Part shown: positions 1 to 64,000 of the stretch, one piece after another
Layout: each line of letters opens with the position of its first letter
How positions within the stretch are numbered: position 1 is the stretch's first letter
Source: Monosiga brevicollis MX1
Taxonomy: Eukaryota > Opisthokonta > Choanoflagellata > Craspedida > Salpingoecidae
Reading direction: 5' to 3'
DNA length: 64,000 bases
Assembly (NCBI RefSeq): GCF_000002865.3
Contig: NW_001865039.1
Location: 2,026,438 to 2,090,437, forward strand
Made by a program: the position numbers and the translations under genes
The notes under the pieces: generated by a model
Told to the model about the DNA's origin: nothing
The model's database searches: none
What the model saw: the letters and a program-made list of their open reading frames with translations, nothing else

Positions 1-1228
1 CCGAGTCTGAGTCATTCGGCTCGAGGGACGACTGTTTTGCTGTTGCCTCGCTTGCGATTGTCTCCGACACCCCAGCAATAGGTTCCGATTTGACTTCACT
101 TGGTGCAGCCAGTTCCTGTGGTGCGCTTGGATTGGCATTGACACCACTGGGCCCATCAGACAGTGTCTGTGGGGCTGCAGTCTCGTCATCTTTTGGAGAT
201 GCGGCCTTGGTAGCTGTTGGCGAAGATGCGGCCTTGGTAGCTGTTGGCGAAGATGCGGCCTTGCCATCCGTGTTCGCGGTGGCTGAAGGAGTTGGCGAGG
301 TCTGAAGAGGGTTTGTGCTAGCGACCGGACCCTCTGGCGCGGCTGGTTTGCTCGAGTCTGTTGCGTCCAAAGCCGTGGTCGTGGTTGCTTGAGTGTCGCC
401 AGACGGAACAACATCTGCCGAGACTTCTGCTTTTGCAGGGCTCTCAACAATCGCCTCGTCCTTGACTGACGGTTGCGAATCGGTGGTACTCGCGCCAACA
501 CCAACTTGAGCCGAGCTCTCTGGCATTGCTTTGTCGGTGTTGACCGGCTCTGACTGGCTCGCCTCAGCGGCAGGTTGAGTAGGAACTGCAGGCTTTGCAA
601 CTTCTTCACGAGCACCCTCGGCAACTGGGTGTGGGGTGGTTTCTGACTCGGGTCCATGGTGCGCCACAGGCGCCGTTGGGGCAGGCGGCGCCGCAGTTGG
701 CGCAGAGAGAACGGCCGCAGCAGTCGTCGGCACGGAAGAAGTGCGCATGTAAGCGTGTCCGGGCATCATGGACGTTGACCTGGCAGTTCGAGCAGGGTTG
801 GAAGGCAGCTTGCCGTAGGGATCATCGGGCATGTGCGGCGCAGGTACGCTTGGTATTGAGGGTGGGCCGTTCGTAGGGGTGGATGGAGTGGTGGCTGTGC
901 TCTGGACCGTCATGAGCTTGCTTCGTTTGGCCGGTGCGTTGGCGTCGCCAGAGCCCACATTGTCGTCAGTATCCACATCCGACTGCGCATCCTGGGCACG
1001 CTTGGCGGCACCCTGACGCAGCGCGCCCAAGCGGTGCAAAGGATCCAGAGCCATGACCAAGGGAGCACCGGGGAAAGCGCACCGAGCATTGGTGGCCACG
1101 GTAGTTGCGGGAGTCGCCTCTGCCCAAACATCAGCAAAGCCAACATCCATCAAAACAGACGCAATGGCACCCCTCAACAAGTTTTGCGCCTTTTGCCCCC
1201 GCGGCAGAGTGGCCGGCACCGCCGCCAT
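1..1228 (-). CDS. N-terminal part of an unidentified low-complexity protein
   Basis: One reading frame runs from an ATG at 1228 to the window edge (about 409 codons) with no stop, so the 3' part lies outside the window. The first ~70 residues look folded and contain the stretch LLRGAIASVLMDVGF. The rest is rich in Ala, Ser, Thr, Pro, Glu and Lys, with a KRSK patch near residue 118 that may be a nuclear signal, and short in-frame repeats near the window edge. I do not recognise the family. The first helix-like stretch faintly recalls histone-fold TAF subunits, but this is only an impression. The long open frame, the codon use and the drop into microsatellite DNA upstream of the ATG support a real gene. 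Possible introns were not excluded. Confidence 0.6.
   Translation of the reverse strand, partial: MAAVPATLPRGQKAQNLLRGAIASVLMDVGFADVWAEATPATTVATNARCAFPGAPLVMALDPLHRLGALRQGAAKRAQDAQSDVDTDDNVGSGDANAPAKRSKLMTVQSTATTPSTPTNGPPSIPSVPAPHMPDDPYGKLPSNPARTARSTSMMPGHAYMRTSSVPTTAAAVLSAPTAAPPAPTAPVAHHGPESETTPHPVAEGAREEVAKPAVPTQPAAEASQSEPVNTDKAMPESSAQVGVGASTTDSQPSVKDEAIVESPAKAEVSADVVPSGDTQATTTTALDATDSSKPAAPEGPVASTNPLQTSPTPSATANTDGKAASSPTATKAASSPTATKAASPKDDETAAPQTLSDGPSGVNANPSAPQELAAPSEVKSEPIAGVSETIASEATAKQSSLEPNDSDS
201..260. repeat. 27-bp coding tandem repeat
   Basis: A 27-bp unit is present in two full copies plus a partial third (starts at 201, 228 and 255). In the minus-strand reading frame it encodes the 9-residue unit KAASSPTAT. 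The unit is a multiple of three, so copy number can vary without breaking the frame. Confidence 0.85.
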
Positions 1229-1270
1229 TGCTCCGGTCAATCACGACGAGACGACACTGAGCGCATTCAA

Positions 1271-1339
1271 CACGAACGCACACACACACACACTACGACG
1301 ATGAAGAAAAAAAAAGAGAAGAGAGAGAGGCAGAGAGAC

Positions 1340-1370
<31 letters not shown>

Positions 1371-1445
1371 CAGAGAGAGATATTACGAGAGAGACATGAA
1401 ACACAGAGAGGAGACCGAAAAAGAACGAGAACAAAAGACGAGTTC
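1271..1445. repeat. Purine-rich microsatellite block
   Basis: A short (CA)n run is followed by A-rich and (GA)n/(CAGAGA)n sequence between the unidentified minus-strand gene and the 5S gene. ORFs called through it are simple-repeat artefacts. Confidence 0.85.
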
Positions 1446-1447
1446 TC

Positions 1448-1460
1448 AAAAAAAAAAAAA
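1448..1460 (-). terminator. Pol III T-run terminator of the 5S gene
   Basis: A run of 13 T on the minus strand starts about 10 nt after the mature 5S 3' end, the standard RNA polymerase III stop signal. Confidence 0.8.
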
Positions 1461-1470
1461 GATAAGGAAG

Positions 1471-1588
1471 GCCAACAGCACCATGTATTCCCATCTGGTC
1501 ACCCACGATAGTACTAGCATGGCCCAACATGGCTTAACTGCGGCGATCGGACGAGAGCCGGTGTATTCCATGTGGTATGACCGTTGGC
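1471..1588 (-). rRNA. 5S ribosomal RNA gene, complete
   Basis: The minus strand reads GCCAACGGTCATACCAC at its 5' end, then the conserved loop-B/C segment, GGCC...TTAGTACT, the box-C-like GGGTGACC and the closing CTGTTGGCC. The first and last bases pair (GCCAAC with GTTGGC) as in 5S helix I. Length is about 118 nt, normal for eukaryotic 5S. The internal pol III control region (box A, intermediate element, box C) lies at roughly 1485-1540. It is a lone copy here, about 240 bp from the ATG of the unidentified minus-strand gene and 550 bp upstream of ARMC6, so 5S genes may be dispersed in this genome rather than only in rDNA arrays. Confidence 0.95.
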
Positions 1589-1701
1589 GACATCTGCTCG
1601 GCTTAAAACTGCATACAAACTTCAACAAGGCGAAGAGTGCACCTTGAACGAGCCAAAGTGTGACTGTTGTTAGTGTATCGTAGATCGCCTTGGTGATTCA
1701 A

Positions 1702-1728
1702 GTGTGTGTGTGTGTGTGTGTGTGTGTG
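1702..1728. repeat. (GT)n microsatellite
   Basis: About 13 GT units between the 5S gene and ARMC6. The rest of 1589-2137 is a 5' flank without a supported gene. Confidence 0.9.
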
Positions 1729-2137
1729 ACTTTTTTGGTCGTTTTGCTTGATTGACGTGTGTGTGTGTGAGTGAATTGAAAAATTGAAAAATTGAGGTGA
1801 GCGAGCACACGGCGGCCGGGTCGGATCGGAGAGGCGGAAGGAGGAAGGCGGTGGGGCAGCAGCTAGGGAGTTGAACCAGTGCGGTGTGATAGTGTTGCTA
1901 TCTTGTCGAGAAGGCCAAGCACCTTGCCAAGCCGGGCTGCCCTGGGTTGGGAGACGGAGCGCAGCAAGGGCTGCATTGGGGAGGGGGCCAATCTTGGACT
2001 CACGGCCTCGTTTGGTGACCGCCTTCCTCCTGCTAGGATTTGACGCTGCCGAGCAGCCCTTGATCAGCTCGAGACAACTTCTCTACGCTCTTCCGTCTGT
2101 TGAGCGGATAGACATCGACTCTCAGTCACCGTCGATC

Positions 2138-4417
2138 ATGGCTTCGAAGCGCATCACACAGGAAACCTTCAACGAGGTGGTCCAGGTACGGGCACACTGG
2201 ATACTTTCTACCCGACCCCTCGTGTCCCTCCGACCAGCATCTGTGTTCTGATGACGCATGTGACATTCCGGCAACTCTTGGGTGATAGGAAAACATCAAG
2301 GAGTTTGAGATGGAGTTGGAGGATGCTGTGAACGATGCCGTCGAGCAGTTTGAATCACAAGGTGGGTCTTGCGTGCGTGGGCTTTCCCGCTCCATCTTCA
2401 TCCAGCCATTTGCCGCCCGCCCCGCCCTTCGCTTCGTCCAGCCAACAAGCATCTTTGGTCTGTCTCTTTCGTGCGCAGGTGTGGACTTGACCAATATCCG
2501 ACGTGACGAGGCCAGCGTACTCGGCAGCGGCATCCCAGTGGTGGTGACGGTGCTGCAGCGCCTCCGTGCTACCATGCAACAGAGCGAGGGTGAGGGTGAG
2601 CCCGTGGTGACCGACCTCGTGCTGGCGCAAGCCGCCCTGAGTGAGCTCCGTGCCGAACTCGAGCGTGATCCAGCTGCCAAGACCATCCTGGCCCAGGAGC
2701 ATGGCTTTCCTGCGCTGCTCGCGGCCATTGAGGCACTGTGCCACGCCGAGCTCCCGGCCCGTGATGCTCTGCATACAGCCTTGCAGGTCATGGCCCAACT
2801 CTTGACCGGTCAACCTGACCTCGTGACACGCAACAACCCAAACAACATCATCGGGGAAGCGCAGTCCCACCCCCACGCCGAGAAGCTGTGCCGTCCGCTT
2901 CGTCGGTTTCCTCAGGATGGCAAAACGCAGCAGCACGGCATCCATGCCATTCGTCAAGCTCTGGTGATGCACGAGACCAACCGTCAAACCTTTGTTGCGG
3001 AGGGCCTGATAGACCTGCTCCTCCATGTGCTTCAGACTCACGAGGACCAGCCCGACGCGGTGGCTGAGGCTGCTCATTGCTTGCGCGACTTGACCCTTGA
3101 TGACGACATTCGCGTGGCTTTCGGCAAGGCTCATGACCATGCCAAGCTTATCGTGTCCGAACATAATGCGCTGCCCGCCATTTTGCAGGCCATTGAGACT
3201 TTTGCTGCTGATGATGCCGTTCTTCAGGAACTCTGCTCCACCCTCGCCCGCTTGGCCGTGCGCAACGAGTATTGCCGAGACATTGTTGCCCTCGGTGGGC
3301 TGCGCTCCGTTCTTGGCGTCCTGGCTCGGGATGATTGCTCCTCCAAGGTGAGGTTTCCCTCTCTCTTCCGTTGCACCTCCGACCAACCCATGTACCATGA
3401 AGCACGTGGACGGTCACGCCTGTACACTCGCGACCTATTCACTGTTTGATCCGTTCGTTTCCGCCAATTCTGCGCTTTCTGCTTGCTTAGCTTGCGTCTG
3501 CAGGCTTGGGTGTCCTCAAGGCCATTGCGGGCAACGACGAGGTTAAACTGGATATTCACTCCGCTCAGGGAATCCCGGTGATGCTCACCGTTATGAACAA
3601 ATATGCAAAAAAGACTTGTGCGTGTGTTGCATAGTCGTTGGCCCCCTTGCTGCGATTGCCGGTGGCTTCCTCACCATTTGTGTCGGCGCGGTCGTGTCCG
3701 TGTATGCTTTGCTCGGTATAGCTGTCATGGCCAATGGCTGCGCCGCTCTGACGGCATGCTGCCTCCGCTGTCGCGAGAATGCGGCCTCTGTCGTGGCTAA
3801 CGGTGGGGCCAACACAGTGGTCAAGGCTCTCATCATGCATCCCGACTCGGCCCGTGTCGCCAAGGAGGCGTGTCGGTGAGGCTGCGCTCGGGTACCCTTG
3901 CTGCCCTTGGCCTTGACGCCCTGGACGCAGGTGTCGTTTGCTGACGCGGTGACGTGCATTTGGCTTGATCTATCCGTTCTAGCGCCTTGCGTAATTTGGC
4001 TGCCCGCAATCCGGACCTTCATGATGCCATCTTGGCCGAGGGGGCGGAGAATCTGATCAATATTGCCATGTCCAAGTTCAAGGACTGTCAGGATGACGCC
4101 AAGGCTGCCCTTCGCGACCTGGGTTGCAAGGTCAGACTAGCTTGCTGTTCTCTTTTCGCATGCCATGCGTCTTTTTTGAGATTTTGCTTTGTCTATTTTC
4201 TGCGCAATTTTGTGATAATTTTTGTTGTTTTTCCCCCTTTTTTTCTCCCTTTCTTTTTATGTCCTTTCGTTCTGCTTGGTACTTGCTTCTCGGTCTGCGG
4301 CTTGCTTGCCGGCCTCCTCACCCTGTGTGCGTCGGTGTGCGTCATGGTGCGTAGGTGGAACTCAAAGAGTTGTGGAAGGGTGCTCCTCGAGACACACAGG
4401 AGGAGATTGAACAATAA
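2138..4417 (+). CDS. ARMC6: ARMC6-like armadillo-repeat protein
   Basis: Seven exons: 2138-2185, 2289-2361, 2479-3347, 3491-3617, 3722-3875, 3983-4130 and 4355-4417. They sum to 494 codons (493 aa), close to the ~500 aa of animal ARMC6. The first exons give MASKRITQETFNEVVQ then ENIKEFEMELEDAV and VEQFESQGVDLTNI, matching the signature N-terminus of ARMC6. The body is a run of armadillo-type helices, and the end (AALRDLGC, then VELKELW) matches the family C-terminus. ARMC6 is a soluble armadillo protein of poorly known function in animals. The segment around residues 190-225 fits the family less well, so a small sequence or splice problem there is possible. It converges on the flotillin gene. 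Confidence 0.93.
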
Positions 4418-5112
4418 ATGTACTCAGAATTGAATGACATGCTCAGTGAACTCATGTATTCTCACAAACCGAGCTAGTACGAGTCCATCGTCGGGTTTTG
4501 AATGCTACTGATGACGGGGTCTGCCCGCCTTCTTTTATGACCAGTGTACGTCATGGTTAGTTGCGGACGGGTTGCGGACGGGCTAGCAAAAGAGAAGAAA
4601 AAACAGAAAAAAAAAAGCAAAGTAGACTGTCGTATTGTTGGGCGACGCTGGACACAGAGCATCGCACCACGACATGGATCAGCACGGTACATCGTCCACC
4701 AAAGCGATGTCAGCGCAACGTTCACGAGCATGGTACCCAGAAGGGAGCATATGGATTGGTTTAAATCACAAGCACAAGAGCAAACGGGAAAAGCACACGA
4801 GTTATCAGCGAGATAGCCAGGCGCCTCTGGTACCAAAAATGCCCGAATAACAAAGGATGTCAGCATCCACTCACTCCACGTCGGCAGTAGCATATACACA
4901 AAACAACATCAACAGCCGGGCTGGTCGAGAACCAGGGGGTGCCGGTGCAGCAGACACAACAAGGGTACCGCAGCAAAGACACAGGCATGAAGGGATGAAA
5001 GAAATACGGGTCGCCAAGCAGGCAGACAACAAAGGAGGGGCGGAAGAACAGACGAAGAGAAAGAAAAACAAAAGAAAGGAAAAAAAAAAAACGGAAAAAG
5101 GTATTTCAACAT
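4418..5112. other. Intergenic, between convergent genes
   Basis: Shared 3' flank of ARMC6 and flotillin. A-rich runs near 4595-4620 and 5055-5095. No coding signal or RNA gene seen. Confidence 0.7.
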
Positions 5113-7157
5113 CTAAACACGGGTGGAGCGCACGACCTGCGCGAGGTCGACGCCAGTCAGGTTCTTGACCATCTCAGGGAGCGTGTTCATGATGTTCAGC
5201 ACTTCGCCCGTCAGCTTGGAAGCACCAATCTCGCCGTTGGGGCCAGCAACCAGGGTGATCTTGTCCACGTTGTTGAGCGGCGCGGCAATCTCAGCTGCCA
5301 CACGAGGTAGCGTGGACAGCACCATGTCCACAATGGCCGCGTCCTTGTATTGCTCCCAAGCCTGCGCCTTCTTCTGCATCGCCTCGGCATCAGCCTGCGC
5401 CTTGGCATTAATGGCAAAGGCCTCGGCCTCACCGCGAGCACGCACTGCCTCCGCATCGGCCTCAGCCTCGAGAATCAACCGATTCTTCTCGGCCTCAGCC
5501 AACGTCTCGAGACGATACTTCTCGGCCTGGAAAGAAGGAGCCAACCAGTAGATGAACAACCAGCAACAACAAACTCATTCACCACAGGATGACAATGGAA
5601 AAAAAAAAAAAGAGAAAGGAAGGGGGTACAGAACGCAGGGAAACAGACACCGCTCCGACGGACCTTGGCTGGCTGTTTGACCTGTGCCTCGAGCTCACGC
5701 TCGCGGCGCACAATTTCTTGCTCCATGACCTACAGGTTGGCAAAGATCGAAGAGGACCGGGCCGTCAGCATCCAAGCAAATGACGAACGCAGGCACCCAG
5801 GCAAGATCTGGAAAGCGGACACAGGGAGCTCACCTGAATCTGCTTTTGACGCTCGATCAAACGAACACCGACTTCTTCATTTCGGATCTTCTGCTGGGTC
5901 TTGGCCGTCTGAAGGTCCGTGGCGAGGGCAGCCACGGCCTTTTGGGTCTCGACCTCACGATCAAACTCAGCTTTCTTCAACATGAAATCACGCTTGGATT
6001 TGGCCACCTCAATCTAGCATCAGAAACAAGGGCACGAACGGAAGCACAGGTTGGTGGCCCGGCGATGAGAGAGAGGTTTGGAGAGAAAGTCTGAGAGTTT
6101 GAGGGAGACAACACGGGACCAAACCTGGTTCTGAAAGTGCACGGCACGCTCCGCTTGTTGGGCCATGGCGGCCTTGATACCCGAGTCCCGGGCAGCCTCA
6201 GCCTCTCCGATGCGAGCATCACGCTGCACCTCGGCCGTACGCTTCTCACCCAGGGCCTTGAGGTAGCCCACTTCATCACTGATAGACTGAAGGGTGAAAG
6301 ACACGACGGTGACACCCATGTTGACGAGATCGCGGGAAGACACCTCAAAAACGGCTTCGCTAAACTTTTGGCGATCCTGGTAAATCTCCTCCACTGCAAG
6401 CACGAGGGGACGTCAACCAAACACATATCCAAATGAAGCAGAGCTCACAAGACGGGCGTGGCACACAGAATCACGCACAGCGAGGACGAGGCGCAAAACA
6501 CCGAGGGGCATGATGCACAGCACACAGGCACGCGAACACATGCGCGCATCAAGGGACCGGTATGGTGATTACACACCAGTCATAGTGCCCATGATGGCGC
6601 GCTGATGACCCTCCAGGGTTTCAAGAATAACATGCTTGATCTCCGTTTCGGATAGACCAAGAAATTGTTGACAAGCCCGATGCAGGGCCGTTGAATCCTG
6701 ACTCTCGATTTTGACCTGTGCAATGCCGGTGACGGAAATCGGCACGCCCTGCTTCGTGTAGATGCGGGGAGACTCGATGCTCAGCGTCATGATGTTCAGG
6801 CTTATGCTGAGTTTACGGCGAGGTCCAAGCAGTATCGCAGGCACCAGTCAGCGACACAAAATGACATTGTCACAGGCGATCGCAGCAAGCAGCAGTGCAA
6901 GAAACAGACCGCTGCAGCTTTTGGATCCAAGGCAGCTTGAAAACGCGGCCACCGGGCACCAGCCTGGGCTGCAGAAGGTCAAGGACAAAGCGAAGCAAAA
7001 AAAAAAAAAAAAAAAAGTGTTGGCTCAAAGTGGGACAAGCCATAACCTCGATCGGATCAGCCTAGATTCGCCAAGCCGGGACGCTTTAACCAACCTTGGA
7101 GAGGCAGCAGCCAGAGAGGACGAGCGCCTCGTTGGGGCCACAAGTGTAGAAGGACAT
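5113..7157 (-). CDS. FLOT1: Flotillin (reggie), FLOT1-like
   Basis: Seven exons on the minus strand: 7157-7095, 6968-6910, 6806-6577, 6393-6125, 6013-5834, 5729-5664 and 5526-5113, giving 426 aa, about the length of human flotillin-1. The N-terminus [16 protein letters not shown], the SPFH segment with [14 protein letters not shown], the [20 protein letters not shown] junction, the Glu/Ala-rich coiled coil (about 190-340) and the ending TGVDLAQV are all flotillin features. Flotillins are cytoplasmic-face scaffolds of membrane microdomains that oligomerise through the coiled coil. The position equal to human Cys34, the main palmitoylation site, is Trp here (KLPWIQ), while Cys6, Cys17 and Cys18 remain. 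The start is fixed by the family N-terminus in the first exon. Intron 2 holds no unusual element; intron 1 contains a long A run. Confidence 0.96.
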
Positions 7158-7587
7158 GGCGCCGGGAAAGATTGGCTTGTCAAGGCCAACAAACAGCCTG
7201 TAGGCGACGCGACACCATGCAATGATGAGGCAGAGCAAACAAACAAAAAAAAAAAAAAAAGAGCGCATGGTCCTTGGGGTAACGGCAATGCTGCGATCCC
7301 TGCATCCCCTCCGCGCGGTGCAGGCAGTGGGCCCTCGATCCTCAGCCCCCCCCGGCTGCCCACGTTGGGTCCCACGATTCCGAAGCAGCTCAAGCCGCTG
7401 CCCAGCCCCGCCCCCCTCTCAGACAAAAGCTTCCCCTTCATGTTCACCAAATCAAAAGTCCATCCATCTCCCTCAAGACATGTCTTCGCTGACTCGATCC
7501 CATAGTGCCCGTTGCCGATCAGAAGATCCTCCTGCTTAAGGGCACTGCCACTGCCCTGCCGCCTTCACCGTCGCCGCTGCCGTTTCA

Positions 7588-7630
<43 letters not shown>

Positions 7631-7753
7631 ACTGGAAGACTCACAGCGAACCCAAAGGGGGTAAAAATATACCATTTTGCTGAAACAAAACCCCCATTTC
7701 GACTTGTCAGACAATTTGTGTCGCACACCAAAAGTGCGGACACGTCGGAGGAG
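7158..7753. promoter_or_regulatory. Divergent intergenic region, flotillin / hydrolase
   Basis: Probable shared 5' region of two divergently transcribed genes. It holds a 16-A run near 7244, a C-rich stretch near 7345-7420 and a (CA)n run at about 7588-7627. No TATA-type element was convincing. Confidence 0.45.
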
Positions 7754-10700
7754 ATGGCCGGTCGTGATGCCTCACGGAGGTGGGCAGCCCTCGGGCGCGC
7801 ACTCGGTCTGGTGCTTCTTATGATGGGGTGCTGGGTGGGGGTGACTGGTGGATCTGCATCTGGACGAGCATCTGTTGGATCGGATGGCAAGGGTGGCGTC
7901 GATGCGGCAGCTCTTGTGCGCGCCCTCCGCGGGCATGAGCGTAGGTCTTTTGCACGTCTGCTCGATGGCAGCGCACATCCGACGGCTGCCGCTCGCTGAC
8001 CAGAGCCTGCGTGCGATTTGACTCCCTTTAGACCAAGCGAATATGTCAGCTGAGATTTCGGCGGTGGTAGCAACGTGCCCACACAGCGGCGTGAGTGAGG
8101 CATGCATTTGGTCCGCGTAGATTTCCTTGCTGGCTCACCTTGGTGTGGGCGCAAAAACTAGATTGTCAGCTGGCCGCATCATGCCGCCCACAAGGCCTGC
8201 TTGATGGCCGCTCTACAAAAGGTTCATTCCAATTTTTTTCTGATTGGCGATCAGTCAGCAAACATGCATGTGATTTCGACTTGCTCCTGCTGCAAGGCAT
8301 GCCTCCCCACTGACCCGTGTGCGGGTATCCTTTTCCGGGTAGACTCCGACTAGCCTTTCGACCTTGACTCTCCTGCGTGTGTACACTGCACTTGACACCA
8401 CCCATCATGAAGTGGTACGCAACGCATGATTCAATGCGTTAGCCCTGCGTGTTTTCATCATACATGATCTGACCTCCTCTCAAACCAAACGGCGGGGGTT
8501 GGCGGCGGCAGTTGAAGAATGATCCTGGCCGCTGCACGCACATCCGTCTCGCGAGCAGGAGTCCTTGGCAGCGCAAAGTGGTGGTTTCTGGGGCCGTTTC
8601 CGATAGGTGGGCTCTAACTTGAAGATTTTGCACCACGGCAACGACATCCGATCTCATGCAAGTCACAACCCAAGCTCACCTTTGGCGCCTTCTGACCATC
8701 ACGGGGGTTTCGTTTGCGCGCAACAGGCAAGCATGAACTGGACGGCGATCCCGTGGCCGCTCTAGGTGGCCACAATCACGTGCGTCAATAGGGGCAGTCA
8801 TTTTCTGTACCAGGGCTCAGCGTGTTTGGGTGCACTGTCGCTCACGGTAAACTGCAAGGGCGTTTGTTGGCCGATCTAGGTGGCTCCTGACACCAGCCTC
8901 TACTCGGAGCTCTCAAGTAATGGCCGTGTGAGCTGGCGTCGTCTCCCAGCTCGCGGTTAGGCCATGTTTTACACGTGCTCCCCTTTTTCAGAACCAAGTG
9001 CACTCATGTACCCAAATCGCCGCACGTGCTCATGCAGATGGGGAAGTCATGCTGCAGCCCGAGGTCGACTGGAATGAACTGGTCCGCGCCATGGGAGACA
9101 TGGCTATTCTCGAGTGGCAAGGTGTGGCTAGAGATGGGGTCAAAGTTTTTAATTTTTCCCCCTTGTCTAGTCTTGGCGCATATTGTCCCTCTTTGTGATA
9201 ATCTGATCGAGTCGTTGCTTGGCACCTACTTCAAAGGATGGCTTCGAGCCGAGTACGGCATTGTCCACGCAGGCACCTATGCCGTGACTTGTCTCGGCGT
9301 CGCAGCCCTGATGGTATCACACGCTGCCTTCATTCATGCCTTTGTGCTTTCTTTCATTAACCTCTAAACGGTCTTGAGCCGTGTTTTCACCCATCAGGCT
9401 CACTGGTGTTGCCTCGGTGCTATTGTTATGCTTGCTTCTTGCTCTGGATTGATCGTCAATCATGGCCTCAGCTGAATGGCCGACCGATCACAGGTGATTT
9501 ATATCGCCGCTCCCACTTTCCGGGTACCATCCATCTGGAGCCAGGCTTACACGTGGTGGCCATGCGAGTTCGTGCACGCGCTCAAGCTCAAGTGAGCTGT
9601 CGCATTCGTAACGTCTTTCCAAACAACCCTCCCGAGCGTGAGGAGCCTGCCAGCAGTGGCATGCAGATCCACGTTCCGGATGACCGGCGTCCATCTTTGG
9701 TGGACGGGGCCTTGCCCACCGGGCTAGTGCCTATACACGTCTCCAATCTGCACGCACAGCATGCGCTTCGAATCACTGCAGTGTCCAGCGACAGCAGTGC
9801 CCGGGTTGAGCTTGTGTCCGCCACACCAATTTTGATAGCGCCAGGCCAGCATGCGCTCGTACCCATTCGCGTTCAGCTCTCCACTGCATTTCGCCTTTCA
9901 TGTCCCCTCGTCATCACTTTGACCCTGACAGCTCAAGCCCAGCGTTGGCCTCCCGAAGAGGCCACCGGTGAATTTGATCACCAAGCGCCCAAAGGCATGG
10001 TTCTGTCGCAAGCTACACCGCTGCAATTGGAATGTCGACGCAGTGTCAACCAAGCCTTTGATTTTACATTCTTGGATGCCGATGGCGCTGTGCAGCTGGC
10101 GAGTGCGCTTGCCCCGCGCTCACCCTGTCCCAGTGCCCCGGAAGCGAGCTGGTCTCGGGGTGCATCCTGGACAACGGATTTGCAGGCCACTCTTCCAAAT
10201 GCGCGCGCTTGCCCTGTGATCATCTCCTTCCATGGCACCGGGGTGTCCGCACGGCGCCAGGCCGAGAGCTACAAAGTGTCCTCAGCCGTTCTGGCTGCGG
10301 AATTAGCACAGGAAGATGAAAAACGGAGAGCCTGGCTTTCAGGGGTTCAAAAAGGGGATGACTGGGTCTTTGGTTCGCCCAACGCCTGGCTGATTGCGCC
10401 AACTCGCCATGGTGCTCACAACTGGGAAGGTCCTGGGTATCGTACCGCCCTTGCCGCGCTTGAGCACCTTCATTGGCTCAGCCGGCACCCAGTGTTTTGC
10501 TCCAGTGCTCAGCAGCAGTCTTGTCCACACGAGTGTGCCGCATCTCTGAGGCAGCAGTCAAGCTCTGCTTGTCAGCGTGCCTGTAGTGTACCCTTCCGGC
10601 CCCCTGTGTCAGGCTCTGTCTCGGATGCTCTCCTCAATGCGACTCACCAACAGGTGGGCGAGGTGCAATGCCATGCACGCCTTGCTGACATCGATCGACT

Positions 10701-12689
10701 CATCGTGACAGGTACGAGCACCCGAATGTTCCGCGCCGTTGACAAAATACGTTGGCCATGTAGCATGCACAACCAGCTCGTGCAGGAACTGACTGATGTC
10801 ACGTGCCGCCATGCGTTTAGGTCACTCTATGGGTGGTCATGGTGCCTGGCATTTTGGCACGCATCAACCAGACCGGCTTCTGGCCTTGGCTCCAGCGTCG
10901 GGATGGCTCTCCAAAGAGCACTACGGTGACTCCAATGCTTGGCTGCACTTTGATATTGGACGTGCGAGCCTGGACCCGTTGCTAGCAGCCGTATTCGAGG
11001 CAAGCTTTCGCCACAACGACGTTGACAAACACGCAAGCAATTTAAAGGGGATTCCGATATATCACCGTGTGGGTACAGCCGATCGAACGGTGCACCCCTT
11101 CTTCCATCGTCGACTGCAGCGCATTCTTCAAGAGCAAGGTATATCCGCACACGCGGATGAATTGCACAACAAGGAGCACTGGTGGTGGGACAGCCAGAAG
11201 ACCAATGATGGGGGCGCAGTATTTGATCAGACCTTTCGCGACTTTTTTGATCAAGTCCTGAACGCCCAGCCCGAGTCACAATGCAAATCAGGACAAAAGG
11301 CTCGGCTGGTGGTCTACGACGTCGCAACCACCGGATCCAAGTGGGGCGTGCGCGTGCTTGCGCAGCGTATGGCCCATGGCAAAAGTTTGGTTGAGATTGG
11401 CGTGGAAGGGCCGGGGGCTGTAGTCCTGTCAACGCACAATGTGTTGCGCCTCAGCTTGACCCCCCTCCGTGCTTGCCCAGAGCTTCTCCAGGTACGCACG
11501 GCCTTTGAATACGCATGTGTTTTCATGTTGGGTCGAGGCAAGGGCAAGGCACAAAAGTGTGCTTGAATCGTCTGGTGATGTTGGTGCCATGTGACTAAAG
11601 GGCGTTAAGAGCGAATTTTCTCACTGCTGCGAGTCTTCTTCCACGCCCTGCCACCCCTCCAATCAACGCAGGGTACCATCAGGATAGATGATCAGCTAAT
11701 GGCGGTAACAGGCAGCTTTGGGCAACCACTGGCGTTTTGTCTTTGTGCGAACCATAGTTGGAGTCGGTGTGATGCCTTCGGTGTGCCAGCGACGCATCCA
11801 CACGCTGTTGCAGACCAACCGTTCGCCATCCGCCCTCTCAATCCTGGTAAGTGGACCATCTCATCAGGGTTTATCCAGAGCCACAAAGGGGACCATCCAT
11901 TCGAAAACAAGAACTCAATTTGCTCGAGGTTGAATGATCTGACCTAAACTCAAAAGGAGGGAAGAAAAGACAAAGGCAAAAACACAAGGAACCAAAAACA
12001 AACCAAAAGGACAGGGCAGCGCGAAAGCACGCGCATCAAGGAACGTGCTTGCTACCCTGCTTTACAAACGAAAAAGAAAAAGAAAAAAATCCAGCTCGCT
12101 GATCTTAGCGACCTTGCAGCTCACGATGAACTGAGTGGGTTGGTGTCACATAGAACATTTGCCTTGGGCGGTCTTCATCAACAATCAGTTTATGCAAACC
12201 TCGGATGTGGCTGCGTCGATTGCAACGTCTGCTGAGCGTTGGCAGGCTCATGAGATCGTGTTGGCCACGGCAGATAACAGTGCTGCACTGCGATCTTGGG
12301 TTGAGGCTCATCAGCCAGTCGTCACTGAACACTTTGCTGTCAATGAGGCCTGGTGCCAGCTAGTCTGGCTCAGCAACGCTTCTGACACTGCATGCGCCAA
12401 TCAAAGTCAACGGGCATCACCAGCAGCCAGCATTCTGCTGACCATGCCCGCAGTGACAAGTGGACAAGTGTCTTCTGAACTTGGTACACAGCTGCTGCTC
12501 TTTGGCATGGACGACGCAAGTCTTGAGGCGCTGATTGCAAACACAGTGGTGCCCACCATCCCACCGATGGCGCGTAGTCCGTTCTCGAACATGCTGCCAG
12601 ATTGGTTCATGGCCAGCGCGCAACTGGCGTCCGAGGGCCTTGGTGCTGTTCGTGCGGCTGGGTTTTGGCAAGAGAAGCCCATCGAGTAG
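7754..12689 (+). CDS. Large secreted alpha/beta-hydrolase (esterase/peptidase-like)
   Basis: Eleven exons: 7754-7940, 8032-8090, 8162-8221, 8572-8606, 8798-8846, 8880-8927, 8992-9121, 9494-10711, 10821-11491, 11672-11846 and 12154-12689. They total 1055 aa with consistent phase; the small exons 4-6 are least certain. A signal peptide (LGLVLLMMGCWVGVTG) starts the protein. Residues ~150-400 look beta-rich. The hydrolase core begins near VIISFHGTG; the nucleophile elbow is GHSMGGHGAW (Ser about residue 598, directly after a splice junction). The candidate acid is in VGTAD and the candidate His in HNKEHWWW. The fold resembles prolyl-oligopeptidase or predicted-esterase hydrolases. A C-terminal ~230-residue domain is unassigned. 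Likely an extracellular or lysosomal hydrolase; the substrate is unknown. Confidence 0.75.
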
Positions 12690-12918
12690 AAAAGCATGTT
12701 GGACAAGTTGGATAGTTGATGAATGCCTCAAAAAATTGAAAACGCGTCCATCGAGATATCAGGTTTCTGCAGCTCTGCGAAAAAAAATCAAAGAAAAAAG
12801 AAAAGACAAAGAAGACGACGACGACAGTTTTATATGGACAATAATGCATGAACGAGTGAGAACACCGGTGCGGGACTTGAAGACAAGGCAACACGGGCTG
12901 TAAGTCGAGCTCGGTGGT

Positions 12919-15900
12919 TTAGTCAGTGGCGACGGTCGGTAGTGCGGGCTGGCGTCGCCGCAAGTTTGCAATGTCAGGGCTGCTTGGTGTCAGGTAGTCT
13001 GAAGTACTTTGCTTAGTTGAACGCTTCTTGGTGCGCTTGCGTGCGCTTTTGGGCGGTCGACTTTGCAAGTGTTCAATCTGCATCCGCAGATTGTCAATCT
13101 CAATGTCTTTGGCTCGAATGAGCTCTTCCTGTTGCTGGTATTCGGCCACTTTGTTCTTGATGTCAGCCGACCAAGTTGCTTGGGTCGCCGCCAGCGTTGC
13201 GTGCAAGCCCAGCTTCGTATTGGCTGCCGAAAAGGCTTCAAGGGCGAGCACAACGTCACCAAAGGAGGGTCGTTGTGCCGGAGCCTGAAATTGGTTGTCG
13301 GAAGCACCAATTAGCATGGAGTAAGATGGACAGTTGTGAGGTTAGAAGAAAAGGGTGCACCGCTGATGGCTGAAGCAGAAAAACAAACAAACAAACAAAC
13401 AAACAAACAAAGAGGCAGGTGCATGGTAGCTCACCTGGTCCCAGCAAGCCCGGATGAGCTCTTGCAAATTAGCGGGACAATCTTGTGGGATAGGGGGCCG
13501 CTTATTGAAGGCAGCCACGGCAAATAGCACTTGGGTCGCTTCCATGCCCTGCCAAGGCACTTGTCGACAAACAATCTCCCAGAGAACAATGGCAAAGCTG
13601 TACACATCGCTGGGCATGCCACTGGGTTCAGCTCGAATGACTTCAGGAGCCATCCAGGCCGGCGTGCCGGGCGTGCCCGTCATCTTCGTCATGTGGTCTG
13701 ATTGTTTAGCGAGGCTGCAATGCGCGTGCATTCGCACACAAATGAGTACATGTCACCGACCCAATGATCCAGCCAAAGTCAAGACTCATTGTGTTCTGTC
13801 TCCAAGGCAAAAGACTCCGACGACAGCAACATCACCTACCCAAAATCGCAGATGCGGGCATGCACCTCCTCTACGTTCAAGACGACGTTGGTTGACAGTC
13901 TGCGAACCGTGCTGTGCAACAAGACGTTCTGGCTCTTGAGGTCTAGGGAAAGAACAAGCCAGCCATGAGTCCTGCTTTTGGACAACGAGCTTGCCCAGCA
14001 CTTTTTGCAACGGAGATGTGGGGAGCGATCAAGCAGGTGCACCTCGATGAAGGATGTGCTGCGAGTGTAGGTACGCCATTCCACTGGCTACTTCACGTGA
14101 GATACGGCATACCCAAGGCATTTCGTACACGACCTGTTTCAGCGAAAAATTCAAGGATGAGTCTCACGCTTTGAGCAGATTTAAGTAGCAGCTTCCACCT
14201 CGATGGTAGTTGAGCATCTGCGCTTCACCTAACCTCTTGCATGTCATGAAGGGCCCTAAATAGACTTCCGGCATTGCAAAATTCAGTCAAGAGGATGACT
14301 TGATCGGACAGCGAACTAGCACCGATCAACTTGACAATGTTGGGGTGCTCGAGTGTGCTGAGTGTTTGCAACTCTCGCTGATGGTGTCGCCTAATAAGAA
14401 AGAGGCGCAAAACATGAAGATAGAGGCAAAGGGTATGGAGTGATGGAGATGACGAAAACGCATCACGTACTGTGAGTCAAGGCTGTTCAAAGCGCGAAGA
14501 ACTTTGGCGGCAACGGTCTGTTCTTCAAAGCGTTCACCTCGGGCGGTGGAGCCAGACCAAATGGCCATGTAAACATCGCCAAACTGGCCACTACCCACCC
14601 GTTTTTGCAGAGTCAGCCTAGCATCAGCTAGTTCTACCAACGATCGACCCACGCGTTGGTATACACCTAACCAGTCAAACCGGACATGGGGGCGGGTGAA
14701 TCTGCAAGGAGTCAAAAAAACAAAAAACCGAAAACCGAAAACCGAAAACCAAAAAACCGAAAACCGAAAACCAAACCGCCCGCCCCGCCCCAATAAAGCT
14801 GTGGAGAAGGGGCAAGTGCAAAATCATTCATACCCGAGTGCATGACGAGGGTTTCCGCACACGGAGAGTCTTGATTCTGCGACGTCTGGGAACTGCCGCC
14901 CGTGGTAATGGCAGAGCGAGTCACGCCCGAATCAGAGGCCAAGGTATTGAGGGCAGATGCCGAGGGTCGGAGTACCACTGTTTTTCCCGGTCCCATAAAA
15001 GAGCTGAGAAGGGCGTCGCTACGGCTCCGTTGGATGGTGACTGGCGATGCCGGCGTGAAGACGTTCAAGGATCCGGACCCGGGGCTTTCCGGTTCGGTGT
15101 CGTCTGCGGCACTCGGAAAGACGCTCCGGGTGGGGGATTGTGCACCGTTGCTGTCGTCACCATTTGATGCACGCAGCGTGCCCATCTTGCTATCTGTGGT
15201 AGTACTTGGTCGCGACGTGCGAGCCCGACGTTGTAGGGTGCCTATACGAGTTCCAGGCACAAGCCAACGGCCAATGATGAATACGGCAACGGAAGCGGCC
15301 CCGGTCAAGGACGAATTTGGATTGGGAAGGCAGAGGAGAAGGTGCAAGGTGCAGTTCACACCATGTTCGCTTGTGAATAGGCGGCGTAGGGCCTTGAGAT
15401 CCTCGGCCAACTCCAGCTGCACGCATGGGTTGCATTGATTTGAGGGTTAGTGTCAGTTGCCACCTGGCGACCGAGTTCAGCAGTCAGGGTCATGGACAGA
15501 CCGCATCATCAGTTGAAAGCCCCAAGTCCATGAGCTCCAGAGCCGACATTTGTAGCAGCTTCTGCGGCTCCACCTTGTCAAAAATGGGCTGAAACTATGT
15601 TTTACAGAAGCGACACCATTCGTAAGATCAAGGGCTAAATCATGACGAGCAAAAGGGCCAAATCAGTGAGCATGGACATGGAATGGTGTCCCTGACCTCT
15701 TCGTAGCCACGAGTGAGTAGCCAGCTGCGGATGCGACCCGCGTCCAACGGGGCCACAGCGTGGCGCATAGCTAGTTTACGGGAGGTGTAAAGATAGACGG
15801 CCACGACAACTGCGACCACAAGCAAGACGTAGATGATGATCACGGAACCAATGTGAATCTGCCGACCCGTGGGCCCAAAGAGGAGCAGGTCATAGGCCTT

Positions 15901-16837
15901 GGCACTAATGCGATGCCTAGGGCACGGGGTCATTAGGTGAGAGGAGCTGACACGTCCCTGCGCCTCGAAGAGCGGTAGGCATACCGCAACATTGTTGGAA
16001 TGCCAATGCGATCGCAGAGGTCTGAGTCCTTGCTCGCGAGTTGCGGTATGGCGCTGCCCTGGATGCTGTTGATGAGCACGAGTACATGGGAGCAGGCCGA
16101 TGCAGAGTGAGCAATGGTGAAGCGGCTGCCTGTGTGCAATGATTAGAAAGCTTCGCTGCCTCTCCGTCTTGCAGCTTCTGAAGTTAAGGTCACCGTACTT
16201 GTAAGTGATGAAGAGTTGAGCGGCTTCTACCAGCTGGTTAGTCTTGGCCCAGTCGGCCATTTGTCGCGCGGTCCAATGCCGAGCAGGATTGTTGAACCAA
16301 AGCCGCCGCAGTTCATGCATGTCCTGAAAGACGCGTGCCAGCATGAGCCACAGGCTTGTTGGACCAACCGGTGCGAGGTGTGTGGTGTGTGGTGGGGCAA
16401 AGGGGGCGTACCATCTCGCCCTCTGGACATTCTTCGTTCGAGAGTTCCCCTATTGCAGTGGTCATGGCAGTTTAGAAGACTTGTTGGTAGTAGACGGGCG
16501 GGCAAGAGTGGCTTGGAACAAGAAACACCCCTGCACAGAGCGAGAGAGAGAGAGAAAGAGAGAGAAAGAGAGAGAAAGGAAACGAGACGTACCATCATGG
16601 TCACTGTCCAAGCAACGAAGCTGGGCTTCGGCCTCGGCCAGATCGTCGGCAGTCTGACCGTATGGGTGCGCACCAATGATTAGAGGCAAGGTTTCCAGAC
16701 ACGGGCCCAGTGTTTCATTTGTCATGGAGCAGTCGGAATTGGGACGACGGATAGAAGACAAGCCATCGTACCGGTTCAAGGGCACCAAGGGGCAAGCAGG
16801 CGGCCAGCAGGCAAAGGACAATCAGCATCCTCCCCAT
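12919..16837 (-). CDS. Receptor-like TKL-group kinase: signal peptide, PA-like ectodomain, TM, SAM, kinase, coiled coil
   Basis: Fifteen exons (16837-16772, 16653-16593, 16449-16412, 16323-16199, 16125-15985, 15916-15697, 15594-15502, 15416-15362, 15241-14834, 14666-14471, 14390-14234, 14133-14043, 13942-13840, 13714-13435, 13284-12919) make an in-frame 799 aa protein. Order: signal peptide (MLIVLCLLAACLPLGA); a short ectodomain resembling a protease-associated fold (SHVLVLINSIQGS then DRIGIPTMLR); a TM helix (IIIYVLLVVAVVVAVYLY); a SAM-like domain (WLLTRGYEE through LELMDLGLS); a Ser/Thr-rich linker; and a kinase with GSGQFGDVY, VAAK, HRDLKSQN, DFG and GTPAWMAPE. An acidic/basic coiled-coil tail with a KKRSTK patch ends it. 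HRDLKSQN and GTPAWMAPE place it with TKL (MLK/Raf-like) kinases rather than tyrosine kinases. All catalytic residues are present, so it should be active. The PA assignment is tentative. Confidence 0.82.
13377..13411. repeat. (AAAC)n microsatellite in intron
   Basis: About eight AAAC/ACAA units lie in the last intron of the TKL kinase gene, about 20 bp from its 5' splice site at 13435. Confidence 0.9.
14716..14776. repeat. (CCGAAAA)n minisatellite in intron
   Basis: About seven imperfect 7-8 bp units of CCGAAAAC type, followed by a CCGCCC stretch, in the intron between the linker exon and the first kinase exon. The long minus-strand ORF through it (repeats of FGFRF) is an artefact. Confidence 0.85.
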
Positions 16838-17475
16838 CTTGCTGACTGGTGTGTATCGAGAAAGATGGGGAGGGTAATCACGGGCACAAGCGCCCTTGAG
16901 CTGTTGGTGGGGGCGGAAGCACAGAAGCAATTGTGAGGAAAGAAGAAGAAGACAGAAAAAAGGAAAGCATTTGACGGGGCGTTGTGCAAGTTTCCAAAGG
17001 ATGCGACGGTGGAACAGAAGGGCATTGCATTTGTCGCGAGGAGCACGATCCAAACCGAACGGATCAGGTTCAGGATGGGAACCGTGGCGAATGCACGGAG
17101 CGCCAGTGGTGCGGGCTGTCTTGTGATTCGTCAAGACGTACCCAGTGCACAAGTGGACGGACGATCACGAGCAGCCCTGGCGGGGCCAATTGCGTTTGGG
17201 GCGCAATGTGAAGTTTGGGACCGTGAGATTCACCTCCCAGACCTCCTCATCCAAGCCCCTTGACCTTTACGCCACCAAATGCAAGACCACCAAATTCGAG
17301 TCCAATCTCGCCGTCGGTCACTGCCCCCGCCCTTGCCACACACACGCTGCCACGCGCGCGCGATGAGCACAATAAAAAGCCCAAAAAATGACGAAAAAAT
17401 AAAATCTCACTCTCTCTCCCTCACAACGAAAAGGTTTTTGTTGGCACAGCGCAACAGTGCAACGAAATGTCAGAT

Positions 17476-17476
<1 letters not shown>

Positions 17477-17508
<32 letters not shown>

Positions 17509-17542
17509 GCATGAGAGAGGCATTAGAGAGAGAGAGGTGTAA
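17477..17542. repeat. (GA)n microsatellite
   Basis: Interrupted GA repeat, about 60 bp, in intergenic DNA. Confidence 0.9.
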
Positions 17543-17828
17543 CGTGGGTTGGCACGAAATCATGACGTGGGGGAATGAATCAAAAGGTCCTGCTAAGGTC
17601 GTAATGAATGCGCTGTGTCAGTCGTGAGTGGTTGGACTTTTGAGCGGTGCTTGCTTCCGGGGTTTGATATTGCACGATGACATGTAAGCTGGAAGAGGCA
17701 GCCTGTTGCGTTCCCTACGCCGCCGCGCACCGGCGCTTGGCCTGATTCTGTTTGTGTCCTTCAAGGTGCCAAGTACGAATGGGTTTGAAACAACCACGGT
17801 TATAAAGCATCTTTTGCCTCTTTATATC

Positions 17829-17913
17829 GCCAACGGTCATACCACATGGAATACACCGGCTCTCGTCCGATCGCCGCAGTTAAGCCATGTTGGGCCATGC
17901 TAGTACTATCGTG
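17829..17913 (+). pseudogene. Truncated 5S rRNA copy (5' ~85 nt)
   Basis: The first ~85 nt are essentially identical to the complete 5S gene on the other strand at 1471-1588. Identity stops abruptly after CTAGTACTATCGTG, before box C and the 3' half of helix I, and T-rich DNA follows at once. Its 5' flank carries TTATAAA about 25 bp upstream of the 5S start. Without box C and the closing helix it should not make functional 5S, so I call it a broken copy. Its near-perfect identity suggests recent origin or gene conversion. Confidence 0.88.
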
Positions 17914-18296
17914 CCTTTTCTTTCTTTTTTTTTTTTTTGTGCCTTTCTCGCGTGAAAAGCGAGCCATCGCGGTCAAGCTGCCATCTGATTTTTTTTTTTT
18001 TAATTTTTTTTTTTGCAACGACATGCGTTTGTCAACAGTCACTGGTTGCTTTTTTTTGAAATACATTCAGTTCACGTGAGCGAGCGCGACAGAAAGAGTG
18101 TTCAGAGTGACAAGACGATCATGCAAACGATGATAAATAAGAGCTACAACTACCCTTCAAGGGGAGGATGAAGCATAGCGACGAGAAGAGAGTGGGAAGA
18201 TGAAACAAAGCGAAGAAGCACGCGCGGCTGCGCTGGTAAGATTCATCACTTAGTCTTGTGTTTGCTCCAGACTCCGTAGTATGAACATTGTCGCTC

Positions 18297-20376
18297 TCAT
18301 GGAGCTTCCAACATCTTGTCTTGCAGCTGAGGCCGCTTTCCATTGTCCCGATTGGTGGCGCTTCGGACCTAGCCGAATGTGCGCCACAAACAGAGGACAT
18401 CATATGGCCCAGACAAGAGGCAACATGTGAGGGCGCGCGCAGCAGCCGCGTGCAAAGCGCATACTGGTATGAGGTGTCGTGGTACGTACGCGAATGTAAA
18501 AGATGAGGGGTTCGGACATGAGAATACTGGTCATGTTCAAGCGCTCTCCCAAAAAAATGGTGGAGTGGTCAAAGCGCACGTCCTCGCCGTAGTGATCGGG
18601 CCACCGAGACTCACGAAAGAGAGCCGTGTTGAAGCAAGTGCTCATGTGGGCCGCATACCAGGTGTGAAAAGCCTTTTGTAAATAAGTGGGGTTGCGGGTG
18701 TGGTTCTGGGTGATGTGGTTGCCCAAGTCTAGCATGTACGTGGTCGAGTTGATGTCTGTGCTCTCGTTGTAGCATTTGATGCCATGGTGTTCCAAATCGA
18801 TGTACCAGCGCTGGCTCGTGTGAGCTAGTAGCGCAAAGGGGTGCTGGCGCGCCATCCATCGAACAATTTCATTGCGTTGTGGTTGCGGCCAGTCATCACC
18901 GTCCATGGTGCAGGTGTATTCCATGCGCGAGAGCGCTGTTCCAATGTTGCGCGTGGGACCAGCTCGCTGGCGCACCAAGCGCCCGACCACGGCCAAACGG
19001 TTTTGTCCGTTGATGTCTGGCAATTCAAAGAGAATTTGTCGGGCATGCGTGATGTTGAGCTGAGAGGAGGACACAATAACGGCGTCGGGTTGCTCTGTCG
19101 AAGCCTGCTGGCGCCGGACACTCTCGTTGAGGAAACGCCAGTGCCCTGCCCACAGGAAGGGGGACGGTAAAAGGGCATGCGAGGTGAGAGACATTGCAAC
19201 GGCAGGGTGTGCGGGCACCAAGGCAGGTACGAGCCAAGGCGGGGCAACAAGGCGCAAAGGTTTGCTTCGCACACACCAGAGTAGGCTGGCAGGACCATGG
19301 CCAACGTGGGCGCGACCTTTTCTTGCGGCGACGTAAACACCTTGCTCTGCTTGGGGGTGTACCCCCAGCAACCGCCTTCCTCGCCCGCCATGAGCGCTTC
19401 TGTACCATGTACCGTCTAAGGTTGCACACGGATAGGTTGAATAGAGGGACGCTTGTTGTGGCAAGCAATTGTTTGACGCGGCACAACGGACCTGCTGTGT
19501 CGAGTGGCCCGACTGCATGTGATAGAATGCTTCAAAATTGCGATAATGGGCGTGTACAAACCGGTCCCCCAGGTCGTACATTTGTGAGTCGGCTGAGGGG
19601 AGAGAGCCGTTGACAAGGTAGCCCGCGCAAGCATCACGAAGGTAACGCGTGGGATGGATGACGATGGCCGGGTGCGTGTCAGAGAGGTCGTGGATGAAAA
19701 TGGCCATGACATACATGCCTCGCGTCGTCATGGGGTGCAAGTCATGGTAACGCAGTTGCTTGTAGACCAGTTCCAAGCCAAACTCGTGCTCCAGAAAGGC
19801 TTGGGCAATCCAGGTGACAATGCGCTGGTCCTGAGCATGGAAGCGAAGCTGGGCGTTGGCGGGGATACGGTCACTATGGTCGAGGGCGCAGAGGGCCAGC
19901 CACGGCTCTTCAAATGGGTCAGCCACCGACTCCTTCAGGTAGTCGGTGGCCAGGCGCAGAGGCAAGCTGTTGGCCGGGTCCGAGCCGTCCCCAGTTTCAC
20001 CGGGCTGCCGACCGATGTACCACAGCTCACGAGTGTCGGGCACGATGGGCTTGGTGTTGGGCGCCGCCGAGGTCACATACGTATTTGCTCGCTCACAGGT
20101 ACAGGTGGCGCAGTCTGCGGCATAACCACTGAGTAAGGTCAGGTCATGATGTACGCCCCGCATGCAGCCATGCTCGTGCGAGGACTTTCGCTCCACGCCA
20201 GACACGCACGCCGAGCTTGCCGGGCAAGTACAATGCGTTGCACTGCATTTCGCCGGCAGTGGGAACGACTCATCAACCTTCGCCGGCAAGACCTGCAATG
20301 CCACCACCGCAATCACCACCACCAGACACCAAGCCCAGCGCCTCGGCGCTAAGCCACCATGTCCACGACACTCCAT
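18297..20376 (-). CDS. GT2-like glycosyltransferase with N-terminal membrane anchor
   Basis: Four exons: 20376-19492, 19415-19277, 19145-18490 and 18368-18297, 583 aa with consistent phase. A hydrophobic segment near the start (VVVIAVVALQVLPA) is a signal anchor or signal peptide. Residues ~35-295 form an unassigned, Cys-containing N-terminal domain. The C-terminal half has GT-A features: a first strand LAMVLPAYSG, a second strand DAVIVSSS, the metal-binding DGDDW (DxD) and later GEDVRF. The second exon lies in a different frame from the long read-through ORF, but only this splicing joins the first and second GT-A strands. A Golgi or secretory-pathway role is inferred. Donor and acceptor substrates are unknown. 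Confidence 0.78.
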
Positions 20377-20442
20377 CCCCCTCCCCCGCCAAAGAGAGAG
20401 AGAGACTCGTTCGCTCGCGTTCCACCACCAAATGCAATTCTT

Positions 20443-20501
<59 letters not shown>

Positions 20502-20803
20502 CAAAACGTCGCGTTGTCAGATCTTGATCGAGAATGTCAGATTTTGCCTAACACAACGACGAGTTTAGCAAGGAGATGATTTCGAGGCAATTATCATTGT
20601 GTGTGTGTGTGTGTCGGCGGAGCGTGCCGATGAGGCAGGCGTAGGGCAGTGGAGTGTGGGTGGTCAACGGGAACGGGGCAGGGCAGCAAGGTGGTGGGGT
20701 GGGCTGGTGCGAGTCGTGGCTTGGTCTTCTCACTCTGGATGTTTGGTGTCTGATGATATGTGGTTAAATTTTTACTTCTTTATGTAGTCGCGCTCTCTTA
20801 AGG
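20377..20803. promoter_or_regulatory. Divergent intergenic region with (GA)n and (GT)n
   Basis: A 5' region shared by the glycosyltransferase (-) and the Trp fusion gene (+). It contains a ~48 bp (GA)n tract at 20449-20498 and a short (GT)n at about 20599-20614. No specific factor site is recognisable. Confidence 0.5.
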
Positions 20804-23448
20804 ATGTCGGCTGTGGCATTGGAGAGACTGCAAAGTCTGCCTGCCCCCGAGGCAGAGGCGGTTTGGTCTGTCATCGAGCTTGTGGCGCAGGGCAGTCTAA
20901 GTGCTGCTGAGCTCGAGGCTTGTAGCCAAGCGTTGGATGCGCTGGACATCAGCACCTGGCCCTCGCTGCTGACTCGCGTCGCCGATCAGTTGTTGGCGCT
21001 TGGCGAGCATCTGACTCTTCCTGCCCCCATTATCAGTCTCGAACGAGACAATGGCGGACCAGTTGACTTGTTTGATGTCACCACGGCTGCCGCCTTTGTC
21101 GTGACTGCCGGTGGGGCACGCGTAGTCTTACAAGGGGATCGGGCCCCAACCAACTCCAAAAGCGCACCGGGTCTGCTGGATGTGATGGATGCCCTCGGTG
21201 GCACGGCCGATGTCACCGCCACGCAAGCCCGTGCCATGGTCACTGAGTGTGGGTGTGCTTTTGTGCCCGCACCACATGCCTCTTCCATCCGTCGCGCCGT
21301 CGAGGCGATGCGCCAGCGGGGCACGCCCGCCGCCTTTCTCAGCCTGCTAGAACCACTGGTTCACCCAGCGCAGCCGGCCAGGTCAGCCCTCCTTCTGATG
21401 GTGGCCAATGGCCATCTTCCGCGCGTTGGCTTCTCCTTGGCCTGTTGATTCGCGCATCTGACATTGCATGCCACCTCTGCCCCTCCGTCTTGATTTGCAC
21501 CCTCGATTCCAGGATGCTGGTCGCCGTGGCGCAGCCCCAATTGGCATCAGTCCTTGCCGAAGCCCTAGCCACGCGACACGTCGAGCAGGCACTGGTTCTA
21601 TGCAACGCGGCAAGCCCCGGCCAACCGCTGACTCCCAGCGCGCCCGTATCTGGCTGCGAGCTGCGTAAGGGTCAAGTGCACCCAGTCACCATTACCCCCG
21701 CCGATTTGGGCTGGGACACCGCCGCAACCGCAGCTACCGCACCCACTGGCTTTGCAGCTTCCAGCTCAGCCCAGGCTTTGCGCACCATCTTAGCTCACGA
21801 GCCAAGCCCCTTGCGCGATGTCGTTGTTCTTCACGCGGCTCTTGGTCTTTATCTCACTGGCTGTGCAACAACATGGAGCGAGGGTCGGCAGCAAGCCGAA
21901 CAGCTGCTGGATTGTGGCCGAGCCGAGGCCACTGCCGATCGCTACGTGGCACTCTCAAAGCGCTACGGCGTACCGGTAACAGCCGGCGGACAACAACAAG
22001 GCGGCAACATTCTCGACGTCATTAGCGCTCAGCGTCGACGGGACGTTGAAGAGGCGAGCCGACAGACGCCCACAGCGCAGCTTGAAGCACAACTGTCCTC
22101 GGCCCCAGCCGTTCTCGACTTTGCTGTGCGCCTGGCTGCCGGAAGCCCCTTGGCTGTGATGGCAGAGATTAAGCGTGCGTCGCCTTCCAAGGGTAACATT
22201 GCCACCGACGTGGATGTGCCACGTCAAGCCCATGCCTATGCTAGCGCAGGCGCAGCTACCATCTCTGTCCTCACCGAGCCGACTTGGTTCAAGGTATGGA
22301 GGGGCGTCACCCCATGTGCTAGGCCCTCCCGTCAGACTTAGCCCACCCGTACATGACTAGGCTCCAAAGAACCTCTCAACCCAGCCCTTGTGGTACCACG
22401 GTTAGGGTACGCTCAAAGACATGCGGGCTGCTCGTGAAGCTGTGGAAGGAATGAGTGACCGCCCAGCGATCCTGCGCAAAGACTTTCTCGTTGATCGATA
22501 TCAGGTGGGGCTTGCTTGTGCGGTTGGCCATCGCCCGGGTTTGGTCTTTTTTTGGCATCTTCCGTGTTCATGCTCACGACCCACCACACAAAAGCCACTG
22601 GGTCTACCTCTTACTTCACCTTTGTATCCGCTTTGGGGTCACCAAGGTGCTAGAGGCGCGTGTCTATGGCGCTGACACGTGTTTGCTGATTGTGGCCATT
22701 TTGGATGATGCGACGCTCGGTGACCTCTTGGAATATGCGCGCTCCCTCGACATGGAGCCACTCGTGGAGGTGGCCACGCCTACCGAACTGCAGCGGGCAC
22801 TAGCCGTTGGAGCCAAGATCATTGGCATCAATAACCGCAACCTCAAGGATTTTACCGTAAACAACGACACGACGCGGGCAATCATGGAGACAATGGGCGG
22901 GGCGCGGCCCGAAGGGCTTTTATTTTGTGCTCTCAGCGGCATCAAAACCCGTGCCGATGCCCAGGCTTACCAAAGCGTGGGGTGTGATGCCGTGTTAGTT
23001 GGTGAATCACTCATGCGTGCCGCCTCTCCGGGAGCCCTCATCCAGTCATTGCGTGGCATGGCTACCACGGATCCCCTGGTGAAGATTTGTGGTTTGCGGG
23101 ATGTGGAAACCACTGATGCCACTCTTCGGCTGGGCGCCGACATGGTGGGCTTGGTGTTTGCACCGAAGAGCAAGCGGCTAGTTGACGTGGCCACGGCCCG
23201 GAGCATTGCTCAGCGCGTTACAAAATCCCGCCACAGCGCACACGTGGCTGCGCTGCGCCAGCAAATACTGGCAGCGCAGAGCGAAGAAAACGGGATCGCT
23301 GCCTGGCAAGCTCGTGCGCAGCTCTTGCGCGAGATGACGGCTCATCGGCCCCTGGTGGTCGGTGTATTTGCCAACCAGCCTCCGGCGGAGGTGAAGCGTA
23401 TCGCCGATGAGGTGGGCTGGCCTGGGATGGTGCACGCCCTTTTCACAT

Positions 23449-23492
<44 letters not shown>

Positions 23493-24156
23493 CATATAAA
23501 CCTTGCACTGGGCGCTTGCTCGCTCACCTTGATGACCAATGGTTGTGGCACTGCTGCCTGTAGGTTGGACTGGACGTGATCCAACTATCCGGCACGGAGG
23601 GCCTGGATGCGGCCAAAGATTATGCGGGCTATCTTGTGTGGAAGGCTGTGCATGTGGGAGCAGGCGACACGGGCGAGTCTTTGCTTTCGGCAGCAGAGGC
23701 GATACCATCTGCTTCTCGAGCCCATGCGTTACTACTCGACACTAAATCTCCGCTGGCGCTTGGCGGAACCGGTGGGTGTTCAAAACCATGCTTACCAAGC
23801 CAGGGCAGGCGTACTACCGCTTCGAGATAAGTATTCGAGGTCTTCTAAACTGTGTGTGTGCATGTGGGCAGGACAAGCGTTTGATTGGGACATTGCAGCC
23901 AACCTGGCCAAATTGGGCATGCCCTTCTTCCTAGCCGGTGGCCTGGATCCCGCCAATGTGGCGCAAGCCGTTACAAAGGTGCGGGTGTGTGGCCTGCTGC
24001 GCCTACAGCGCCGAGGACATGCTCACGTTGCGCTCTTGCATGCAGGTACAACCCATGGGATTGGATGTGAGCTCGGGGGTCGAGGCGGATGGTGTCAAGA
24101 GCCTTGACAAGATTGGTGCTTTTGTGCGGGCCGCCAAGTCTGCAGTGAAATATTGA
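20804..24156 (+). CDS. Trifunctional-type tryptophan biosynthesis fusion TrpD-TrpC-TrpF
   Basis: Seven exons: 20804-21381, 21513-22293, 22406-22504, 22647-23411, 23564-23771, 23872-23978 and 24046-24156, giving 882 aa. Residues ~1-345 follow anthranilate phosphoribosyltransferase ([34 protein letters not shown]). Residues ~358-625 are indole-3-glycerol-phosphate synthase ([33 protein letters not shown]). Residues ~630-880 are phosphoribosylanthranilate isomerase (KICGL with the catalytic Cys, [15 protein letters not shown] with the Asp, [18 protein letters not shown]). The IGPS and PRAI active-site residues look intact. In the TrpD part the PRPP/metal motifs are altered: GTGGD is DNGGP, KHGNR is LQGDR, and the acidic DE pair is not seen. 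Predicted cytosolic. The start is the first ATG after a short leader and fits the TrpD N-terminus. Confidence 0.93.
23455..23492 (+). repeat. (T)38 homopolymer in intron
   Basis: An uninterrupted run of about 38 T in intron 4 of the Trp fusion gene, about 40 bp after the 5' splice site. Confidence 0.95.
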
Positions 24157-24765
24157 CGGGACAAGAGGGTTGAACTTTGCCTTGCCTCCTAGTTTGTTGT
24201 TGCTTCAGGCTGGCGCCGGGCATAATAGCAAAACGAACCGTCACCCCGCCGTGACAACCCGTGTCAATGATCTGCGTCAGGGAGAGACGCCAAACACAAG
24301 CGGGCCATGCAGACAAAGAGGGCGAGGGGGGAGAAAGTGCCAAGAGCATCTGCTCGTAACACGGATTTGCTACATGTGCAGAGAGAGAAAGAAGAAATGA
24401 ATTGGTTTGAGAAATAAACAGCAAAGATAGAGAGGAATAGCACAACTACCACATGTGAGAGAGAAGAAAAAGGAGAAAGAACAACAGAGAGAGAGAGAGA
24501 GAATGAGAGAGAGAGAGAGAAAGTCAGAGAAAACGGACCATTGAGGTGCGTGTGTCATTTTCCTTTTGCTTGCGTCGCATCTCCTGAAACGGCAGCGCGG
24601 CGGCAGCGGTGGTGGTGTTGACTGTACGCTGGATTGCTTCTTGGTTTCCAACGCATAGCGCAGCTCAGTGGTAGCGGTGGTGAGGCGGTTGTCTGTTTGG
24701 GTGTTCGCGTGTCAGCAGGTCGAAGAAGAGGGCTGTGGGTTGCAAACGACCACGCCATCGCCGTC
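24157..24765. other. Intergenic between Trp fusion and DnaJ genes
   Basis: Both neighbours are on the plus strand. It contains (GA)n tracts at about 24484-24525 and a short TGGTGGCGG-like stretch before the DnaJ start. No gene supported. Confidence 0.6.
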
Positions 24766-26736
24766 ATGGCGGAGGGCTTGAGCGCGGTATATAGTTTGCG
24801 CCGACCCAAGAACCTGCTGGCCGGTGTCTCGTCTGGCGTGAAGACCATCGCCAAGAGCACGGGCCTGGGCTTGGTCTGTCTGGTGGGTGCCCCCGTGGCT
24901 ATGGCGTCGGAGGAAGGCGCCAAAGGAGCGGCCAAGGGGGTTGCACTTGGGCTCGCTTCCGTCGTCGCCCTGCCCCTGGCGGGAGTCTGCGTGGCAGCCA
25001 CGCAGATTGGTCGCGGACTCTTCAACACTGGTGAAGAGGTCATGCATCGCTCCAAAGGCCACTACTGGGACCAGGAATCTCGCGCCTGGGTGGACTATGA
25101 TCCAGCGCGGGCCATCGTCGACGAGAAGTACATCGTCGTGCAAAACCTCACCTATGACGCGTTTTTGCACCTTTGTCGAGGGTTGGACGGCGCACATATC
25201 CGTGCCAACAGCGAGGCGACACCAGGTGGTAAGGTTTCCGGCCCGACCGACTACTATGACTGCCTTGGCGTTGCATCTGATGCCAGCCCCGAAGAGATCA
25301 AGCGCGAATACTACCGCCGCGCGCGCGAGCTACACCCAGATCGCAATCCCGACGACGAGGCTGCGAACCAAAACTTTCAGCGGCTGAGCATGGCTTATCA
25401 GGTGCTCTCAGACCCAAACCTGCGGGCCGCTTATGATCGTAATGGTGCGTCGGCAGACTTTGAGTCTGGCGAGATGGAGGACGTTGGGCTGCTGTTCACA
25501 ATGCTGTTTGGGTCCTACAAGTTTGAGGGTTATTTCGGCACACCCGTGATGGTTCTGACTCGAGAGGTGGCTCGCCACGTGGAAGGCACGAGCATTGATC
25601 TGCAACGCGCCCTGCTTCGGCGCCGAGTCGAAGTTACTCAGCGCTTGGCACAACGCCTTGATCGTCTCGCCAACATTGTGGCGCGTGATGGAGGCGTGGA
25701 TCAAGTGAATGCCGAGCTCTTGAAGGAGGCGGAGCGATTGGTGGAGGCTTCGTATGGGCCTCGTTTATTGGGCACAATTGCGCGAAAATATCGTGCAGGC
25801 GCCGCCATCGGCCGTGGCGGGCTATCCGGTCTCCGATCACGTCTACAGGGCCCCTTTCGTCGTTTAGGTTACGCAATGCGTTCCATGAAGTCCTTGGTTA
25901 GCGTGGGGAAGGCCCACGAGCGCTTTGAGCGCGAGTCGGCAATTCAGCGCGAGTCGGCCGAACGACAGCGCCAGGAACAGGTCATGGCTCGCTCCATCTC
26001 TGTGCAAGACTTGAGCGAGGAGAGCGAGACTGAGAGTACCGGCACTGGTGCTGGCGATGCGTTTGTCAACGTTAGTTTTGTCTCCTCCGAGCGATCCCGG
26101 AATGCCCCTTCAAGCAAGAGTAGACCGGTACCCACTCATGAGACAAGCGAAGCATCTGAGGTGCGTGGCTGGGAAGCAGCGCCCAGTTCAAGCAGCAGCG
26201 ATGACGAGCAAAGTACCGGTGCCGAGACGCGGCGGGCTCCTGGTGGCGAGGTGCCCAGCTCGAAGCCGGCGGGTCGCGGTGCCACACCAGCTGGTGAAGC
26301 AGGAGCCAAGGAAGACAGCGAGTCTGAGCCCTTGCTTGATGAAGAAGAACAGCGCCAGCGAGAGCAGGCTTTGTTTGGGGACAGCTTGCCGGCACTGCTA
26401 GAGGCCCTTTGGTGTGGTATGGAGCTGGACCTGGATGATTTGCTGCGTGAAGCCACGGCTGTTGTGCTCAAAGGCAACAGCCATGGCTTGCCTGCAGTGG
26501 ATCCCGCGGTGCGCGATCAGCGTATTAAGATGCTGGCGCTGGTGGCAGATGTCTTTGAGGCAGTGAGTACCAATTATTTGGCGACACACCCCGAGCCACC
26601 GGCGTCAGAGAGCCTGGAGCGGGCAGCCATGGCTGCAGCGGTATTTCGTCAGCACGGTGCCGATGCCGATGTGGACATTGATGCAGTGTATCGCGAATGG
26701 CAGGCGGCCGGCGGCGCCTCGGCCCAACCTGAGTGA
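24766..26736 (+). CDS. DnaJ (Hsp40) protein with glycine/alanine-rich N-terminal segment and DnaJ-X-like region
   Basis: A single uninterrupted exon of 656 aa. The ATG at 24766 (MAEGLSAVYSLRRPKNLLAG) is chosen over upstream in-frame codons because the sequence before it is low-complexity leader. Residues ~15-95 are small-residue-rich and weakly hydrophobic (GLGLVCLVGAPVAMAS, ASVVALPLAGVCVAATQIG), possibly membrane-associating. The J domain (~160-225) starts TDYYDCLGV and has the catalytic HPD in ELHPDRNP. It is followed by VLSDPNLRAAYDR and a DnaJ-X-like helical region (~240-380) with LFTMLFGSYKFEGYFG. Then come a Ser/Glu-rich disordered stretch and a C-terminal helical domain. The protein would recruit and stimulate an Hsp70. 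Intron absence contrasts with most neighbours and could reflect retroposition or simple intron loss. Confidence 0.9.
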   Translation: MAEGLSAVYSLRRPKNLLAGVSSGVKTIAKSTGLGLVCLVGAPVAMASEEGAKGAAKGVALGLASVVALPLAGVCVAATQIGRGLFNTGEEVMHRSKGHYWDQESRAWVDYDPARAIVDEKYIVVQNLTYDAFLHLCRGLDGAHIRANSEATPGGKVSGPTDYYDCLGVASDASPEEIKREYYRRARELHPDRNPDDEAANQNFQRLSMAYQVLSDPNLRAAYDRNGASADFESGEMEDVGLLFTMLFGSYKFEGYFGTPVMVLTREVARHVEGTSIDLQRALLRRRVEVTQRLAQRLDRLANIVARDGGVDQVNAELLKEAERLVEASYGPRLLGTIARKYRAGAAIGRGGLSGLRSRLQGPFRRLGYAMRSMKSLVSVGKAHERFERESAIQRESAERQRQEQVMARSISVQDLSEESETESTGTGAGDAFVNVSFVSSERSRNAPSSKSRPVPTHETSEASEVRGWEAAPSSSSSDDEQSTGAETRRAPGGEVPSSKPAGRGATPAGEAGAKEDSESEPLLDEEEQRQREQALFGDSLPALLEALWCGMELDLDDLLREATAVVLKGNSHGLPAVDPAVRDQRIKMLALVADVFEAVSTNYLATHPEPPASESLERAAMAAAVFRQHGADADVDIDAVYREWQAAGGASAQPE

Positions 26737-27208
26737 AGAGTAGGGCTCTGAAGTCGCTGCCTATGGCACTCTAATCTAGGCTTGCTTTTGTGTTTTTTTT
26801 CCCTTGTCTTTCCTTGCTAAACTCGCACCATCCCAGCTCAGCTAGCTCATGCTTGGTGTTAGCAGCGGGATAGCAGTGCTTGGCAATGGCCATATCATTG
26901 CTTGTGAATAGTTGGATGAATAGTTCATTGAGTACAGCACTTTTGTTTTTTTCAAACATCCCAATTCTCGACACTGCCGGAGCTTTAAAACAGAACAGCA
27001 CGGATAAACAAACACGATCACGAGAGGGTTTGCATTGCAAACTATTTGTTGTCGATGGTGCACAAGCACGCGGATTTCAGGGACAACGTTGGCGTGTACG
27101 CTGGCACCACGACCGAGCGACAGAGAAAGGCCACGGGCCCGATACATGCAGAGTCGAGGGATGCTCACATGACAACATATAAAGCAGGGTTTAGGCCCGG
27201 GGAGTCAT
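26737..27208. other. Intergenic between convergent DnaJ and FAS1 genes
   Basis: 3' flanks; T-rich near 26788-26815. No gene seen. Confidence 0.65.
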
Positions 27209-28550
27209 TTAAAAAAGCTTGCTAAAGGCAACGGCGAGCATGACCAAGAGCAAGCTAGCAACTTGCGTTGTGGCACTGTCTGTCATGAGCACTCGGTTGA
27301 TCTCATGGGCTACACCGCCATCAAACTGGATGTTGCCTTCGACCACGTCTGCCTCATTGCCATCCTCAACTTCGACCTGATCAAGAGGGGAGCGAAAAAA
27401 AAAAGAAAAAAAAAAGCATCGCAAATTTACACGAGTCAGAAAATGCATTGATGCCAGCGCGAGTGCAAAGGGCGAGCATGAACAACGCGGGAAGAGATGG
27501 AAAGAGACGAGCGGCTTACCTCAACGCTGAACACGTCGCGATCAAATTCAAGTTTTACGCCATCGATAGTGTCCACATCTTCCTGAATGACCAAGGCATC
27601 CAGGGTCATAGTTTGGTCAATGATATGCAGAAGCACAATCGAGCGGAGACGATCCAAATCCGTCTCGAAGAGGTCGTTGAGCTCGTCGTCATCCAGAAAG
27701 CCAAAGGCCTGGTTGTTGGGAATGAGGACCGTCAAACCGTTGTTCTGGAAAAGGCGATCAGTCAGGTTGGTGGCTTGGATGGCATCGTAAAAGAGTGTGT
27801 AGGAGACGTCGCCGGTTAACAGTGCCTCAAGGCCATTGGCCATGGGCATCATCGTGGTCTCATCGTCATTGTCGACATCATTGTCATCGTCGGTGCTTGT
27901 GGACATGGGGGCAGGCGTCGTGGGCACAATCAATTCAAAGTCCAGGGGGATGAGGACGGTGTCAATGGCATGCACGACACCTGTAAGATTGCGTGGGAGC
28001 ACCAGCGCGAGTATGAGTGGTGTTCAAGGTGCTGGCATGCAGCGTTGGTACGAATGCTGGGGAAGAGCCAAGTTGCTCGCCGGCAGGGCAGGAGAGGGTG
28101 GAACATACCAGTTTCGACATAGCCGTTCAGACCAACCACCTCGGCTTCCACGTCACCCGCAGACATCACAAAAACAGAAGTGTCGTCACCCTCGCCTTCG
28201 AAAAAGACTGTCACATCGTTGTCCGCCAAGAGGGTGGGGTATTCCGTGCCATTCACAAACTGGCTGGCTGAGATGTTACCCGCAATGACGTGGTGGAACA
28301 GCAGCTCTTGCAGTTGGTCCAGGTTCTCTTCTGAGAGGAGAAGCGTCACCATGGTATCATTCAGCTTGGCAAAGGCGTCGTTGGTGGGGGCAAAGATGGT
28401 GTAGGTGTCATCATCCAAGCTATCGGTCAGGTTGGCAGCGTCCAGGGCCGACTTGAACGCTTGAAACTCTTCCATGTCCAAAAGATCGCCAATGGTCTGC
28501 TGCGCGGCGACTGCGCCTAGCAGCAGGCACAACACAAAAACAGCCTTCAT
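27209..28550 (-). CDS. Secreted/GPI-type protein with two fasciclin (FAS1) domains
   Basis: Three exons: 28550-28109, 27980-27520 and 27376-27209, 356 aa. A clear signal peptide (MKAVFVLCLLLGAVAAQQ) is followed by FAS1 domain 1 (~20-155; YTIFAPTNDAFAKLND, LLFHHVIAG). An acidic Thr/Asp linker follows, then FAS1 domain 2 (~185-320; LTVLIPNNQAFGFL, IVLLHIIDQTM). The C-terminus is a short spacer and a hydrophobic tail (VASLLLVMLAVAFSKLF), which fits a GPI-anchor signal or a short TM end. FAS1 domains mediate cell-cell or cell-matrix adhesion in many eukaryotes, so this is a likely surface adhesion or extracellular-matrix protein. Several N-x-S/T sites are present. Exon phases agree. Confidence 0.92.
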
Positions 28551-30386
28551 AATGACTGAGGATGGAGGGCACACCAGCGCTCGTAACGTCCTTTGACGAT
28601 CCGCACAAGGAGGGCAACTTTGTCAGGCGAGACGGTCCGGAGTTGTTGCAGAAGTGGCACGGAGCTGGAGGCAGGAAAATGCAACCCCGGTCAGCCAGCT
28701 CGGATCATGGCGCGCACGCATCTGCGCCGCGACCCAGGCCGACCTGGCGCGATCTTGCTAGGGCCTGCTTTGGGTGATGCAGGCTCACCGCATGTGCAAG
28801 TGGGCGTGGCGCCATGAAGCAGTACATGTAATACAATGATGTCCGTGTATCGCACGGTGGTGTTCGGCGCTGAGAACAGATGACAAGGATGTGGGCTCCA
28901 TAGACTTGAGCAGTCTTGGCCGAGCTTGCCATGCTGATGGACAGACATAGTCGAAGGATTTCAAGGTCGCACGCGTCATCTACTGTTAAAAAAAGCTTCG
29001 CGACTTGCGTGGTGCACGCTGCGATCAGGCTTGCCGAGGACGGCGTTATGAGCACGGGTGCTTGATTGATTGCAACGACAACAATGGCCGTGCAGACAGT
29101 CAAGGCCGTCGGAGGCCACACCCCATGGCGAATGTGCAACAGCAGCACGCACAGCCGAGTCCTCGTGTGGACTGCATCTGTCACCACTTCTGGTGTGATG
29201 AAGTATCATCTTTTAAGTCTGGCAGTCGCCTCCCACCGCAGCTGGCAGGTGGACATGGGGTGGACATGGGGTGAACATGCTCCCCATGTCCGCTTCAGAG
29301 GAGTGTGGCAGACGAGCAAGCAAGTCATGAGCGCGCCCATAGCATGACTGGGTCGGGACAGGACGTGAACGAGACAAGTGCAAGTGCCATCACCAGCTTC
29401 AGCCCTTGCACGGCCCCAGAAGCAACGTGGGCGCCGAGCACCAGGTCTGCAACCCCCCGCACGCGAAACAGCCATCGTCAAAGTTGCACCGGCGCCCCTT
29501 GTGCCTGGTTGCAACCAACCAACTTCTTCGTCTCAAATAAACAGCTGCCGTCTACATCGGATGTCCTCATCATCACCACCGATCATCACCACCATCACCC
29601 TCTCTTTCAAGGAAACACGCAACACACTGCATTGCACCGTGCCACTGCGTGCATGCATGCATGATCGTTGCAAGCAGAATTGGTGCTTTGCTCATCGAGC
29701 TACATAAGGAAAGGTTCAACATAACGTGACGTTCCACACACGCGCCCGTAGGTGTGATGGCAGCATCGGTGGTAGGAATACGTGTCGAAGAGTCCACCAT
29801 CTTGTGCGGCATCAGCACTTGTTTTCTTGAACATGGTCGACCACCTGTTTTCTCCAGCTTTTGGCCTTCGTCCGTTCTTTATGATCGCTGCTGCACAAGA
29901 CCTCCAATCGCCTGTGGTCGCTTGCTCAACGACTACTCGTTTCTCTTCTCCTGTACACCATGGCGGCAGCGGCTTGGCAGGTGGGGAAGGCTGTCCTGGT
30001 CTGGCTGGCGTGCATGCGGCATCCAGCACAGTAAAGAAGCCACGAGATGACATCAAGGGCTGCAAACAAAGTGGCTCCCTTTGAAGTGATACGCATAGGG
30101 GATCATGATACATTGGGAGAGGTGATACTACATTCGGGTGTATATAATTACGGTAGCATGTGCAGCCCATTAAAGATGAAGAACGGCTAGACGCAAGCCA
30201 AAACGGCAGGCACAGCATTGATGATGAATCACGAAAGCAATGAAAAGCAAGTTAATAATAATGATAAACGCCGCGAACGAATCAGAGGTTTGCCCGCCGG
30301 GCCAGTGGGAGTGTTCATTAGAACGGGCAGCGGCGCTAGAGACTCTTGTGAGAACAAACCGCATGTGAAACAGGCCCCCACCAGGC
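28551..30386. other. 1.8-kb gene-free stretch
   Basis: The longest stretch in the window without a supported gene, between the 5' end of the FAS1 gene and the 3' end of the GAS2-like gene. Several ORFs of 60-170 codons occur, but none shows a domain, family motif or convincing splice pattern. It holds a GGTGGACATGGGGT direct repeat near 29248-29275 and a (GCAT)n run near 29650. It could hold a promoter region, an ncRNA or an unrecognised gene. Confidence 0.5.
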
Positions 30387-33300
30387 TCACTTGTTTTGTG
30401 CTTGTGCAGCTCCCACCCCTGACTTGCGGCGTGCGTCGGGACTTGACGTCGCGCTGGTCTTGGCTTTGCTTGTGCCCATGATTGCAGATTTGGGGCGGGC
30501 CTTGCCAGTTGTTCTGTTTGCACTCAAAGTCTTGTTCTGGGCGCTTGACGGCGAGCTTGCCATGGATTTTGGTCGTGTCACGGTGTTGGCCGAGCTGCGC
30601 CCCGTTGGCGTGCGACGATTTGCTCCAGTCGGAGTGGCCGAGGTCGATGAACGAGTTGAGCTCGAGCCGGGCGTCAGTGAGGACCTTGGTCGAGCCTTTG
30701 CGGTGCCCGGTGTACTCGTCCGTGGCGTCCGAGGGGATGCTGTGGCTGAGCTTTGGGCCGAGCTCTGGGCCGATCGCAATGTGCTAGCCGAAGTCGTGCC
30801 CACCTTGCGGACGCCCTTGGGGCTAGAGCCGGCGCTGCGCACTTTTGGGGATGGTGTGGTTGCAGCCAGCGTCTTGTCAGCGACGCGAGTTCCCGCGAGC
30901 GCCGAGTGTCGCCTAGTATCACTTGCCGTGCCGCGAGAAGGTTTCGAGCTGGCACGCTGTGCCGCAACACCCGAACTGGACGGACTGCCCCGAAGCACCC
31001 GGGTAGCTGGTGCCTTGGCCGTCGCAGCGGTGCTTTTGCCGCTTGCCTTGGCCTTGGTAGTCTTGCCAGCTGACGTGCTCCCGGGTTGTGCGCTCGTAAG
31101 ACTAAGGCGGCGAGTCGCTTTGGGTGAGCTCTTTGTCAAACTTTTTGGGGAAGTCTTTGATAGGCGGCGTCGGGCCTTGGGTGAAGTTGAGTGCGTCGAC
31201 GATCGGCGTCGGGCTTTGGGTGAAATCTTGGGCGAGGCTTTGGGTGAGGCCTTGGGTGAGGCCTTGGGTGAAGCTTTCGGTGAAGCCCGAGCGGACGCCG
31301 AGCGCGACTTGGATCGCGACTTGGGCGATCCTGCACCCTGCGTCGAGGGTGGTGGCGGGGAAGAAGCTTGTGCTTGGTCGGCTTCTGCTCGCATTGCATC
31401 TAGTTCAGGCTGAACTCGGTCGAATGCCTCAGGTTGAGGCACTGCCGCCTCGATTGTTTCTTCTTCAACTTGCTTCAAGTCAGTAGCATTCACATCCACT
31501 TCATCGAGAGGCACAGTGCGACGAGGGGCGCTGCTGGGTCGCGGTGCCACGGGCGGCGGGGTGCGAGCGGTTCGCGCTGGAATCGGCACGGGGGCCTTTT
31601 TCTTCGGACGAGGTGCCGGCGCTGGCGGAGCGGAGGGTGTGATAAGCATGTCACGCCCGTCAGGCGCATTGCTAATGTTTTGGCTTGCAAGCCTCTCCGT
31701 CCCTAGACCGGGCTCGTCTGAGCTGGCACTTGTGCCATGGGCACCATCTTCAGCGTTCGTCGTCATGGTGGCGTGATCCTCCTCGTGACCGTGAATCTCA
31801 TGCAGCACGTCACGATCAAGACCTGTAAAGGCATCGGGGGAAACTAAGTCTTCACTCGCTTCCTCATCTTGACTCTGCTGGACCGAAGAAGCAGAAATAG
31901 AGGAGCGCAGCGGCGACGAGGCTGGGCGCTCGGGTTCCGCGATGCGGGGCGGTGGCGCATCACTGCTCAAGCGAATCTCTGCCTGCGTTAGGGAGCGCCG
32001 CGTCAATTTGGCAGCATTGGATGTACGATCCTTCAGAGCAGGGTCGGATGCAGTTTTGGTCAGGCATCGGCGAGCACCCGGCGCGGTGTGCTCGCCCAAC
32101 CACGAGTCAAGGGTCTTCCATCCACCTACACACCCAATAACGGCAGCCAGCAACAAAAAGTACGCGGTCCCATAGTCAGAATCTGCTTTCATGAGAAGCC
32201 CCGCCAGGACAGATCACGGTGCAAGACCCACCTCCGGTTCGCACCATGAAGCGCTGACGCACTTCCCGGACAAAGATGGCCTTGTCCATTCCATCAAAGA
32301 GAAACTTGCCCTTTCCGCAATATTTGTACTATCACATCAATACAAAACGTCACGCCTCCGTTAGCATGGTCTGGAAGTCAGTCATACAAGCTAGCCCTAT
32401 CGGATTTCAGAGCCAGCGGACCTGAAGATTTGCGCCGAGTCCAAGCGCATTGAGACGGTCTTGCATCATTGCATCAAGAGGATCAGTTTTTTTGAGGCCA
32501 TCACGAAACTGTTGCACAACTATCAGCAACCCCATGATGGCAGAGAGCCAGTTGGCTTATCAGACCGACTTGTTTACTCGGAACGGCCTCAAATTGTTAT
32601 TCTTTCAAACAATATTGCTCCCCGTCGCTTGCGAAGCTTGCAAGCGCCCACTTACCGGGAATGCCAGAGGAGGTACGGCGGTTGAGTAGATCGCTTTCGC
32701 GTCGAGACAAGCCGGTGTCCACACGGCTATGGACCTGGGTCACACGCACGGGCTCGTGCAGTTGCTTTCGCCCCTCGGCCTTTTTCTTGCGCTTTTTGAT
32801 AATCTTCATGCTAGCTGGCGCGCTCGTATCAACCTGAAGCACCACAAAATCCGGGACAACAGGGTCAATGCCAGTCAACGCCTCGACACGAGCCTTGATA
32901 TTTACAGTTTGGCGATGCTCTCATTGAGCCCGCTCCACTCCGGCAGGCCTGTCAAACCGACGTCGGACGGAAGACACACCTTGGCGCGCACCCAGCTCCA
33001 ATCAAGCTTGGGGAAGCGGGGAAGCTTGAAGCCGGTCATGAAGCGACGCAGACGTGAGGCAACCACATCTTGCTGCTGCGAGAGCTCTTCTAAATTATGC
33101 GGACCATCTGAGGCCACGGAGGGCCGTTCACTCAAGCGCGCAAGCCGGTCGCGCATTCGCGTGGCCATGCTCTCGTCCGTGGCAGCCAACTGCTGTCGCA
33201 GATCATTGAGTAGCTCCTCCATGGCAGCCAGTAGCTGCTCAAGCTCGACGCTGCCCTCGTCCATGTTTGACACGAGTACTTTGGCACACGTTTCGAATTG

Positions 33301-36300
33301 CGGCAAGCGCACTTCCACAACCGGAAATGTCTACAGAGTTGCAACACACACGATGACAACAGATCAAGCGTGGTGCTTGACATCATATGCAAACACAGGG
33401 AGGCAGAGAAGTGGAAATGGAACCAAAAGGGCGGGGGGAAATGGATGTACTACCATGACAATGCGATGGGAGCGTGCCGCTGAGCATACCTGCCGAAATC
33501 GTTCAAATTGGAGCTGAAGGTCGCTGCTAAGCTGAAAGGCTTTATCTGAGCCAGAGGCAACTACGCGCTGGACCAACTCATCAATGGTCGAGGCACTGGG
33601 CATGTCAGACTCGGTCAAGATGGCTTGGCCCGCCTGGAGCATAAGATCGTGTTGCCCCTGTAAGCGCTGCACCAGTTCAATAAGGCTCTGCGCACCGGCA
33701 TACAAATCATCCATGCTTTCCGAGCAGTCGTCTGCAAACTGCGTGGCGCGCTGCATAATCTCTCTGGAAAATCAAGGAGTGCAGCAAAGCAATACAGCAA
33801 GGAAAAAAAAAAAAAAAAAAAATGAATCAAGAAAACCGATCATCCAGCAAGAACAACAAGCAGCGTTGGCCATAACTGGCCAAGTGAGACGGAAAAAAAA
33901 AAATGCCGTACTTGCGCTTGCGATTGGTTTTGTCACCGAGGAGGTCGAGGAAGCGAGGCGTGCTTGTGTGCATACCAGCCAGCAGTTCTTGGGCTTGGTG
34001 TAGAACTTGGCGTATACCCTTGTTGGCTGGTGGGATTTGACCATGCTCAGTGGCATCAACAGCGTGTAAGAGTTGATTCATCTGCTCATTGGAGCTCCGT
34101 AGACGAGACAAGAGAGCACGGGCGGCTTCCATATCGGCAAATACGGCTTCATCGCTAAGAGCGTCCCCAAAAGGCGTCAAAGCGCGAGACATGATGTCGT
34201 CGTCCTCTGGATCAAGCAGAGTTCCCGTGGCAGGTTCCACCAATAAAGCATCGAGGGCCAGCGCCGGCACGCCCGTCCAATCAATGGCTTGGACACGAAC
34301 CGCTGCGACGTGGCATGGTATTTGGTGCGGATCCAAGGTCAAGAGACGGTTCGAGCAGCGGACATCCTCGTGTACATCCACCACGCCTGCAATGTCGCTG
34401 TCCAAGCATTGAAACGCTTGCCACGGGCCGTTTGGTGTCATGCGAACTTGAATCCGCAGCGAATAGGCCACGTTGTCTTCATTGGCGCCGGCCAAGACGT
34501 AAAGATGTTGAAGCTCCATGCGATGCTCGAGGCGTAGCTCGACCCAAGGCTGGGTGTCCTCGGCCGTGTTAGCATGCCAAAATTGCTCTCTGGTCTGGCG
34601 CCGGAGCCAGGCATAGGAATGAGTGTCACCAATGTCGCTACTGACGACGAGCTGCACCGGACCAGCCGCGTGCTCCTCGTCTTGCCCCGCCTGGCTAGCT
34701 GAACAGCTCGGGGCATTCGATGCGTCATCGGCACGTAGGGTAGAGGCCAAATGCCCGGGTTGTTGTCCATGAAACATGAGTGTGGCTCGAAAGGGCGCAC
34801 TCCAGGATTTGGGACGGAGCTGCAGGCGACGAGCCAAGATCCCGTCAGGAAAGGAAATGAGTTTGGAAGCTGCCGAGAACGGCTTGTCGGCCATCGGCAC
34901 TGGGCTGAACAGTTGGGCTTCTTCAAAGGGCGTGGCTGAAAGCTCGAATTCGCCAAGTGTATCTTCAGCTGCAGTGGCAATCGTCATGCGCTTGAGCAAC
35001 ACCAGGTCGGGGATATTGACAATGAGCCGGTCAGCAAACCAGGTGATGTCATCAAGAATCCACAAATCCACGTCGCCGTCTGTCATGATGAGCTCGAGGT
35101 TGCATGACAGCTGGCGATCCGCTTCGTCCAAGCCAAGAGTCTGGGCCGGAACAACATCGCCGCCCAGAGGATCATCAGTCTCATTGCCATCAGCGTCGTT
35201 ATCATCATCGCCGTCGTCCGTCTCGTCAATGAGCCCGCTCTCAGAGTCCTAGGGCATGCGGGCAGGTGTGTAGAGGCAGCGTCAAGAGGGCAAACGAGCT
35301 CCAGCTGACGCTACTGTTGAAGCACGGACACTGCATCCTGTAATGCGAGTCGATGGAAAGTCGGGCTGGCCTACCTCGCCGAGCTCCAGGTCATCATCCT
35401 TGCCATTGGCGATTGCATCGCTTGCATCATCCTGTTCCTCCTCCTCGGCTTCTATCTCTAGTTCCAGTTTCATCATTTCGGTCGTTTCTGCCAGGCATGA
35501 GCGTGTCAAGAATGAGGAAGAAAGGGGCGAAGGCAACAGGAATCAGCAGCAAATGGCGTGACGATCCAGGTAAACGAGTGCAGGACAACGAACCGATGCC
35601 AACGTAGGCGGCAAACTTGGCCACTTCCAGAATGATACTCAACACCTTCTTCTCGTTGCGCTCTGTGAGTCAAGCAGATGGCAGGGTTCATCGGACATTG
35701 AGAACAGGGGCCACTGCATCTCAGGAGGTGGTGCGCAGAGGCCACGGGCAAAGCACAGCAACAAACTAACGCTCGACGACATCGTTGGTCTCAAAAAGCA
35801 TGTGCTCCGGTAGGCCCAAGTCGTGGCACCAGCGTAAAAAGGTCTAGACCAGCAAACCGCCACAGCATGGCGACCACGGGGATTGAGAAGCTGGCAGCAG
35901 TGACATGTGCGTGCCCACAACAACGGGTTGCTGTGCCTCTTGCAAGCTCCTCTGTCACTTTGTCGGTCAATCTCCGCTATCTCTATGTCTTGATCAAGCA
36001 GTACGAGGTAGGATGTTCGAAGTGCTCACCTCGACGTTGTCTCGAGCAAAGGCAGGGTGGTTGGCCGGCTCGCGACAGCGGAGGCGGGCTGTTCCGTCGC
36101 CCACGCGGCGTTTGGTCTGTTTCCAGATGGCACGTCGTTTATGTACATTCTATGATGATCTCACCGTATCCAGTCATGTGGTGAGCCATGCAAAATATTT
36201 GGGCGCGGATCGGCTCATCATGTGCAACGACAAATAAAAAAAAGGTGGAGGCAGGCATGCACAATCTAGATGCAGCAAGCGGGAGTGCCATTGGTGTCAG

Positions 36301-36777
36301 GTTGAGAAAGAAGCACATACGCGCTTGTTTTCGGGGGTGTCATTGGCGTTTTCGTCAACGCCCTCCGCTTCAATCATGCGCGCCAGTTTGACGAGTAGAA
36401 TACCCGAGCGTAGTTCCTGCATCGGGACAGTACAGGGTTGGGGTGTGTGTGATTTACAGCTCGGCACGGAACGAATAGCAGCTTCTTCAGCCGGGCGTGT
36501 CATACTAGCGCCAAATCTTCACCTTGAAGAGGGATGAGTATGTCAATTCGAGACTGAGGCGTTGATTGAGCCAGTCTGTAATGTCCTCACGCATGGCCTG
36601 AACATCCTCGTCCTGTGCTCGGTGTCAAGAGTGCAGACCAAGTCAATCGAATACTCTAGGGAGACAGAACAGAAGATTGCAAATTGGATGACAGGAACAG
36701 CTTACCTCGTGCTGATGTCGCCAAAATTCATTGCGTGCATCCACCTTGGTAGGGGAAGCAAAGGCCGGGCTGTCCAT
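30387..36777 (-). CDS. GAS2-like cytoskeletal crosslinker: CH domain, discoidin-like block, GAR domain, SPK-rich tail
   Basis: Fourteen exons (36777-36706, 36612-36523, 36416-36321, 36116-36030, 35843-35771, 35662-35594, 35487-35375, 35248-33912, 33763-33490, 33330-32980, 32917-32656, 32519-32422, 32328-32232, 32125-30387) sum to 1585 aa in phase. Residues ~25-190 are a GAS2-type CH domain (LRSGILLVKLARMIE, FARDNVETFLRWC, MLFETNDVVER, NEKKVLSIILEVAKF). An acidic linker follows. A middle block (~330-500) resembles an F5/8-C (discoidin) beta-sandwich (QPWVELRLEHRMELQHLYVL, YSLRIQVR). Helical segments follow, then a GAR domain (~950-1025; YCGKGKFLF, AIFVREVRQRFMVRTGGGW). CH binds actin and GAR binds microtubules in GAS2-like proteins. 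The ~560-residue tail is basic and Ser/Pro-rich, with repeated ASPK units, fitting microtubule binding. Confidence 0.88.
31230..31305 (-). repeat. Coding 12-bp repeat (ASPK units)
   Basis: Five or six tandem 12-bp units in the last exon of the GAS2-like gene encode consecutive ASPK motifs, with scattered SPKARRR copies nearby. These are potential proline-directed phosphorylation sites in a basic, microtubule-binding-type tail. Confidence 0.8.
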
Positions 36778-37428
36778 GGAAGTCATCCTTTGCTGATGTC
36801 TACGGTCTAACCCAACAACCGGGTCTGGGCGAGCTCGCCAGTGTGCTTGCTGGGATTGGGAGGGGGCTTTGTGTTGTGCGCAGGCCCGAGAACCAGCTCG
36901 GTGCCCGCCTCACGAAATAAATAAATAAAGCCTGGAGATGAGATCCTGGCAACGTTCAACGGCCTGCCGAGCGCAGTAAGACTCCAAGGGTGAGCAATCA
37001 ATGATCGACTGCTCCGCCTACCAACTGGGATCGTCGTGCGCCTACCGCCAACCAACCTGCTGCTTGACTCGATCCTTCGATCTCGGACCCATCAAGCGCC
37101 GCAGTACGGCCAAAATCCGAGTGGGCCGAGCAACTAGCGGTACGAACGGAGACCTCGGGTCCTCCGACGCGCGCGCTCTCTCTCTCTCTCGCTCACTCTC
37201 TCTCTTTCTCTCTCTGAAAAAATAAAAATGAGCTGCAGCCGCAATTCGAAATTCAAACTCACGAAACCAGTGAGAAACCTCATATAAAATCCTTCAAAAT
37301 ATCAAAGTCCGTCAGTATCCACACTTTGATTGTATGACAAATTGTGACTTGGCGCCACCACACATAGCCATCAAAGTGTGCCATAGGTCTCTCTTTACTT
37401 TTGTTGTTCATTTCATCTGACATCCTTC

Positions 37429-37431
<3 letters not shown>

Positions 37432-37472
<41 letters not shown>
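37432..37472. repeat. (GT)n microsatellite
   Basis: About 20 GT units; a second tract of about 13 units lies at 37517-37542. Confidence 0.95.
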
Positions 37473-37474
<2 letters not shown>

Positions 37475-37967
37475 CCATCATCTTCCATTTGTTTCTTCGT
37501 TTTCCTGAAGACGGACTGTGTGTGTGTGTGTGTGTGTGTGTGGGCAAACAACATCTTTTGTCTGCGTTTCGGAGAGGCAGGCACGACAGGTAAGAAACGG
37601 CAGCCGCATGTCGCTGCCTTGCTTTGGCGGATTGAGAGGAGCACACTCGATACACGTGGAGGGGTGAGGGGGTTGACAAGGTCATGAGGGTGAGGGAAAC
37701 TGGGAATGTATGAGCATGAATGCATTCAGAAAGCTTCCGATGCTTCTTGGCGAGGGATGACGACGGCACGGAGGCTCATGGACCACGCCCGTTGGCAGCC
37801 CCGGCTCCCTGCACCAGATCACTTGCGTCTCTCTGATGCCACCACTACACATCACATTGCTAGCACATCACTTCCCTCCCAGTTTATGAGGCTCACCTGT
37901 TTGCCTTTTGCTTGCCCAACCCGCTTTCCCGTTTTGATCAAAAGGTACACGCACACGCGCGTGACGT

Positions 37968-38031
37968 GACGAGACGAGACGAGACGAGACGAGACGAGAC
38001 GAGACGAGACGAGACGAGACGAGACGAGACG
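37968..38031 (+). repeat. (GACGA)n pentanucleotide repeat upstream of ATF6-like gene
   Basis: About 12 perfect GACGA units ending about 108 bp before the ATF6-like ATG, so probably in the 5' UTR or core promoter. The 5' edge is CGTGACGTGACGAGACG, which contains two TGACG cores, the half-site bound by CREB/ATF bZIP proteins. Confidence 0.9.
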
Positions 38032-38138
38032 CGTCTTGAAAGCAGCCTCTCATCTGCCTTCAGCTTTTCTCCCTCCCCTCCCTCTCTTTCTTGGTGCCCG
38101 ATTGCCTTTTTTTTCTGGCAAAGGCACCCACCGGTGCC

Positions 38139-40281
38139 ATGGCGCCGACCGCTTTTGACGAGTTTGGCAGTCTCGAGCCTCAAGATCAGCTCTTCGGTGA
38201 GCCTTGCGCTGCCACCCACCACCCGCCACCCGTGGGGCTTCTGGCTGGCATGCTCTGCTCTCATGGCCTACTTTTCCGCCCACGGTCTTTCGCTTGCAGG
38301 TGCCGACTTGAACTTGGGCTTGAATCCTTCCATATTCGACCCCTTGATGCTCGAGGCCACCGTGCCCTTTGACGATGGCGCCGAAGGATCACTTTCGCTT
38401 GATGATGTCACAGGCACAGGCGTATGTGAAGAATCTCCCTTCCCCTCACTAAGCCACGACCCTGCTTTCCTCGACGCCCACGCCACAAAGCCACCACGCC
38501 TCGACTCATTGGTTCGACGCCTTGGCCACTCACTAGGTTTCCAGTGCACTCTCTCCCCCTTTTGGCGAGGACTGTGCACCTATCGGGCAGGACGACCATG
38601 ATGGTAGGTGGCCATGCGCAAAGCACCTTTTCCGGCCCTCGTTTTGCTGGCGTGGACGCTATTGCATGCTCCACCCTCATGAAGAAGTGATGATCACTCT
38701 TGCTTGACTGTGTGCAGGCTCAATCAAGCTCTTTGATACCACACACGAGCTGCCAACGTTTGCCGATATCGTGCAGGTACGAAACTCCCCTGCAGTATGG
38801 TGGGCGCTAATCCCAGTTGTCCTGGCCTCTTTTAACCTGTTCTGGCCCCCTTTCAACCACAGTCAACTTCTGAGGGCACCATGTCATCGGCAGCTGCATC
38901 CCCACTGTCTACGACCAACGCCACATCTCCCCTTCATCACGCCACCGCCCCCACGCACACCCATGCCGGCTCAACCCAATCGCAAGTCCAAGGTGTACCC
39001 ATCGGCCTGGCTCCGCCCACCCCGCCTACAGCTTACCCCCTCTCGACGACCTCGGCAAGGACCACCAACACGCCCTTGGCTGCCCGTGCGGAACCGATGA
39101 AGCGCAAGCGTCGCGCGCGCAAGGCAATAGACCCGACTGCCCTCAGCCCCGTCGAGCTCCTTGAGATCAAGGAGAAGAAGGAGCGCCGCATGCTCAAGAA
39201 TCGCGAGTCTGCTTCCCTCTCGCGCAAACGCAAGAAAGAATACCTCGAAACCCTGGAACATCAGCTCCATGATGCCCAACAGCAGCTGGGTCGAGCACAG
39301 CACCAAATTCAGCAGCTGCAAAACGATAACCACGTGCTTCGGGAGCAACTGGCCAACTACCATGGCTTTGTCAACTCTCAGCCTTCGCTTCAGCAACAGT
39401 TTGCGGCCTTTGCAAGCCAGCGCCCCGCCCGTACCGCTGCGGCAACAGTAATGCTTGCGGCCCTTCTCTGTGTTGCCTTTGTGGGAGCTCCAGGGTCCAA
39501 CCTTTTGCTGCGCGGGGTTGAGGGTCCCACGTCCCCCATGGCCGTGACTGGTGGCGCGTGGCACGCCCGCACGCTGCAGGCAGCCCAAAAGGTACCATTA
39601 CTGGCCCACGTGCACAACGCGCCCTCCGATACGGTGTATCCCCTTGGCCTGCACCACGATCATCTGACCTCGTCGCTCCGCGATGGCCCGCCGCGGGCCA
39701 TGCCTTCAAACATGCTCAACCCCTTGCTCAAAATGCACGAGCATGCGCTAGAGGAGCGCATGATGCTCGATGGTGTTCGCATTCCCACCCCTGAACCAGG
39801 TCATCAATCGCTCGTGGATCCCGAGGAGGAGGAGTTGGACGGTGTACCGACCCTTCGGATTGGACATAATCAGCGCGATGCCCTTGAAACAACAGTGCAT
39901 CGCAAGGACGACACGAGCTACATTTTCTGCACCGAGGTCAAAGTGATCTCTGCTCAGGCTGCTTCCTCGCGTAGCCGCCTATCCTTGATTGTGCCCACCA
40001 CTACTCTTGACGATCTGGACAACGAAGGTTAGTGGTGCTTACCGTCCTGATTGGTTGGATGGCAGTCTCATGCTGTCTCACTTGCCAAGCTTCTTTGCGC
40101 TTCAGTCCTACAACCCTCGCTTACCTTCGCTTGTCGCCAAACGCTCATGTATCACCTTGTCTCACTCTACCCCATGCCATTTTTCTTCCTTGTAGGGGAA
40201 GCGGCACACCTCATGCAAATCGACTGCGACGTGGTCGGGACCAAGTTGATTGCCACAGAGAATGCCACTGTTGTCGGCTAA
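38139..40281 (+). CDS. ATF6: ATF6/CREB3-like membrane-bound bZIP transcription factor
   Basis: Six exons: 38139-38196, 38300-38421, 38570-38603, 38718-38776, 38863-40027 and 40196-40281, 507 aa in phase. The acidic, Ser/Thr/Pro-rich N-terminus (1-185) looks like an activation domain. The basic region (~190-220) reads RRMLKNRESASLSRKRKKEY, with the invariant Asn and Arg, and runs into a leucine zipper. One TM segment (~280-300, AATVMLAALLCVAFVGA) follows. The luminal part ends in MQIDCDVVGTKLI, like the ATF6 luminal C-terminus. By analogy with ATF6, ER stress would move it to the Golgi, where S1P/S2P cleavage frees the bZIP domain to enter the nucleus. That mechanism is inferred. The short exon 3 is fixed by phase. 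Confidence 0.9.
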
Positions 40282-41041
40282 AGCCCCCTTGGACCTCCTT
40301 CAACTTGTTCCTGCCACATAATTTTTGTGTGCCATCTGCGAGAGCGCATCTCGTGCCGATCTCATTGTCCATCAAGATTGCTTTGAAAGTGTTGCCCATT
40401 TGTTGTGCAAAGCGTTTTATCCCGCCCAGGTCTCTGTCGCTACCGCTGATCGGTCATGCGGAAGCCTGTGGTGCTCTTGTTATATCCTCTTCAAGGCGTT
40501 CTGTCGCGTCGTTTCGTACCCATTTCTTTTTTTCTCTTTTCATTGTAATTGGCCCCTTATTATGGGGCTGATGTTGTCATTGCTGTGCAAGCATCCCTTT
40601 CCTCGATGCCTCTACACCTGTCCCCATATTCATACCCGAGTATCTTGTTTGTTTTTACGCTTGCGCCTCTCTGTCTGCCCGTCTCTCTTTCTCTCTGAAG
40701 ACCAATCGAACAAAGCTATGCACATCATCATCATCATCATCCCCCACGAGCCAACTGAGGCTAGCATCGGGTTGTCTAACATGTGTTGCGCGGATTTGGT
40801 CACCACACTTTGCACATTGAGTACTGTCGTCCAAATCCACACCGCTCTTGATGCAGTGCGACCTCGCCTTGCACATTCCTGCGAGCCTTTTAACCACGTC
40901 ACCTGTTCGTACAAGCTGTAGTCATACTGTGCAATTTTTTTTATTCATAACTCGGTCGGGCCTTGCCCCAGAAGTGGTTTGCTTCTGCACATCAAATGTT
41001 CCAAGAATCTTCAACACTCAGCCGAAAGACCACCAGGGGTA
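40282..41041. other. Intergenic between convergent ATF6-like and ARFRP1 genes
   Basis: 3' flanks; T/C-rich with an (ATC)n run near 40728-40741. No gene seen. Confidence 0.6.
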
Positions 41042-42334
41042 CTATGCGGCCGTCATTTTGGGACTACGAAACGGATTCCTTTTGAGAGCAGCTAGAACCC
41101 AGTCGACACAGCTTTGAACGTTGTCTCTACGGCAAGCAAGCACGATACGAACAATGTGATGGTCAGAGCAGCGAGCGGAGCATCGCCTGGGGATATTGCT
41201 GAGGTTTTGGTGCTTGCTTGCTGCATCGTACCCATTGGTGGCGCTGATGGAGTGAACTTTGCAATCTCGAACCCCAAGCTTGTACGCGCTCTGGTTGAAG
41301 ACACCTTTCACCTCGGCGATGGTCATAGCGTCCTGTGACGTCGCGAAAAGAGCCGGCACCATGAGGTGAGCCACAGCCCCTCTACACACTGAACAGTCAC
41401 ACAGCTGCACACCCGCAGCACGCAGCGCCAGGGCTACCTCAATGTCTTGTTTGTTGCAGACCACTAAAATTGGAAGTCCCTCAAGCGGCTTCTCTGAGAC
41501 CATGGCATCTAAACGAAATAGATGTCAAGCAAGACATTACAATGACGAACACGGCAAAAATTGTGTGTTTGGAATTGCGTTGGGATGGCGGGCCATCGCG
41601 TACCAAAGGCAATACGAGACTCTTCAAGGCGTGCACGATCAGCCGAATCGACCACATAGATGATTCCGTGGCATTCTTCGTAATACTGAAGAGGGCATGC
41701 CAAATTGTTCATTGGTCAGTTTGCTGTCGAGCCGCGATGCTGACATGTGCAGATGGACCAGCTGTGCAAAGTCATGGTGGCCGGCCCGGAGGCAAGGAAC
41801 GCACGTTAGGCCAAAGCTCCTGAAGTTCTGCTTGCCCACCCAGGTCCCAGAATGTGATGCGTACGCCTTGACGTCAATGCTGCTCACTATAGATGCATGG
41901 GCACACATGAAAAACGTCTCAATCAGACCGTCGGTTGAAGTGATGGAAACATGCAGGAAAACCCAGGACGGCGGCTATTTCCTGCGTCAAGGCGAAACAA
42001 TACTGACCGTTGAGGCCAACCGTGGGGGCCGTGCGAGAACGGGCTTTGTAACCGGGGCGATTCAGAACTTTGAATTGCTCAGACAGCGTCTAGGCATCGT
42101 CGTGAAGCAGGGCAGCGCAGAAAGCAAAACGGTTCGAGAAGAAATCATCGAGTGAACAGTGGAAAAGTTAAGAGTCCGCAGGACCATCGTGCATCACCAG
42201 GGTATGATCAGCCAAGACGCGAAGGAGCGTGCTCAGCCTACCGTTTTGCCTGCATTATCCAACCCCAGAATCAAAACGTAGTACTCGGGCCTCCGCGTGA
42301 GGTAGTCATAAAAGCCGCTCAGTAGTGAAAACAT
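41042..42334 (-). CDS. ARFRP1: ARFRP1-like Arf-family GTPase (apparent 1-nt frameshift in exon 3)
   Basis: Seven exons: 42334-42242, 42089-42008, 41886-41805, 41685-41604, 41508-41438, 41332-41232 and 41126-41042, about 198 aa. The N-terminus MFSLLSGFYDYL, the P-loop GLDNAGKT, PTVGLN, WDLGGQAELQELW, ECHGIIYVVDSAD and NKQD all match ARFRP1. As in that family, there is no myristoylatable Gly2. ARFRP1 acts at the trans-Golgi, upstream of Arl1 and golgin recruitment. Exon 3 does not keep frame: SSIDVK is in one frame and ITFWDLGG in the next, and its 82 nt are one short of what the flanking phases need. A missing G in AAGGCGTACGC would fix alignment to the family. Sequencing error is the simplest reading; a damaged allele is the alternative. 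Confidence 0.9.
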
Positions 42335-43231
42335 GCCTGCTGGCTTTGTGCGGCGCCTGCGGCGCTCTCACATTCTGAAAGCAGATGGATGGAATAGGCG
42401 CAGCCCGGCACCATCACGTCGAATGAGCACCGGCGACCGTGCAGCAGATGCATCGATGGGAACGCACATACCCGTTCTAGGAGCAATGGTAAGTATACGT
42501 TGTTGGCAGTGGCAGTCGGTCAATCTTGGCCGCCCGAGACAGACCTGAGCACGACAGTGGGTCGGTTGACCAAGCACTCCTCGACAGGCACACAGCGCTT
42601 GAAGACGTCAACCCGTGCCACGGCCACGCTTGAGCTGCACCCGACACCTAGCCGCTTCGTTTCACCTTCCACGTCACCTCGCCCCCACCCCCCACCCCCA
42701 AGCCTTTGGTGCACGCCGTTCACTACCCCCACACCCCGATTCAACCAGAGACCAGAGACCAGAGACCGGACCAGAGACCAGAAGATCGCCTCCGCTTCGG
42801 CATTGGGAAAATAAGTATTTTCCATCTGTTTCCGTTGACGCGGCTGGAAAGCGCTCATCAGATGGAGCTTATTACATCAAGTATTTTACTTTTAAATCAG
42901 GTAGCGGAGCATTGCGTCGTGGCTGTTGACGTCTCTCTCTCTCTCTCTCTCTCGGCGGCAACGGCAGTTGGGCTGCTCCGGTGACGGCACCGGTTCTCGT
43001 TCACCCTTGTGGGTTTGGCCTCTGGTCAATGGCTGGGGCAGAAAGTTGGATGAGACTTGCTGTTTGTGGTCTTTATAGAGTTCTGTTGGACTCACTTGTT
43101 GTTGCCAATTCTTGTTTGTTAGCCCTCTGCATCTTCTTCTTGCATCATCCTCCTCGCGGCAGCAGCGGCGGAGCCCTTCGTGTGAGACCCTGGCTTGCCT
43201 GCTATCAAATTCCCCTGTTGAAGCATCAAAC
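42335..43231. promoter_or_regulatory. Divergent intergenic region, ARFRP1 / PHYHD1-like
   Basis: About 900 bp between two divergent starts. It holds a CCAGAGA repeat (about 42745-42783) and a (TC)n tract at 42931-42952. No gene supported. Confidence 0.5.
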
Positions 43232-44621
43232 ATGGCTGCACCCGCCAGTCGCCCCTTGCGCTACCTCACCCAAGCTCAGGTAAAAGCCCCTCGCCATCTG
43301 CCTCTGCGGAGACGCCACTGCGTGTCGCTGTCGTCAAGGATTGCGAGGTCGAGGCTGTACGCCGACTCAAAGCTGGCTCTTGTGATCATGTCGGCATAGC
43401 TGGACGGGTTTCGGCGAGATGGATACCTTGTGATTCCCAAATTTTTCACAGCAGACGATTGCCAGCACATGCGAACCGCCATCGAAGGCGAGATTGCCCG
43501 CTATGACCCCGCCAAGGAACACACGACCATCTTCAGCTCAAACGCTGAAACCCAGAATAGCAACGACTACTTTCTCGAGTCAGGCGATAAGATTCGCTAC
43601 TTTTTTGAACCAGGTGCCATCGATGACCAGGGACGCATCGTGGTCCCCACCGAGTCGGCCTTTAACAAAATTGGTCATGGTACGTACCCCGACTTCTCTC
43701 TCTCTATTTCTTTTGTTTTTTTCCCCTGGCCTTTTTTTTCCGACACGTCTGCACGAGAACCGACGTGACGCTCATGCAATCCAAATTGTCATAGCCCTGC
43801 ACTCTTTGAACCCAACCTTTCGCAAGTATACCTTTGATCCGCGCATCGTGGACATTGCTGCAGATCTGGGCCTTAACGAGCCCGTTGTACCACAGTCCAT
43901 GTACATCTTCAAGCAGCCTGGCATTGGTGGGGAGGTGACCTCCCATCAGGATTCAACTTTTCTCTACACCACCCCACTCAGTACTACGGGATTTTGGATT
44001 CCTTTGCAGGTGTGATGCCTGTCATCGGACCCGCTGGACAAGACATCCTGACCTCATCAGCCCTGACCTCGCCAGCTCTTTCACCCTCCTCCCCCTCTCT
44101 CTCTCTCAAACTCTCTTGCCTCTTTCCCTCTACATCCGCGCTCATCTGATCTCGCATTTCATATTGTCAAATAGGATTGTGACCGGGAGAACGGGTGCTT
44201 ACAGATGGTTCCAGGCTCTCACCATCAGGGTCTCCTCGGAGATCGTCGCATGGTCCGAAGCACTAACGAATCCGGCGTGCTGGGCACCACCTTCACGGGC
44301 CAGTATTTCGCCCCACCCCCTGAGGAGTTTCAAGCCTGCGAAACGCCCATGGGATCTCTCGTCATTATTCACGGCTCGGTACGTACCAGGGCCAACAATG
44401 ACCCGCCCAGCAGCCCATCCCGCCCACGCTAACCAGCTAGCCCACGCCCACTTTGTCCTCAATAGGTGGTGCATCGCAGTGACCCGAACAAAAGTGCGCG
44501 GTCACGCCACGCCTACACCTTCCACGCCATCGAGTCCCAGGACACGGTTTATGCTTCTGACAACTGGCTCCAATACCCAGAAGACAAACCGTTTCCCCGT
44601 CTTGTACCCGAATCAGGCTAA
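43232..44621 (+). CDS. PHYHD1: Phytanoyl-CoA dioxygenase domain protein (PHYHD1-like)
   Basis: Five exons: 43232-43279, 43400-43679, 43795-44009, 44175-44378 and 44466-44621, 300 aa (human PHYHD1 is about 291). It is an Fe(II)/2-oxoglutarate oxygenase. The facial triad is SHQDSTF (His-x-Asp) and VVHRSD (His), with the 2-oxoglutarate-binding Arg in SRHAYTFH. Other family signatures are [26 protein letters not shown] and GSLVIIHG. All key residues are present, so it is predicted active. The substrate in this organism is not known. The N-terminus ([16 protein letters not shown]) does not show a clear peroxisomal PTS2, and the C-terminus is not a PTS1. Confidence 0.94.
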
Positions 44622-44858
44622 ACTCAGCAGAGCTACCGCCACCAACCGTATTCATCACAACCAACGCTGTCGTGCTTCACCCCACTCTTGCGGCAACAGG
44701 CCCTGATCGTGCTCAGTTATTGGAGGGTTGTCGTTTCATAATCAATTGCTAAATTCATTGATCCTAGCGTGACCGAACACCTTGAGCACCGGTCACCGTC
44801 ACCCCTCAAAACTCCACTGTCGTACATACGAGGAAGAAGCAGAAGAAGAAGACTGTCT

Positions 44859-45782
44859 TTACATTTCAGCCAAGGTATCAGCCAACAGCTTGAGCGAGGG
44901 AGCAATGTAAGTGGGATAGTCATCTTCTCCGGGCTGGGTGGCATCCACATGCGACTGACGCGTGACCCCGCTCATGACCAAAAGCGTTGCCATATTATTC
45001 GTGTTACCAAAGATAATGTCCGTGTCCAGCCGGTCTCCGACCATGACGGCGTGCGCCGAGTCACGATCCAGACCATGGAAGGCATAAAGTGCATCAACCA
45101 AGAAAGGCGAGGGCTTGCCTGCGACTTCGGGTGCACGCCCGATAGCTGTCTCCAGCGCTGCCACCATGGTTCCACCGCCCGGAAACTCTTGTTCGTCATT
45201 GAGATGAGTGATGGCATCGCGGTTGGTGGCCAAGAAGAGACAGTCCTTATTCTCTCGCGCGCACATGGTAGCGTAAGCCAGCTTGTAGTAGTTGATGGCA
45301 CGATCAAAGCCGACGACAACGGCTCCAACCGCCGGGTCAACCTCAAAGCGCTCTGGAACAGGGAATACACTGCTGCCTTCGTCGTCCGGTCCACCCAATA
45401 CAGTGTAGCCAGCCTCGCAAAGCTCCTCACAAAGCCCACTCTGTCCGACGACGTACACCTTGCGACTTTTGTCAAGCTTGGCCCGTTGAGTGAGATAGGC
45501 AGCTGCGGCCGAAGCAGATGACCAAACGTCATCGCGCTCAACCCAGGTGAGGCCGAGACCGTGGAACTTTTTTACAAAGTTGGCGCGTGTCTTGGTCGAG
45601 TTGTTTGTAATAAACGCCACTCGTTTTCCGTGTCGACGCAAGCCATCCAGGGCATCGGCCACGCCATCAATGAGCGTGGCGCCGCGCCAAATGACACCAT
45701 CACAATCGAATACAAAGAGCTTGGTCGATTCGATCAACGCCCGGCATTGCGCCACGTTCATCATGCCTCGCGGGGTGCTCAT
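44859..45782 (-). CDS. PGP: HAD-family phosphoglycolate/glycerol-3-phosphate phosphatase (PGP-like)
   Basis: Single exon, 307 aa from the ATG at 45782; an in-frame GTG farther upstream is not needed. HAD motifs are visible: FDCDGVIW (motif I, nucleophile Asp), ITNNSTK (motif II), the Lys of KPSPF (motif III) and VGDRLDTDI (motif IV). The C2-type cap and the PEKVLGGP-like region identify the PGP / 4-nitrophenylphosphatase branch. Such enzymes clear 2-phosphoglycolate and act on glycerol-3-phosphate in the cytosol. It converges on the PHYHD1-like gene, leaving about 240 bp between them. No introns, like the DnaJ gene. Confidence 0.95.
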   Translation of the reverse strand: MSTPRGMMNVAQCRALIESTKLFVFDCDGVIWRGATLIDGVADALDGLRRHGKRVAFITNNSTKTRANFVKKFHGLGLTWVERDDVWSSASAAAAYLTQRAKLDKSRKVYVVGQSGLCEELCEAGYTVLGGPDDEGSSVFPVPERFEVDPAVGAVVVGFDRAINYYKLAYATMCARENKDCLFLATNRDAITHLNDEQEFPGGGTMVAALETAIGRAPEVAGKPSPFLVDALYAFHGLDRDSAHAVMVGDRLDTDIIFGNTNNMATLLVMSGVTRQSHVDATQPGEDDYPTYIAPSLKLLADTLAEM

Positions 45783-46278
45783 CTTTCCAGTCTGCCTAAA
45801 ACTGATTTGGGCGTCAAATCGCACACGCCCACAAACATGAGCAGCGGCTGATACTTGAACTCGGCGAGCAAAAGCACCACCGCCTCCACTGACGCGTCAA
45901 ACGGATGCAGCAGGGCGAGCTCATGCACGAGTGGCTGCAAACAACAACCATGCGTCTACCAATCTCTGCCTCCATTCACATGCACAACAGTCACCAACAA
46001 CATACACCCTTTAACCCAAACCAGCCAGCCAGCCCTGCCCAGAGACCACCACCTCCACCATCCCCATCAGGCTCTCTCACCTGCTCAAAAAAAAAAAAAA
46101 AAACTGAGACTGAGACTGGGCCAGAGATGGAGACAGGGACAGAGACACAAAGTGACAGAGACAGAGGGAAATACAATGGGCTCCAGAGACAGAGAGAGGC
46201 AGCAAGGGATGAGAATGAAAGACAAAAGGGTTTCTTCCGAGTATCAACTACGGCTGGTAGCGGCTATGACCTTGACGA

Positions 46279-46330
<52 letters not shown>

Positions 46331-46761
46331 CTTTTTTTTTTTTTTTTTGCAGTTTGACATGTGAGTGAATGGCAGCGTCGTGTTCCCGCCTGTCTACCTG
46401 GCTGGTGGCCCGCCTGCTTGCCCTGTCTCTTGATCTGCGTTTGGTTGGCCTGGTTCTTCTATACCTGCTTTTCTTCTTTGATTTGTGTTGTTTTTGGTTC
46501 GTTCCCCGACTTCTCTCTGAGGGGTGGTGGTCTTTACCGTCGACCCTGACAGGGAGGGATCGCCGCACCAGTCAGCGCTCACACAAGCAGGATTGATGTA
46601 CATTCGCCTCTCACGTCATACATGGTACAACGCCCGATAGTCACTTCTGTGCCTCATTCACCAGCCGATCAGTACAAGCCTCGCGACCAGCGCTCTTCCT
46701 CTCGGCTCGAGTTCGTGCCACCGCGCTGCACACATCAGACGTGCTAGGCGCTGCCGCGATC
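45783..46761. promoter_or_regulatory. Divergent intergenic region, PGP / STKLD1-like, with (CA)n
   Basis: Contains an A run at 46087-46103, a GAGACAGG-type repeat (46105-46200) and a (CA)25 tract at 46279-46328 followed by a T run. No gene supported. Confidence 0.55.
46279..46328. repeat. (CA)25 microsatellite
   Basis: An uninterrupted CA tract of about 50 bp, followed at once by a 17-T run. Confidence 0.95.
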
Positions 46762-49700
46762 ATGGATCAATATGATGTACGTTGCTCGTTGGCACGACAG
46801 AAATGCCTAGTATCTGCACCAGCACCACCTTTTTTCAATCCACCACTGCACTCAGACGCCAACCCTGTTCTTCTCTGTGGCCTGAACCCTTTGCCTGGCT
46901 GATGCACACCTTAGGTCCACAAGCGTCTCGGCAAGGGTGCGCAGGGTGCCGTTTACCTGGTCACGGACAAGCGCACGGGTGAGCAGTGTGTCATGAAGAT
47001 GGTCGAGTGCAATGATGAAGCTGAAGCAGATAAAGCTTTTCGCGAGGTACCTCCGCGTAACGTGCCCACCCTGCTGAGATGGTCGGATGGATTGTAGTTT
47101 CTCTGGTTTTCGTCTCACGCCCTCCTGCGTGTATCCGGACGCCGTGCTTGCAACCCTGACTGTGGACACGGGCAGGCCATGGCCCTTGAAAAGCTCAAAC
47201 ATAAATACATCTGTGGCTATCGTGAACTCTTTGTCAACTGGGATCGCGAGGTGACACGCGCACGCCGCCTTGTCCGATTGACTTGCCTTGTATTGTCTCC
47301 TGGCTGCGCCTCACTCTCGACACGATTCATCGTGCGCATAGAAAACATCCATGTTTGTGTGTATCGTCATGGACTTTTACAAGGCCGGTGCGTATCGTGT
47401 CTTCGCGTCTGACCTGATCACACGTCCCAGGGCCAACTCGTGCACTTGACTTCATGCGATAGGCGATTTGGACAATGTCATCAAGCAATACCGCTCCAAG
47501 GAAAAGGCAATTCCCGAGAAGATTTTGAAGAAATGGTTTGGCCAAATGGTCGAAGCGCTTGTTTTCATCCACTCTCAAAAGGTGCGAGCCGGCTCACTAT
47601 TGATTGGAAAAACATGCGTGCCCCCATTAACCTGTTTTGTAAATGGTTCCGGTCCAATCTGGATGCACTTGCATTCCTGCCTTACGTTCCTCATGACACT
47701 TGGGATCCCGTTCGCCTTGCCCGCACAGGTGGTCCATCGCGATCTTAAGCCCAGGTAAGATGGGCAGCCAGCCGGCTTATTTTTTTTTTTTTTGAAGGGG
47801 GGGAGGGGGATTGCTCTATTTTTATTTTATTGGTGACACATTGCTTGGCGTTTGCTTAGCAACATGTTCATGAGCGATGAGCTTGACATCAAGATTGGAG
47901 ACTTTGGTGTCGCCACCGTCATGCAAGGCACCAAGACAGGCACCACAGGTCAGGCAGAAATCGATTTTCACAGAGCTGTCCCGCGACTGGCTGTCGCTCT
48001 TTGGAGTTTTGTTCTGACGTTCACCATCTGACCTTTGTCGCTCGCAGTTGGGACGGTCAACTACATGGCTCCGGAAGTCTTGGAGCGCCCGTACAATGAA
48101 ACCTCAGATATCTGGTCTCTGGGCTGCATTCTCCTTGACGCAAGCACCTGCGGTTTTCTTGATGTAAGCGCAAGTGCGGCTGCTGTACTTCGCCCGTGCT
48201 CGCTTCATCTCACCGCCTCGGGCTTCTTTTCCAGCACTCGCAAGCTCAGAGCCTCCTGTTTGAGGTCAAGCACAAACCAGCACGTCTTGAGGATGCTCTT
48301 CAGGAGATTAACAAGACCTACAGTCGCGAGCTCTGCCAAGTCATTCGTGCCATGTTGCGGCGAAACTTTCACCAACGCCCGAGCGCGAAAGACCTGACAG
48401 CGCTCATGTTTGTGCAGAGTTGCCTGTCCCTCTCCAAGTCCGAGCTGGTATGATGCAAGCCCCCTTGCTTGCCCCCGATGAACACGCTTGTTCCAGACCC
48501 ACGGCTTCATTGGCTCTGCGCCGGGCGCCCCTGGCCTCTATGCTTGGCTTGAATAGGTCCGCAAAGACTGCTTGTCGGGTGAGTCGGAAGCCTCCGGCGC
48601 CAAACCAACCACAACCAAGCGCATTCCCAGCAAGGTGGAAGAGCTTCCTAGTTTCATGAAGAAAAACGACACGCGTGTTGGCTGCCAAGTGGCCGCGCTT
48701 GAAGAAGCAGCGCGCCTCATCTCCTCCGTCCGTACGTTTTAGGCCCTTGTTGCGCGATCTCTGTCCCTGTGTTCTGTTACCTTTCCGTTTCATCACTGGT
48801 GGCGCAGCCGCTGAGCTATTGCAGATCTTGGTGAGCCATGTACTCATGTTCTTGTATGTGACGTTGGTGCACCCTGTACGCATGCCCTTGTATGTGACTT
48901 TGTGTAGAGCAAGAGTTCACCACCGAGATGCTCGCTGCTGTCCTCGAGGCCATGCATGATTTTAAAAACAATGTGTGGGTGCAGACTGCAGCTTGCCAAG
49001 CCTTGGTGGCTATGATGCAAGCCAAGGACTCGGACCCCGAGGTAGACCCTCATCCCCCGACCTAATGAAACCAAATGCAACCCTCTGAGTTCTCGAATGC
49101 TTGTCATCATGCCAGCGTTCTGCCCCGTTCTTTGCTGCGCCGCATAGTACCGTACCGTCGAAGTTGTGCGCCATGTGCTCCAAGCCATGCGCTCGCATGC
49201 TGTCAGCGCACTTCAGCAGGTGTGTGATTTAATTATTGGTAGCAAGCATGTTCACCTCCCAGGTGCCATGCTCCGGACCCAACTCAAGGCATAAAAACCG
49301 GAATCCTGCCGCGAACCGCACGTTGTAGGTTGCATGCCAGCTCATTACGGTCATGGCCACGGAAGAGAACTCAGCCAAGTTGCTGGGTGAGGTCAGTCTC
49401 TGCAATGCAAACCAAAGGATGGCGTTACAGAAGCTTTCCTGCGTCCTGGTTTAGCTGCTTTCGTCGCTGGGGCCTGCTTTTTTTTTTTTTTTTTTTTTGC
49501 TGTTTCTGCAACGCACCTCACGGCGTTTGCTTGCTTGACTTGTGCTTGGCTGGATCTGCCGTATCCAGCAAGGCGCTGTGCAGGATGTCCTCGCAGCCAT
49601 TCGCGACAACATTGATAGCGCCAGCCTTGCCAAGGATGGCTGTCTGGCCCTGTGGAGCCTCTCGCTGCATGGTTCGGATTTCGTTGTGTCTTGGCTCTCT

Positions 49701-50825
49701 GGAAACTCAATCGGCAAAAAGATTGGCGTGTCCTCACAAATCCGTATGATGCAGAGGCAAATGGGCGCATCGTAGCGGAAGAACGCGGCATTCAAGATAT
49801 TATTAACATTCTTCATACGCACAGCGAAGAAGTGCCCACCATCACAGCTGCCATCTCAGCAATCTGGTAATTCCGGCTCAGAAGACGACCTCTCTGCTTT
49901 TGACTGTGTCTTCACTTGCTCTTGATCCACATGTCTGTCATCTCATACACTTGCCCGTCATGTTTTGCACCCCTCTCTAGGACCTTGTCTGCCGTGGATG
50001 AGATTGTGGACGATCTCGTGGATGAAGGGGGTGTAACGATGATTCTGATGGCCCTCCGCAACCACGGCCTGGTAAGTCGTAACGTGCGGGCGTTCAAACT
50101 TTTGTTAACGCCGTGATTCACATGGCAACCTCGATGCCCGTCATTTGCGATTGCCGTAGGAGCATCAAGAACTTACTCTGGAAGCACTGCAGGCGTTGGC
50201 TGCCCTGGCTGTTGAAGGTCAGCTCCCTTATTTCAATTCCTCAGGGCGATCTCGCCCCAGGTCCCTTCAGAGGTAGGGGGTGTGCGCCCAGTCACTCAGT
50301 CACTTGTGCCAACGCGCCCCCTGCACGCGCAGAATCTTGCACCGTGTGTGTCTTGGATCGCGATGAGGGTGTTGATGGCTTGCAAACGCTCATCGACACG
50401 GCGCAGCACTACAAAGCCGAGGCCCCGGTTATCGAGGCGCTGGTGGGAGTCATTGCAGAAATTGCTGACCACCGTACGTGCACACCGAGAGCAGCCCTCA
50501 GCCCACCCGTGGATAGACAACATGCTACTGCGCAAACCGTGAGTGTGATTCGGTCTGACTTTTTGTGGTTTGTAAATTGGGCACAGGTGACAGCGCCGAG
50601 GTGCTGGTGGAAAGTAACTTTACCGAGCTTCTCATGACTCTCAAGGCACAGCACCCGACCGATAAGGTTTGAGCACCATGCTTGCGCGTGTTCAACCTGC
50701 TTGCCAATTGGCACTGCTGTGGATGTGTCCCCAACTGAACGCCTCGGTGTGTCTGTGTTTGCTTTTGTGTGGTATAGGAAATCCAATCTCGGTGCACGAC
50801 GGCACTAGCGGCCTTGCAGCAATGA
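46762..50825 (+). CDS. STKLD1: STKLD1-like (NEK-related) kinase with C-terminal armadillo-type repeats
   Basis: Kinase exons: 46762-46776, 46915-47046, 47176-47250, 47342-47387, 47463-47581, 47729-47754, 47860-47948, 48048-48163 and 48235-48447. Then 48557-48731, 48809-48831, about 48912-49040, 49148-49218, 49329-49391 and further small exons to the stop at 50825; exons after 49560 are only partly placed. The kinase has GKGAQGAVY, CVMKM (Lys), VVHRDLKPSN, GDFGVAT, YMAPEVL and DIWSLGCIL. The C-terminal half is a series of ARM/HEAT-like helices (AAVLEAMHDFKNNVWVQTAA, DEGVDGLQTLIDTA). The layout and motifs such as RELFVNWD and CIVMDFYKAG follow STKLD1. The animal proteins have lost catalytic residues; here they are intact. 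The function is unknown; NEK relatives often act at cilia or in mitosis. Confidence 0.85.
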
Positions 50826-51341
50826 GCCGAAGCTGCTTCGCCCAAGGGTTAGCGTCCATGCAGCATATCTGGACGGTTGCGAAGTTTGTATCTACCCAGT
50901 AAATGTCTAGAGCCGAGATCGTTCTTCGTGGCCTCGGCATCGAACCAAACACGTCGTGAGTGACTTTTGAGACCTTATTGAACTACTTCAATTACAATTA
51001 TCCCCGTGCCCAGGCCTTCTCTTTTATGAAGGCATTGGACAGGTACTGTCATCCACTTCACATGTAGAGTAAGGCTACAAAAAGAGCAGGGGATGCGCGA
51101 GCACGAATCAAACGCAGCGCGGCAAGCTCAGCGGGTTTTTGAGCAGAACAAACAACATGGGCGTCTGGTCCTGATCTTACCTGAAGTCCTAAGCGTTGAG
51201 CGTCTGCCAAGGGATAACATGCACACCGCGTTTGGGAAGGATTGGTTTGTATGGGAACCTAAGATGGATGTGACAATGAGCATAGGCCGAGGCTAGCTCA
51301 GCAAAAGAACCAGTGTGTCAAAGGCTAGCGAGGTGCGAGGA
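50826..51341. other. Intergenic between convergent STKLD1-like and CYB5D2 genes
   Basis: 3' flanks; no coding or RNA signal recognised. Confidence 0.55.
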
Positions 51342-52515
51342 TCAGACCTGACGAGGGACGCGTGTCACGTCGCACCAGAAGAAGCCACCTTTGCCTGACT
51401 GCCATCGGGAGTTGCACTGCGGATATCGCTCGGCCTCCAACTCCTCTTCTTTCTTTGCGCGCGCAACGTCCTGTTCCAAATCAGGAAGCTTGGTCCGGTG
51501 AGTTATGAAGCGTGGCTGCCCATTATGTATGCGCTGGTGCCGCGACGCACCTTGAGACGCGCCCGAACTTCGAGCAAGAGGGGAGTTGGTTCGCCCGCTG
51601 GCGTGTAAAAGCCGATCTCTTCTTCCTCGTAGACCAAGCCAACCTGCAAGATTTGGCAAGCCAGTGAAAGGTTTCTGCCAAAAATGAATGGCTCAGCCAA
51701 GGTGTCGGGTACCTACAAACTTATATTCTGCGTGCTCATGATAAAATGTGCGCCAATGCTCGATGGCACTCAGCTATTCCAAACATTGCATGAGAAGTGC
51801 GGAGGCTTTGCCACCAACAAGCAAAATGATACGCAGTAGTGCTTTGCGCCAACAGGCTCAACGAAAAGATTGGCCCATGCGCACCTGTTGCAGTGTGAGG
51901 GAGCTGACATCACGCGGCGTGCCTAGCTTTGCGGGATCGAATTCACCCGTGGCGAAGCTCGCTGAGGCGTCCTGAAGATGCCACACACACACACGTGCAC
52001 GCGCTATGAGGCTGAAAAAGTCGGTCCCTAGCATGTACCCACAGGCATCAGCCGCCACTGTGCCACGTACTCGCCCGCTAAAAACACTATAGTCGCTCTC
52101 GGCATCACCGCGGTAAAATCGCGCACCCGCCGACACCTCAAACACCTAGCCCGCGTGCCATGGCCTGCGTCAGCCGTCGACGGCATCAGCATCATGCGCC
52201 AGTCTGGCATCAAGATGCTGGAGGTCCTGGTGGACCTGGAGATGACCAGCGCCGCGCCATGTCACGAACAAGAATACGGTGGCGGTCGGGCAGCAGAGCA
52301 GGACTGACCTCGCCAAAGATGGCCAAGTAGATTTGGGGGTTGTGCACTCCGTCATACGCTCGCAACTGGGTAGCTGAGAAGATTTGTGGGCCCGCGTCGG
52401 TAGAAGTACCGACTACCTGCGGCTGTCGGGAAGAGTGCCAGAACCAGGCAATGGCAGCCGCCAACAGCAGGGTCGTGCCCGCCCCACCCCTCCTCCTCCG
52501 TGGCAACACCATCAT
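51342..52515 (-). CDS. CYB5D2: Neuferricin (CYB5D2)-like membrane heme-binding protein
   Basis: Six exons: 52515-52309, 52145-52071, 51971-51885, 51773-51717, 51643-51551 and 51488-51342, 221 aa in phase. After a basic start comes a signal anchor (TTLLLAAAIAWFW). Next is a MAPR-type cytochrome b5 fold: FSATQLRAYDG, YLAIFGEVFEVSAGARFY, YSVFSGRDAS and ATGEFDP. The neuferricin-specific C-terminal region follows, with GFYTPAGEPTP and the Cys-containing ending CNSRWQSGKGGFFWCDVTRVPRQ, which resembles animal CYB5D2. MAPR proteins bind heme through Tyr residues; matching Tyr residues are seen in ARFY and SDYSVF. A secretory-pathway or extracellular role is likely. The protein ends right after the PRQ motif, shorter than animal forms. 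Confidence 0.92.
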
Positions 52516-52815
52516 CTCGTATGAGTTTTATTTGTTTTTTAATTGTCCGCAGAAAAGCGAGGGGGTTTATGTTTGTCTTTCAATTGATGGTGATTGTTCA
52601 AGAGAGGGCACAGTGATGTGCGAGTAGAAGCAAAGGCGAGTATTGGGTTCCAAGAAGAGGCGCTTGATCACAAGCACCCACTCAGGCCCGTGGCGGGACG
52701 ACGCAGGCCCGCACGAAGGGTGGATGAATGGGGTAGGCAACAAGGGCTACACAACGAGGAGGGACGGCGCAGCGTCAAAAATCACGTGTCATGTTGGTAG
52801 TCGTGGGAAACATTT

Positions 52816-54908
52816 TTACATGGGACGACCGCGACCACGCATCATGCCGGGGTGACCACCCATCTGGGCTTGTGCACCAGCAATTTGTGACTTTTCCGCA
52901 GTCACTGTCTCATCGACGGAAAGGATCATGCATGAGGCCTCGGCAGCCGCAGTCAAGGCATTGATCTTGACAATTGAGGGCTCCCAGACGGCCGACTCGT
53001 AGTTATCGCTAATGTCCTCGGAGCGAATGTCGACACCATACCAGCAGGGACCGGCCGCGTGGCGCTGACGCAGCTTGTTGAGAATGTTGGTGGCATCAAA
53101 ACCGGCGTTGTCGCAAAGCTGACGGGGGATAATTTCGAGCGCCTTAGCATATGCGGCAATGATCAGCTGCTGCTTGCCCGAGACGGTGCGGGAGTGATCG
53201 CGCAAGTACTTGCTGAGAGCCATCTCGATGGCACCGCCACCAGCCACAACCGAATCGTTCTTGATGGCACGACGCACAATCATGATGGCATCGTGGAGCG
53301 AACGCTGTGTCTCCTCAATAAACTAAGGAACAAAAAGGCGCCGAGCAGAATGAGATGAAACTCTGGGCGAACAACGAAAAAGAAACGGAACAAAAACCGG
53401 CTAGGCTCACAAGACATGAACAACGCACCTGTTCCGCGCCGCCACGCAACAAGATGGTGCAGGTCTTGGCCTTGGGACAACCGTTGAAAAAGTTGTAGCG
53501 CTCGCCGCCGACCTGCTTCTCCTGGAAGTGTTCGCAGGTACCCAGGACGTTGTCAGAGAGGTTGTTGACGGAGGTCTGAACTTGACCACCGCAAGCCTTG
53601 GCGGTGCGATCGAGATCGTCTTCAGCCACACGGCCCGCGCAGAAGATGTCGCGGTCGGCAAACCACTGAGTGGCCACATCGCCAATGGGCAGCTTGGAGA
53701 GCACAATCTTGGCACCCGAGGCCTCAATCTTGCGCAGCTTGTCGTAGAGGATTTCCCATTCGGCGTCCACAATGGCCTGGTACTCCTTGACATTGTCAAT
53801 ACGCACCTCTGCGTTTTCCTTCTCCTTCTTGAGCTCGAGCTCGACATTGAGAAGGGCGATCTTGGGCGCCTCGTATGACTTTGGCTGCATCTCAAACCCA
53901 GCGTAAGAGAAGGACTTCTTAAAAGCCACACCAGCCACGAGAACCGAGTCCTCGAGGGCACCACCCTGAACCTTCTTGATACCAATCATCTTCAGAGGCA
54001 GGAGATCGTCCAGGAGAAGGACGGCATCGACGACGAGCTTGCTGAAAAAGTCCTTTTGACGGGCCACAAGCTTGGAGGAGAGGGTGGTGGCAGCGCACTT
54101 CTCGAGCAGCTGACGAAGACGTTCCTTGTCGTCCTTGGGAATGCCCACAGCCATTTCCTTGATCTTCTCGAGAGCCAGGGAGGTGGCTGTCCGGAAGGCT
54201 CGGATGATGATCTGCGGGTGAACGTTGTCCTCGATAAAGGGCTTGCACTGACGCATCATCTCGGCAGCCAGAAGCACGACCGAGGTGGTACCATCGCCGA
54301 CCTCGGCGTCCTGCGACTTTGCAATGTCCACCAACGTCCGCGCAGCGGGGTGCACAATGTCGAGGAGGCTAACAATGGTGGCACCATCGTTGGAGATGGT
54401 GGCCTGACCACGCTGGTCAATGATGAGCTTGTCCATGCCACGAGGGCCAAGCGTGGTGCGCACAGCGTCCGCAATGACCTGGCAAGCGCCAATGTTGCTG
54501 ATAAGCTGGCCCTTACCCTGGCTCGTGTCCGTGCCCTCGCGCAGAAGGATGATGCCCGGTTGCTGTGGGAACCAACGGGTCAAGAAAGAAACGGTCATCA
54601 GGGATACATGACAGGTGCTGCCAAAGGCTTATGTGAAAAGCGCCGCACAAGGAAGAGCACCCAAAAAGAAAACAAAAGGGGGAGGGAGGTACAAGAGAGA
54701 GGAAAAAGAAGTGTGTGGGAGAAGGACGAGGGACCACCCAGGCGGCAGCTCCAAGAGTGAAGCCATGGCAAAGGCCACAAAAAAAAAAAACGCGCTTCGG
54801 TTTTGGCCCAAGACTATTTAGGCCCGGCAGCAAAAAGAAAGCACACAATTCTCCCTCAAGCATACATACCGGCATCATGCCACCGCCAAAACCACCGCGA
54901 CCAGCCAT
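52816..54908 (-). CDS. CCT7: Chaperonin TRiC/CCT subunit eta
   Basis: Three exons: 54908-54870, 54562-53429 and 53322-52816, 559 aa. Group II chaperonin signatures: [34 protein letters not shown] and [13 protein letters not shown]. Subunit identity comes from [19 protein letters not shown] at the start, [12 protein letters not shown] and the Gly/Met/Arg-rich end [14 protein letters not shown], all eta features. It is one of eight paralogous subunits of the cytosolic ATP-dependent folding ring for actin, tubulin and WD proteins. The ATPase Asp residues (GDGTT) are intact. The first exon codes for the glycine-rich leader [13 protein letters not shown] only. Confidence 0.98.
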
Positions 54909-55308
54909 TATGTCTGTTCTGTGCTACTTGGTCCAAGATTCTCGCGAGACGGGAGAGATGGAACGACGTCGAGTCAAGCGCAGGTCGTTGCTATCTCGAG
55001 CCGCGCACGAAAAAAAAAAAAAAAAGTGAGAAATGCAAATCGTCAACCATCAGCTCGCTACCCACCCCCAGTACCATGGCCTACGCCTGATCCTGCCTTT
55101 GACCCCAAGGCCCCCCTCCCCCCTCCACCGCCCCCACTGCCATCACACCGCCCCTGCCCCCACCGCCACACCGCCACCGACTCACCAGTCTTTTCACCCC
55201 GAAAAAAAAAAAAAAAAAAACTCTCTCTCTCACACACACAGAAAAAATAATACAAAAGAATCATGTGTGTGTGTGCGAACGCATGTGTGTGTGTGTGTTG
55301 ACGGTTCA

Positions 55309-55392
<84 letters not shown>

Positions 55393-55597
55393 GGGAGAAC
55401 AAAAGAAACGGGTTTTGTCGTTCAACACGGTCGCGAGGCAAGGAAAAGAATACAATTGTTTTGGTACGGTTTCTTGTCCAGACACAATACAAAAATATCC
55501 GTTACCAGCGACCCAAAAACAGAGACTCACGAAATAAACGTTTCACTGCTTTCGCTTGTTACTTTGAAAGTGTGATCTTTGTCGCTGTATCGCATCG
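54909..55597. promoter_or_regulatory. Divergent intergenic region, CCT7 / ascorbate peroxidase
   Basis: Contains A runs (55010-55025, 55202-55220), short (GT)n, and a ~80 bp (TC)n tract at 55304-55390. No gene supported. Confidence 0.55.
55304..55390. repeat. (TC)n microsatellite
   Basis: A long, slightly interrupted CT/TC tract about 210 bp upstream of the peroxidase ATG. Confidence 0.95.
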
Positions 55598-56996
55598 ATG
55601 GCCGACGGAACCGCGCCGGCGCCGACAGCGCTGCCCCCGCGCGCGCGCGTGCTGCTGCGCCATGTACAGCCTCAGCCCTGGCGGGCCGACTTTCATGCAG
55701 CGGCCCCCATGGGCGCTGATCCTCAAACAGATCGGTGGTATCGGACCAAAGCGGCGGCCGCCATCACCCCGGAGACATACCAACGCCAGGTACGACGCTC
55801 TTCTCTTGACGATGGATGACCTGGGGCGCCTTTTCGCCGCTACCTTGCGTTTGTCTGCCGCTGTGTTGCCCTAAATGTCTCACAACTCAATTGGTCGTCG
55901 GAATCAGCTGAAAGCGCTCAAAGTAGATCTTGCCGCCTTTATTAACGAGAAGAACTGCCACCCCATCCTCCTTCGCCTTGCCTGGCACGATGCTGGTACC
56001 TTTGATCGCCACGGTGAGTTGGAGTGAATGCATGGTCCCCAGTTACTTTATCCGCTGACCGCCACTGACCCGACGCCTTTCTCGTTTGATTGACGCCCTC
56101 TTGGCTTGACCGACCCGTTTGTGCCACGACTCATCGCAGCCCCATCGGACCGCTGTGGGGGCGCCAATGGCAGCATTCGCCTTCAGGAGGAGATGGGGCA
56201 TGGCGCCAACGCCGGTGGGTCCCCACGCCCTGAACCCACCAACCCCCCAAGCGCTGTGCCATCTTTTGTCCCGTCTGTACACACTGCCGCCTGTTTCGTC
56301 TGCCTCGCTCACCCGCTCAACGAGGGGCACATAGGACTTAGCAAAGGCATCACCTTCTTGCGCCCCTTCGTCGAGAAGCATTCACCCGTCTCGTGGGCCG
56401 ATGCCATCCAAATGGCTGGGGCACTCGCGGTTGAGCTCGCTGGTGGCCCCAAACTGGCCATGCGCTATGGCCGCGTTGATGTCGAGGCTGCAGCCGTCGA
56501 CGGCAATCTTCCCGATGCCATGGCCTCCAATCCCGCTCAACACTTGCGCCAGGTATGCTGCCGGCCTGCCCGCCTCAATCTTTAGCCTATGTGCATCCTT
56601 TCTTTATAATGGCGCGTGCGTAGGTGTTTGAGCGCATGGGGTTTAATGACCGGGACATTGTAGCCCTCAGTGGTGCGCACACAATTGGACGTGCCTTCAA
56701 AGTAAGCCGACAGCCCTCGATTCGCCGCCCACCAATCATCTGCGTCTTGATGGTTCCTCTCACCATCCTTGCCTGCCAATAGGGTCGCTCGGGCGTCACC
56801 AACAACGGGTATGGCGATGAAGCAGCTACTCGATACACCAAGAGCTCAGCCGTTGCTCGCGCTGATGGCCGTGCCGGCGTGGGCATGCCAGGTTGGTTGC
56901 ACTTGCCAACGCCGAGTTCCCCTCGAAAAATTGCTGGGTTCGACCCTGCGCTTAACCCCAAGCACGCTTCTCATATGCATTGAATGCCCATCTTGG

Positions 56997-57040
<44 letters not shown>

Positions 57041-57446
57041 GCGGTCGCTCATGGACTCCCAACTGGCTCACTTTCGACAACAGCTATTTTATCGAGGTAC
57101 TCGGCACTCCTCGCCCCGTATTTTGCGCGCGCGTGCGCTGCCGGACCCTCGTTTCTGTCTTCGCACGACTTGCTATGCTGTGATCGAGCTGAGTGGGGCA
57201 CCATTGAAGCCGTTTTTTCTTCACCTTGACCTTTCACCGCCACTTCTTCACCCACAGAGCCTGCGCCAGCCACGCGAAGAGCTGTTATGGATGGCCACGG
57301 ACCAGGCCCTGCACGAGGACCCACGCTTTCGGCCCCATTTCGAAGAGTTTGCACGCGATCAAGACGCCTTCTTTCACGCCTACGCTCAAGCGCACAAGCG
57401 TCTCAGCGAATTGGGCTCCAACTTTCTGTTTGATATCACAGTCTAG
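55598..57446 (+). CDS. Class I heme peroxidase, ascorbate peroxidase type
   Basis: Eight exons: 55598-55789, 55908-56013, 56140-56214, 56335-56552, 56624-56701, 56783-56891, 57041-57096 and 57258-57446, 340 aa in phase. Distal-side residues are in [12 protein letters not shown] (Arg, Trp, His), the proximal His in [11 protein letters not shown], and the proximal Trp and Asp in [15 protein letters not shown]. The core from GGANGSIRL to [20 protein letters not shown] is the plant/algal APX pattern; the SWTPxWLxFDNSYF form is typical of chloroplast-type enzymes. An N-terminal ~60-residue Ala/Pro/Arg extension might be an organelle-targeting or unstructured segment. It detoxifies H2O2 with ascorbate (or cytochrome c in hybrid forms). 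Animals lack this family, so algal ancestry by transfer is plausible. Confidence 0.95.
57000..57036 (+). repeat. (CA)18 abutting a splice acceptor
   Basis: In intron 6 of the peroxidase gene the CA repeat runs right up to the acceptor (ACACACATAG|GC) and replaces the usual pyrimidine tract. Confidence 0.9.
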
Positions 57447-57663
57447 GATCGTCCCGAACTGCAAGGAGTGTTAGACATGTGGCTCGAGCCCAGGGCACAC
57501 CCACGCAGAGCTAGTCATTATTCGTCATCTATCAATTCATCTTTGTCGTCATCAACTGAACGAGCACTCGCAGGGACATCGCACAATGCAGCCGAAGACT
57601 CCGTCGTCAAGAAAAACCACAGCATTGTGGACGCTCTGCACGCGCTGCGCACACCTGCAGTGG

Positions 57664-60600
57664 TCAACTGCTCGCTTTGACAGCTTGAGCCACCGCCTTT
57701 GCTGCACCAGCCACCTTTTGCAATCCTATCAGCAATTGATTGAAGCCTTCCTCATTCAACACATGCTGCGAAAGATGCATTGCTGCCACATTGATGGCTT
57801 GCAAGCGTCGTCGCAACGAATCCATGGCCTGGTCCGCCTCAACGTTTTGGCCTTTTTGAAGCACAGCACTGCCAACCAAGCGCGTATCGTGCAATGACTC
57901 GGCAACACAATCCAGTCGAAGCGCTTCACTTGGAGCCAGAGCACCCGATGAACTTGACAAAATAAACGTACCCGCAAGCACCCATCAGCTGTTGTGTGTC
58001 CACGATGAGCAAGTTGAGACGGTTGAGAAACTCGGATGTCTCTTGGTTCTCCAGCAGAAAACATGCCTAACCAGTTGTGTTCAAAGCATGGCAATGCTTG
58101 CTTCAGAAACCACATACACATGTGCACCGCCGCCACCGAGCAAGGGATGCAACGACTGCACCTGAGTCATAATGCGCTTGGTCAGATCGCGAATCTCTGC
58201 ACCCTCAGAGACACCGACACGGACAGCATCCGCTGGCGCGCTGGTAGGAAACTGTGTCAACCCAAATGTGAGCAAACCGTGTATGCCAACCGCACGACCA
58301 TCAAACCACACCCGTGACGTTCCCCCTCCACACCCACACACACACACACACACACACACAACGTGTGAGGTGACAAAACTTACGCTCGGGTCGTTTTCCA
58401 ACATGGCTTCTGCCGAAGCCAATGAAACACCGCGCTCAAGGCTCAGTGTTTTCTCCACCTGCAGACGGAACTCTGGCCGTGAGCTGGGACTGCAATATAG
58501 TGTGAAAGACGTCCCCCACGTTGATTGCAAGGAGCCACTCACCTCGGCCTCGATGCTGCTATTGCCATACAAACTTTGCAGCTGACGCTTGAGCTTGTGA
58601 AATGATGGTCGCAGGTCGGGGTTGACATCCCAACCTGTGATTGCATTCAGTCCCCACGCACACGCAGAGCAGAACCCATGCGTGAATGGCTATTCGCACG
58701 CATAGCCCCAACGGTACAGCATGGCGCAACCACAACGTACATTGAAGCATAATGTTATAAATTTCCATGGGGCAACCTTCGGGCCGCTGCATGCGATAGC
58801 CCATCATGAGCTTGTCCAACACCTTGCTGTGGTGAATCCCGGGATACGGTGCTGAGCCGTAGGTGGCAATTTCCTAATGAGTTCACGGTCAATGTCAGTT
58901 CAAGACAGGCTCACCGGAGGGCGGTTCCAATGCAGCTGTGCAACTGCATCTCGCTGCGCGCATGCCCGATATAAGATGCACAGCATACCCATAAAGTCAC
59001 ACCAAAAGCCCTAAAATAACAAATCGCATTTGCCGGTGAGGGGATCTCATGAACAGTGAATTTTGCGGCCCTATGCGCCGTGCTGCGACTCTGGAATTCT
59101 TACCAAACGTCTGATTTGATGGTGAAGATGGCCAGCGACAAAGACTCGGGTGCCGTCCACTGCGCCACACCACCACACAATGAGACCTGTAGCGTTGGCA
59201 ACGAGTGCGCGCTGCCAAGGGACACCAGATGCTGGGGTACTTGGCCCGAATACCCATCGCCGTCCAAATGCGGCAAGACAAGGCCAGCCAACCTTGATGG
59301 GAAACTTGCTGCCAATGGCTGCTTCATAGAAATCACTGCTGACAAAGCGAGCCAAGCCTGTTGATGCGAGTGGGTTCGGTTTCGCCCAACGCACAAGTGG
59401 ACTGTGAATTTGAAGATCGAGGGCACATGACTTGAACATTGTTGCACTAAACCCATTCGCGCAAGACATACCAAAGTCGGCCAACTTGATCTGCAAATTA
59501 TCGCCAACCAAGCAGTTGCGCGCTGCCAAATCCCTGCGTGCATCACAGCGACAGCATGAATACAACCACCCAAATCGCCATACCATCTCACCAATTGTTG
59601 GCTGGACCCCCTTGAGCCAGCCGTGGTACCCACCGATGAATGAAGTGCTTTTCTTCCAAAAAGCTCATGCCCTCAGCAATTTGTAGGGCGCAATGCATCA
59701 TGGAGGTGGGGTCAATCTGGGCAAAGCCAGGATAGGTTGATGAGAATATGACGTGATTTGCAACCATGCCAATCACGTCAAAGGGAGATGGACAGTGGTG
59801 CTGACCTCGGCACGGCCGCGCTCAGATTGCAAGAAGTCTAGCAGGTTGCCGTTGTTCATAAACTCGGTCACAATGAATAGGGGTCCGCCTCGCGTACAAA
59901 CGCCCAGCAGTCGCACCAAGTTGGGATGGCGCATCTGCAGGTGCGCAGCCCGCAGTGTGAGAGTGCCACCATCCTGCCGGGTCTTCTTCCTGGGTTCACC
60001 AACGTACCCGCTTCATAATGTCAGCCTCCTTCATAAAGTCCTTCGCCTCCATAGCACCATCCTTGATGGTTTTGATGGCCACACGATGGGGGCCCCACTC
60101 GCCCACGTACACCTCACCGTATTGGCCCTCCTGCTCGCCATCCCATGCAGGAGTGTCACAGATCAGGGCTGACAAGCGTGATTTCGCAGTCAAAAGAAGG
60201 CATTGCCATGAGTTCTGAGCAAGAGCCGATTCACATACGCCCAGGCGATGCCCCAAGACGATCTCTGATCGTGCAATCTCCCATTGTTCGTCTTCCTCTT
60301 TTGACAGGACCAATGGCTTGGCCTCGGCCTTTTCCACGGGATGCTGTGACGAAATGAGACGGTGGACCATGTGAATTGAAGTGGCAACCAGAAGGCGTGG
60401 TTCAGGCAGAAAGGAGTGCTTCCAAGCCTGTCCCTTGGCAAACAGACCTTGAGACAGGCCACAAGGCCATCGGCAACCACGGCATGGTGCGCCACCAGTT
60501 GCTCCACCGTGGCAAAGAACTTGCCAGCAGCCACAAAATAGCCCCGGGCATCATGGTTGATGCGATAATGTGTCACCTGCAACACCCACCATCATGGAAA

Positions 60601-61855
60601 GCAGGCATGATTAATTGTGCTGCGCGCACGCAGCAGCAGCAGCACAGACGTAGGAATGTGGCTGCCCAATGCACAGACGTGCCTTTCCATCGCAGCGGAG
60701 CGTGATGGAATATTCCCCAGGACTGCTGAGGGACTCGCGCACAAGAAAGGATCCGTCAACGCCACTTTTCAAGAGGTACTCTGCGGTGTTGCGCGAAATC
60801 TAATTTTCCATTTCCGGAGACCAGCGCCCAGAGTCAGGCATGTCATGACATCCGGGAGGAACAACAGGTGTTGCGCAGATTCAGGGATGCCGCAACAAGG
60901 GCGGGGGCTTACGCACGTTGCTGTGATACCAAGGATTGCGATTGATATCTTTAAACGGTGCAATGTAGTTGCTGGGAGCGTAGCCCTCCTTGCCAGAGCG
61001 CTGTGACCTCATCAGCCACCAGTTCTCATCAAGTCTACGCTTCCCTCGTCGCGGCGTGCACGGAAATGAGTACACTGCATGGACTGAGAGGTCTGAGGTC
61101 AGGCGACACCTCGGTTGCACTGACCGGAGCAGTGTAAGCTTCTCGCCACGCTCAAAGGAGAGCTCGGGTTCAGTCCGGCCTTGAAAGTTGTAAACACCCA
61201 CAAACACGTCGCCCACTTGAGGTTCTATGGAACCACAAGCACAAGAGCTTTGAGAGGCGCCGTTCGGGCTGGTGGGGAGCAATGTGGCGAGAAGACGTAC
61301 GGTCAAGCGCATCATCTTGGGAAGATGCTAGGCTGCGTTGAGGACGAGGCTGGTCTGAAGCCGGAATCTCCGAAGACAAAAAGTTGGTATTGACGCCGGC
61401 TGCTCGCTCTAGTTAGCAGCAGCACACGATCAAGGTTTGCCTGGCGGCTCACATGCCCTCACCTGCCCTGCGAGCTGCAAAAGTTGATCCACCAGCAGCA
61501 GACAGTTCTTTTCAAATGCCTCACCTCGAGGGTAACGGTCAGCTCGGTGCGATGGTTGTCGTTGCCGGCTGCCTGGCTGGCTGGGCCCCGCAGCTGCCGC
61601 GTCCGATTCTACTTCCTCGTCGCTGTCGTCGCTTCTGGGCTGGAAAAAAAATTCCCCATTGTACCCTACAGCGGGCTGTATCAGAATGCGTCCAGTCGCA
61701 GCATGCATAAAAGCGTGAGCCTTGAGGGTCTTCAAGGAAAGACACCCGGAGAATCAGGCAGAGACCGCGGTGACAGGAAAGGACATTGATGTCGATCAAC
61801 AGCACGCAGCACGCCGCCACCTTGCTCTTACTTGTCGCGTCGCCTTGTTTCCCAT
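57664..61855 (-). CDS. ABL: Abl-family non-receptor tyrosine kinase (SH3-SH2-kinase-FABD-like)
   Basis: Twenty-one exons sum to 716 aa in phase: 61855-61832, 61639-61463, 61367-61301, 61224-61125, 61034-60917, 60799-60683, 60576-60448, 60343-60239, 60130-60008, 59934-59806, 59716-59634, 59533-59472, 59357-59293, 59159-59104, 59010-58989, 58873-58741, 58634-58543, 58458-58384, 58251-58162, 58066-57972, 57952-57664. The N-terminus MGNKATRQ fits N-myristoylation. SH3 (~90-158; [24 protein letters not shown]), SH2 (~160-240; [14 protein letters not shown]), and kinase ([78 protein letters not shown]). The C-terminal ~120 residues ([21 protein letters not shown]) resemble the Abl F-actin-binding bundle. 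All catalytic residues are present. Confidence 0.95.
58331..58359. repeat. (CA)n microsatellite in Abl intron
   Basis: About 13 CA units in the intron between the exons 58458-58384 and 58251-58162. Confidence 0.9.
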
Positions 61856-62415
61856 GGCCTGACAGCACTCGGCATCCAACAAACAGCTATGCGATATCAA
61901 TGTACCACTACCCAGTCAAGTCATACGCAACCTGACTACCAGAGGCTCTGCCCGCTGTCTGCCAGCTCGCTCGCATGCACCGCTGCCTCGCTCCCCGTCT
62001 GCCCACAAACGCCCCTCCAACTGCTCCCCACCCCCCGTCTCGAAAATTTCACGCTCCAAACATCAACCTGGAAACCGCTCACCATGCTACAATAAGTACC
62101 TGATATCCACAATGGGCAGTAGAGTGTTTTGGGATGTCAGACGACAATAACTCACGCTTCATCGACAACAAGTTCGGTATCAGATGACTTTTCAACCCTC
62201 AGGCCTTTATCTGACATTTCGATAAAAGACAAGACTTGTACGTACAGGAAAGGAGCGGACGAAGCCGGGAGTGAAGGGCGACAGTGGCTACGGGGAGTAA
62301 GGGCCGGGAGCTGGAGTTGATGGATTGAATCAATTAAGACATGCTGTCGTCCGTGTTCACACTGCATTGTACGAAAGGGGTTTGACAGTGGCCCTGCTCT
62401 GCACGGACTCGAAAC
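61856..62415. other. Intergenic between Abl 5' end and neurochondrin 3' end
   Basis: Promoter of Abl and 3' flank of the neurochondrin gene, both on the minus strand. No recognisable motif or gene. Confidence 0.55.
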
Positions 62416-64000
62416 CTAGAGAGCTGACAGCAGCGGCAGCAGCGTTTCGGCTGCTTGTATCAGATCAAGTGTGTCGTCGCCGTCGGCGCGCATCGCGAAG
62501 GATTGTCGCCACGAGGCCAGGGCCGTCGCAAGCGTGCTCCATTGCTCGGGCGGTGTCTTGTTCAAAGCCTCTGCCACGGCCGGTGGCTGACTCGCGCCGT
62601 CTCCGACCAACACCTCGCTCATCGTGCGCAGGACCAACCATGTGTCTTCCCGCACAGCAGCCGAGAGCCAAAGCTGGGCGTGTGGCTGTGCTGGAGCAAC
62701 CTGCTCGTCGCCCAGTAGGGTAAACAGCAAGGCAGTGGCCTCTAGCAAGATGCTCCAGGCATTTTTGAGGCGCGAGGCCTCGTCGGAGAGCCATCCCACC
62801 GACTTTTGCAGCCCAAGCCATTGAAGGGCACAAGCTACCACAAGGAGGGCCGCTGCCCCCGGCTGGAAGTCTTCACTGAGAAGACGAATGAGTAGGGTTT
62901 GCAGCGAGGCCACAGCGCCCACGATGGCTTCAAACGCCAAGGCAACCTCTTGCAACAAGGATCGCTCCATTCCCAACAAAAAGGCTAGGAGGCCACGGCA
63001 TATATCCAAGTAGGCCCGACCGTGCCTAGCATCACAGTCATGTGAGCACGACGCTTATCCCCCGCAACTTTACCAGTTGCAGCAACCCAAAGACTGTACG
63101 AAGCAACCTCTGCTTGACCTCAACGTACGTGCGGAGCTGGGCAAGGGAGCGTGGTTGTAGCGCTCGTGCCAACACGGGCCAAGCCTCGGTGCGCGCCAAA
63201 AGCTCATCTCGGCCGGCTGGCTCCGCCAAGAGGCCAGGCAGGCCGGGAGCCAATTCCAGCATCATGTTTTCAGCTTGGCTCTCAAACTCTACCACGCAGA
63301 CCACCACCCATTTGCGCCTTGCAGTAAGACAAAAGTTTGCGTGCCTCACACGTGCTTGAGCAGGAAGGAAGGGGAGGGGCGTTGCTGAAGCTGTACCGTC
63401 CTCACCTTGGTTTTGGGCAGCCTTGGTCACCAATCGCACAGCAAAGATGGCCTGTGTGCGCATCATTTCAGTGTCTTCGGCGAGCCAGGACCCAAGAACA
63501 CGGACACAGGCTTGGAGTAATGCCCAGTAGGCTTGATTCTGCAAAAGCTCATCCGATGTCGTACTCTGCTCGAGCCGATCGTGGCTATGCTCCACGAACT
63601 CGCCCGCTGCTTCCACCGCACCCTATCGAGAACGCGCGCCAACAACGAGACGGCACTGAATTAGACCAGCGGCGACCATATGCACCTAGAGGTTGCCGCA
63701 GCACTCAATCTCCTCGCTCTCGGCTGTCTGGTGAGAGCGCGCTGGATGCGTGACGGCAAGCAGGTGACGGCGCTCGTACACGGGGGCCATTTGCGATGGC
63801 AGATGACCACATACCTTGATGACTGTGAAGAGCTTATCAAAGTGGTCAAGATCAAAGGCAGGCCCTGACGCGGCATTGCTCTTGCCGCTTGTGTCTCCAT
63901 CGTCCATGCTGCTCAAATGGGCGATGCCGTCCACGAGGATGGTGCAGCAGGCCTCGAGGGTGGGAGCGTGTTCCATGACAGCCTCCAACTCATCGCGCTC
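62416..64000 (-). CDS. NCDN: Neurochondrin-like protein, C-terminal part
   Basis: The gene runs off the window's right edge. Exons seen: >64000-63815, 63622-63406, 63288-63074 and a last exon from about 63030 to the stop at 62416; the acceptor of the last exon is not settled because phase does not fit the obvious AG. Helical, Leu-rich sequence throughout. RVLGSWLAEDTEMMRTQ matches the hallmark ILGAWLAEET segment of neurochondrin, and the order of blocks (ACCTILVDGIAHLSS, APGLPGLLAEP, ALAFEAIVGAVASLQTLL) follows its C-terminal half. Neurochondrin is a soluble armadillo-like protein linked in animals to neurite growth and G-protein-coupled receptor signalling. Its presence in a unicellular relative implies an older cellular role. 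Confidence 0.85.

Follow-up and report, generated by a model that had tools for sequence, protein, structure and literature searches.

A probable TrpD pseudoenzyme fused to TrpC-TrpF in Monosiga brevicollis, and a tryptophan pathway that appears to have been lost from its start

Choanoflagellates are the sister group of animals, which are unable to synthesise tryptophan. In fungi, the trifunctional enzyme of the pathway has the order TrpG-TrpC-TrpF, i.e., IGPS is followed by PRAI in one chain. The two domains also share a chain, in this order, in E. coli TrpC-TrpF (1PII), while trpD, trpC and trpF follow each other as separate genes in four bacterial operons. For TrpD itself, the Mtb and Xanthomonas enzymes (1ZVW and 4HKM) serve as references. 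According to PMC9835598, D251 and E252 are the metal ligands of Mtb TrpD, and TrpD2/YbiB proteins have the TrpD fold without its PRPP motif. For choanoflagellates, a study from 2015 described a graded conservation (TRP2<TRP3<TRP5) and proposed that prey supplies precursors; its main text contains neither 'trp4' nor 'anthranilate', and its passages on these genes mention neither a fusion nor a dead active site (PMC4339202). Among the matches listed in our literature search, titles and the starts of abstracts gave no description of this fusion or of a dead TrpD in a choanoflagellate.

The window, i.e., the whole stretch of M. brevicollis DNA that was analysed (64,000 nt), holds a single TrpD-TrpC-TrpF gene at 20804-24156 on the + strand. 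It comprises 7 exons (2649 nt including the stop codon) and encodes 882 aa. All six introns are of GT-AG type and the reading frame is preserved across all six junctions.

20804..21381, + strand: exon 1, aa 1-193 (phase 2; the last codon is split and GTCAGC follows); N-terminal part of TrpD plus the first half of its alpha/beta domain, including the degenerate GTGGD and KHGNR sites
21513..22293, + strand: exon 2, aa 193-453; remaining half of TrpD's alpha/beta domain, then the beginning of IGPS
22406..22504, + strand: exon 3, aa 454-486; IGPS, with Lys478 (Mtb Lys119)
22647..23411, + strand: exon 4, aa 487-741; remaining IGPS (with Glu527 and Asn548), then the beginning of PRAI (with Cys634 and Arg663)
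23564..23771, + strand: exon 5; PRAI, with Ser750 in QLSG, and Asp800
23872..23978, + strand: exon 6; PRAI, end of GGTG, and LAGGL
24046..24156, + strand: exon 7; PRAI C-terminus (GLDVSSGVE) and stop

The sequence-only reading of this DNA had proposed the same domain order, coordinates and phase-consistent exons, which is correct. Pfam assigns the three domains as Glycos_transf_3 (PF00591, aa 88-330, 7.5e-33, far over the cut-off), IGPS (PF00218, aa 360-620, 2e-83) and PRAI (PF00697, aa 711-874, 5.9e-39). Beside the shared IGPS-PRAI order, 1PII aligns over both of these parts. In contrast to the fungal enzyme, TrpD and not TrpG stands in front, and TrpG was not found in the genome. The difference to the bacterial arrangement is that the M. 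brevicollis version is one chain, split by introns. With regard to TrpD, aa 84-342 belong to the same family as the Mtb and Xanthomonas enzymes (4hkm, 6.8e-30). Unlike these, the TrpD part has lost the PRPP and metal ligands and is joined to TrpC-TrpF.

To quantify this loss, we used columns that are invariant among 16 diverse TrpDs (6 of 80 TrpD loci, 9 plasmid-borne sequences and an Mtb fragment), where the plasmid regions were taken for 16 of 95 match rows, some of which repeat a record. The fusion changes 18 of the 35 invariant columns, while each of the 16 controls, when left out, breaks between 0 and 5, such that the losses are not due to chance. A larger alignment covers 70 of the 80 TrpD loci (10 with ORFs >376 aa were left out) and the Mtb fragment. 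The sites concerned are the following.

21044..21061, + strand: RDNGGP (aa 81-86), aligned with GTGGDG (Mtb 107-112)
21128..21142, + strand: LQGDR (aa 109-113), aligned with KHGNR (Mtb 135-139), i.e., K135 to L, H136 to Q and N138 to D
21613..21630, + strand: SPGQPL (aa 227-232), aligned with the region of the metal-binding Asp251-Glu252 of Mtb TrpD

The ligands GTGGD, N117, S119, K135, D251 and E252 correspond to RDNGG, D91, T93, L109, Q230 and P231, which means that the ligand set is not conserved and that GTGGD has lost four of its five residues. The acidic pair falls on Gln230-Pro231 in the 16-TrpD alignment and on Gly229-Gln230 in the larger one, with no acid in either register. A shifted register was also considered: none of the four alignments compared recovers GTGGD or the acidic pair. 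Since the GTGGD and KHGNR regions lie within exon 1 and the acidic-pair region within exon 2, no missed exon can carry the motifs. The earlier claim of degenerate motifs is thus borne out for LQGDR and the missing acidic pair, while GTGGD aligns with RDNGG (aa 81-85) and not, as had been read, with DNGGP. Pairings are less certain for the two residues S142 and S143, as the fusion has three additional residues in the loop that contains them.

When GTGGD is taken together with the ligands named in a review, 2 of these 11 invariant positions survive, compared to 15 of 24 others (Fisher p 0.027; exploratory, since the groups were drawn post hoc). The fold, on the other hand, is still recognisable. 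The domain is full-length with no stop or frameshift, and it retains Arg170 (Mtb R193, which binds anthranilate), Gly84, Thr94, Arg113 and Ser120. Its best NCBIfam match is trpD (TIGR01245, 115.6 bits, E 2.9e-33), which does not reach the cut-off of 199.05, and Pfam finds no N-terminal Glycos_trans_3N domain in the fusion at E up to 1. The suggestion that the TrpD part may be inactive is supported: judged from the alignments, where the ligands are not conserved at shifted positions, the domain very probably has no anthranilate phosphoribosyltransferase activity.

Two readings would give the domain another function. The retained residues and the full-length domain would fit a TrpD that works by altered chemistry, with PRPP held by other residues. 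However, the lysine and asparagine binding the diphosphate are lost, as are both metal ligands and four of the five GTGGD residues, and an anthranilate synthase to feed such an enzyme was not found in the genome; we consider this highly improbable. The domain might also bind nucleic acid rather than PRPP, given that the TrpD2/YbiB family, which includes a DNA-binding protein, likewise combines the TrpD fold with a missing PRPP motif. Here, the scores point the other way: PRK07394, which we take to be the TrpD2-like model, reaches 34.6 bits compared to the 115.6 bits of trpD, i.e., the domain is nearer to true TrpD, and it is fused to TrpC-TrpF. This makes a TrpD2-like role extremely improbable.

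The two following parts are better kept. Invariant columns were again derived from 11 sequences each; for TrpC, these are 6 plasmid-borne sequences and 5 of 57 matches (57 of 73 were used, 16 of at least 330 aa being left out), without an incomplete Aeromonas sequence. None of the 80 TrpD loci shows a TrpF match. IGPS keeps 44 of 48 invariant columns (single controls break 0-7) and PRAI 23 of 24 (single controls break 0-3). Present are Glu411, Lys413, Lys478, Glu527 and Asn548 of IGPS as well as Cys634, Arg663 and Asp800 of PRAI, where Cys634 and Asp800 are presumably the catalytic Cys and Asp. The IGPS part scores 261.8 bits with NF001377, above the NCBIfam cut-off of 260, and is thus a sequence of this family. 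The best NCBIfam model for the PRAI part gives 170.8 bits (cut-off 215), and some 40 aa are inserted in this part, within exon 4.

The statement of the sequence-only reading that the catalytic residues of both enzymes are kept holds only in part, the exceptions being Ser750 in PRAI and the following residue in IGPS.

22932..22934, + strand: Leu582 (CTC) in ALSGI, at the position of Mtb Glu219; Glu occurs here (ESG) in 11 of 11 aligned IGPS

That is, four of the five active-site residues Glu57, Lys59, Lys119, Glu168 and Glu219 (Mtb numbering) are kept, and Glu219 is replaced. Ser750 (QLSG) stands in place of a His that all 11 aligned PRAI have (QLHG in 9, QFHG in 2). For Mtb IGPS, PMC10591298 reports no detectable activity for Glu219Ala, while an enzyme with Gln at position 219 outperforms the wild type.

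For the rest of the pathway, we searched the genome in six frames; absences given below refer to one 39.5 Mb assembly with masked stretches (Ns), and introns were ignored. TIGR01245 gives two places, both of which are the fusion gene. PF00591 gives four, of which two are again the fusion gene and two on C52 belong to one other gene on the reverse strand. The latter was considered as a second TrpD and reads, by eye, as a thymidine phosphorylase, given its motifs KHSTGG and GHTGGTLDKL that we take to be typical of this enzyme. A separate TrpD elsewhere, as had been suggested, is thus unsupported. For the anthranilate synthase TrpE, neither PF00425 nor PF04715 has a match in the six-frame search, while the same search recovers TrpA, chorismate synthase and HisG exon by exon. 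The sole genome-wide place of trpG_papA is, by eye, the glutaminase part of carbamoyl-phosphate synthase. Kynureninase (TIGR01814) has no match in the genome, which is a weak negative since the model hits its cut-off in just 2 of 14 control genomes. At the other end of the pathway, a TrpA-TrpB gene is present. It contains IELGLPFSDPLADG, HKINN and AETGAGQHG, presumably the usual active-site motifs; its TrpB part was recognised by reading.

To summarize these observations as a pathway: one gene with TrpD-TrpC-TrpF structure has lost the TrpD ligands, TrpE, TrpG and a second TrpD are not detectable, and TrpA-TrpB is present. Since anthranilate synthase is undetectable as well, the odd domain would become part of a truncated pathway. 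We thus think that the fusion probably consists of a TrpD pseudoenzyme and TrpC-TrpF, within a tryptophan pathway that was lost from its start. Anthranilate synthase would be gone and TrpD dead in place, i.e., with its canonical PRPP and Mg2+ binding gone the domain would make no phosphoribosylanthranilate. IGPS and PRAI, with one active-site substitution each, would be mostly preserved, followed by an apparently intact TrpA-TrpB synthase. The cell would be auxotrophic and might obtain tryptophan or late precursors (indole, indole-glycerol phosphate) from eaten bacteria. The graded TRP conservation and the proposal on prey in PMC4339202 agree with this independently. The dead TrpD would persist since it makes up the N-terminal third of one polypeptide with TrpC-TrpF, which would be lost as well after a frameshift in TrpD; it may still aid folding or dimerisation.

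Some observations count against this truncated pathway. In choanoflagellates, TRP2 is termed weakly conserved, not absent, in the main text of PMC4339202. A report from 2025 calls choanoflagellates 'primarily prototrophic' in a passage that names neither tryptophan nor Monosiga (PMC11988736). At the sequence level, furthermore, the TrpD domain is full-length and retains the residues given above, and IGPS and PRAI are conserved beyond what an unused gene would need.

The latter leads to a reading that overlaps with the truncated pathway, namely that TrpD is dead while TrpC and TrpF are fully used, such that the pathway would begin with the TrpF reaction of the fusion. Phosphoribosylanthranilate or CdRP would then come from a loose phosphoribosyltransferase, a non-enzymatic condensation or prey. 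The nearly complete sets of invariant columns, the active-site residues listed above and the IGPS score over the cut-off are in line with this. On the other hand, phosphoribosylanthranilate is labile, and no anthranilate source (TrpE, TrpG, kynureninase) was found in the genome search. Leu582 also speaks against full use, with the reservation that Ala at this position inactivates Mtb IGPS while Gln improves it. Overall, we regard full use of TrpC and TrpF as rather unlikely.

A different substrate for TrpF is suggested by the histidine genes. HisG and a HisH-HisF gene were found in the genome, while the eukaryotic HisA model has no match at E up to 1 and the PF00977 places belong only to HisF of HisH-HisF. 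The TrpF part could thus have taken over, or could share, the HisA step of histidine synthesis (a similar sugar rearrangement, on ProFAR), with the upstream tryptophan pathway dead. TrpF is kept without a traceable substrate, and its sole lost invariant residue is the His of QLHG, which would be consistent with such a change. However, the part retains its own Cys634 and Asp800, and its beta3 (GVF.N) is presumably that of a normal PRAI, while the second phosphate-binding motif of HisA (GGGIR) is absent. HisA could also escape detection in an intron-rich gene, given that HisF yields merely 26 to 29 bits per exon in the same search. To our knowledge, HisA activity has not been described as a natural function of any TrpF-family enzyme. 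We thus hold this takeover to be very unlikely, and give as little weight to the related idea that TrpF, and thereby the fusion, was retained in place of a missing HisA. If true, a TrpF-family enzyme would carry out the work of HisA in nature, i.e., the mirror image of bacterial PriA.

Returning to the pathway lost from its start, a dead domain fused to better-kept later enzymes, with the first enzyme undetected, would show a pathway apparently caught in the middle of its loss. The fusion renders the idea of supply by prey directly testable. It also urges caution, in that an orthology call for an early or middle TRP gene of a choanoflagellate does not amount to a working pathway. The tryptophan enzymes of S. 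rosetta have been flagged as transfer candidates that did not pass a filter (PMC7971027). In viral contigs, two scans for relatives of the fusion gave 4 and 13 pattern matches, none of which is a relative. Concerning the genome itself, a PDZ exon agrees with the PDB chain mbDLG over 68 residues with no mismatch, such that M. brevicollis is almost certainly the source; of 30 PDZ pieces, 24 were compared in two rounds, where 5 pieces matched only DLG4 and InaD-like chains (E up to 1e-20) and a round with 21 pieces gave mbDLG (E up to 1e-18). The multi-domain Trp proteins of Euglena, named in the sequence-only reading, are thus a lead at most, the genome being that of a choanoflagellate.

Concerning the surroundings of the fusion gene, its neighbouring genes form no trp cluster. 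The upstream neighbour lies on the minus strand and starts at about 20376, if the ATG there is the start; by eye, no TrpG-like + strand ORF is found between it and the fusion gene. This upstream gene has no Pfam match, and the downstream gene carries DnaJ and DnaJ-X.

The TrpD-TrpC-TrpF fusion proposed by the sequence-only reading is borne out with small corrections, i.e., a seven-exon model whose product carries all three domains according to Pfam:

20804-24156, + strand: TrpD-TrpC-TrpF fusion gene, seven exons, 882-residue product
aa 88-330 of the fusion: TrpD-type alpha/beta domain
aa 360-620 of the fusion: IGPS (TrpC) domain
aa 711-874 of the fusion: PRAI (TrpF) domain

All six introns are of the GT...AG type and the reading frame is intact across all exons. 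Codons of the TrpD alpha/beta domain, IGPS and PRAI have a third-position GC of 0.61-0.62 and the first 70 codons one of 0.67, compared with an intron GC of 0.54. The upstream neighbour is a minus-strand ORF with no Pfam match and the downstream one encodes a DnaJ/DnaJ-X protein (Pfam), so the gene does not lie in a trp cluster.

The closest solved structure to the TrpD part is Xanthomonas TrpD (6.8e-30). We aligned the TrpD part with 16 TrpDs from Proteobacteria, Bacillota, Actinomycetota and Archaea, which share 35 invariant columns. The fusion keeps 17 of these and loses 18. In a leave-one-out comparison, each control TrpD deviates at 0 to 5 of the columns on which all the others agree, the highest count (5/40) coming from an orphan gene on a Rhodococcus plasmid. 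For the M. tuberculosis (Mtb) enzyme, a review (PMC9835598) describes as ligands G107 and G110 (within GTGGD), N117, S119, T120, K135, N138-R139, S142-S143, G147 and R193, and as metal ligands D251 and E252. Thirteen of the 18 tabulated Mtb positions are lost in the fusion, namely in the GTGGD region (G107->R, T108->D, G109->N, D111->G), at both metal ligands (D251->Q, E252->P) and elsewhere (N117->D, S119->T, K135->L, H136->Q, N138->D, S142->T, G147->L); G110, T120, R139, S143 and R193 are retained. Invariant columns at named ligands and GTGGD are kept in 2/11 cases versus 15/24 for the rest (p 0.027, groups drawn post hoc), which is the pattern to be expected if catalysis were gone and the fold still maintained. 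A larger but narrower set comprises 71 sequences, for the most part from Xanthomonadales and Burkholderiales; of its 157 columns conserved to at least 95%, the fusion matches 54. The suspected degeneracy of the TrpD active-site motifs holds, and the alignment makes it likely that this part is inactive.

Judged by the same kind of comparison, IGPS and PRAI are much better conserved than TrpD. In 11-sequence alignments, 44/48 invariant IGPS columns and 23/24 invariant PRAI columns are kept (no worse than single controls, which break 0 to 7 and 0 to 3, respectively), and among 57 sequences of a larger, narrower set 68/97 IGPS columns conserved to at least 95% are kept. The claim that their catalytic residues are kept nevertheless needs correcting, since each domain is changed at one notable position. 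The fusion IGPS reads ALSGI where 11/11 controls read ESG, and the PRAI reads QLSG where controls read QLHG (9/11) or QFHG (2/11). The IGPS Glu aligns with Mtb Glu219. According to PMC10591298, this is among five conserved residues of the active site; replacing any of them by Ala leaves no detectable activity, although Glu219Gln outperforms the wild type. The substituted codons are CTC (IGPS Leu) and TCC (PRAI Ser), neither of which could arise from a Glu or His codon, respectively, through one misread base. The PRAI also has about 40 extra residues inserted ahead of strand three (aa ~680-720, window ~23226-23348, + strand), which are absent from all 11 aligned TrpFs; their weak resemblance to WD40 proteins is probably spurious.

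We searched the whole genome (39.5 Mb, 57 contigs, one assembly with masked stretches) for the other pathway enzymes. TrpE gave no match with PF00425 or with PF04715. For TrpG, the single place found by TIGR00566 reads as carbamoyl-phosphate synthase and was rejected. A separate TrpD had been suggested as well, but both places matched by TIGR01245 are the fusion gene itself. Kynureninase had no match in the genome. TrpA was detected in the same gene region as TrpB, the latter recognised by reading; the region has the usual active-site motifs IELGLPFSDPLADG, HKINN and AETGAGQHG. As positive control, TrpA, HisG and chorismate synthase were detected exon by exon by a like search; still, the absence of TrpE, TrpG and a second TrpD from one partly masked assembly is not proof. 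Chorismate synthase (C45:477761-479089) is present while no chorismate-binding enzyme of the TrpE or PabB type was found in the genome.

Observed are thus a TrpD without ligands, an undetected first pathway enzyme and a present last one. We infer that the tryptophan pathway has most likely been lost from its start, with TrpD as a putative pseudoenzyme preceding a TrpC-TrpF chain whose own activity may be reduced or absent, and with prey supplying tryptophan or late precursors. Since TrpC-TrpF would be lost as well if the first third were frameshifted, a dead TrpD would be shielded from stops, not from amino acid change. TrpF might persist without substrate by standing in for HisA, which was not detected in the genome with PF00977 or TIGR02129 although other his genes are present:

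C42:680029-680701: HisG
C50:862500-865000: HisH-HisF gene

Apart from TrpF, no sugar-isomerase of the HisA kind was encountered in the genome. We consider such a role very improbable, because the Cys and Asp proper to TrpF are retained and the search may have overlooked HisA.

The proposed loss from the pathway's start can be related to a 2015 study on genes lost as animals arose, which used M. brevicollis and S. rosetta (PMC4339202). It states that conservation in choanoflagellates rises from TRP2 (TrpE) over TRP3 to TRP5, terms TRP2 weakly conserved rather than absent, and proposes ingested microbes as precursor source. Its main text contains neither 'trp4' nor 'anthranilate'; to this our analysis adds the second pathway step and its form, i.e., an apparently dead TrpD fused ahead of TrpC-TrpF. 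A 2025 paper's statement that choanoflagellates are 'primarily prototrophic' (PMC11988736) counts against auxotrophy. Trp gene fusions were surveyed in a 2014 dinotom paper (PMC3942023), whose main text does not contain 'choanoflagellate', and among the matches listed from the open-licence literature we found no report of the fusion or its dead TrpD.

Some further observations concern other loci. The Rhodococcus plasmid trpD (L137:2171-3217), changed at five of 40 otherwise invariant columns, has Lys at the metal-binding Glu, and the fetched 5.7 kb hold no other annotated trp gene. The window contains two 5S rRNA matches:

1470-1588, - strand: 5S rRNA match
17829-17975, + strand: 5S rRNA match, 62 bits

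The latter may be degenerate or interrupted, given its score and its 147 bases for a 120-position model. A 68-residue PDZ exon on contig 54 shows no mismatch to PDB chain 6x1p ('mbDLG protein'), where 'mb' denotes Monosiga brevicollis. Overall, the genome yields 146 PDZ matches; more than 150 PDZ domains are reported for M. brevicollis in PMC8512817.
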